Shown in pieces: positions 1-37,726 of a DNA stretch of 37,726 nucleotides. This stretch comes from Clostridia bacterium (GTDB lineage Bacteria > Bacillota > Clostridia > Christensenellales > Aristaeellaceae). Position numbers and translations under genes: made by a program. Positions within the stretch are counted from its first letter, which is position 1. Each line of letters begins with the position of its first letter. The stretch is taken from NCBI GenBank assembly GCA_030530315.1, contig JAUMVG010000030.1, positions 1 through 37,726 on the forward strand. The letters run 5' to 3'. The notes beneath the pieces are model-generated. The model was not told the origin of the DNA. It ran no database searches and saw nothing but the letters and a program-made list of their open reading frames with translations.

Positions 1-1541
1 TCGACAGGCTTGGGCTCCTCGGCAGGCTTGGCTTCCTCAGCCTTGGGCGCCTCGACGGGCTCGGCGGGCGCTTCTTCGGCTTCCACGGCTTCGGGGGCGG
101 CTTCGACGCCGGTCACCTTGGCATACAGCTCCAGGTAGCGCTTCGCGGACTGATCCCAGCCGTACTGGCCGCTCATGGCGCGCTTGGCGAGGGTGACGAA
201 CACGTCGCGCTGGTCGTGGTAGATGCGCACGGCGTTCTCGATCACGTGGAGCATGTCGTGGGCGTTGTAGTAGAGGAAGGTGAAGCCGTTGCCATCGCCG
301 GTGTACTCGTTGTAGGACAGCACGGTGTCGCGCAGGCCGCCGGTCTCGCGGGTGATGGGCAGCGTGCCGTAGCGCATGGAGATGAGCTGCGACAGGCCGC
401 AGGGCTCAAACAGCGAGGGCATCAGGAACAGGTCCGCCGCCGCGTAAAGCTTGTGGGCCAGCACGTGGTTCATCTGGAAGTTCGCGGAAACCTGCTGCGG
501 ATACTTCCACTGGGCCCAGCTGAACAGATCCACATAGCGGCTCTCGCCCATGCCCAGCACCACCAGCTGTGCGCCGGTGTTCATGATCTCGGGCAGCACG
601 CATTCCACCAGATCCAGGCCCTTCTGGCCGGACAGGCGGGTGATCATGGCGATCATAGGGATGCCCGCGTCCACGGTCAGGCCCAGCTCGCGCTGCAGCG
701 CCAGCTTGTTCTCGACCTTCTGGTCGAAGGTCTCGGCGGTGTAGTTCTGCGCCAGCACCGGGTCCTTCTCCGGGTCGTAGTCGGTGGTGTCAATGCCATT
801 GAGGATGCCGGTGAGGTGGTCGACGCGGCTGCGGAGCAGGCCGTCCAGGCGCTCGCCGTAGTAGGCGGTCTGGATCTCCTGGGAATAGGTGGGGCTGACG
901 GTGGTGATCTCATCGGAGAACACGATGCCGCCCTTCATGCAGGAGCACATGCCGAAGAACTCCAGGGCGTCGCTGGTGTAGGCCAGGTTGCCCAGGTACA
1001 GCAGATCCTCGATGGTGTCGATGGGGAACAGGCCCTGGTACTGCAGGTTGTGGATGGTGTAGACCGTCTTCATGTTCTGGAACAGCTCCAGCTGCTTGTA
1101 CTGCAGCTTGTACAGAACCGGGATCAGGCCGGTCTGCCAGTCGTTGCAGTGCAGCACATCAGGGATGAAGTCGATCTTTGCCAGGGACTCCATGACCGCG
1201 CGGCAGAAGAACGCGAAGCGCTCGCCCTCGTCGCCGCCCATGCCGTAGATGTAGTCCCGGCCGAAGTACTGCTCGTTATCGATGAAGTAGTACGTGATCC
1301 CGGCATACTCCAGGCTCTCGATGCCCACGTACTGCCGCCGCCAGCCGAGGTTGACGTAGAAGTACAGCACATGCTGCATCTTCGCGCGCCACTCCGGGCC
1401 GATGGCCTTGTACAGGGGCAGTATGACGCGCACGTCCTCGCCGGCCTTGAGGATCTCGCGGGGAAGCGCCCCGACCACGTCCGCCAGGCCGCCGGTCTTT
1501 ACGAACGGCACGCATTCGGATGTAGCGAAAAGTATTTTCAT
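1..1541 (-). CDS. glgA: Glycogen synthase (ADP-glucose), partial, with Ala/Glu/Pro/Lys-rich tail
   Basis: Transfers glucose from ADP-glucose to the growing alpha-1,4-glucan in the cytoplasm (GT5 family). The ATG at 1541 follows AGGAGGG at a good distance. The protein opens MKILFATSECVPFVKTGGLA, where KTGG is the ADP-glucose binding loop. Near residue 378 it has SLFEPCGLSQL, carrying the conserved catalytic Glu and the PCGL loop. The GT5 core ends near residue 474 (AKVTG), the usual family length. The frame continues for at least 39 more residues made almost only of Ala, Glu, Pro, Val and Lys and runs off the window with no stop. It starts 19 bp after glgD and is the last visible gene of glgC-glgD-glgA. 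The tail could be a linker to another domain or a terminal tail; the window cannot decide. Confidence 0.95.
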   Translation of the reverse strand, partial: MKILFATSECVPFVKTGGLADVVGALPREILKAGEDVRVILPLYKAIGPEWRAKMQHVLYFYVNLGWRRQYVGIESLEYAGITYYFIDNEQYFGRDYIYGMGGDEGERFAFFCRAVMESLAKIDFIPDVLHCNDWQTGLIPVLYKLQYKQLELFQNMKTVYTIHNLQYQGLFPIDTIEDLLYLGNLAYTSDALEFFGMCSCMKGGIVFSDEITTVSPTYSQEIQTAYYGERLDGLLRSRVDHLTGILNGIDTTDYDPEKDPVLAQNYTAETFDQKVENKLALQRELGLTVDAGIPMIAMITRLSGQKGLDLVECVLPEIMNTGAQLVVLGMGESRYVDLFSWAQWKYPQQVSANFQMNHVLAHKLYAAADLFLMPSLFEPCGLSQLISMRYGTLPITRETGGLRDTVLSYNEYTGDGNGFTFLYYNAHDMLHVIENAVRIYHDQRDVFVTLAKRAMSGQYGWDQSAKRYLELYAKVTGVEAAPEAVEAEEAPAEPVEAPKAEEAKPAEEPKPV

Positions 1542-1560
1542 GGTTTACCCTCCTGAAACC

Positions 1561-2697
1561 TTACAGGGTGATGTTCTTGCCAATGACGATCGGATACTGC
1601 TTCTGGCCGATCAGGCGGCTGTGGCTGCGGATGGTGACCGCCTTGTCGAAGATCACGTTCTCCAGCTCCACATCGTCCTCGATGTAGCCGTCCTGCATGA
1701 TGACGCAGTTCTTCAGCTTCGCGCCCTTGGCCACGTTCACCCCGCGGAACAGCACGCAGTTCTCCACCTCGCCGTCGATCACGCAGCCGTCGGCGATCAG
1801 GGAGTTCTTCACCTTGGCGTTGCCGCGGTAGATGGTGGGCACGGAGTCGCGGGTCTTGGTGTAGACGGGGTTGCTGCCGAACAGCTCGTTGCGCACGCCG
1901 GGCTTGAGCAGGTCCATGTTGAAGTTGAAGTAGCCGCGGATGGTCTCGATGCGGCGATAGTAGCCCTTCTCCTCGAAGGCCATGATCTTCAGCGCGCCGG
2001 AATTGATGAACGGGCGCAGCACGTCGGCGTAGAGGTCGTGGGAGCCGTGGGAGATGACCTGGTCCACGATGTAGATCAGCATGGTGCGCTTGATCATCAT
2101 CACGTTCAGGTACAGGTTGTCGTAGGAGGCCGCGTTGGGGTTGATCTCGATGTCCTTGACCACGTTGTTCACGTCCACGTTGAGGAAGCAGTGGTTGTTC
2201 TTCGAGGAGGAGGAGAACTCGGTGATCTCGGGGGTGGCCTTCTTGTACATCAGGGTGATGTCCGCGCCGGACTTGATGTGCTGCTGAATCATCGGCTCGA
2301 AGCTGGTGTTCATGATGTAATCGCTGTTGGTCAGGATCACATACTCCTGGCGGGAGCGGCGCAGGTAGTCAAAGTTCGCGCGCAGGGCATCCAGCACGCC
2401 GTTGTACTCGCCGCCATTTTCGCGGGTCAGGAACGGAGGCAGGATGAACAGGCCGTTGTTGCGGGTGTGCAGGTCCCAATCTTTACCGGAGCCCAGGTGA
2501 TCCATCAGCGAGTGATAGTTCTTCTGGGCGATGATGCCCACGTTGCGGATATTGGAATTGACCAGGCTGGAAAGCGTAAAATCAATGATGCGATAGCGTC
2601 CGGCCACGGGGATGGCGGCGACCGCGCGCTGGCTGGTCAGCTCACGAAGGGTGAGGTCATCCTTTGAAGTATAGACAATGCCCATGACATCATTCAT
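1561..2697 (-). CDS. glgD: GlgD, glucose-1-phosphate adenylyltransferase-like subunit
   Basis: This 378-residue paralogue of GlgC partners GlgC in making ADP-glucose in Firmicutes. It keeps the core GRYRIIDFTLSSLVNSNI near residue 33 and the C-terminal left-handed beta-helix (repeats such as NCVLFRGVNV and NCVIMQDGYI). It lacks the N-terminal GGxGxRL nucleotide-binding motif seen in GlgC, because its N-terminus reads MNDVMGIVYTSKDDLTLREL. In the family this fits a regulatory or weakly catalytic subunit. The ATG lies only 2 bp after the glgC stop, so translation is probably coupled. glgA follows 19 bp downstream. Confidence 0.95.
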   Translation of the reverse strand: MNDVMGIVYTSKDDLTLRELTSQRAVAAIPVAGRYRIIDFTLSSLVNSNIRNVGIIAQKNYHSLMDHLGSGKDWDLHTRNNGLFILPPFLTRENGGEYNGVLDALRANFDYLRRSRQEYVILTNSDYIMNTSFEPMIQQHIKSGADITLMYKKATPEITEFSSSSKNNHCFLNVDVNNVVKDIEINPNAASYDNLYLNVMMIKRTMLIYIVDQVISHGSHDLYADVLRPFINSGALKIMAFEEKGYYRRIETIRGYFNFNMDLLKPGVRNELFGSNPVYTKTRDSVPTIYRGNAKVKNSLIADGCVIDGEVENCVLFRGVNVAKGAKLKNCVIMQDGYIEDDVELENVIFDKAVTIRSHSRLIGQKQYPIVIGKNITL

Positions 2698-2699
2698 GA

Positions 2700-3896
2700 T
2701 CAGGCGCCCTCCTTTCGGGAAATTTCATCCATGTCGACCTGAGCGCCCGCCTTCACGGCGTAGCCCTCCGGCAGCGTCGTGCTCTGGCCCACCAGGGCGA
2801 TATCGCCCTCGGCTTCGCCGACCTGGCAGTTTTTGCCGATGACGCAGTTTTCGGAAATGATGCTGCGGCGAATCACCGCGCCGGACTCGATGCGGGTGCC
2901 GGGCATGATGACGCTGTCCTCGACGATGGCGCCCGCTTCCACGGTGACGCCGGCGAAGAGCACGCTGTCGCGCACGGTGCCGTCGATCTCGCAGCCCTCG
3001 GTGACCATGGAGTTCTGCACCACGGCATCGTCGGCGATGAAGTGGGGCGGCATGACCGGCGTGCGGGAGTAGATCTTCCAGCGGGGATCGGTCAGGTCGA
3101 ACTCCGGCGGATCCTTCAGCAGGTCCATGTTGGCCTCCCAGAGGCTGGAGATGGTGCCGACATCCTTCCAGTAGCTGGTGAAGGCGTAGGCGTAGAGCTT
3201 CTTGCCGTCGCGCAGCAGGTTGGGGATGATGTTCTTGCCGAAGTCATTCTTGGAGTTGGGATCGGCGTTGTCGTCGGTGAGGTACTTCTTCATGATGTCC
3301 CAGGTGAAGATGTACACGCCCATGGAAGCCAGGTTGCTCTTGGGCTGCTTCGGCTTCTCCTCGAACTCGACGATGTTGTTCTCGGCATCCACGTTCATGA
3401 TGCCGAAGGACGGGGCGACCTCCCACGGCACGGGGCGCACGGCGATGGTCACGTCAGCCTTGCGGTCGATGTGCTCCTGGAGCATCTGGTTGTAATCCAT
3501 CTTGTAGATGTGGTCGCCGGAGAGCACCAGCACATATTCCGGATCAAACTGCTCGATGAAGCCGAAGTTCTGGAAGATGGCGTTTGCGGTGCCCTTGTAC
3601 CACTCGCTGCTGTCGGCGGTGGCGTAGGGCGGCAGCACATAGACGCCGCCGTAGCTCAGGTCCAGGTCCCAGGTCTGGCCGGAGCCGATGTAGCTGTTCA
3701 GCTCCAGGGGACGATACTGCGTCAGGACGCCGACGGTGTCGATATTGGAATTGGTGCAGTTGGAAAGGGGAAAGTCAATGATGCGATACTTTCCGCCGAA
3801 GGGCACGGCAGGCTTTGCCATGACCTTTGTCAGAAGACCGAGGCGGCTGCCCTGGCCGCCGGCCAGAAGCATGGCGATGCACTTCTTTTTCTTCAC
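2700..3896 (-). CDS. glgC: Glucose-1-phosphate adenylyltransferase catalytic subunit
   Basis: Makes ADP-glucose and pyrophosphate from ATP and glucose 1-phosphate, the committed step of bacterial glycogen synthesis. The 398 residues carry [13 protein letters not shown] near the N-terminus (nucleotide binding), [32 protein letters not shown] (metal-binding Asp) and [19 protein letters not shown], followed by a beta-helix tail. The start is a GTG at 3896 (the first codons read GTG AAG AAA AAG), with AGTAGGGA a few bases upstream as a modest ribosome binding site. It is the first gene of glgC-glgD-glgA. The leader holds a candidate -10 box and a 20-bp inverted repeat, listed separately. Confidence 0.96.
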
Positions 3897-3925
3897 GTTA
3901 TCCCTACTTTCGTTGTTCTTGTGCC

Positions 3926-3945
3926 ACGGGCATATTTATGCCCGT
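3926..3945. promoter_or_regulatory. 20-bp inverted repeat in the glgC leader
   Basis: Two perfect 9-bp arms (ACGGGCATA / TATGCCCGT) flank a 2-bp centre. It lies between the candidate glgC -10 box and the glgC ribosome binding site, about +10 to +30 of the expected transcript. It could be an operator for an unidentified repressor or an RNA hairpin in the leader. It is not a normal terminator, because no T-run follows it in the glgC direction. Confidence 0.5.
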
Positions 3946-3961
3946 TACCAAATCATAATAT

Positions 3962-3990
3962 AGTATACAACATCTTTTCAGAAAAATCTA
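3962..3990 (-). promoter_or_regulatory. Candidate glgC promoter
   Basis: On the minus strand a TATACT box (3967-3962) sits about 65 bp before the glgC GTG. The hexamer 17 bp upstream, TAGATT, matches only three of six -35 positions. The call rests mainly on the -10 box and on its place in an AT-rich gap within GC-rich DNA. Confidence 0.4.
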
Positions 3991-4020
3991 TAGTTTGACG
4001 CCCGTTTTTGATAATATTTT

Positions 4021-5196
4021 CTATTTTTTTGAGTTGCACAGCGCATAGGCGGCGTTCACGACCATGAATTCCTCGTCCGCGGGGATGACGTGCACCTCCA
4101 CGGCGGATTCCGGCGCGGATATGAGCCGCTCGCCGACGCCGTTTTCGTTGGATTCCCCGTTGATGACCACGCCCATGTGGGCCATGCGCTCCAGGATCAT
4201 CCAGCGCAGCGGCGCGTAGTTCTCGCCGATGCCGCCGGTGAAGGCCAGGGCGTCCAGCCCGCCCAGCTCCATCGTGTACGCGCCGATGTAGCGCAGGATG
4301 TGGGTGACCAGCACGTCCAGCGCCAGCTGGGCACGCGCGCTGCCCGCTCGGATGGCGGCGTCGATGTCCCGCAGGTCGCCGCTGGTGCCGGAGATGCCCT
4401 TCAGGCCGCCGTTCTTGCCGAGGCCCTCGTAGATCTCCTTTAGGGTCAGGCCCTGCTCCAGCAGGAAGGGCACGAGGTAGACATCCACATCCCCGGTGCG
4501 GCTGGCGTGGGGGATGCCCATTTGCAGAGAAAAGCCGAAGCTGTTGTCCACGCTCTTGCCGTCGAGTATGGCGCACAGGGAGGCGCTGCCGCCCAGGTGG
4601 CAGGAGACGATCCGCCGCCGGCCCGCGAGCTTCTGGGCGATGTATCCGTGGGACGCGCCGTGGTAGCCCATGCGCATGACGCCGTACTTCTCGTACCACT
4701 CGTAGGGCACGGGGAAGATGCGCCGCTCCATGGGAATGGTGCGGTGGAAGGCGGTCTCGAATACGCCCACCCGGGGCGCGTTTGGCAGCAGCTTCTCGAA
4801 CACGCCGATGGCCTCGAGGTAGGGGCCGTTGTGGGCCGGGGCGACGGACAGGTAGGCCCGCATGCCGTCGAGGACCTCCTCCGTCAGGAAGTGGACGCCG
4901 TAGTGGTCCTTGGACAGCACGGTCTTGAAGCCGACGGCGTCGATGTCCCGGAGGCAGGCGATCGCGCCGCCCTCCGGGGCCGTCAGGGTGTCCAGAAAAC
5001 GCTGGATGCCGGCGGTGTAGTCCGGGATGGAAAGGCCCTCCTGCCTGACGGAGAAGCCGCCGCAGCGGTAGTGGAAGATGGCGCTGTCGGAGCCGACGCG
5101 CTCCACCTTGCCCTCGGCCAGGGCAATGAGCGCGGGCATGTCCCACAGCTTGAACTTCAGGGAGGTGCTGCCCGCGTTGCAGATGAGTATGTTCAT
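4021..5196 (-). CDS. ackA: Acetate kinase family protein, divergent active site
   Basis: Acetate kinase family enzymes interconvert acyl phosphate and ATP, usually the last step of fermentation to acetate. The ATG at 5196 follows AAAAGGAG; the 391 residues match the family length. Seen motifs are NAGSTSLKFKL at the N-terminus, APAHN, VFETAFHRTIP, GYHGASH, HLGGSASL, ASRTGDVD, FTGGIGEN and IPADEE. The counterparts of Methanosarcina Asn7, His123, His180, Arg241 and Glu384 are present. The Arg of the usual VGHRVVHGG motif is Lys (VGFKTVLSK), the Asp of FDTAFH is Glu, and the Asn of HLGNG is Gly. It is therefore a divergent member whose acid substrate could differ from acetate. It has its own promoter and lies upstream of the glycogen operon. 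Confidence 0.85.
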   Translation of the reverse strand: MNILICNAGSTSLKFKLWDMPALIALAEGKVERVGSDSAIFHYRCGGFSVRQEGLSIPDYTAGIQRFLDTLTAPEGGAIACLRDIDAVGFKTVLSKDHYGVHFLTEEVLDGMRAYLSVAPAHNGPYLEAIGVFEKLLPNAPRVGVFETAFHRTIPMERRIFPVPYEWYEKYGVMRMGYHGASHGYIAQKLAGRRRIVSCHLGGSASLCAILDGKSVDNSFGFSLQMGIPHASRTGDVDVYLVPFLLEQGLTLKEIYEGLGKNGGLKGISGTSGDLRDIDAAIRAGSARAQLALDVLVTHILRYIGAYTMELGGLDALAFTGGIGENYAPLRWMILERMAHMGVVINGESNENGVGERLISAPESAVEVHVIPADEEFMVVNAAYALCNSKK

Positions 5197-5270
5197 GGGA
5201 TGCTCCTTTTCACCGGCGGCGCGCCGGACGAATGGCGGAACGGACGCGCTTTGCCGTGTTACTATCGTAT

Positions 5271-5299
5271 AGTTTAACATAAACGACGACGGTTGTCCA
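5271..5299 (-). promoter_or_regulatory. Promoter of the acetate-kinase-family gene
   Basis: On the minus strand TGGACA (5299-5294), a 17-bp spacer and TAAACT (5276-5271) form a sigma-A type promoter. It lies about 75 bp before the ATG at 5196 and just downstream of the terminator of the beta-glucosidase gene. Confidence 0.65.
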
Positions 5300-5334
5300 T
5301 ACGAGGTGTAACAGTTTTTTATCAGACCGAAGAA

Positions 5335-5365
5335 ATCCCCCGTCCGATTATTTCGGACAGGGGAT
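5335..5365 (-). terminator. Terminator after the beta-glucosidase gene
   Basis: Arms at 5335-5347 and 5353-5365 pair over 13 bp with one G-U pair in minus-strand RNA, and the stem is followed by TTTCTT. It starts about 20 bp after the stop of the GH3 gene, which places it as the end of the transporter/beta-glucosidase operon. Confidence 0.75.
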
Positions 5366-5386
5366 AGGGAGAGCACGCAATTGGAA

Positions 5387-7654
5387 TTACCGGTTCAGGG
5401 CGTCCAGCAGGGCGTTGATCTGTTCCTCGTTGACCTGCCCGCCGCTGAAGCTGAGGGCCGTGCGCAGGGGCATGTAGTTCAGCATGGCCGCGCCCATCTC
5501 GTCGCTGATGGCCTCCGAGGCCGCCGAGCTCGCTTCGTCGGGGTCAGGTGTGAGGGCGGAAGCGGCCTTGGCGATGAACGGCTTGAGGATCTCCGCCGCC
5601 TTGGGGTCGGCGAGGATGTCCATGAAGATGCTGTTCATGTCGTAGTGCTTCGGCAGGGAGACGGTGCCGGTGACGTCCACGGCGGCGCATACCGGCAGAT
5701 CCCTGGAGGACGCGCCGACCTGGATGGTGTATCTGCCGGAGACAACGTGCCAGTCGTAGAGGGTCTCGTTCCAGTAGGCGAAGCTGCGCTTGTCCAGCGT
5801 GAAAGAGACGTCCTTGGCCTCGCCGGGCTCCAGGTGGACCTTTTCAAAGCCCTTGAGCTCGCGCACCGGGCGGAGGACATCCATCTCCGGGGCGGCCACG
5901 TACAGCTGGGCCACGGCCTTGCCCGCGCGGCTGCCGGTGTTCTTCACGGTCACGGTGGCCGTCAGCGCGCCGGTATCGTCGATGGCGTCGGCGCTGAGCC
6001 GCAGGTTGGAGTACTCGAAGGTGGTGTAGGACAGGCCGTGCCCGAAGGGGAACAGCACGTCCATCTCCTTGCGGTCGTAGTAGCGATAGCCCACGAACAC
6101 GCCCTCGCGATACTCGGTGCGGTTGCCCTCGCCGCCGTAGTACAGGAAGCTGGGGTTGTCGGACAGCTTCTTCGGGAAGGTCTCCGCCAGGTGGCCGGAG
6201 GGGTTGGCGTCGCCAAACAGCACGCGCACGGTGGCGAGGCCCACGGCCTGGCCGCCTAGGTAGGCCTCCAGCACGCCCTTGACCTTGTCGAGCCAGGGCA
6301 TTTCCACAGGGGAACCGTTGTGCAGCACCACCACGGTGTTCGGGTTGGCCTCGGCGACGGCCTCGATCAGCCGGTTCTGGCACTCGGGCATGCGCATGTG
6401 CCTGCGGTCGTAGCCCTCGGACTCATAGGCGTCCGGCAGGCCCGCGAACACCACGGCGATCCTGGCCTGCTTCGCGGCGGCGACGGCCTCGGCAATCTGC
6501 GCGTCGGAGGCCTCGTCCTTCGCGGCGCTGTAGCCCTGGGCGTAGGTCACCTTCAGACCCTGGGCCGCCTCGACGGCGCTGGTGGTCTTGAAGGCGTTGA
6601 TGTGGCTGCTGCCGCCGCCCTGGTAGCGGGGCTTCGCGGCAAACTCGCCGATGAAGGCGATGTCGTCGTCCTTGCACAGGGGCAGTATGCCGCCCTCGTT
6701 CTTCAAAAGGACCATGCACTCCGCAGCGATTTGGGCGGAGAGCTCGTGCTGGGCTTCCTGATCCCAGGGCGTTTCGGGCTTTGCGTTTTCGGTGAAGCGG
6801 TACACGATGTTCAGGATGCGCTCGACGCACTTGTCCAGGTCGGCCTCGTCCAGCTTGCCGGACCGCACGGCCTCCACGATCTTCGCGTCGTTGACGCCGC
6901 CGGAGGAAGGCATCTCCAGGTCCATGCCGGCCAGGATGCCCAGCACGCGGTCGGCGGTGGCGCCCCAGTCGCTCATCACGTAGCCCTCGAAGCCCCACTC
7001 GTCGCGCAGCACGTCGGTGAGCAGCCATTTGTTCTCGGAGGCGTAGGTGCCGTTGATGCGGTTGTAGGAGCACATGACCGTCCAGGGCTGGGCCTCCTTG
7101 ACGGAGATCTCAAAGGCGGGGAAGTAGATTTCCCGCAGGGTGCGCTCGTCGGCGTCGGAGGAGCTGCTCATGCGGCGATGCTCCTGGGAGTTGGCGGCGA
7201 AGTGCTTGATGGAGGTGCCCACGTTGCGGCTCTGCACGCCCTGGATGTAAGACGCGGACATCTTGCCGGCCAGGTAGGGGTCCTCGGAGAAATACTCGAA
7301 GTTCCGGCCGCACAGCGGAGAGCGCTTGATGTTCACCGCCGGACCCAGCACCACGGAGAGGTTCTCATGCTGGCAGGAATCGCCGATGGCCTCGCCCATG
7401 CCGCGGATCAGTTCCTTGTCGAAGGAGGCGGCGGTGGCGCAGGCGGCGGGAAAGCAGACGGCCTTGATGCTCTCGTTGACGCCCAGGTGGTCGGCCTTGT
7501 CGTCCTGCTTGCGCAAGCCGTGGGGGCCGTCGGAGACCATGGTCGCGGGGATGCCGAGGCGCTCCACGGGCTTGGTGTGCCAGAAGTCCAGGCCGGAGCA
7601 CAGACCCGCCTTTTCCTCGAGGGTCATCTGGGAGACGAGGGCTTTGATGTCCAT
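5387..7654 (-). CDS. GH3 beta-glucosidase, cytoplasmic
   Basis: Hydrolyses beta-linked glucosides such as cellobiose with retention. The ATG at 7654 follows AAGGAG; the product is 755 residues with no signal peptide, so it acts on imported sugar. The N-terminal barrel holds KHFAANSQEHRR near residue 150 and VMSDWGA near residue 227, whose Asp is the family nucleophile. The alpha/beta-sandwich domain follows. A fibronectin-III-like domain spans roughly residues 565-660 (VKNTGSRAGKAVAQLYV), and a helical tail of about 90 residues ends the protein. Domain order and size resemble clostridial BglB-type enzymes. It follows the ABC transporter genes after 133 bp, which hold a stem-loop. The exact sugar is not readable from sequence. 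Confidence 0.93.
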   Translation of the reverse strand: MDIKALVSQMTLEEKAGLCSGLDFWHTKPVERLGIPATMVSDGPHGLRKQDDKADHLGVNESIKAVCFPAACATAASFDKELIRGMGEAIGDSCQHENLSVVLGPAVNIKRSPLCGRNFEYFSEDPYLAGKMSASYIQGVQSRNVGTSIKHFAANSQEHRRMSSSSDADERTLREIYFPAFEISVKEAQPWTVMCSYNRINGTYASENKWLLTDVLRDEWGFEGYVMSDWGATADRVLGILAGMDLEMPSSGGVNDAKIVEAVRSGKLDEADLDKCVERILNIVYRFTENAKPETPWDQEAQHELSAQIAAECMVLLKNEGGILPLCKDDDIAFIGEFAAKPRYQGGGSSHINAFKTTSAVEAAQGLKVTYAQGYSAAKDEASDAQIAEAVAAAKQARIAVVFAGLPDAYESEGYDRRHMRMPECQNRLIEAVAEANPNTVVVLHNGSPVEMPWLDKVKGVLEAYLGGQAVGLATVRVLFGDANPSGHLAETFPKKLSDNPSFLYYGGEGNRTEYREGVFVGYRYYDRKEMDVLFPFGHGLSYTTFEYSNLRLSADAIDDTGALTATVTVKNTGSRAGKAVAQLYVAAPEMDVLRPVRELKGFEKVHLEPGEAKDVSFTLDKRSFAYWNETLYDWHVVSGRYTIQVGASSRDLPVCAAVDVTGTVSLPKHYDMNSIFMDILADPKAAEILKPFIAKAASALTPDPDEASSAASEAISDEMGAAMLNYMPLRTALSFSGGQVNEEQINALLDALNR

Positions 7655-7706
7655 GGGAATCACTCCTTGCGTAGAATTTGGTGGGTGGGGGATATTCAAC
7701 CGGGAA

Positions 7707-7732
7707 GCGGGCAGCCGGAACCGGTCGCCCGC
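7707..7732 (-). other. Intercistronic stem-loop before the beta-glucosidase gene
   Basis: GCGGGC at the left pairs with GCCCGC at the right, with a further CCGG pairing inside and one A-C mismatch. No T-run follows, so it is more likely a processing or stabilising hairpin than a full terminator. No convincing promoter is visible in the 133-bp gap. Confidence 0.5.
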
Positions 7733-7787
7733 GCCGTCATGGCATCAGCTTACCATAAAACACCGAAGATGTCCATGGCCTGCCCGA

Positions 7788-8637
<850 letters not shown>

Positions 8638-8645
<8 letters not shown>

Positions 8646-9651
8646 GGCTGTACACCTCCTTCAGTTCGTCCACGCCCATCAGGCAGCGGTACATGCGCGT
8701 CCCGCTGTCGCCGAAGAACTTCTCCGGGATGGAGGAGTAGCGGCACTCGGGCCTGGCGTACTTGCAGCGCTCCGCGAAGCGGCAGCCCTGGGGCGGCTTT
8801 TTCAGGTTCGGCGGCGTGCCGGGGATGGCCGTCAGCGTGGTGCCGCGGGTGCCCTCCTCGGGCACCAGTATGGAGCCCATCAGGCCGTGGGAGTAGGGGT
8901 GGGTCGGGTCGAAGACCATTTCCTTGGCGGTGCCCTTTTCCACGATCTGGCCCGCGTACATGACCATGATGTCGTCGGTCACGTTGTACAGCAGCGGCAG
9001 CTCGTGGGTGATGAACAGCATGGACTTGATGTAGCCCTTCTCCATCAGCTCGCGCATCATCTTGATGACCATCTTCTGGCTGGTGACGTCCAGCGCGGAG
9101 GAGGGCTCGTCGGCGATGAGCACCTTGGGGGAGAGGATGGTGGAGATGGCGATGACGGTGCGCTGCTTCATGCCGCCGGAGAGCTCCACCGCGTGCTTGT
9201 CCAGCACGGTCCTGGGCAGGCCCAGCTCGGCAAAGCGCTGCTCGGCGCGCTCCCGGATCTCCTTCTTCTGGGCCTTCGGGTCGTGCACCCGGATCCCGTC
9301 CTCCACGAAGCGGATGATCCGCTGGGTGGGGTTCAGGGCGTTCATGGCCGCCTGGGGAATGTAGGCGATCTCGGTGCCCAGGATGCTCTTGCGCACGGTG
9401 TCCGGGTCCATGCCGGAGATGTTCTTGCCGTCGATGATGATGTCCCCGCTGATGTAGTGCAGCGGCGGGAAATAGTAGCCCATCATGCTCAGCGCCAGCG
9501 TGGACTTGCCGCAGCCGGATTCGCCGGCGACGCCCAGGCTCTTGCCCTCTTCGATGTCAAAGGAGACGCCATCCACGGCATACACGTCCTCATGGAAGCG
9601 GGTGATATACTTGGTCTTGAGGTTCATGACCTCCAGTATCTTCTTTCCCAT
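8638..9651 (-). CDS. Dpp/Opp-type ABC transporter ATPase (DppD class)
   Basis: Second ATPase of the same importer, 337 residues. Walker A is GESGCGKS at residues 43-50. Also visible are LSGGMKQR (signature), [12 protein letters not shown] (Walker B and D-loop) and LFITHEL (switch His). The C-terminus has the oligopeptide-transporter domain with four Cys ([16 protein letters not shown]), which can hold an iron-sulfur cluster in this family. The ATG at 9651 follows AAGGAGGCAGCC and lies 10 bp after the upstream permease gene. Confidence 0.93.
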
Positions 9652-9661
9652 GGCTGCCTCC

Positions 9662-10909
9662 TTAGTCCCTCAGGGTGGGGTTGAACACCTGGTCGAGGCC
9701 GGTGTTCATCAGGTTCAGGGAGAACGAGATGAGGGTGATGGTCAGTATGACCGGGAAGTAGGCCCACCAGGAGCCGTTGGTGTGGGCGGAATAGAGCATG
9801 GCCCAGTTCATCATCAGGCCCAGCGTGGGCACTTCGGTGGTCCTCGGGCCCAGGCCCAGCAGCGACAGCTGCGCCTCGGCCAGTATGCCGGAGGAGACCT
9901 GGAGGATGAAGGCCATCACCACGTAGCTGGCGATATAGGGCAGGATGTCGGTGATGATGATCCGCACCAGGCTGTGGCCGGAGAGCTTGGACAGGTTCAC
10001 GTGGTCGCGGTTGCGCAGCGATATGACCTGGGAGCGCACGGAACGGGTGGTCCAGGTCCAGCTGGTCAGGCCGATCACCAGGGCCACCACCGTGGCGCCG
10101 CGCTGCTCCTGGCCGATGGAATAGCTGATCAGGATCAGCAGCACGAAGCCGGGGATGACGGTGAAGATGTTGGTGATGAACATGATGATGTCATCCACGA
10201 GGCCGCCCACATAGCCGGACAGCAGGCCCAGCGTCAGGCCCACCAGCGTGGCCACCGCGCCGGCGATCAGGCCGATGATGATGGAGGTGCCCGCCGCGGA
10301 GACAAGCTCCTTCAGCACGTCTCGGCCGAAGTTGTCGGTGCCCAGGGGGAGGGCCTTCACGTTGGCCACCTGCCCGACGTTCACATAGTCGGTGGTGGTG
10401 ATCTGGCCCTGCTCCTCCAGCTCGCCCGCGTCGTTCTTCTCGGCGATGATCAGCGTCTCGGAGGCGTTGATGCTGGCAATGGAATTGTTCAGGCGCTTGT
10501 AGTAGTTGCGCTTGGCCTGGGTCATGCCCTTGGGCTTGGCGGAGGGATCGTAGTTGGCCCACCAGAGCTCCAGCAGCGCGTCGGTGTCGGAGATGTCGAG
10601 GCCCTCGATATCGATGCCCATGGCGGTAAACCACTCCACCATGGCCACGCGGTCCTCGTCGCTCAGCAGCTTTGCGAGGCGCTTGTCCCCGGCGTCGGAG
10701 AGGCGCAGGGTCTCGGTGGGGGTCTTGGTGGCGTCATACAGGGAAACGTAGGTGCCGGGCTTGGCGAAGGTGCCCACGCCGATCATCTCCAGCGGGTTGC
10801 CGGGGTTGATCAGCGGGTAGACGATCATCGTGAGCAGTATCGCCACGAAGATCACAAAGCCCACCACGAACTTCGAGGAGTGGAAAACCTGTCTGAGTGT
10901 ATTCTTCAT
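9662..10909 (-). CDS. DppC-type ABC permease with large extracytoplasmic insertion
   Basis: Inner-membrane permease of the binding-protein-dependent importer, 415 residues. A first membrane helix (about residues 14-33) is followed by a hydrophilic segment up to [10 protein letters not shown] at 189-198, the motif that precedes helix 2 in DppC proteins. In ordinary DppC proteins that motif comes roughly a hundred residues earlier, so there is an insertion of about 110-120 residues on the outer face, rich in Asp, Lys and Thr. The rest is a standard permease domain with the cytoplasmic loop [20 protein letters not shown] that contacts the ATPase. The ATG at 10909 follows GGAGGAGCAGAAG. Confidence 0.92.
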
Positions 10910-10926
10910 CTTCTGCTCCTCCTTCC

Positions 10927-11934
10927 TCAGGCGTCGAACTGCGCGGCCTTTACGCGCGGGTCGATGAAGCCGTAGATGATGTCCAGCAGGAACGTGACCA
11001 CCAGCACCATGAAGGTGATGATCAGCGTGGTGGCGGAGATCAGCGGGTAGTCCGCCGCCGTGACCGCCGAGTACATCGTGCTGCCCAGGCCGGGATAGCT
11101 GAAGATGATTTCGGCCACCAGCGCGCCGCCGATCATCGTGCCGATGGACAGCGCCAGGCCGGTCACCTGGGGCAGCATGGCGTTGCGGAAAACGTAGCCG
11201 ACGATCTTGCGGTCCTTGATGCCCAGGAAGCGGGCGTACTTCACGTAATCCGCGTTCAGCTCATAGATGGACATGGATCGCATGCCCACCGCCTGGCCGC
11301 CGATGGAGACCAGCACGATGCTCCAGAAGGGCAGCTGGTAGTGGGTGATGACGGACTTGATGAAGCGCCAACTGAAGTTCGGGATCATGTCGAAGGCGTA
11401 GCCGCCTCCGATGGGTGCCACCTTCCAGTTCACGGCGAACAGCACCAGCAGTATGACCGCCATGCCGAAGGCGGGCACGTTGCTCATGAACAGCGCCACC
11501 GGCAAGCAGCACTTGTCAAAGCCCTTGCGTATATAGGCCGCCAGCGCGCCCAGCAGGTTGCCCAGCAGCCAGCCCACCAGGATCGCGGGCAGCTGCAGCG
11601 CGATGGTCCAGCCGATGGCGCTGGAGATGATGTCGCTGACCTTGCGGGGGTACTGGCTGAAGGAGGTGCCCAAGTCGCCGCGCAGCAGGTTCCTCACGAA
11701 GATGAAGAACTGGGTGATCATGGGCTTGTTGGTGCCGAACTCCTCTTCGTAGCGCTTGTAGATCTCCTGCACCGCGCTGGCGTCGGTCATGCCCTGGGCC
11801 ATCTTGCCGGTGATGGCGGCCACGGGGTCAGCGGGCATCAGCCGCGGCAGTACGAAGTTCAGAATCACGGCGACGACCAGCGTGACCAGAAACCACACGA
11901 TCTTCTTGCCGAAATATTTCTTGTAGCCTTTCAT
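10927..11934 (-). CDS. DppB-type ABC permease
   Basis: Permease partner of the DppC-type protein, 335 residues. It starts [20 protein letters not shown], with the first membrane helix at once. [11 protein letters not shown] precedes the core helices, and the ATPase-contact loop reads [17 protein letters not shown]. The [13 protein letters not shown] motif and a C-terminal DPRVKA are typical of DppB/OppB. I chose the ATG at 11934 because GGGAGGA lies 9 bp upstream. An in-frame extension to 12090 would run through an inverted-repeat element and lacks a good ribosome binding site. The downstream DppC-type gene begins 17 bp after the stop. Confidence 0.93.
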
Positions 11935-11959
11935 GAGGGGGTTCCTCCCTTGGTCCGAT

Positions 11960-12115
11960 AATGAGGAAATAGGAATGAGGAATGAGGGACTGTGGCGCAC
12001 GCGCCTTCCAAACCGCGCCGGCAGGCCCTTTGCAAGAAGCTGTGGGCCTTCAACGACAATCAGGAATTCGGAAGGATCGCAGCCGTCCATTCCTCATTCC
12101 TAATTCCTCATTCCC
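11960..12115. repeat. 156-bp element with 24-bp terminal inverted repeats (MITE-like)
   Basis: The left end (11960 onward) and the reverse complement of the right end (12092-12115) agree in 23 of 24 positions. Both are built from the words GAGGAAT and TAGGAATGAG. The interior of about 100 bp has no open frame of note. It sits between the solute-binding protein gene and the permease genes of one operon. Similar GGAATGAGGAATTAG tracts occur as dispersed elements in other bacteria as far as I recall. I see no target-site duplication with confidence. Confidence 0.7.
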
Positions 12116-12159
12116 AATTGTTGTCAATGCTGCCCATCGCTGGGCGATCCTCATTGAAG

Positions 12160-12196
12160 ACCGGCCATGCTCCGAGGTGGTCGAAGCATGGCCGGT
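12160..12196 (-). other. Strong stem-loop downstream of the solute-binding protein gene
   Basis: A perfect 12-bp stem (ACCGGCCATGCT with its complement) encloses a 13-nt loop, about 55 bp after the binding-protein stop. No T-run follows on the minus strand. In transport operons such hairpins stabilise the binding-protein message and lower read-through to the permeases; that role is an inference here. Confidence 0.65.
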
Positions 12197-12250
12197 GGCG
12201 TCATGCCTTGATCGGTGTCGCGGGGCCTTCAGGCCGCCGCCGTCCGATCA

Positions 12251-14044
12251 TCAGCCGACAAGTTCGAGTTCGTACAGAGCGGCGATGCCGTAGCCGTCGG
12301 TGCAGTCAGCCGGCGGGATGTTGCGGCCGTCGTCGCCAGCCGGGAAGTTGGTCCAGACGGACTCGTTCACGGCGTGGAACAGGGAGGGACGATACATCAG
12401 GCTGAAGCTGGGAACCTCGGTCAGGTAGATCTTGGTCAGCTCGGTGTAGAGCGCCTTCAGTTCCTCGGTATCGGTGGTCAGCGGGATCTGCTTCAGCAGG
12501 GCGTCCGCCTCTTCATTCACATACTGGCCCCAGTTGCCGCTCCAGTTGTTCTCGACGCCGACGAACTCGCTGCCCATGAACTGGTTCGCGCGGGTCCAGG
12601 GGTTGGAGGGAGAGGCGGCCTCGGGAGACCACATGTAGATGGCGTACTCGGTCTGGCTGGGATTGGTGAACACGGTCTGATAGATGGACCACTCGGGATA
12701 CAGGGTGGTGATCTCAATGCCGATGTTCTTGCCGGCGGCCGCGACCACTTCCATGGAGGCCTGCCAGTCGGTCCAGCCGTTGGGGCACACGGCGTTCAGG
12801 GAGATCTTCTCGCCGTTGTACTCGCGGATGCCGTCGTTGTCGGTATCGACCAGGCCAGCCTCGTCCAGCAGGGCGTTGGCACCGTCGATGTCGCTGCCGG
12901 CCCACTGCAGGTCGGCGACCTCATCGTGGTTGTACAGGGCCTGCTCGCCCTCGGTGGGGTTCATCAGGGAGCGGGGCACATCCGCGAAGGAGGGGCTCTG
13001 GTTGGTCATGGCGTTGGCGATGATGGTATCATAGTCAACGGCCATGGCGATGGCCTTGCGCAGCGCCGGGTTCTCGGCCAGCACGGGCAGGTTGAAGTTG
13101 TACCACGCGGTGGGCATGGTCAGGCAGACGCCGTAGGGCGCTTCCTCGTAGTAGGTGGAAATCGGCAGGCCGTCTTCCAGCCACAGGTTTTGCACGTTGC
13201 CGATGAACTGCTGGCAGACATCGACCTCGCCGGCCTTCAGGGCGTTCTCGCCCGCGGGGTTGTCGGCGTAGATGGTGTGCGCGATGTACTTCGGCACGGG
13301 CAGCGCGCCCCACATGGACTCATCCTGGCCCCAGTAGTTGTCATCGCGGATGAGGACAACCTTCTGGTCGTCGGAGTAGTACTTGGTGTAGGGGCCGGAC
13401 CAGATGACGTCTTCACCGGCGTCATTCAGGATGGAGACGGCGTCGCCGCCATTGCGCTCGACCACGGTGTCGATCCACGCGGCCTGGGCGATGGGGGTGC
13501 CGGTCAGGAAGTCCAGAACCTTCAGGGGGTTCACGGGCTTGCCTTCATCATTCAGCTTGGCGTAGATGGTGACGTTCTTGCCGTCGGCCTCGATCTTGTC
13601 GACATAGGCCTGGAAGCCGGTACCGGTGGCATTGCCGATCTCAACGCCGATGTCGAAGGTGCGAACCACGTCCGCGCCGGTCACGTCGGAGCCGTCGCAC
13701 CACTTGGCGGCGTCCTTGATGGACAGCGTCAGGGCGGTCATGTCCTCGTTCCACTCGTAGCCGTCGTTGGCCAGCAGGCCGATCATCTCGCCGTTCATGA
13801 AGTTGTACATGTACAGCGTCTCAAACATCAGCGTGCGGTAGCCGGACGCGCCGCCGGCGATGGCCATGGAGTTGTTCTGGTTGGTACCGATGATGTTCCA
13901 GCTGTTCACGGTGCCCCACTGCTGGCCCGCGAAGTACAGGGTCTCCTCACGGGGGAGATCCACGTCCTCTGCGAAGGCAGCGAAGGAGCCGCAGATCATG
14001 AGAGCCGCGATCAGCAGCGCCAGGATCTTGGTCAGGTTCTTCAT
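12251..14044 (-). CDS. Family 5 extracellular solute-binding protein (oligosaccharide/peptide)
   Basis: First gene of the Dpp-like importer operon, 597 residues. It captures substrate outside the cell and delivers it to the two permeases. The ATG follows AAAGGAGGAACAACT. Residues 1-25 form a signal peptide ending AFA|ED. There is no lipobox: the only Cys in the hydrophobic stretch is in ALMICGS. A monoderm binding protein is usually lipid-anchored, so this is odd. Family 5 features include TLYMYNFMNGEMIGLLANDG near residue 80, then ALTLSIKDAAKWCDGSDVTG. Family 5 proteins bind peptides, nickel or beta-oligosaccharides. With a GH3 beta-glucosidase in the same operon, beta-oligosaccharide is the best guess. 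Confidence 0.9.
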   Translation of the reverse strand: MKNLTKILALLIAALMICGSFAAFAEDVDLPREETLYFAGQQWGTVNSWNIIGTNQNNSMAIAGGASGYRTLMFETLYMYNFMNGEMIGLLANDGYEWNEDMTALTLSIKDAAKWCDGSDVTGADVVRTFDIGVEIGNATGTGFQAYVDKIEADGKNVTIYAKLNDEGKPVNPLKVLDFLTGTPIAQAAWIDTVVERNGGDAVSILNDAGEDVIWSGPYTKYYSDDQKVVLIRDDNYWGQDESMWGALPVPKYIAHTIYADNPAGENALKAGEVDVCQQFIGNVQNLWLEDGLPISTYYEEAPYGVCLTMPTAWYNFNLPVLAENPALRKAIAMAVDYDTIIANAMTNQSPSFADVPRSLMNPTEGEQALYNHDEVADLQWAGSDIDGANALLDEAGLVDTDNDGIREYNGEKISLNAVCPNGWTDWQASMEVVAAAGKNIGIEITTLYPEWSIYQTVFTNPSQTEYAIYMWSPEAASPSNPWTRANQFMGSEFVGVENNWSGNWGQYVNEEADALLKQIPLTTDTEELKALYTELTKIYLTEVPSFSLMYRPSLFHAVNESVWTNFPAGDDGRNIPPADCTDGYGIAALYELELVG

Positions 14045-14184
14045 AGTTGTTCCTCCTTTTTATCTTCGTTAAGGCACAGGGCCAAAACTTCACATTGAAC
14101 GGTGCCGACCGTATGCGCGATCTGCGCATCGATCAGGTAATAAAACCTGGAAAGTTAGAAGAATATAATACCAAAAAGTAATGC

Positions 14185-14201
14185 ATACGTTTAGAATACG
14201 T
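14185..14201. promoter_or_regulatory. Direct repeat just downstream of the importer promoter
   Basis: ATACGT occurs at 14185-14190 and again at 14196-14201, 11 bp (one helical turn) apart, immediately downstream of the -10 box of the binding-protein promoter. It is a plausible repressor site; no known consensus is matched. Confidence 0.35.
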
Positions 14202-14205
14202 AAAC

Positions 14206-14234
14206 ATTATAGTCGGGTAAAATTCACTTGTCAA
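14206..14234 (-). promoter_or_regulatory. Consensus promoter of the importer/beta-glucosidase operon
   Basis: Minus strand TTGACA (14234-14229), 17-bp spacer, TATAAT (14211-14206): a full sigma-A consensus. The leader to the ATG at 14044 is about 155 nt. A 25-bp sequence overlapping the -35 box recurs 62 bp upstream at 14291-14315 (see findings). Confidence 0.9.
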
Positions 14235-14373
14235 TATATCTCGTTGGCATATTCAGAAAAATGTGACTTGAAAAAAAGCGGTATGAAAGGTGTCAATGTA
14301 TCTGCTTGGCATGTTTTTATACGCGCGCATCGAGCGGCCGCGGCAGGCGCATAATAGAATTGAGGTGAGACAC

Positions 14374-15354
14374 TTGAATAAGAGAATCTGTTTTTTCGCG
14401 GCGGCGCTGGCGGTGTGCTTCGTGCTGTCCGGCTGCATGCGGGACCGGGAGCCCGTCAGCTGGCGGCTGGCGGAAACCGCTGCGGACGCGCCGGTGATTC
14501 CGGAACGGCTGGCCATCGGCGAGGACGGGCTGCCGCAGCTGAAGGTCTACGACACGTCCGGCAAAGAGATCGAAGAGATGGACATCGAGCAATACTTGAT
14601 GGGTGTCGTGGCCGGCGAGATGAAGAACGACTGGCCCATGGAGGCGCTGAAGGCCCAGGCCATACTGGCGCGCACCTTCGTGCTGAAGTTCTGTGAGGAC
14701 AAGTCCTCGAAATATGACGGCGCGGACATCTCCACCGACGTTGCCGAGGCCCAGGCCTACGCCGCCGGAAGCGTCAACGACCGGGTGGAGCAGGCCGTCC
14801 GGGAGACCCGGGGCCTGGCGATGGCCTACGACGGCGATTTTGCCTACGCCTGGTTCCACGCCCACTCCGGCGGCATGACGGAGCGGCCCTCGGTGGCGCT
14901 GGAGTTCAAGGGCGGCGACCCGGATTACCTCGTTCCCACGGCTTCCGGGGAGTCCGACGAGGCGCCGGAGCGGGCGAAGCAGTGGACCGCGACCTTTACG
15001 CTGGAACAGGTGGCCCGGGCCTGCGCCGACGCGGGAACGAAGATCCCCGGAGAAATCACCAGCGTGAAGCTGGGCGAGAAGGGGGAGTCCGGCCGGGCAA
15101 AGACGCTGCTGGTGAACGGCGAGGCGGTGTCCGCGCCGTCCTTCCGGCTGCAGATCGGAGCCAACCGCCTGCGCAGCACGCTGATCGACAGCATTGAAGT
15201 GGAGGACGGCAAGGTCACCTTCTCCGGGCGGGGCTTCGGCCACGGCGTGGGCCTTTCCCAGTGGGGCGCCTACGCCATGGCGGAGGCGGGCAGCAGCGCA
15301 AAGGAGATCGTCGCCAGGTACTTTCCGGGCGTGCAGATCGTGGAGCTGTGGTGA
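14374..15354 (+). CDS. spoIID: SpoIID/LytB-type lytic transglycosylase lipoprotein
   Basis: SpoIID cleaves glycan strands of peptidoglycan during forespore engulfment. I start at TTG 14374 because GAGGTGAG lies just upstream, and the protein then begins with a lipoprotein signal: a hydrophobic run ending in VLSGC, with Cys21 as the lipidation site. Product 326 residues. Family motifs are QYLMGVVAGEM near residue 72 (with the catalytic Glu region) followed by ALKAQAILARTFVL. AWFHAHSGGMT lies in the middle and GRGFGHGVGLSQWGA near residue 287. No other sporulation gene is in the window, so it could also be a vegetative SpoIID-domain hydrolase. Confidence 0.87.
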   Translation: MNKRICFFAAALAVCFVLSGCMRDREPVSWRLAETAADAPVIPERLAIGEDGLPQLKVYDTSGKEIEEMDIEQYLMGVVAGEMKNDWPMEALKAQAILARTFVLKFCEDKSSKYDGADISTDVAEAQAYAAGSVNDRVEQAVRETRGLAMAYDGDFAYAWFHAHSGGMTERPSVALEFKGGDPDYLVPTASGESDEAPERAKQWTATFTLEQVARACADAGTKIPGEITSVKLGEKGESGRAKTLLVNGEAVSAPSFRLQIGANRLRSTLIDSIEVEDGKVTFSGRGFGHGVGLSQWGAYAMAEAGSSAKEIVARYFPGVQIVELW

Positions 15355-15427
15355 AATGATTGCCGATGGGTTCTGTAGGTATACGTCAGCCCGGAACCGT
15401 TCCGTTTTCCTGATCATGTATCATCAA

Positions 15428-15461
15428 AAAGTGCGGCAGCCGCATCGCGGCTGCCGCACAG
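15428..15461 (-). terminator. Rho-independent terminator of hisS-aspS
   Basis: On the minus strand the 13-bp GC-rich stem (15461-15433) is followed directly by TTTTT, the classic layout. It lies about 260 bp beyond the aspS stop, with other hairpins in between. Confidence 0.75.
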
Positions 15462-15683
15462 ACCGCTGACAAAGCCTGCAAACGCAAGAATCTCTGCCGA
15501 CGAATAAGAACAGGCAGAGATTCTTGCTTGCTGTGTTGGCTGCGCCTGCAAAATGCGGTCACTTACGACCGGGTAAGCTCCCTTTTTTGCAGGCTTGCCG
15601 CCTTGCCTTGCAGGTTTTTCAGCAGTCTGTCAGTCTGTTGACTCTGTCAACATCCTGCGCGGCAGCCGCATCGCGGCTGCCGC
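15433..15683. repeat. Hairpin array between convergent spoIID and aspS
   Basis: This fills most of the 369-bp gap. Perfect stems are: 13 bp at 15433-15445/15449-15461; 15 bp at 15484-15498/15513-15527; 10 bp at 15544-15553/15585-15594; and an 11-bp stem at 15659-15669/15673-15683. A short GTTGAC/GTCAAC stem also lies near 15637. The first and last hairpins share the same 25-bp core in the same sense. The words CCTGCAAA and TTTGCAGG recur between them. No open frame is convincing here. Confidence 0.75.
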
Positions 15684-15690
15684 AGGTTTT
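15659..15690 (+). terminator. Candidate plus-strand terminator for spoIID
   Basis: The 11-bp stem at 15659-15683 is followed on the plus strand by AGGTTTTC. It is weaker than the minus-strand terminator and 300 bp after spoIID. Confidence 0.45.
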
Positions 15691-15723
15691 CATATGTGAT
15701 GGACTTTAAGATGTCAGAGGTTG

Positions 15724-17508
15724 TTAAGCCTCCTCGGGCAGATCGAGCTTGATCTTCAGCGTCTCCAGCTGGTCGGGGCGCACGTCCGCGGGCGTGTCCA
15801 TCATCAGGCAGTTGGCGCTGGTGGCCTTCGGGAAGGCGATGACGTCGCGCAGGCTGTCGGAGTCGGTCAGCAGCATCACCAGGCGGTCGATGCCGAAGGC
15901 CAGGCCGCCGTGCGGCGGCGCGCCGTACTTGAAGGCGTCCAGCAGGAAGCCGAAGCGGTGATGGGCCTCCTCATGGCTCAGGCCGATCATGTCGAACATC
16001 TGGGCCTGCATGTCCGCGCGATGGATGCGGATGGAGCCGCTGGCCAGCTCGATGCCGTTCATGACCAGGTCGTAGGCGCGGGAGCGCACCTTCTCCTTGT
16101 CGGTGTCGAGGTACACGTTGTCCTCGGCGTACCAGCTGGTGAAGGGATGGTGGGCGGCGACCCAGCGGTTCTCTTCCTCGGAGAACTCGAACAGCGGGAA
16201 CTCGGTGACCCAGAACAGGTTGTACTTGTCGTGGTCGATCATGTTCTCGCGGCGGGCGATCTCGCAGCGCAGCGCGCCCAGCGCCTGCCAGACCACGTTT
16301 TTCTTGTCCGCACCGAAGAACACGATGTCGCCGGGCTCGGCGTGCATCTCGGCGCGCACGACCTCGATCAGCTCGGGGGTCATGAACTTGTTGAAGCTGG
16401 ACTTCACGGTGCCGTCGGCGTTGAAGGTCATGTAGGGCAGGCCCTTGGCGCGATAGGTCTTGACGAACTCGGCCAGGCCGTCGATCTGCTTGCGGGTCAT
16501 GTGGCCCAGGCCCTTGGCGTTGATGGCCTCGACCCGGCCGCCGGCCTCGATGGCGGAATCGAACACCACGAACCCGGTCTTGCCCAGCTTGTCGGTCAGG
16601 TTCACCAGCTCCATGCCGAAGCGGGTGTCGGGCTTGTCGCTGCCGTAGCGCTCCATGGCACAGATCCAGGGCATGCGGGGCAGGGGCAGCTGGAGGTCGA
16701 TGCCCTTGATCTCCTTGAAGATGCGGGCGTAGACCTTCTCGACGACGGCGTAGATGTCCTCTTCGTCGATGAAGCTCATCTCGATGTCGCACTGGGTGAA
16801 CTCCGGCTGGCGGTCCGCGCGGTTGTCCTCGTCGCGGAAGCAGCGGGCGATCTGGTAATACTTGTCAAAGCCGGCCAGCATCAGCAGCTGCTTGTAGATC
16901 TGGGGGCTCTGGGGCAGGGCGTAGAAGGTGCCGGGATGCAGGCGGCTGGGCACCAGGAAGTCGCGGGCGCCTTCGGGGGTGGACTTCGAAAGGATGGGCG
17001 TCTCGATCTCGGTGAAGCCCATGTCGTCCAGCGCGTAGCGGATGCAGTTGACCACCTTGCTGCGCAGGCGCAGCTTCTCCTGCATGGAGGGGCGGCGCAG
17101 GTCCAGGTAGCGGTACTTCAGGCGGACCAGCTCGTTCTCGTCCACCTTGTCGTCGATGTAGATCGGCGGGGTCTCGGACTTGTTCAGCAGCTGGGCCTCC
17201 TTGACGAACACCTCGATGGCGCCGGTGGCCAGGTTGCGGTTGATCGCGCCTTCGTCGCGCTTCTTGACCTCGCCCAGCACGGTGACGACGTATTCGCCGC
17301 GCAGGGAACGGCCCAGCTCGAAGGTGGCGGCGTCGCACACGGCGTTGTCGAACACCAGCTGCACCAGGCCCTCGCGGTCGCGCAGCCACACGAACACCAC
17401 GCCGCCCAGGTCGCGGGTGCGCTGCACCCAGCCGGACAGGTGGACGGTTTCGCCCACGTTGGATTCATTCAGCAGACCGCAATAATGGTCGCGCTTGTGA
17501 GAAAGCAT
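15724..17508 (-). CDS. aspS: Aspartyl-tRNA synthetase
   Basis: Charges tRNA-Asp; cytoplasmic class II synthetase. It has an N-terminal OB-fold anticodon domain ([20 protein letters not shown]), motif 2 region [20 protein letters not shown], the GAD insertion typical of bacterial AspRS, and motif 3 [15 protein letters not shown] start at the ATG at 17508 ([11 protein letters not shown], 594 residues), because AGGAGG lies 9 bp upstream. The in-frame ATG at 17517 abuts that AGGAGG and is too close. It follows hisS by 29 bp, and both are under the T-box leader upstream of hisS. Confidence 0.96.
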
Positions 17509-17537
17509 TTCCTTCATCCTCCTATTGAATGATGTGT

Positions 17538-18794
17538 TTATCGATTGGCGATCCGCTCGACGATCTCGCCGGCGGGCACCTCGGTCTCCTCGCTCTTTTC
17601 CATGTCGCGCAGCTTCACGACGCCCTTTTCCAGCTCGTCGCCGGCGATGACGACGACCTTTTTGACGTTCAGCTTGCCGGCGTACTTGAACTGGGCCTTC
17701 ATGCTCCGGGCGGCGTGGTCCAGATCGGCCTTGACGCCCTTGGCGCGCAGCTCAGCCACCAGCTTCACGCCGGCCATGCGGGCGTCGTCGCCCAGGGTGA
17801 CCACGAAGGCGTCCAGATAGTCCGGGGCCGGGGGAACGATGCCGCGGATGTCCTGCACCATCAGCATGCGCTCGATGCCCATGCCCCAGCCGATGCCAGG
17901 GGTGGCCGGGCCGCCGAGCTCCTCCACCAGGCCGTCGTAGCGCCCGCCGCCGCACACGGTCAGCTCGCCGCCGTCCGGGGTGTCGGTGATGATCTCAAAC
18001 ACGGTCTTGGTGTAGTAGTCCAGGCCGCGCACGATCCTCGGGTCGATTTGGTACTCCAGGCCCAGGGCGGTGAGGTATCCCTTCAGCTTTTCGAAGTGGG
18101 TCGAGCACTCCTCGCACAGGTTGTCCAGCATGGCGGGGGCGTCGGCCAGCTTCGGGGCGTCCTCCTTGCAGTCCAGGATGCGCATGGGGTTGCGGTCAAA
18201 GCGCTCCTGGCAGGTCTTGCACAGGGTGGGCAGCTTGGGCCGCAGGTACTCCCGCAGCTTCTCCAGGTACGCCTTGCGGCAGTTGGGGCAGCCGATGGAG
18301 TTGATGTTCAGCTTCAGGCCGTCGATGCCGTTGGCCTTCAGGATGTCCATGGCCAGCTTGATGATCTCGGCATCCACGCTGGCGTCCTTCGCGCCGAATA
18401 CCTCCACGCCGTTCTGGTGGAACTGGCGCAGGCGGCCGGACTGGGGCTTCTCGTAGCGGAAGCAGGGGCAGGCGGCGTAGTACAGCTTCGCGGGCAGGGC
18501 GTCGGCGTACATGTGGCTCTCGATGAAGGCCCGCACCGCGCCGGCGGTGCCCTCGGGCTTCAGGGTGATGGAGCGGTTGCCCTTGTCCTCGAAGGTGTAC
18601 ATCTCCTTCTGCACCACGTCGGTGGTGTCGCCCACGCCGCGCTGGAACAGCTCGGTGTGCTCGAAGATGGGCGTGCGGATCTCGCGGAAGCCCGCCAGCG
18701 CGCAGGCCTCGCGCATGGTGCGCTCGATGGCCTGCCATCTGTAGGAATCCTGGGGCAGCATGTCCTGCGTGCCCTTGGGTGCCTGGGTCAGCAT
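17538..18794 (-). CDS. hisS: Histidyl-tRNA synthetase
   Basis: Charges tRNA-His; 418 residues. The N-terminus [14 protein letters not shown] is typical. [26 protein letters not shown] (motif 1/2 area), the histidine motif [20 protein letters not shown] and motif 3 [13 protein letters not shown] are all present, and a C-terminal anticodon-binding domain closes the protein. Four Cys in CPNCRKA and CKTCQER suggest a zinc-like knuckle in the insertion domain. The ATG at 18794 has AGGGAGA upstream. A longer in-frame start at 18962 would lie inside the T-box leader and is rejected. Confidence 0.96.
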
Positions 18795-18857
18795 TCTGAA
18801 TTTCTCCCTTCGGTGGAATGTTGGGAAGTGGGAATCGGGCGGGCGGTGTTCGATATT

Positions 18858-19078
18858 AAAAAAGCCCCCGTCCCGTCGTAGGGGCGAAGGTTCGCGGTGC
18901 CACCCTGCTTGAAGCCGAAGCTTCATCTCAATTCCCGTTATCGCCGGAAATACGCCGCACACGCGGCTGCTCCGGGGTGTCGTTCGCCGCTTTGCCCGCA
19001 GGACGCTCTCAGCCGCGGCGTCCCTCTCTTGGCCGGTCTCTGGCGGTTACTCTTCCCATCGACGCAGATCGATTATCA
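18858..19078 (-). promoter_or_regulatory. T-box leader of hisS-aspS, overlapping Asp/His specifier codons
   Basis: The minus strand carries the T-box sequence AGGGTGGCACCGCGAA (18906-18891). It is followed by a GC-rich hairpin and TTTTTT (18863-18858), the regulated terminator. Upstream, Stem I elements are recognisable: GATGGGAAGAGTA near the 5' end, then GAGAGGGACGC pairing with GCGTCC. The likely specifier loop reads GAACGACACCCC, so GAC (Asp) at 18981-18979 and CAC (His) at 18979-18977 overlap. Uncharged tRNA is expected to favour the antiterminator and so expression of both synthetases. Confidence 0.9.
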
Positions 19079-19084
19079 TAGAAA

Positions 19085-19113
19085 ATTATAGACGATGGCG
19101 CCTGAAAAGTCAA
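19085..19113 (-). promoter_or_regulatory. Promoter of the T-box/hisS/aspS transcript
   Basis: Minus strand TTGACT (19113-19108), 17-bp spacer, TATAAT (19090-19085). The transcript would begin near 19078, just before the T-box Stem I. Confidence 0.88.
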
Positions 19114-19205
19114 TATCGGTACGGCAATCTTAAAACAGGAAGGGATTTCCAACGATCTTCAAAGGTGAAATGCTCCTGAGGGACGGTGAAAATTGTGTTG
19201 CGGCC

Positions 19206-19234
19206 TTGCGCGGCGGGGCGAAGTTCGCTATGAT
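19206..19234 (+). promoter_or_regulatory. Candidate promoter of the AlaX-type gene
   Basis: TTGCGC (19206-19211), 17-bp spacer, TATGAT (19229-19234). Transcription would start near 19241, leaving a leader of only about 10 nt before the ATG at 19250. Confidence 0.5.
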
Positions 19235-19249
19235 AGTAACCGGAGCGTG

Positions 19250-20458
19250 ATGGAAATGACCGACAGACTGTATTATGATGACGCCTACCTGACCGAATTC
19301 GACGGCACGGTGCTGGCGTGTGAAAAGAGAGAGCGCGACTGGGTCGTGCGCCTGGACAGGAGCGCCTTTTATCCCACCTCCGGCGGGCAGCCCTTCGACA
19401 CCGGACGGCTCGGCGGCGCGGCGGTGCTGGACGTGTTCGTGGACGAAGCGGGGGAGGTCTGGCACGCGGTGGACGCGCCCATGGAGGCGGGGCAGGCCGT
19501 GCACGGCAGCATCGACTGGCCGCGCCGGTTCGACCACATGCAGCAGCACGCGGCGGACCACATGATCGCCAGCGCCCTTTGGCGGCACATGGGCGGCGTG
19601 ACCATCGGCCTGCACATCAGCGCCGAGGTGTCCACCATCGACGTGGCCATGCCCGAGGGCGTCACCCGCATCTCGGCGGAGGACATCCGCGCCATCGAGG
19701 ACGACGTGAACGCGCGGGTGCAGCGGGACGTGCCGGTGCGCTGCTGGTTCCCGGAGCCCGGCGAGCTGGCCGCGCTGCCGCTGCGCAAGCCGCCCACGGT
19801 GTCCGAGCACGTGCGCGTGGTGGCCATCGGCGAGGACGAGATGGTCGCCTGCGGCGGCACGCACCCCTCCACGGCGGGCCAGCTGGGCCTGGTGAAGATC
19901 CTCGGCGTCACCCCGGCCCGGGGAAAGATGCGCGTCAGCTTCGTGGCGGGTAAGCGGGCATACGAGGATTACCGCAAGACCTTCGACAGCGCCCACGGCA
20001 CCGCGGCGCTGCTCTCCACGGGCGTCGAGCAGCTGGAGAGCCACGTGGCCGCCATGCAGGAGGAGCTCAAGGCCGCCCACGCGGAGCTCGGCCGGCTGCG
20101 CAGGGAGGAGGCCCTTCGCGGACTCATGGTGGCTGTGGAATCGGCCCCGAGGCTTTCCGGCGGCGCCGCCGTGGTGGCCCGGATGCTGGAGGGAGACGCG
20201 AACCTGTTGAAGGACGCCGCCTCCAAGTTAATAAAAGCCCCGTGCATCGTGGCGCTGCTGGGGGCGAAGGCGGAGGATCGGGCCGTGTTCGTGTTCGCCC
20301 GGTCTGCGGACGTGGACGTGAACATGGGAAAGCTGCTTGCCGCGGCGGCAAAGCCCCTGGGTGGCAAGGGCGGCGGCAGGCCGGACTTTGCCCAGGGCGG
20401 CGGCGATCCGGCCATATTGGACGCCGCGTTGCAACTGCTCATGGAAAACAAGTCATAA
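19250..20458 (+). CDS. alaX: AlaX-type alanyl-tRNA editing protein with DHHA1 domain
   Basis: A free-standing relative of the AlaRS editing domain that deacylates Ser- or Gly-tRNA-Ala. It is 402 residues from ATG 19250 (CGGAG 4 bp upstream; ATG 19256 is an alternative). Seen are SAFYPTSGGQPFDTG near residue 38, DHMQQHAADHM near residue 95 (the zinc HxxxH motif) and CGGTH near residue 203 (second zinc half). A coiled-coil-like stretch follows near residues 255-285, then a C-terminal DHHA1 domain ending GGKGGGRPDFAQGGG. The full-length form with DHHA1 is the long AlaX class. It is divergent from the T-box unit of hisS-aspS. Confidence 0.9.
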   Translation: MEMTDRLYYDDAYLTEFDGTVLACEKRERDWVVRLDRSAFYPTSGGQPFDTGRLGGAAVLDVFVDEAGEVWHAVDAPMEAGQAVHGSIDWPRRFDHMQQHAADHMIASALWRHMGGVTIGLHISAEVSTIDVAMPEGVTRISAEDIRAIEDDVNARVQRDVPVRCWFPEPGELAALPLRKPPTVSEHVRVVAIGEDEMVACGGTHPSTAGQLGLVKILGVTPARGKMRVSFVAGKRAYEDYRKTFDSAHGTAALLSTGVEQLESHVAAMQEELKAAHAELGRLRREEALRGLMVAVESAPRLSGGAAVVARMLEGDANLLKDAASKLIKAPCIVALLGAKAEDRAVFVFARSADVDVNMGKLLAAAAKPLGGKGGGRPDFAQGGGDPAILDAALQLLMENKS

Positions 20459-20514
20459 ACAGACCGAAGTCTTTAACTTATTGTTAATATTCGACAAACA
20501 GACCGAAGCCTGTA
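20457..20514. repeat. Two 19-bp direct repeats between alaX and the HAD gene
   Basis: AAACAGACCGAAG opens both copies (20457-20475 and 20496-20514, 39 bp apart); 17 of 19 positions match. The first copy begins inside the alaX stop codon. TTAAC/GTTAA arms lie between them. The 10-bp core CAGACCGAAG also occurs near 5323. Confidence 0.6.
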
Positions 20515-20550
20515 CGCGCAAAACAAGAATATGATAAATCGGAGGTTCCC

Positions 20551-21198
20551 GTGAACTTTGACTTTGACGCCGCCATCTTCGACATGGACGGCACGCTTTT
20601 GAACACGATGCCCTATTGGCGCTACACCTCCCTGGAATACCTGCTGGCCCACCAGCTGCCGGTGCGGGAGGACATCCTGCTGCGGATGTACGCCACCTCG
20701 TCCCGCAGGCTCCTGGCGGAATACATGGACGAATTGGGCGTGCCCTACGAGCGCGGGGAGATGATCCGCGAGCTGGAGGGCTACATGAACCGGCATTACC
20801 TGTACGACGCCCACCTGAAGGTGCCCTCCGTGCCCCTGCTGCTGGACCGACTTCGGTCGGAAGGCGTGCGCATGTGCGTGGCGACGGGCTCGCCGAGGGA
20901 GTATGCGCGCAACGGCCTGAAGCGGCTGGGCCTGTTGGACTACTTCGAGTTCGTCACCGACAACTACGAGGGCCGCTATACGAAGGACCAGCCCGGCTAC
21001 TTCGATGACGTGATGGCACGCCTCGGCGCCACCCCGGACCGCTGCTGGGTTTTCGAGGATGCCCTGTACGCCATGGAGTCCGCGAAGGCCAGCGGGCTTC
21101 GGGTCTGCGCCATCGAGGAGGACACCCAATTGGAGAGCCGCGAGGCGATCAGGGCGCTTGCGGACGTCTACGTCCGGGATTATCAGGAATTATTATAG
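20551..21198 (+). CDS. HAD-superfamily hydrolase (beta-phosphoglucomutase-like)
   Basis: A 215-residue cytoplasmic phosphatase or phosphomutase of unknown substrate. It starts at GTG 20551, 5 bp after GGAGG. Motif I is AIFDMDGTLLNT (nucleophile and acid-base Asp pair). A helical cap of about 70 residues follows, with motif II CVATGSP and motif III Lys in GRYTKDQPGYF. Motif IV is FEDALYAMESAKASG, with an acidic metal-binding pair. The cap position and motif IV are typical of the beta-phosphoglucomutase/phosphoglycolate phosphatase branch. No neighbour fixes its substrate. Confidence 0.85.
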   Translation: MNFDFDAAIFDMDGTLLNTMPYWRYTSLEYLLAHQLPVREDILLRMYATSSRRLLAEYMDELGVPYERGEMIRELEGYMNRHYLYDAHLKVPSVPLLLDRLRSEGVRMCVATGSPREYARNGLKRLGLLDYFEFVTDNYEGRYTKDQPGYFDDVMARLGATPDRCWVFEDALYAMESAKASGLRVCAIEEDTQLESREAIRALADVYVRDYQELL

Positions 21199-21285
21199 GA
21201 AGATGCGCGATCCGGGCGACGAAAGATCGAAGGATAATGCATGCAAAACGTAGGATAGTGGACGCGCCGGACGGGCGGTTCAACG

Positions 21286-21291
21286 TATAAT
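21286..21291 (+). promoter_or_regulatory. Candidate -10 box upstream of the methyltransferase fusion
   Basis: TATAAT lies 90 bp before the ATG at 21381. No recognisable -35 hexamer is found 16-18 bp upstream, where the DNA is GC-rich (CGCGCC). This would fit an activator-dependent promoter, or a chance match. Confidence 0.4.
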
Positions 21292-21380
21292 TTGTTTGTG
21301 GTATACCGAGTTTTCAGGGGATTCAGAGCGCTGGAAACGGAACGAACTGCGCGGGAGCATCCCGGGAGGAACAGACAGAT

Positions 21381-24317
21381 ATGATCATAATTGGAGAAAA
21401 GCTGAACGGCTCCATACCGGCGGTGGCCAAGGCCATCGCGGAAAAGGACGAGGCGTTCATTCGCGAGCGGGCGAAGCTCCAGGCCGAGGCCGGAGCGACC
21501 TTCCTGGACGTCTGCGCGTCCGTGGAGGAGGCCGTCGAAGTCGAGACGCTGGTGTGGATGATCTGCCAGATCCAGGGCGTGACGGACGTGCCCATCTGCA
21601 TCGACAGCCCCAGCGCCCAGACCTGCGTGCGGGCTCTGCCGTTTTGCAGGAAGCCCGGCCTGATCAACTCCGTGTCGCTGGAGGGGAACAAGATCGACAC
21701 GATCTTCCCGGTGATCGCCGACACCGAGTGGCAGTGCGTGGCGCTGCTGTGCGACAACGACGGCATTCCCGACAGCGTGGAGAAGCGCATGGACGTGTTC
21801 CACGGCATCATGGCCAAGGCGAAGGAATACGGCATCGCGCCCTCCCGGCTGCACATCGACCCGCTGGTGGTCACCCTGTCCACGGACCAGACGGCGCTGC
21901 TGGTGTTCGCCGAGTGCTGCCGCAGGATCAAGGCAGAGTACCCGGACATCCACATCACCAGCGGCCTGAGCAACATCTCCTACGGCCTGCCCACCCGCAA
22001 GAACATCAACTACGCCTTCATGACGCTGGCGATGGAGGCGGGCATGGACAGCGCCATCGTCGATCCCACCAACCAGCAGATGCTGGGCATCATCTATGCC
22101 ACCAACGCCCTGCTGGGCCGGGATGAGTTCTGCCTGGAGTACATCAACAACTGCCGCGCCCAGGGCACGTCTCCCGCGCCGAAACAGACTTCGGTCGAGA
22201 CTTCCTCCGGGCAGGACGCGGGCGCGGCCAAACCCGCCGATGCCGGCTCCGATGACAACCGTGCCGCGAAGCTGCGGGCGGTGGCCGAGGCCGTGGAGAA
22301 CGGCAAGAACAAGGCCGTAAAGACCTGCGTGCAGGAGGCCTTGGACGCGGGCGTTCCCCCGAAGGACATCCTGAACGTGGGCATGATCGAGGCCATGGAC
22401 GTGGTCGGCGACCGCTTCCAGAAGCAGATCATATTCGTGCCCCAGATGCTGGCGGCGGCCCGCGCCATGAAGAGCGGCGTGGAGGTGCTCAAGCCCCACC
22501 TGTCCGAGGGCGGCGGCGGCAGCGTCGGCAAGATGATCCTGGGCACCGTGGCCGGCGACTTCCATGACATCGGCAAAAACCTGGTGGGCATGATGATCGA
22601 GAGCGCCGGGGTCGAGGTGATCGACCTGGGCGTGGACGTGCCCATTTCCACCTTCATTCGCGAGATCGAGAACCACCCGGACGTGACCATCGTGGGCCTG
22701 TCCGCGCTGCTGACCACCACGATGCCCTCCCTGCGGGACACCGTGGCGGCACTGAAGGAGCAGCCCTTCGCCAACCGCATCAAGATCATGGTGGGCGGCG
22801 CGCCCATCAACCAGGCCTTCGCCGACGAGATCGGCGCGGACGCCTATACCCCGGACGCCGCTTCCGCCGCCAAGAAGGCCAAGGAGCTGGCGCTGGAGAC
22901 CCGCGGCCTGGCGGGTGCGCCCGCCGGGACCGCGCCGGAGCGGGGGAGCGAAGAGCCTGCGCAGGGCAAAGCGGTCGAGGCGGATGCCCCGACGGAAGTC
23001 CAATCTGTCGAACAGACCAAAGTCGAGATACCTGCCGAGCCGGCGAAGCCCGCCTTTGACTTCACCCGCCTGAACGAGATCATGGCCATGCCCGCGCCGG
23101 CGCAGGACCTGACCCGCAGCAAATACTATGATCACTGGACCCAGACCCGGCAGAAGTGGATCAACTACTGGAAGCATCAGAACACCGGCCGCCCGGTGAT
23201 GACGGTTATCGCCCGCAAGCCGGAGGTGGAAGCCCTCAGCAACGGCGAGCCGCAGGACGGCGGCTACCTGGGCCAGATCTGTCAGGGCAATTACTACGGG
23301 CTGCCCGAGGAACTCATGTGGAAGGACATGGAGGACAAGTACCAGAACCCGGAGCGGATCGTGGCCCGCTATCGCCAGTTCTGCGAGACCCACGCCTTCC
23401 TGGCCGAGAGCTTCCCGAACCTGAACATCGACTTCGGTCCCGGGTCCTTGGCCTCCTACCTGGGCTCGGATATCGGCTTCAAGGAGGACACGGTCTGGTT
23501 CATGCCCTGCTTCACCGACGGTTGGGAGCACGCGCCGGAGCTGGTGTTCAACCCGGAAAACGCGTGGCTGCTGAAGCACCTGTACCTGGCCAAGGTCTGC
23601 CGCCAGCTGGCGGGGGACGACTTCTTCGTGGACATGCCCGACCTGATGGAGAACATCGACACCCTGGCCTCGCTGCGCGGCGCCCAGGACACCCTCTACG
23701 ACCTGCTGGACGAGCCGGAGGAGATCGAGAAGCGCGTCAAGCAGATCGACAAAATCTACTACGAATACTACAACCGGTTCTATGACATCATCAAGGACCA
23801 CGAGGGCGGCAACGCCTACACCGTGTTCCAGATCTGGGGCCCGGGCAAGACCGTGAAGCTGCAGTGCGACTTCTCCGCGATGATGTCCCCGGACGACTTC
23901 CGCGCCTACGTGCAGCCCTCGCTGCGCCAGCAGGCCGAGAAGGCGGACTGCGTGCTGTACCACCTGGACGGCCCGGACGCCATCAAGCACATGGACGCGC
24001 TGATGGAGATCGAGGGCATCGACGCCCTGCAGTGGACCAGCGGCGACGCGGGCCCGGACGGCACCCTGCCGGACTGGGACGTTATCTACGACAAGGCCAT
24101 CCTCGCGGGCAAGTCCATCTGGGTGAAGGTGTACTCCGGCGAGTTCGAGGACTGGCTGAAGAACGTGGACCGCGTCGTGCAGAAGTACGGCTCCCACAGC
24201 CTGTACCTGATGTTCCCGGAGATGTCCATGGAGCAGGCCGAGCGGCTTCTGGCCTACGCGGACGCGCACTGGAGCGACGTGAAAGGCACCTTCTGCGTGG
24301 AGCACGGGTTGAGGTAA
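21381..24317 (+). CDS. Fused pterin methyltransferase / corrinoid protein / UroD-like methyltransferase
   Basis: A 978-residue protein with three modules. Residues 1-262 are a pterin-binding (MtvA/MtgA/AcsE-like) barrel: MIIIGEKLNGSIP, then GLSNISYGLPTRKNIN and AIVDPTNQ. After a Pro/Ala/Ser-rich linker, residues 300-506 are a corrinoid protein with a helical cap and AGDFHDIGKNL, where His395 should ligate cobalt; VGLSALLTTTMPSL and MVGGAP follow. After a second linker (507-557), residues 558-978 are a UroD-like methyltransferase, with His861 (LYHLDG) and Cys972 (TFCVEH) as possible metal ligands. In known systems these are separate proteins moving a methyl group from a donor via cobalamin to tetrahydrofolate. 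The substrate is unknown. The ATG follows GGGAGGA. No reductive activator gene is nearby. Confidence 0.9.
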   Translation: MIIIGEKLNGSIPAVAKAIAEKDEAFIRERAKLQAEAGATFLDVCASVEEAVEVETLVWMICQIQGVTDVPICIDSPSAQTCVRALPFCRKPGLINSVSLEGNKIDTIFPVIADTEWQCVALLCDNDGIPDSVEKRMDVFHGIMAKAKEYGIAPSRLHIDPLVVTLSTDQTALLVFAECCRRIKAEYPDIHITSGLSNISYGLPTRKNINYAFMTLAMEAGMDSAIVDPTNQQMLGIIYATNALLGRDEFCLEYINNCRAQGTSPAPKQTSVETSSGQDAGAAKPADAGSDDNRAAKLRAVAEAVENGKNKAVKTCVQEALDAGVPPKDILNVGMIEAMDVVGDRFQKQIIFVPQMLAAARAMKSGVEVLKPHLSEGGGGSVGKMILGTVAGDFHDIGKNLVGMMIESAGVEVIDLGVDVPISTFIREIENHPDVTIVGLSALLTTTMPSLRDTVAALKEQPFANRIKIMVGGAPINQAFADEIGADAYTPDAASAAKKAKELALETRGLAGAPAGTAPERGSEEPAQGKAVEADAPTEVQSVEQTKVEIPAEPAKPAFDFTRLNEIMAMPAPAQDLTRSKYYDHWTQTRQKWINYWKHQNTGRPVMTVIARKPEVEALSNGEPQDGGYLGQICQGNYYGLPEELMWKDMEDKYQNPERIVARYRQFCETHAFLAESFPNLNIDFGPGSLASYLGSDIGFKEDTVWFMPCFTDGWEHAPELVFNPENAWLLKHLYLAKVCRQLAGDDFFVDMPDLMENIDTLASLRGAQDTLYDLLDEPEEIEKRVKQIDKIYYEYYNRFYDIIKDHEGGNAYTVFQIWGPGKTVKLQCDFSAMMSPDDFRAYVQPSLRQQAEKADCVLYHLDGPDAIKHMDALMEIEGIDALQWTSGDAGPDGTLPDWDVIYDKAILAGKSIWVKVYSGEFEDWLKNVDRVVQKYGSHSLYLMFPEMSMEQAERLLAYADAHWSDVKGTFCVEHGLR

Positions 24318-24328
24318 GTATCATTAAC

Positions 24329-24618
24329 GAAGGCGAAGACCGCGCGACGCGGCCTTCGCCTTCAATTCGTTGAAAAACCCCGGTTTTTCAACGAGAGAGG
24401 AAGATGCGAAAATTCGCGCCTTACGACACGAATTTTCTGACTGGCAGGGACTCATTTTTCTCCACAAACGCAAGCGTTTGTTCCCGAAAAATACAATTCT
24501 GACGTACATGACGCCAGAATTGATTGTAGATGGGGAGGCTTCACGCCTCCCCATACTCCTCCAGGGGTTGCCAATAGTCTGAAGGCGAAGAGCACTCGAC
24601 GCGGCCTTCGCCTTTCAG
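24329..24618. repeat. Seven-hairpin array between convergent methyltransferase and AraC genes
   Basis: Seven stem-loops lie end to end with no convincing gene. They are at 24329-24363 (15 paired bp), 24368-24393 (12 bp), 24408-24437 (9 bp), 24454-24492 (7+8 bp), 24494-24522 (8 bp), 24531-24553 (9 bp) and 24579-24618 (about 12 bp). The first and last share GAAGGCGAAGA on the left arm and CGACGCGGCCTTCGCCTT on the right. They can terminate both converging transcripts, but the number is far beyond that need. Confidence 0.75.
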
Positions 24619-24636
24619 CAATCGATTCTCGGGCCT

Positions 24637-25497
24637 CTACCGTCCACCCCGGGGGCTTTCTCCGGTGTACTTCCGGTACAGGCGGTAGAAGTTCGAGCTG
24701 TTGGGGAAGCCGCACTCGATGGCGACCTCGTAGATGCTCTTGCTGGTGGTCTCCAGCAGGCGCTGGGCCCTTCGGATGCGCCGCATGGTGATGTAGTCGG
24801 AAAAGCTGATGCCGGTGGCGGTGTGGAAGTAGTGGGAGAAGTAGTTGGGGCTCATGAACACCGTGTCCGCCGCGGCCTTGAGGGTCAGCCGCCCGCAATA
24901 GCCCTCGTCGATGTACTCAAAGGCGGGCCGCAGCCGGGCCAGCGCCTTGTTGCGGTCGCTGGGCTGGGGAGCGGTGGCGCGGGAATCGTTGTGGTAGTGG
25001 CGCACCAGCATCGTCAGGATCCGAAGCACGTCCGACTTGATCAGCAGCCGGTAGCCGTCGCCGCGGTTCTGCCATTCGCTGTGGATCTCGCTCATGCTGG
25101 CCGCGATCTCGGCAGCATAGCGTTCCTCGCTGCCGATGCGGTTGATGAAGTTGCTGCCCCGCTTGATGAACGGGTCCAGGTACTCCATGTCGGACATGGG
25201 CCCGTAGCCCGCCACCAGCTCCGGCGCGAACACCATGGCCAGCACCTTCATCTCCCGGTGGAGCAGCTGCCAGCCGTGCAGTTCGGCGCTGTTGAATATG
25301 ATGAGGTCCCCCGGTCTGACATCGAAGGCCCGGCCGTTCACATAATAGCAGCCGCTGCCCTCCAGCACGCAGGTGATCTCGAAATAGCTGTGCCAGTGGA
25401 ACAGGTCGTCCGAGTTGTCCTTCGCGCTGAGCAATACCTCGTTGATCTGGAAGGGGAACGCCTGGTCCAGAACGAGGCTGTCCTCGTAACCTTTCAT
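24637..25497 (-). CDS. AraC-family transcriptional regulator with cupin sensor domain
   Basis: A 286-residue regulator. Residues 1-110 form a cupin-like sugar sensor domain (FHWHSYFEITCVLEGSGCYY, then VRPGDLIIFNSAELHGW). The last 100 residues hold two helix-turn-helix units: LTLKAAADTVFMSPNYFSHY and IYEVAIECGFPNSSNFYRLY. The ATG at 25497 follows AAAGAGG. It is transcribed away from a CUT1 sugar transporter operon, so it most likely senses that sugar and activates the operon. Direct repeats in the shared gap are spaced as AraC half-sites (listed separately). Confidence 0.92.
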   Translation of the reverse strand: MKGYEDSLVLDQAFPFQINEVLLSAKDNSDDLFHWHSYFEITCVLEGSGCYYVNGRAFDVRPGDLIIFNSAELHGWQLLHREMKVLAMVFAPELVAGYGPMSDMEYLDPFIKRGSNFINRIGSEERYAAEIAASMSEIHSEWQNRGDGYRLLIKSDVLRILTMLVRHYHNDSRATAPQPSDRNKALARLRPAFEYIDEGYCGRLTLKAAADTVFMSPNYFSHYFHTATGISFSDYITMRRIRRAQRLLETTSKSIYEVAIECGFPNSSNFYRLYRKYTGESPRGGR

Positions 25498-25571
25498 GAT
25501 CGCCTCTTTGCCCCGTCCGCTTCGGGCAGGTGTGCTCGCCGGACAGGGGACGTATTGTTTAATTTCTGAAT

Positions 25572-25604
25572 ATAGTGTACAATTAAAGTAAAATAGTGTA
25601 TAGT
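25572..25604 (+). promoter_or_regulatory. CUT1 transporter promoter with AraC-like half-site repeats
   Basis: TGTACA (25576-25581), 17-bp spacer and TATAGT (25599-25604) form the promoter for the binding-protein gene. ATAGTGTA occurs at 25572-25579 and 25593-25600, in direct orientation 21 bp apart, which is two helical turns and the usual spacing for AraC-family half-sites. Confidence 0.6.
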
Positions 25605-25691
25605 ATTCGCGTGTTAATTTTGATAGAATTTTAATGACGTTATGCGGCCTGACAAAAAAGGCGCATAAAAAATGACAGGAGGATGTATTGT

Positions 25692-27020
25692 ATGAAGAAG
25701 CTATTGAGCGTTGTGCTGTGCCTGCTGCTGGCGATGAGCCTGCTGGGCGCGACCGCCGAGAACGTCGTCGTCGAAGCCGTGCCCAACGAGGGCCAGTTCG
25801 AGGGCGAGGAGCTCACCATCCTGGTGTCTGCCGGCTGGATGGACAACCGCTACGACGATACCATTGCCCGCTTTGAGGAAACCTACGGCGTCACCGTGGA
25901 CCTGCAGAGCCTGCCGGCCGACCAGTACTTCGACGTGCTGACCAGCGGCCTGGACAACGGCACCTGCGCGGATGTGTTCTGGACCCAGTCCAACCCCGCG
26001 GGCATGCTCGTCTCCATGATCGGCGATCCCGAGGGACGCTGCATTGACTTCACCGGCGCTGATTGGCAGAACGTGATGCCCGAAGCGCGCCAGGCGGCCT
26101 GCATCGCCGACGGCAAGCTGTACGGCCTGCAGATCTGGCACAACAGCCCCGAGTACGTCATGGTCTACAACAAGACCCTGTTCGCGGAGCTGGGCATCGA
26201 GACCGTTCCCACCACCTATGAAGAGCTGAAGGCTGACTGCGCCATCATCGCCGATGCGGGCATCACCCCGTGGTTCATCCCCGGCGCCGACGGCTGGCAG
26301 CACCAGCTGGCCTTCTTCCAGATCGGCGGCGTCTATGAAGAGGCGCAGCCCGGCCTGTACGAGGCCCTGAACAACAACACCGCCACCTTCGCCGGTAACG
26401 AGAAGATGCTGGAGGTCCTGGCGCAGTTCAAGGAGCTGTCCGACCTGGGCTACTTCGGTGAGGACTGGATCGGCTCCGACTCCACCAACATGGCCAACGA
26501 GTACGGCGACCGCACGATCGCCATGGCCATGAACAACGCCAGCTATATCAAGCAGCTGCAGGCCGAGTTGGACACCGAGGATGAGTGGGGCATGTTCCTG
26601 ATCCCCCTGGGCGACAACACCTGGTTCCCCACCAGCCCCGCCGGCCCCACCATGTTCGGCTACAAGGGCACCGAGCATGAGGACCTGGTCCGCGCCTGGT
26701 TCCAGTTCGTCTGCACGCCGGAAAGCCTGCAGGAGATCCTGGACAACTCCCCGAACTACACCAACCTGCACGTGAACGTGGACATCGAGCAGCACTGGCT
26801 GCCCGAGGAAGAAGCCTTCGTGGAGAGCATCGACCCCGCCAAGATGAACTGCTGCGTGCTGCAGAACGGCACCAAGTACACCAACGACTACTGGATGCAG
26901 TTCGGCCAGGATATGATCGAGTACGTCCAGGGCGGCATCGAGGCCAACGACGTGCTGGCCCGCATGGACGGCTATCGCGCCGAGGGCGCCAAGAGCGTTG
27001 GCGACGAGGCTTGGCAGTAA
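25692..27020 (+). CDS. Family 1 (CUT1) sugar-binding protein
   Basis: Captures sugar outside the cell for the two permeases downstream; 442 residues. I start at ATG 25692, 9 bp after AGGAGG; the ATG at 25683 abuts the AGGAGG. The N-terminus is a signal peptide (MKKLLSVVLCLLLAMSLLGA) ending near ATA|EN. It has no lipobox, which is unusual for a monoderm. The mature part shows ELTILVSAGWMDNRY, KLYGLQIWHNSPEYVMVYNK and a long Trp- and Tyr-rich substrate region typical of the family. The gene is divergent from the AraC regulator, and a terminator-like hairpin follows. Confidence 0.92.
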   Translation: MKKLLSVVLCLLLAMSLLGATAENVVVEAVPNEGQFEGEELTILVSAGWMDNRYDDTIARFEETYGVTVDLQSLPADQYFDVLTSGLDNGTCADVFWTQSNPAGMLVSMIGDPEGRCIDFTGADWQNVMPEARQAACIADGKLYGLQIWHNSPEYVMVYNKTLFAELGIETVPTTYEELKADCAIIADAGITPWFIPGADGWQHQLAFFQIGGVYEEAQPGLYEALNNNTATFAGNEKMLEVLAQFKELSDLGYFGEDWIGSDSTNMANEYGDRTIAMAMNNASYIKQLQAELDTEDEWGMFLIPLGDNTWFPTSPAGPTMFGYKGTEHEDLVRAWFQFVCTPESLQEILDNSPNYTNLHVNVDIEQHWLPEEEAFVESIDPAKMNCCVLQNGTKYTNDYWMQFGQDMIEYVQGGIEANDVLARMDGYRAEGAKSVGDEAWQ

Positions 27021-27052
27021 TCCGCTGAAAACGATCGCTTGAAGTGACAAGC

Positions 27053-27089
27053 CCGGCCGGGCATCGACAGACGGTGCCCGGCCGGTTTT
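27053..27089 (+). terminator. Terminator-like hairpin after the sugar-binding protein gene
   Basis: A perfect 11-bp stem (CCGGCCGGGCA and complement, 27053-27063/27075-27085) is followed by TTTT. In a transport operon it probably attenuates read-through to the permeases so that more binding protein is made. Confidence 0.75.
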
Positions 27090-27111
27090 CATGGCACACA
27101 TCCAAGGCGAT

Positions 27112-27166
27112 GGGCTTCGGCCCTCGCGGGCGGGCGCGCGGGGCGCGCCGGCGAGGATGGAAGCCC
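27112..27166 (+). other. Very GC-rich structured leader upstream of the permease genes
   Basis: Three nested stems: 27112-27118/27160-27166 (7 bp), 27122-27127/27151-27156 (6 bp) and 27133-27139/27143-27149 (7 bp, GGG loop), separated by small internal loops. The surrounding 27090-27295 has no supported gene. Further on, two similar words (GGCGG...AAAAGGAT) lie at 27218 and 27271. I recognise no riboswitch family. Confidence 0.5.
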
Positions 27167-27295
27167 GTCCGACTGACGGGTGCGAGTACGGTGCCAAGCT
27201 GCGGACGTCGGTCCCGGGGCGGAAAAGGATCGCCTGAAAGAAGGCGCGTGCTCCGGCAAAGCGTCCGCAGGGCGGCAGAAAAGGATGGCGAGCAC

Positions 27296-28174
27296 ATGAA
27301 CAAGAAAAAGATCTATCCGCAGTGGTTTTTGCTGCTGCCACTATTGCTGTATGTCGTGTTTTTCCTGTTCCCGAGCCTGCTGGGCGTGTTTTATTCGTTC
27401 ACGGACTGGGGCCGCAGCACTCCGAAGAATGGCCTGCACTTCGTTGGCCTGCAAAACTATGTGGAGATATTCACCTCTGACAAAAACTACGCCTCCGGCA
27501 TAATGAACACGCTGAAGTTCACGGTGATCTCCAACATCGTCAAGATCATCCCGGCGCTGTTCCTGGCCATCATACTGTACGAGGGCCTCAAGGGCATGGG
27601 CGCCTACCGCACCATCTTCTACATGCCCTCCATCATCCCGTTCGTCATCATCGGCATACTGTTCACCTCCGTGCTGAACTACAAGAACGGCATGCTGAAC
27701 ACCGTGCTGCAGGCCGTCGGCCTGGGAGCGCTGAAGCAGAAGTGGCTCTCAGACCTAAACGTGGTCTGGAAATCCATCTACATGGTGGACGCCTGGCGCG
27801 GCATGGGCTACGTCATGACCATCTTCATGACGGGCCTCTCCACCATCGACAAGACCTACTACGAGGCCGCCAAGGTGGACGGGGCGAACTTCTGGCAGCG
27901 GCTGTGGAACGTGACCCTGCCGATGATGCGCGGCGCGATCATGATCAACCTGGTCTTCGGCGTCACCTATGGCCTGAAGGTGTTCGACATCGTGTACGTG
28001 CTGACCAACGGCGGCCCGGGCCATGCCACCGAGGTCATGACGACCTATTCGTTCCAGCTGTACGGCGCGGGACAGTACGGCCTGTCCACGGCGTTTAACT
28101 CCATACTGCTGTTGATCACCGCCGTCATCGGCATCGTCATCGTCCGGGTGATGAGCAGAAAGGGGGAGATGTGA
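27296..28174 (+). CDS. CUT1 sugar ABC permease (MalF/UgpA class)
   Basis: A 292-residue membrane protein with about six helices: YPQWFLLLPLLLYVVFFLFP first, and the last near SILLLITAVIGIVIVRVM. The ATPase-contact loop EAAKVDGANFWQRLWNVTLP is well conserved. It starts at ATG 27296, with AAAAGGA upstream; the frame is open further upstream but passes through the structured leader. It is translationally close to the next permease. No ATPase gene belongs to this operon, so it must share a household MsmX/UgpC-type ATPase encoded elsewhere. Confidence 0.92.
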   Translation: MNKKKIYPQWFLLLPLLLYVVFFLFPSLLGVFYSFTDWGRSTPKNGLHFVGLQNYVEIFTSDKNYASGIMNTLKFTVISNIVKIIPALFLAIILYEGLKGMGAYRTIFYMPSIIPFVIIGILFTSVLNYKNGMLNTVLQAVGLGALKQKWLSDLNVVWKSIYMVDAWRGMGYVMTIFMTGLSTIDKTYYEAAKVDGANFWQRLWNVTLPMMRGAIMINLVFGVTYGLKVFDIVYVLTNGGPGHATEVMTTYSFQLYGAGQYGLSTAFNSILLLITAVIGIVIVRVMSRKGEM

Positions 28175-28176
28175 GC

Positions 28177-29019
28177 ATGAAGACTCCGAAAGCCAACCGC
28201 AAGCCCCTGACGCTGCAGACGGTACTCAAGCAGCTGCTGTGCATCTTCCTGTCGCTGATCGTGCTCGCGCCGATGTACCTGGTGGTCATCAATTCCTTCA
28301 AGACGAAGAACGAGTCCGCGCGCATGAACCTGAGCCTGCCCAAGCAGTGGCTGTTCGAGAACTACGCCACCGTGTTCCAGAAGGCTAAGCTGATGACCGG
28401 CTTCATGAACAGCATGATCTACGCCCTGGTGGCCACCACGGTGGGCGTGCTGCTGTGCTCCATGGCCGCCTATGTGCTCAGCCGCAAGCGCACCAGGCTG
28501 AACAACTTCATCTACTACTTCTTCATCTGCGGCCTGTTCTTCCCGGTGAACTACGTCACCCTGGTGCGCGTGTTCCAATGGCTGAACCTGACCAACACCC
28601 GGCTGGGCATCGTGCTGGTGTTCACCAGCGGCATGATCCCCTTCTGCGTGTTCACGATCTACAGCTTCGTGGAGACCATTCCCAAGGAGCTGGACGAGGC
28701 GGCGGTCATCGACGGCGCGCGGCCGGCGGGACTGTTCTTCCGGGTCGTGCTGCCGCTGCTGAAGCCCACGGTGATGACCTGCTTCATATTGCAGTTCATG
28801 GGCGTCTGGAACGACTTCCTCACGCCGCTGTACCTGTCCAGCAAGACCAAGCTGCACCCGATGACCATGTCCGTGTATCAGTTCTTCGGCAGGGAGAGCA
28901 GCTACTGGAACCTGGTGTTCGCGGACATCGTGTTGACCATCATTCCGGTGCTGGTGGTGTATGGCATCGGCCAGCGCTACATCATCGGCGGCGTGACCGC
29001 CGGCGCGGTGAAGGGATAA
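28177..29019 (+). CDS. CUT1 sugar ABC permease (MalG/UgpE class)
   Basis: Second permease of the sugar importer, 280 residues. The first helix is LLCIFLSLIVLAPMYLVVIN, and the contact loop is LDEAAVIDGARPAGLFFRVV. FMGVWNDFLTPLYL and a C-terminal RYIIGGVTAGAVKG are typical. I start at ATG 28177, because GGGGGAG lies 8 bp upstream; the GTG at 28171, which overlaps the upstream stop, is too close to that site. A hairpin closes the operon. Confidence 0.92.
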   Translation: MKTPKANRKPLTLQTVLKQLLCIFLSLIVLAPMYLVVINSFKTKNESARMNLSLPKQWLFENYATVFQKAKLMTGFMNSMIYALVATTVGVLLCSMAAYVLSRKRTRLNNFIYYFFICGLFFPVNYVTLVRVFQWLNLTNTRLGIVLVFTSGMIPFCVFTIYSFVETIPKELDEAAVIDGARPAGLFFRVVLPLLKPTVMTCFILQFMGVWNDFLTPLYLSSKTKLHPMTMSVYQFFGRESSYWNLVFADIVLTIIPVLVVYGIGQRYIIGGVTAGAVKG

Positions 29020-29028
29020 TACAAAGAC

Positions 29029-29079
29029 AAAGCGGCGCGGGCCGAAGGGCGATGAGCCCCGGTGTCCGCGCCGCGCTTT
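29029..29079 (+). terminator. Stem-loop closing the CUT1 operon
   Basis: AAAGCGGCGCGG pairs with CCGCGCC and GCTTT, with a 2-nt bulge and a long loop. It lies 10 bp after the permease stop. There is only a short T-run (CTTTA), so termination may be partial and the small gene at 29107 could be read through. Confidence 0.55.
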
Positions 29080-29106
29080 ATGACGAGCCAGGGGGAGGTA
29101 TGATCT

Positions 29107-29331
29107 GTGAGCCTTTTCAAAAAGCGGGACCGGGAGGCAATTCAATACGATCCGAACACCCAGCAGCCCGCCGTGCGCAAGAGCATCTGCACGGGGGAGA
29201 TGACCGCGGGCTTCATCGACCGGGAGACCGGCAGGTTCAGGGACATCATGCGCCTCGACGGACAGAAGGACCTGGAGGCGTTCTGCAGGAGCGTCGGAGT
29301 GAGCGTGGAGGAGATCAAGACCATTTACTGA
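29107..29331 (+). CDS. Small conserved-type protein of unknown function (74 residues)
   Basis: It starts at GTG 29107, 8 bp after GGGGGAGG, a strong ribosome binding site. The product is hydrophilic with no membrane helix: MSLFKKRDREAIQYDP at the start, PAVRKSICTGEMTAGFID in the middle and a helical end DLEAFCRSVGVSVEEIK. The SICTGE...GFxDxxTGxF pattern reminds me of short proteins in other gut Clostridia whose annotations I do not trust. No function can be given. It follows the sugar permeases after a hairpin and precedes a large inverted repeat. Confidence 0.75.
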   Translation: MSLFKKRDREAIQYDPNTQQPAVRKSICTGEMTAGFIDRETGRFRDIMRLDGQKDLEAFCRSVGVSVEEIKTIY

Positions 29332-29402
29332 GAGGATCTCGCAGAACGCGCCCCGGCGATATGCCCCGTATGCGCGGTGGGAACAGGACGAATAAAACAA
29401 AG

Positions 29403-29467
29403 AAGATCCTTCGCTTTCTCCAGGATGACGGCATTGCAGTGTCATCCTGGGCAAAGCGAAGGATCTT
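29403..29467. repeat. 65-bp inverted-repeat element (15 + 10 bp stem)
   Basis: The outer arms of 15 bp (29403-29417/29453-29467) and inner arms of 10 bp (29420-29429/29441-29450) are perfect, with a 2x2 internal loop and an 11-nt apex. The sequence is built from GATCCTTCGCTTT and CAGGATGAC. That pattern resembles a dispersed repeat family I recall from many bacterial genomes. A T-rich stretch follows on the minus strand, so it can end the gene at 29539-29769. Confidence 0.75.
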
Positions 29468-29538
29468 GCCATTATTGAGAGCATGGCTGACCGACCGGCA
29501 GGGAAAGGCGACATAATGCGGGCCCTGCGGCATGGGTC

Positions 29539-29769
29539 TCAGCTGTTGACGATGCTGTCCTGGTGGCCGAAGCTGTAAATGGTCATCTTGTCCGGGATCT
29601 CCGTGACCAGCAGATTCCTGGAGAAGATGGTGCACACGGACTTTTCCAGTATGGCGCGGGCGCTCTCCGGGTCGACGGCCCGCACGATGCCCTTCTCCTG
29701 GCGCTTGACGACGCTGCCGTTGCGATTGCGGATGAAGTGGTCGACCGACCAGAAGAAGAGCTTTGCCAT
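29539..29769 (-). CDS. Small hypothetical protein (76 residues)
   Basis: It starts at ATG 29769 (MAKLFFWSVDHFIRNRNGSV), with only GGGG as an upstream Shine-Dalgarno-like run. It ends after EIPDKMTIYSFGHQDSIVNS. The protein is soluble and mixed alpha/beta by eye: a Lys/Arg-rich segment VVKRQEKGIVRAV, a helix PESARAILEKSV, then two likely strands. I do not recognise a family. Support for it being real comes from a good promoter 100 bp upstream and a hairpin downstream; base composition does not argue against it. Confidence 0.6.
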   Translation of the reverse strand: MAKLFFWSVDHFIRNRNGSVVKRQEKGIVRAVDPESARAILEKSVCTIFSRNLLVTEIPDKMTIYSFGHQDSIVNS

Positions 29770-29874
29770 TGAAATCAACCCCGTCAGGTGGTGATGCCGG
29801 ACGATTGGCGTTCATCGCCCTTCGCGAAACCGCTGGGGGCGGGGCAATCAGGCTCTCGCAATCGTTCCATATCA

Positions 29875-29903
29875 ATTATAGCGCATCGGCCGTGACTTTA
29901 CAA
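29875..29903 (-). promoter_or_regulatory. Promoter of the 76-residue protein gene
   Basis: Minus strand TTGTAA (29903-29898), 17-bp spacer, TATAAT (29880-29875). It leaves a leader of roughly 100 nt before the ATG at 29769. Confidence 0.7.
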
Positions 29904-29946
29904 CTTTAAAAGGATAAAGTTAGAAAAATGAAATATCTTCCCGCGG

Positions 29947-31317
29947 CTACGCGGCGCTTTCACCGGCAAGCGCGCGCTGGCGCCTGCGGTACAGGAAGTA
30001 GGATACCTCGATCACGCAGCAGAAGATCCAGCCGACGGGGTAGCCCAACCCCACCACCAGCGGCGTGTTGGCCACGAAACGGGTGAAGACGAACAGGTAG
30101 ATCTGGCGTATGGCCACGAAGGAGGCCAGCATGATGAACATTGGAGCCCGGGAATCGCCCCTGCCGCGCAGGGCGCCGGCCAGCGTGTGGTTGACGCAGT
30201 TCGCCAGCAGGAAGAAGGTGTTGGCCCGCAGGAACAGCACGCCGAATGCGATCACCGAGACGTCCCGGGTGAACAGCCGCACGGAGGGCTCGGCGAAGGT
30301 GAACAGGAACAGCGCGATGACCAGCGTGATGCCCACGGACAGGCCGATGCTGGTGACGGTGCCCCGGTCGGCGCGCTCCTCCTGCCTGGCGCCGATATTC
30401 TGGCTGACGAAGGTCGTGGCGGCCATGGCGGTGCTCTGCATCGGCAGCAGGATGAACTGGTCCAGCTTGTTGTAGCAGCTCCACCCGGCCATGCAGCTCG
30501 AGCCGAAGGCGTTGATGTAGGATTGCACGAACACGTTGGAGAGGGAAGTGATTACCGACTGGATGGCTGCGGGCAGGCCCACGGCGAACACCCGCCTCAG
30601 GATTGCACCGTTGATGCGCAGGTCCCGCCAGACCAGGCGGTAGATGTCCCGGGTGCGGGTCAGGAGCCGAAGCGTCAGCACGGCGGAGACCATCTGGGAG
30701 AGGATCGTGGCGTAGGCGACGCCCGCGATGCCCGCCTTCAGCCAGAGGACAAAGGCCAGGTCCAGTATGATGTTCAGCACGCTGGTCAGGATCAGGAACA
30801 TCAGCGGGCGGGCGGTATCGCCCACGGCGCGGAGAATGCCGCTGCCCATATTGTAGATCAGCAGGCCGGAGAAGCCCATGAAGTAGATGCTCAGGTAGGT
30901 AACGGCGTCCTCGAACACGTCGTCGGGGGTGGACATCAGACGCAGCATCGGGCGCACGCAGGCCAGCCCGATAGCCGTGAACAGGGCGCAGAGCACGAAC
31001 GCAAAGGCCATGGTGGTCTCGATGGCGTCGTGCAGGCGCTCCATGTCCCGCGCGCCGAAGTGCTGGGCGATGATCACGCCCGCGCCTGTGGCGAAGCCGT
31101 TGAAGAAGAACACCAGCATGTTGACGATCATCGTGGTGGAGCCCACGGCGGCCAGGGCTTCCTTGCCCACAAAGTTGCCCACGACAATGCTGTCCACGGT
31201 GTTGTACAGCATCTGGAAGATGTTCCCCAGCATCAGCGGCAGGGAAAACAGCAGGATCTGGCGGACAATGGAGCCGCTGGTCATGTCGCGGGTGGTACTG
31301 GCGGCGAGTCGCTTCAC
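29947..31317 (-). CDS. MATE-family multidrug/organic cation efflux transporter
   Basis: A 456-residue inner-membrane protein with about 12 helices, exporting drugs or metabolites against Na+ or H+. The first helix begins ILLFSLPLMLGNIFQMLYNT, with the family signature TVDSIVVGNFVGKEALAAVG. The second half repeats it (VGLPAAIQSVITSLSNVFVQ). GALRGRGDSRAPMFIML lies near the end. The start is GTG 31317 with AAGGGG upstream; an ATG 11 codons in (MTSGSIVRQ) is an alternative. It is divergent from the amylase gene; no partner gene is evident. Confidence 0.93.
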   Translation of the reverse strand: MKRLAASTTRDMTSGSIVRQILLFSLPLMLGNIFQMLYNTVDSIVVGNFVGKEALAAVGSTTMIVNMLVFFFNGFATGAGVIIAQHFGARDMERLHDAIETTMAFAFVLCALFTAIGLACVRPMLRLMSTPDDVFEDAVTYLSIYFMGFSGLLIYNMGSGILRAVGDTARPLMFLILTSVLNIILDLAFVLWLKAGIAGVAYATILSQMVSAVLTLRLLTRTRDIYRLVWRDLRINGAILRRVFAVGLPAAIQSVITSLSNVFVQSYINAFGSSCMAGWSCYNKLDQFILLPMQSTAMAATTFVSQNIGARQEERADRGTVTSIGLSVGITLVIALFLFTFAEPSVRLFTRDVSVIAFGVLFLRANTFFLLANCVNHTLAGALRGRGDSRAPMFIMLASFVAIRQIYLFVFTRFVANTPLVVGLGYPVGWIFCCVIEVSYFLYRRRQRALAGESAA

Positions 31318-31368
31318 TTCAAGGGCCCCTTTTCGTGGATTTCAGAGAGTTCGGATTGCTTCGACAAC

Positions 31369-31377
31369 AGTATACCA
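31369..31377 (-). promoter_or_regulatory. Extended -10 promoter of the MATE gene
   Basis: Minus strand TGGTATACT (31377-31369) matches the extended -10 pattern TGnTATAAT closely. No good -35 hexamer is visible. The leader is about 45 nt. Confidence 0.5.
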
Positions 31378-31474
31378 TAACAGGGGCGGAGCGTGCCCGC
31401 CGGGAATGATTAAATCTTGGGATCGATCGGGACAGAATCCCTTGCGACCGCAGCGCATGCCGCGCGGCGACGGC

Positions 31475-31503
31475 TTTTCATTCGGCGCGATTCATGTTAT
31501 AAT
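31475..31503 (+). promoter_or_regulatory. Promoter of the alpha-amylase-type gene
   Basis: TTTTCA (31475-31480), 17-bp spacer, TATAAT (31498-31503). Transcription would start near 31510, about 50 bp before the ATG. Confidence 0.65.
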
Positions 31504-31560
31504 AACTGTGAATGTACCTTTGAATACTGTCTGCGACTGTTTTGCAAGGCGGTGAAAACA

Positions 31561-33066
31561 ATGAGGATTATGAGAAAGCTGACGTGCCTGATCGCGTCCC
31601 TTGCGCTCGCGCTGGCGCTGTCGCCCGCGGGCCTTGCCGAGGGCAAGCCGGCGGTGAACTGGTATGAGGTGTTCGTGCGCTCCTACCAGGATTCCGACGG
31701 CGACGGCATCGGCGACCTGAACGGGCTCCGGCAGCGGCTAGACTACATCCAGGACATGGGCTGGGGCGGCATATGGATCATGCCGGTCATGCCCAGCCCG
31801 AGCTATCACAAGTACGACGTGACCGACTACTGCGCCGTCGACCCGGAGTACGGCACGCTGGAGGATATGCGCGCTCTGGCGGCGGACTGCCGCGAGCGGG
31901 GCATACAGCTGATCGTGGACCTGCCCGTCAACCACACCTCCACGCGCCATCCCTGGTTCCAGGCTGCCTGCGAGGCCCTGCGCCAGGGAGACGCCGAGGA
32001 GCCCTGCGTGGGCTACTACAACTTCTCTCAGGCCGGAGGAACGGGCTTTGTTCCCCTGGAGGGCACCGATTGGTACTATGAGGAGCGCTTCGCTGGGGGC
32101 GGCATGCCGGACCTGAACCTGGACAACCCCGAGGTGCGCCGGGAGATCGAGGAAATCCTCGGGTTCTGGCTCGTGGATGTGGGCGTGGACGGCTTCCGCC
32201 TGGACGCGGTCACCAGCTACTACACCGGCGACGAGGCGGCCAACATCGGGTGTCTGCGCTGGCTCAAAGAGACCTGCGAGGCGATGAAGCCCGGCAGCCT
32301 GCTGATCGGCGAGTGCTGGGAGAACCTGAACACCATCGCCCGCTACTACGAGAGCGGCGTGGACAGCTTTTTCCTGTTCCCGACCGCCCAGGCCGAGGGC
32401 ATCGTGGCCGCGGCGACCCGGGGCAGAAAGCCCGCGGAGAAGTTTGCCGCCAGCTGGCAGAAGGTGCTGGACGCCATCCCCAGGGGCCTGCTGACGCCCT
32501 TTCTGTGTAACCATGACACCGGCCGCACCGTGGGACTGGTGCAGGGACGCTCCAATCCGGAGATGGTGAAGTTCGCCGAAGGGCTGTTGGGCACGCTGAA
32601 CGGCAGCGCGTTCACCTACTATGGCGAGGAAATCGGCATGGTGGGCAGCGGCGACGACCCGAACAAGCGGCTGGCGATGTACTGGTCGGATGACGATATG
32701 ACGGAACAGCCCCCTGGAGCCACCCAAGTGGAATACGCCTATCCCTCCGTGGAGGCGCAGCTAAAGGACGACGCCTCCATCCTCCGATACGTGCAAGCGG
32801 TCAACCGGGCGCGCCTGGCCCACCCGGAGATCGCCCGGGGAAAGAACACGTTCCTGCTGGCGGAGGGCAGCCTGTGCGTGATGCGGCGGGACCTCGGCCG
32901 GACGAAGTGCCTGATCGCGGTGAATTTCTCCCGCAAGGACGAAGGCGCGATCGAGGTCGGGGAATGGAGGATCGACGGGGACATCGAGGTGGGCGACGGC
33001 CGCGCCGCGCTGGACGCGGGCGTATTGATCCTGCCGCCGCTGGCGATCGTCATACTGATCCGGTAA
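31561..33066 (+). CDS. Secreted GH13 alpha-amylase-type glucosidase
   Basis: Cleaves alpha-glucosidic bonds outside the cell; 501 residues. It starts at ATG 31561 (GGCGGTG upstream). A signal peptide of about 27 residues ends GLA|EG without a lipobox. The calcium loop is DSDGDGIGD (44-52). GH13 regions are DLPVNHTS (I), GFRLDAV (II, nucleophile Asp215), LIGECW (III, acid-base Glu251) and FLCNHD (IV, Asp319). All three catalytic acids are present. The short C-terminal beta domain ends VLILPPLAIVILIR. The overall form is like oligo-1,6-glucosidase or maltogenic enzymes; specificity cannot be read. No binding module is visible. Confidence 0.93.
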   Translation: MRIMRKLTCLIASLALALALSPAGLAEGKPAVNWYEVFVRSYQDSDGDGIGDLNGLRQRLDYIQDMGWGGIWIMPVMPSPSYHKYDVTDYCAVDPEYGTLEDMRALAADCRERGIQLIVDLPVNHTSTRHPWFQAACEALRQGDAEEPCVGYYNFSQAGGTGFVPLEGTDWYYEERFAGGGMPDLNLDNPEVRREIEEILGFWLVDVGVDGFRLDAVTSYYTGDEAANIGCLRWLKETCEAMKPGSLLIGECWENLNTIARYYESGVDSFFLFPTAQAEGIVAAATRGRKPAEKFAASWQKVLDAIPRGLLTPFLCNHDTGRTVGLVQGRSNPEMVKFAEGLLGTLNGSAFTYYGEEIGMVGSGDDPNKRLAMYWSDDDMTEQPPGATQVEYAYPSVEAQLKDDASILRYVQAVNRARLAHPEIARGKNTFLLAEGSLCVMRRDLGRTKCLIAVNFSRKDEGAIEVGEWRIDGDIEVGDGRAALDAGVLILPPLAIVILIR

Positions 33067-33186
33067 TTTGAATTGAGTACGGTTCGCGCCAGGGGGATTC
33101 CGCAGGGGTGGCGCAATGCCGCTCGTTCGGAAGGCCATACGGAAGGCGCCTTCAATGCGCCCGGAATCCGCGCTGCGGCGCCGGTC

Positions 33187-33215
33187 TTGCGAAAAGCGCC
33201 GGTTACAGGTATAAT
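33187..33215 (+). promoter_or_regulatory. Promoter of the membrane protein/Hsp70-like pair
   Basis: TTGCGA (33187-33192), 17-bp spacer, TATAAT (33210-33215), about 45 bp before the ATG at 33259. It gives the pair its own transcription start, independent of the amylase gene. Confidence 0.75.
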
Positions 33216-33258
33216 GGCGGGGAACGAATGTGAGGGTTTCCCAAGGGAGGAATGGACT

Positions 33259-34140
33259 ATGGAACAGGCGGGCCTGCTGTCTCTGCTGGAGGCGGACAAG
33301 GAAATGGTCATGGCGAGCCTTGCGAAGGATCGCGCCCTTCCTGCGGCCCAGGCCGTGCTGGAGAAGGCCGTCGATCGGGTGATGTACCGCTATATGGAGC
33401 AGTGCGACAGCGCGGAGCTGCGGGACAGCGCCCAATATCTGCTGCAAACCCTGAAGAACACGCTGCCGATGATGGACGTGGTGGGCGAGGCGCGGGCCTG
33501 GAAAAAGGAGGCCGACAGCCGCGGCCGAGGGAAAAACAAGCCCGGCGCGCTCGCCATAGGCCTATTGCTGCTGGGGCTGGTGCTGATCTTCGCGGCGGTG
33601 ATCGGCGTGCTGGTGGCCGGAAAGATGGCCGGCGCGCTGGCATTCGTCAAGGCGCTGCTGCCGGTGGCGCTGGGCGCGGGAAGCCTGTATGGGGCCGGCA
33701 TCCTGACGGCAAAGCCGAAGAAGAGGGAGGAGCCCGGGCAGGAGAACGTGCGGACGGAATACCTCGTGGACGGCGAGAAGGCATGGCATTGCCTGCGCGG
33801 CGCGGTGCTGATGGCGGACGACCAGCTGGAGCGCATCCGACAGGAGCGGGCGATCAGCCTCGAGCAGGCGGAGCAGGCCCCGAAGAGGGAGGTCCCCAAG
33901 GGCGAGCTCGACCTTTTCGCGGAGCTGCTGGAATCGGCCTACGCCAGTCGGGACGACAATGCCCGGGAGACCGTCTCTGCGATTCGCTTTTACCTGCACA
34001 ATGCCGGCATCGACGTGATGGACCTGGAGGAAGGGCGGGAGAACTGGTTTGAGTTCCTGCCCGCCGGGAAGTCCGGCACCATCCGGCCCGCCCTGGTCAG
34101 GGGCGGCAAGCTGGTCAAGAAGGGCGTCGCCAGCAGGTGA
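33259..34140 (+). CDS. Two-helix membrane protein, partner of the Hsp70-like ATPase
   Basis: 293 residues, family not recognised. It starts at ATG 33259, 8 bp after GGGAGG. Residues 1-90 are hydrophilic and helical (ALPAAQAVLEKAVDRVMYRY). Two membrane helices follow at about 97-119 and 127-149. A basic stretch (AKPKKREE) suggests that the ends are cytoplasmic. The remaining 140 residues are soluble, with a helical part (DLFAELLESAYASRDDNARE) and a beta-like end: WFEFLPAGKSGTIRPALVRG, then KLVKKGVAS. That end is faintly reminiscent of the GrpE beta domain, which would fit an exchange factor for the neighbour; this is only an impression. The Hsp70-like gene follows after 69 bp. Confidence 0.8.
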   Translation: MEQAGLLSLLEADKEMVMASLAKDRALPAAQAVLEKAVDRVMYRYMEQCDSAELRDSAQYLLQTLKNTLPMMDVVGEARAWKKEADSRGRGKNKPGALAIGLLLLGLVLIFAAVIGVLVAGKMAGALAFVKALLPVALGAGSLYGAGILTAKPKKREEPGQENVRTEYLVDGEKAWHCLRGAVLMADDQLERIRQERAISLEQAEQAPKREVPKGELDLFAELLESAYASRDDNARETVSAIRFYLHNAGIDVMDLEEGRENWFEFLPAGKSGTIRPALVRGGKLVKKGVASR

Positions 34141-34209
34141 ACCCTGTACTGAGAGGCAACCGAACGCGTCCCCGCCCATGAGCCGGGACGCTTCGATGGA
34201 GAGATGAGC

Positions 34210-36117
34210 ATGGATAAATACTACGGATTCGACCTTGGCGATGCCGAGAGCGCGATCTCCAGGCTGACCAAGCGGGACGTGGGCGTCCCCGAGGTGCTGG
34301 CGGTGCGCGAGGCCAGGAGCTTCATCACGGCCTATGCGCAGCTGCCCAACGGCGAGCTGATGATCGGCGAGAGCGCCTGCTACGACACCAGCGCCGTGAA
34401 GCGGGCCCTGCGCTTCAAGAGCCGGTTTCTGACCGACCCGCAGGTCGAAAAGGACGTCAAGCGCTTCGCCGCGGGCGTGCTGGGTGAGCTGTATGCCGAT
34501 GGCAACCTGGTCAAGAACGAGGATTGCTGCTTCTACATCGGCTGTCCGGCGGGCTGGGACAAGGCGGCGCGGGAGCGCTATCGCCGGATATTCGAGGACG
34601 CCGGCTATCCGCCCGCGCGGATCGTGTCGGAGTCCCGGGCGGCGCTGATCAGCGCCTGCCAGTCCAAGCACTTCCAGGTGGGCTATGACATCATGTCCAA
34701 GCCGGTGCTGGTGGTGGACATCGGCTCCTCCACCACGGACTTCGCCTTCATACTGGGCGGCCGGGAGGTGGAGCTGCAGACCGCGGGCGAGGTGCGCCTG
34801 GGCGGCGGCATCATGGACGAGCTGGTGCTGGAGGAATCCATTCGCGCCTGTGAGCGCCCTGAGGCGGTGCGGCAGGCCCTGGAGGCCAGCCCGCCCTGGC
34901 GCAGCTACTGCGAGTTCGCGGCCCGCAGGCTGAAGGAGCAATACTTCTCCGACGAGGATTACTGGCAGGACAACGATTGCAGGAAGACGGTGCGCATTCT
35001 GGCGGGGGAGGGCGCAAGGCTGACCCTGCGGATGAACGCCCGCGTCGCCGACCGGGTGCTGAACAAGGGCGCCGCGCAGCTGAACGGCAAGTCCTTCCGG
35101 GAGGCCTTCTGCCAGAGCCTGAAGGAACTGCGCGCCAAGCTGAAGGACCAGCTGCCGGAGCTGCTGTTCCTCACCGGCGGCGTGTCGCGCCTGCCCGCCG
35201 TTCGGGACTGGTGCACCGAGGTGTTCCCGGAGGCCGTGGTCATCACCGGCGCCGAGCCGGAATTCTCCGTGTCCCGGGGCCTGGCCTGGAGCGGCCGCAT
35301 CGACGAGGAGCTGCGGGAGTTCCGCAGGGAGGTCGACGAGTTGATCGACTCCAGCGTCGTGGAGCGCATCGTTGAGAACCGCATCGAGGACCTCTATCAC
35401 CGGGTGGTGGAGGCCATGGTGGAGCCGATCCTGCGGCAGGTGGCGGTCCCCGTGTTCGACCGCTGGCGCAGGGGGGACATCCGCAGGCTGTCCGATATCG
35501 ACCCCATCGTGCAGCGCGACATCGAGGCTTGGCTGCATTCCGACGAGGCCCAGGCGCTGCTGGTCAAGCCCATCACTGAGTGGCTGCGCCCGGTGGCCTA
35601 CGACGTGGAGGAGAAGACCATGCCCATCTGTGTGCGGCACAACGTGCCCTACAAGGCGATGAGCCTGAACTCCTACTTCTCACTGTCGGACATCGACATC
35701 CGCATCGACGCCAAGGAGGTCTTTGCCGTCGAGGGACTCACGTGGCTGATCAACGCCATCATCTCCATCATCGTGGGGCTCGTGTGCGGCGGCAGCGGCC
35801 TCGCGCTGCTGTCCAGCGGCATCTCCGGCATCGTCGCCGGGGCGATCCTCTCCCTGCTGATACTGTTCCTGGGCAAGGAGAAGATGCAGGAGGTGTTCAT
35901 GAACGCAGACATCCCCAAGCCCATGCGCAGGCTGGTGCCCCGGGGCCACTTCGAGGCGCGGATCGAGCGCATGACCGAGGAGATCAAGTCCAGCTTCTAC
36001 AGCAACCTGGAGAATGAGAAGAACGCGGAGATCACCGCCCGCATGGCCTCGGAGATCTCCGAACAGATCGAGCAGTGTCTGGCCAAGATGGCGGAGGTCG
36101 TGGAGATCCCGCTGTAA
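34210..36117 (+). CDS. Membrane-anchored Hsp70-like (actin-fold) ATPase
   Basis: 635 residues; start at ATG 34210, 8 bp after GGAG (ATG 34204 is too close). The N-terminal 370 residues form an Hsp70/actin ATPase domain: KYYGFDLGDAES (phosphate 1), VLVVDIGSSTTDFAFI near 166-181 (phosphate 2) and LLFLTGGVSRLPAVRDW near 319 (adenosine). The usual Hsp70 peptide-binding domain is not recognisable. Instead come a charged helical region, two membrane helices at about 512-559 (WLINAIISIIVGLVCGGSGL onward) and a helical tail. Role unknown; ATP-driven work at the membrane is the inference. Confidence 0.85.
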   Translation: MDKYYGFDLGDAESAISRLTKRDVGVPEVLAVREARSFITAYAQLPNGELMIGESACYDTSAVKRALRFKSRFLTDPQVEKDVKRFAAGVLGELYADGNLVKNEDCCFYIGCPAGWDKAARERYRRIFEDAGYPPARIVSESRAALISACQSKHFQVGYDIMSKPVLVVDIGSSTTDFAFILGGREVELQTAGEVRLGGGIMDELVLEESIRACERPEAVRQALEASPPWRSYCEFAARRLKEQYFSDEDYWQDNDCRKTVRILAGEGARLTLRMNARVADRVLNKGAAQLNGKSFREAFCQSLKELRAKLKDQLPELLFLTGGVSRLPAVRDWCTEVFPEAVVITGAEPEFSVSRGLAWSGRIDEELREFRREVDELIDSSVVERIVENRIEDLYHRVVEAMVEPILRQVAVPVFDRWRRGDIRRLSDIDPIVQRDIEAWLHSDEAQALLVKPITEWLRPVAYDVEEKTMPICVRHNVPYKAMSLNSYFSLSDIDIRIDAKEVFAVEGLTWLINAIISIIVGLVCGGSGLALLSSGISGIVAGAILSLLILFLGKEKMQEVFMNADIPKPMRRLVPRGHFEARIERMTEEIKSSFYSNLENEKNAEITARMASEISEQIEQCLAKMAEVVEIPL

Positions 36118-36173
36118 TGCCGGCGACCAGCGGTGGGGGAGAGGCTCTCCCGCCATGACGTGAGACGGACGAA

Positions 36174-36881
36174 ATGAGCATGAACAGACCTTTGACGATC
36201 GCGCTGCCCGTGCCCGAGACGTGGGCAACGCCTGAAAACAACTACTTCAGCACCCTTGCGGCCCTCGGCGCGCGGGGCGTGGCCGTGGACGGGGCGGTGG
36301 ATCCCTCCGGCTTCGACGGGCTGCTGCTGCCGGGGGGCGGGGACCTGAATCCCGCCCTGTACCACTGCCCCAATATGGGCAGCGAACCGGGGGACGACGC
36401 GCTGGATCGGATGCAGATGGCCGCGCTGGACGCCTTCGTGAAGGCAGAAAAGCCGGTGTTCGGCATATGCCGGGGCCATCAGCTGATCAACGTCTACTTT
36501 GGCGGCACGCTGATCCAGGATCTGGCCCAGGCACCGGCGCACAGCCGATGCGGCGGATCCGCGGACAAGGTGCACGACGTCCGGTCCCGGGAAGGCAGCC
36601 TGCTGTATGCGCTGTACGGCGCGCGCTTTCCCGTGAACAGCGCCCATCACCAGGGCATCGAAAGGCTCGGGAAGGGGCTTGTGGCCACCCAGTGGGCCGG
36701 CGACGGCGTGATCGAAGCCATGGAGCACGCATCCCTGCCCGTATTCGGTGTCCAGTGGCACCCGGAGCGCATGTGCCTTGCGCGCGCCCGTAAGGACACG
36801 GTGGACGGCAGCCTGGTGATCCGACGGTTTTTAGAGATGTGCGGGGAAAAAAGCAAAAAAGAAGGTCGGCGCGTTCCTTAA
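36174..36881 (+). CDS. Class I glutamine amidotransferase, PuuD-like (gamma-glutamyl hydrolase, C26)
   Basis: A 235-residue cytoplasmic hydrolase of gamma-glutamyl bonds, in the group of gamma-glutamyl-GABA hydrolase. FDGLLLPGGGDLNPALYH near residue 47 is typical. The nucleophile is Cys99 in GICRGHQ. His196 and Glu198 in VQWHPE complete the triad. SAHHQGIERLG is the usual PuuD loop. Start ATG 36174 (or 36180); the ribosome binding site is weak (GACGGACGA). It lies 56 bp after the Hsp70-like gene, with a small hairpin between, and may be co-transcribed. No putrescine-pathway partner is present. Confidence 0.88.
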   Translation: MSMNRPLTIALPVPETWATPENNYFSTLAALGARGVAVDGAVDPSGFDGLLLPGGGDLNPALYHCPNMGSEPGDDALDRMQMAALDAFVKAEKPVFGICRGHQLINVYFGGTLIQDLAQAPAHSRCGGSADKVHDVRSREGSLLYALYGARFPVNSAHHQGIERLGKGLVATQWAGDGVIEAMEHASLPVFGVQWHPERMCLARARKDTVDGSLVIRRFLEMCGEKSKKEGRRVP

Positions 36882-36936
36882 GAATCCGCTGACCATGAAA
36901 ACGTTTCGTTTTCCATATCCTGTACAACACCAATTA

Positions 36937-36960
36937 GGCCCGACGCATTCGCGCCGGGCC
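36937..36960. terminator. Bidirectional hairpin between the PuuD-like gene and fucO
   Basis: GGCCCG(A)CGC pairs with GCG(C)CGGGCC around an ATTC loop, in the gap between converging genes. T-runs are short on both sides. A second small palindrome, GAAAACG/CGTTTTC, lies at 36897-36913. Confidence 0.6.
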
Positions 36961-36989
36961 ATTCTGTTGGAAAAAACAATATAAATCGC

Positions 36990-37726
36990 TTACATCATGC
37001 TGCGATACAGGGCCTTGATCTCCTCGACGCTGGTGTCGCGGGGGTTGCCGGGGCAGCAGGCGTCCGCGAAGGCGGACTCGGACAGAAACTGGACGTCCTC
37101 GTCCTTCAGGATGCCCTTCAGGTCGGCGGGGATGCCCACGTCGGCGGAAAGCTGCTTGACGGCGGCGATGGTGGCCTTGGCGGCTTCGTCGTCATCCATC
37201 ATGTCGATGCCCGGCACGCACATGGCCTTGCCGATGGCGCGATAGCGCTTGCCGGCCACGGGGGCGTTGTACTCCAGGCCGTAGGGCAGGATGATGGCGC
37301 AGGCGACGCCGTGGGGGGTGTCATACAGGGCGCTCAGGCCGTGGGCCATGCTGTGGACGATGCCCAGGCCGACGTTGGAGAAGCCCATGCCCGCGATGTA
37401 CTGGCCCAGGGCCATGCCCTCGCGTCCCTCGGGGGTGTTCTGCACGGCGCCGCGCAGGTTGGCGGCGATCAGGCGGATGGCCTCCAGGTGGAACATGTCG
37501 GAGATGGCGCAGGCGCCCTTGGTGATGTAGCCCTCGATGGCGTGGGTCAGGGCGTCCATGCCGGTGGAGGCGGTCAGGCCCTTGGGCATGCTGCTCATCA
37601 TGTCGGGATCGACCACGGCGATCTCGGGGATGTCGTTGGTGTCCACGCAGACGAACTTGCGCTTCTTCTCTACGTCGGTGATGACGTAGTTGATGGTGAC
37701 CTCCGCGGCGGTGCCGGCGGTGGTGG
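36990..37726 (-). CDS. fucO: Lactaldehyde reductase (iron-dependent alcohol dehydrogenase), partial
   Basis: Reduces L-lactaldehyde to 1,2-propanediol with NADH in fucose/rhamnose fermentation. The 5' part is outside the window. The visible 245 codons begin TTAGTAAEVTINYVI, close to E. coli FucO. Iron ligands are all present: Asp and His in GMDALTHAIEGY, His in GIVHSMAHG, His in DTPHGVA. NPRDTSVEEIKALY ends the protein as in FucO. A broader iron alcohol dehydrogenase role (1,2-propanediol or ethanol) remains possible. No fucose or rhamnose catabolic gene is in view. Confidence 0.9.
   Translation of the reverse strand, partial: TTAGTAAEVTINYVITDVEKKRKFVCVDTNDIPEIAVVDPDMMSSMPKGLTASTGMDALTHAIEGYITKGACAISDMFHLEAIRLIAANLRGAVQNTPEGREGMALGQYIAGMGFSNVGLGIVHSMAHGLSALYDTPHGVACAIILPYGLEYNAPVAGKRYRAIGKAMCVPGIDMMDDDEAAKATIAAVKQLSADVGIPADLKGILKDEDVQFLSESAFADACCPGNPRDTSVEEIKALYRSMM

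Follow-up and report, generated by a model that had tools for sequence, protein, structure and literature searches.

Three-component O-demethylases of acetogens such as MtvABC and VdmABCD are encoded by separate genes and act on aromatic substrates. Their substrate methyltransferases (MtvB/VdmB type) carry an E-X14-E-X20-H zinc motif, and the thiol-type UroD methyltransferases MtaA, MtbA and MetE have an HxC zinc motif at a conserved place. Two-module fusions are known from MtsD/F/H and CmuA, whose substrates are methyl-sulfur compounds or chloromethane. In the window (the whole stretch of 37,726 nucleotides that was analysed) one open reading frame joins all three types of component in a single chain. 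Its features are as follows.

21364..21370, + strand: ribosome-binding site GGGAGGA, 10 bases from the ATG (sequence reading)
21381..24317, + strand: three-module fused protein (MeTr, corrinoid, UroD-like D3), 978 aa (profile matches, orthologues)
21381..22163, + strand: module 1, residues 1-261, methyltetrahydrofolate:corrinoid methyltransferase (PF00809, NF005719, 4o0q, pterin-site residues)
22164..22271, + strand: linker 1, residues 262-297, variable, low complexity (composition, orthologue comparison)
22272..22895, + strand: module 2, residues 298-505, corrinoid-binding protein (PF02607, PF02310, NF047996, 1y80)
22557..22574, + strand: DFHDIG, residues 393-398, corrinoid lower-ligand motif including His395 (sequence reading)
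22896..23126, + strand: linker 2, residues 506-582, variable (composition, orthologue comparison)
23127..24314, + strand: module 3 (D3), residues ~583-978, divergent UroD-superfamily domain, predicted O-methyl-sugar:corrinoid methyltransferase (profile-profile comparison)
23961..23972, + strand: HLDG, residues 861-864, the invariant HxDG that replaces the UroD HxCG zinc motif (alignment)

The initial annotation had read three modules in this frame, and the domain search bore this out, with modules 1 and 2 above curated cut-offs. Module 1 matched PF00809 (4e-19) and NF005719 (4e-102; 340.9 bits against a cut-off of 259), and its best solved homologue in the PDB comparison was 4o0q (4e-93). It contains D75, N96, D160 and N198, which we take to be the pterin-site residues of methyl-THF methyltransferases. 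The model match and these residues together assign module 1 to the methyl-THF:corrinoid methyltransferases. Module 2 passed the Pfam cut-offs for PF02607 (1e-20) and PF02310 (4e-24) and matched 1y80 in the PDB (5e-51). Its NCBIfam match to NF047996 (1.7e-56) was under that model's cut-off, as were its scores against all substrate-named NCBIfam corrinoid models. With a B12-binding_2 cap, a B12-binding domain and a DxHxxG motif it is classed as a methyltransferase corrinoid protein. His395 is the expected corrinoid ligand because DFHDIG begins at residue 393, in agreement with the site first proposed. The linkers consist to 92 % (262-297) and 75 % (506-582) of P/A/E/G/S/T/Q/K/D. Comparison of the window with four orthologues indicated that they differ in sequence and length while the modules are conserved, which fits the flexible linkers of the initial annotation; their role is presumed from these features.

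Opposite the fusion gene lies a long antisense ORF (21183-24305, - strand) that we regard as a by-product of composition. A sigma-70-type scan of 20400-29600 gave 7 promoter-like sites against 2.2 expected, the same region holds 9 terminator-like sites against 6.6 expected, and an Rfam scan of the window returned nothing at the gathering threshold.

To what extent the fusion is shared was determined by genome comparison. Fusions spanning residues 1-978 occur in 7 of 28 genomes of the genus, indicating that the fused frame is not due to chance, and the samples of order, family and class showed none outside the genus. The seven include G305, whose frame is interrupted near residue 204. This break, and the fact that the five named carriers are all uncultured or MAG records, could suggest that the fusion is an error of metagenome assembly or of annotation. 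Such an origin has a negligible likelihood given that the matched stretches of the seven genomes share 85-96 % identity with the window, that the linkers vary yet stay in frame between conserved modules, and that a tree placed D3 of six fused rows in one clade (100/100). By their coordinates the five fused loci of named MAGs are five of these same seven genomes and not extra cases. In all, D3 was found in 14 of the 28 genomes (7 fused, 6 unfused and 1 contig-edge fragment) and the other 14 are without it.

D3 alone matched nothing in Pfam at E<=10, no NCBIfam family and only chance chains in the PDB (best E 0.22), and it was not recovered by a PF01208 search of its own genome. Only 5 of 51 D3 homologues matched PF01208 (best 7e-5). 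Profile-profile comparison with hhalign nevertheless aligned D3 with UroD, at 96.2 % and E 2e-9 for 15 PF01208 proteins and 94.3 % for a pair, against <=0.5 % for eight control families. By this profile similarity D3 is placed in the UroD/MetE superfamily, as the initial annotation held, and a UroD-type fold is predicted from the 124 columns that the match spans. Where UroD proteins align with their HxCG zinc motif, all 51 homologues have HxDG; HxC occurs somewhere in 10 of the 51 and never at the conserved place. By this motif D3 would not belong with the thiol-type enzymes MtaA, MtbA and MetE. The E-X14-E-X20-H motif is present in 0 of the 51, which by that motif would also separate D3 from the MtvB/VdmB-type O-demethylases. 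D3 relatives were confirmed in no viral contig and found on no plasmid; the phage search gave a single unannotated UNVERIFIED faecal record (38 %).

Downstream of the fusion the window encodes a regulator and a transporter.

24637..25497, - strand: AraC-family regulator, divergent from the transporter genes (PF12833, PF02311)
25683..27020, + strand: sugar ABC transporter, solute-binding protein (PF01547, PF13416; hydrophobic N-terminus; co-occurrence with D3)
27296..28174, + strand: sugar ABC permease, MalF-like (PF00528)
28177..29019, + strand: sugar ABC permease, MalG-like (PF00528)

An orthologue of the solute-binding protein (at least 79 %) is present in exactly the 14 of 28 genus genomes that carry D3 and both are missing from the other 14; this test, like the other co-occurrence tests, ignores relatedness and uses thresholds chosen after inspecting the data. 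The AraC-family regulator also adjoins the fusion in G322, G306, G318, G305 and G301, and the transporter adjoins it in 5 of the 7 fusion genomes. In G301 and G264 the transporter orthologue lies on a different contig, and the G264 fusion adjoins a LacI regulator, a protein with an arabinofuranosidase domain and a different ABC system (28-30 %). Unfused D3 genes are found directly 3' of the same permeases in G313, G316, G298 and, in another genus, G375.

We then read the neighbourhoods of 33 unfused close D3 homologues (>=39 %; more distant relatives were kept out of the 33). GH31 is next to D3 in 17, GH138 in 7, MalF/MalG in 6 and any of these in 21, whereas 12 loci have none of these markers; examples of the latter adjoin a homocysteine methyltransferase (L085), a PFL-like gene (L086) or a Bmp-type ABC gene (L088). 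A single GH31 (L067) was compared with the PDB and has alpha-xylosidases as its nearest matches (5jou, 2.5e-133); the one GH138 so compared (L082) matches BPa0997 (6hzf, 3e-176). At L080 the gene order is FGGY kinase, fucose isomerase, apiosidase-like, GH31, D3, GH138 and glucuronoyl-esterase-like, and D3 as called overlaps the adjoining genes by 1 and 4 bases. In G568, a one-contig genome of another family, genes for a solute-binding protein, MalF, MalG (43-56 %), GH31 and D3 are consecutive (L199) and convergent with apiosidase-, kinase- and isomerase-like genes. Among 250 family genomes GH138 occurs in 9, of which 8 carry a close D3, and GH31 (E<=1e-120) is found in 23 of the 24 genomes that have a close D3 and in 51 of the 226 that lack one. 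No corrinoid gene was seen beside an unfused close D3. Around 28 distant relatives (L091, L121-L132, L134-L148) mostly nothing was recognised, with a corrinoid protein beside D3 in three (L121, L125, L129) and GH31 in one (L130). On G+C-rich contigs such as L164 the self-trained gene caller disagreed with the window-trained one, whose calls were used. GH138 was found in 0 of 19 genomes surveyed in the genus itself; consequently, for the fusion the link to rhamnogalacturonan II (RG-II) runs via homologues, the transporter and GH31. The GH31 gene of its own genome lies away from the fusion, at G000:C38, and adjoins genes of central metabolism together with GH36, GH43 and a GDSL/CE2-like esterase, a context that would also fit hemicellulose.

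The initial annotation took MtvA/C/B-type vanillate or methoxyaromatic demethylases as its template, and a one-chain enzyme fed by lignin-derived methoxyphenols would have the same three part types as MtvABC/VdmABCD. Module 1 also has as its nearest solved homologue 4o0q, a protein from a Desulfitobacterium O-demethylase cluster. This reading is unsupported because D3 co-occurs with a sugar transporter and 21 of 33 loci have GH31, GH138 or transporter genes; D3 neighbours also include apiosidase and GH29 genes, and D3 has neither the E-X14-E-X20-H zinc motif nor an NCBIfam or PDB match to such a component. We therefore hold a methoxyaromatic substrate to be improbable. The annotation had also been unable to link D3 to a substrate; the neighbourhoods now point to an O-methyl sugar. 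Judged by the gene neighbourhoods of its relatives, the fused B12 chain of this gut-type anaerobe appears to demethylate rare sugars of the plant cell wall and not lignin-type compounds.

Methionine synthesis was considered as well, with D3 moving the corrinoid methyl group to homocysteine like its MetE-like relatives. TIGR02082 matches residues 2-505 of the fusion, but the score against this metH model is 234 for a cut-off of 1011. A MetH-like match (residues 2-503) is found in 0 of 14 genomes with D3 against 10 of 14 without, the homologue L085 adjoins a homocysteine methyltransferase, and the D3 family profile has MetE (4ztx) as its best PDB match, although at E 0.041 this is far from significance. 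A substitute for methionine synthase is still highly improbable: all 14 genomes with D3 have a lone homocysteine methyltransferase gene (frames of 297-365 aa; PF02574 in 28 of 28), HxDG replaces HxCG throughout, D3 lies among sugar genes, and the fusion has no PF02574 or activation-domain match in Pfam or NCBIfam. Without homocysteine-binding and AdoMet activation modules it would not be classed as a MetH.

Which sugar would be demethylated is a separate matter. Passages of PMC10154630, PMC12168206 and PMC12282258 describe 2-O-methyl-xylose and 2-O-methyl-fucose in RG-II and hydrolases that release them or fragments containing them. In chain A 2-O-methyl-xylose is alpha-1,3-linked to fucose, and GH141 BT1002 frees the 2-O-Me-xylose-alpha-1,3-fucose disaccharide (parts of PMC10154630 and PMC12168206). 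GH138 is an RG-II family that acts on chain A. The same sugar genes would suit 2-O-methyl-L-fucose (RG-II chain B), a methyl glycoside or 4-O-methyl-D-glucuronate, the commonest methyl sugar of xylan; GH95-like and GH29 genes neighbour D3 in some loci, and L080 has its glucuronoyl-esterase-like gene. We find these sugars rather unlikely, GH31 being the top marker of those counted and the methyl sugar of the chain targeted by GH138 being, in those passages, xylose. Xyloglucan would account for GH31 and fucosidases; it was dropped because it leaves the corrinoid methyltransferase and GH138 unexplained.

Demethylation of a methyl sugar by the fusion is, from these sequence comparisons, reasonably probable. 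We propose, with somewhat better than even confidence, that the protein is a self-contained corrinoid-dependent O-demethylase whose substrate is a methylated sugar of the plant cell wall. The likeliest candidate is 2-O-methyl-D-xylose from RG-II side chain A; this particular sugar, taken by itself, is a tentative choice. The AraC-controlled ABC transporter would import oligosaccharide or monosaccharide, and a cytoplasmic GH31 enzyme of the alpha-xylosidase type would yield the free O-methyl sugar. D3 would bind it, activate the ether oxygen at a His/Asp site via a metal or general acid (candidates H861, D863, D754, D760, D830, H870 and perhaps C829) and pass the methyl group onto Co(I) of module 2. 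From there module 1 would transfer it to tetrahydrofolate, which we consider the likelier direction, and methyl-THF could enter the Wood-Ljungdahl pathway through the Acs enzymes; the genome encodes AcsE, AcsV, AcsD, AcsC and AcsB. Co(II) would be re-reduced by a separate RACo/RamA-type activase; the same genome encodes an activase, and RACo is present in 13 of 14 genomes with D3.

In the literature searched, seen in part, no description was found of the anaerobic fate of the RG-II sugar methyl group. If true, a corrinoid sugar demethylase would explain that fate, extend the substrate classes of the UroD methyltransferases to alkyl ethers, reveal a methyl source for gut acetogens and offer biotechnology a natural one-chain demethylase. 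At slightly less than even chances we put the wider idea that Co(I) cleaves an alkyl methyl ether on an RG-II sugar via a UroD-type domain without the usual cysteine zinc site, that the methyl group ends in acetate, that pectin methyl groups partly sustain acetogens of the gut and rumen, and that the D3 clade elsewhere is the stand-alone form.

The Bacteroides RG-II depolymerising sets (GH137-GH143), reported as hydrolases in passages of PMC7922503, PMC10154630 and PMC12282258, likewise include GH138 and release 2-O-methyl sugars; the main text of PMC12282258 does not contain 'demethyl'. For mlp clusters, the part consulted of PMC10418091 proposes SCMT homologues for methyl-sulfur and methyl-selenide and mentions no sugar. 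MtsD/F/H and CmuA also join a corrinoid module to a UroD-type methyltransferase, but they have two modules and no folate methyltransferase. MetH shares the order of folate and then corrinoid module on one chain, whereas the fusion lacks the N-terminal homocysteine and the activation modules and has a C-terminal UroD-like module instead. In a designed MT-CP fusion from D. hafniense a linker also joins methyltransferase and corrinoid protein, and the abstract of PMC9930637 describes its performance as comparable to that of the separated proteins and better in some aspects; it is artificial, has two modules and uses guaiacyl substrates. MtvABC and VdmABCD are alike in having a substrate methyltransferase, a corrinoid protein, a methyl-THF methyltransferase and a separate reductive activase, and differ in their separate genes, their aromatic instead of a predicted sugar substrate and the zinc motif that D3 lacks.

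The open reading frame at 21381-24317 (+) encodes a fusion of 978 residues, in which the Pfam and NCBIfam searches placed the following domains:

Residues 1-261, + strand: methyl-THF:corrinoid methyltransferase model NF005719 (340.9 bits, cut-off 259)
Residues 26-228, + strand: Pterin_bind
Residues 299-371, + strand: B12-binding_2
Residues 384-493, + strand: B12-binding

The PDB chain nearest to module 1 is 4o0q and that nearest to module 2 is 1y80, followed by methionine synthases and a trimethylamine corrinoid protein. The position of His395, assigned to the corrinoid-binding region in the initial annotation, is right because the DFHDIG motif of module 2 starts at residue 393. When the window protein is compared with four orthologues, at an overall mean column identity of 90 %, the modules are conserved and the linkers vary in length and letters. 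Opposite the whole fusion lies an antisense ORF of 1040 codons (21183-24305, -), which probably arises from the G+C-rich codon usage.

The third module (D3) spans residues ~583-978, a region without Pfam match at E<=10, without NCBIfam match and without meaningful PDB match, the best profile-search match, MetE 4ztx (0.041), being not significant. We aligned D3 with 50 homologues collected from the genome surveys (51 rows), after dropping one 292-aa piece, merging nested or identical copies and leaving out fused rows already present. All 51 rows share eleven invariant residues (G686, W706, D754, D760, D830, H861, D863, G864, H870, Q884 and W885, fusion numbering). Only one of the 51 reached MtaA in NCBIfam, at 0.052, and five matched PF01208 (best 7e-5). 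With hhalign, the D3 alignment matched 15 PF01208 proteins of related genomes at 96.2 % (E 2e-9, 124 columns) and a pair of similar UroD proteins at 94.3 %, against at most 0.5 % for eight control families (GH31, 28 sequences; MalG, 20; MalF, 17; SBP, 8; D2, 8; GH29, 3; D1, 2; HcyMT, 2). In that alignment the HxDG of D3 falls on the UroD HxCG, with Asp replacing the zinc Cys in 51/51 rows. The PF01208 matches and the hhalign result against the controls thus indicate that D3 is, by sequence, a distant UroD-like domain in which Asp takes the place of the zinc Cys. Close to the site there may nevertheless be a Cys, since C829 is kept in 26/26 close members (at least 39 % identity) and in 43/51 overall.

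The full fusion was found in seven of the 28 genus genomes (G000, which is the window's own, G322, G264, G306, G301, G318 and G305). The G305 frame is interrupted near residue 204, which splits the fusion into two overlapping ORFs (locus L069, 3881-6789) through either an assembly error or a real frameshift. Six further genus genomes carry an unfused D3 (54-57 %), and G308 holds a 33-residue D3 end at a contig edge, which may belong to a fused or an unfused copy. D3 relatives occur in 44/250 family and 21/297 order genomes at E<=0.001, and in 42/391 class genomes at E<=1e-30; in these listings no fusion was seen outside the genus, the longest D3-bearing open frame being at most 495 aa. Six exact peptides of the fusion were scanned against 84,980 species genomes, a search that reaches close relatives only, and seven loci emerged: five full fusions (by coordinates G322, G264, G306, G318 and G305 again), L070, a D3 alone in a Lachnospiraceae MAG, and L071, a corrinoid protein. 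The record titles of the five name uncultured Clostridiales or Clostridia, one from roe deer jejunum; the RUG isolates among them we take to be rumen genomes. A human faecal scaffold recorded as an UNVERIFIED 'bacteriophage' (L184, MT840006.1) also holds a D3 relative (311-1216); this scaffold is probably bacterial DNA. In the D3 tree, from which G301 was left out, the six fused D3s form a single clade (100/100) whose sister is L070 (96/92), and the unfused genus D3s group separately with G375, from another genus (100/100). The simplest reading would be that the fusion arose once and that D3 was transferred.

The genes next to the fusion encode a regulator of the AraC family and a sugar ABC transporter. 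The solute-binding protein (SBP) is present at >=79 % in exactly the 14 D3-carrying genus genomes, and in the other 14 genomes the best remaining long matches reach at most 34 % (Fisher 5e-8 over 28 genomes, not corrected for relatedness). It sits beside the fusion in 5/7 fused genomes and on another contig in G264 and G301; in G264 the fusion neighbours are a LacI regulator, another ABC system and an arabinofuranosidase-domain protein. In G313, G316, G298 and G375 the unfused D3 comes after the same MalF/MalG, and MalG is followed by a GH31 gene in L067 and L068 and by a GH95-like gene in L069 and G264:C47. Among 15 proteins checked with a crude hydropathy measure only the SBP has a signal-like N-terminus, a pattern that fits import before cleavage. 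A nucleoside-phosphorylase-superfamily gene lies right after the unfused D3 in L073 (10513-11241), L074 and L075 (G316, G298 and G297).

We read 33 unfused close D3 loci (L070 plus 17, 7 and 8 from three further listings), counting as beside D3 any gene with at most one gene between. GH31 is beside D3 in 17, GH138 in seven (L197 as fragments only), MalF/MalG at >=43 % in six, and at least one of these in 21; the remaining 12 (L075, L085-L088, L119, L120, L198, L200-L203) include L075 at a contig edge and some on short contigs. The L067 GH31 is closest to the alpha-xylosidases BoGH31A, 7kmp and Xyl31A. An 891-aa neighbour in L082 matches BPa0997 (3e-176), and other GH138 genes were recognised by likeness to it. 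An excerpt of PMC7922503 groups GH138 with debranching of rhamnogalacturonan II (RG-II), and the family appears in a paper title in the reference list of PMC12282258. L080 reads FGGY kinase, fucose isomerase, apiosidase-like (PF13204), GH31, D3, GH138 and glucuronoyl-esterase-like; in the gene calls its D3 shares 1 and 4 bases with the genes on either side. Apiosidase-like genes also occur in L079, L082, L116 and L117. They are present too in L199, a genome from a different family consisting of one contig, where they are accompanied by kinase, isomerase, transporter and GH31 genes. Elsewhere, a D3 homologue (42 %) comes right after a homocysteine S-methyltransferase gene (L085, 2369-4276, G325), the sole such pair in the context comparison. 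Among distant relatives (below 39 %), L130 (4824-8210, G185) adjoins a GH31 gene, and L121, L125 and L129 have a corrinoid protein gene nearby. Several types of substrate may be represented in the D3 family as a whole.

At genome level, close D3 is present in 24/250 family genomes (the G308 fragment uncounted) and GH138 in nine, eight of which carry close D3 (Fisher 2e-8). GH31 (E<=1e-120) was found in 23/24 family genomes with close D3 (not G325) versus 51/226 without (8e-13), and at >=69 % identity in 10/10 sampled D3-carrying genus genomes versus 1/9 lacking D3 (G317). Two results count against an RG-II link: GH138 is absent from all 19 genus genomes sampled, and the window genome's own GH31 gene (G000:C38, 69 %) sits among GH36, GH43 and esterase genes. 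GH141 BT1002 releases a 2-O-Me-Xyl-Fuc disaccharide, according to a part of PMC10154630, and this or similar small products may be what the genus scavenges.

The window genome encodes AcsE, AcsV, AcsD, AcsC and AcsB above NCBIfam cut-offs and two RACo_C_ter activases; these genes suggest that methyl-THF can be converted to acetyl-CoA and that a separate protein can rescue Co(II). AcsE is present twice, with the same score on each of two contigs (L181, 15352-16134; L182, 8594-9376), reflecting either duplication or the assembly's 6 % contamination. The activase is found in 13/14 D3-carrying genus genomes (not G320) versus 4/14 without D3. MetH-like proteins, present in 10/14 genus genomes lacking D3, had no match in the 14 D3-carrying ones in the genus survey, which would suit a methionine synthase role of the fusion, but all 14 possess a lone homocysteine methyltransferase gene, which argues against that role. 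The window genome holds a second, split corrinoid system (L005, 1820-10854, G000:C10 at about 41.8-50.9 kb). Its genes code for an activase of the RACo type, a methyl-THF methyltransferase with 59 % likeness to module 1, an L-rhamnose mutarotase, a UroD methyltransferase that has the HxCG motif, and an ABC transporter of the ribose type. This system, too, looks like a methyl-sugar demethylase.

No description of this fusion of three modules, or of a sugar demethylase that depends on a corrinoid, was found in the open-access literature, subscription papers being mostly outside the search. Known systems include corrinoid demethylases made of three components and fusions of two modules. One two-module fusion was designed, according to a part of PMC9930637.
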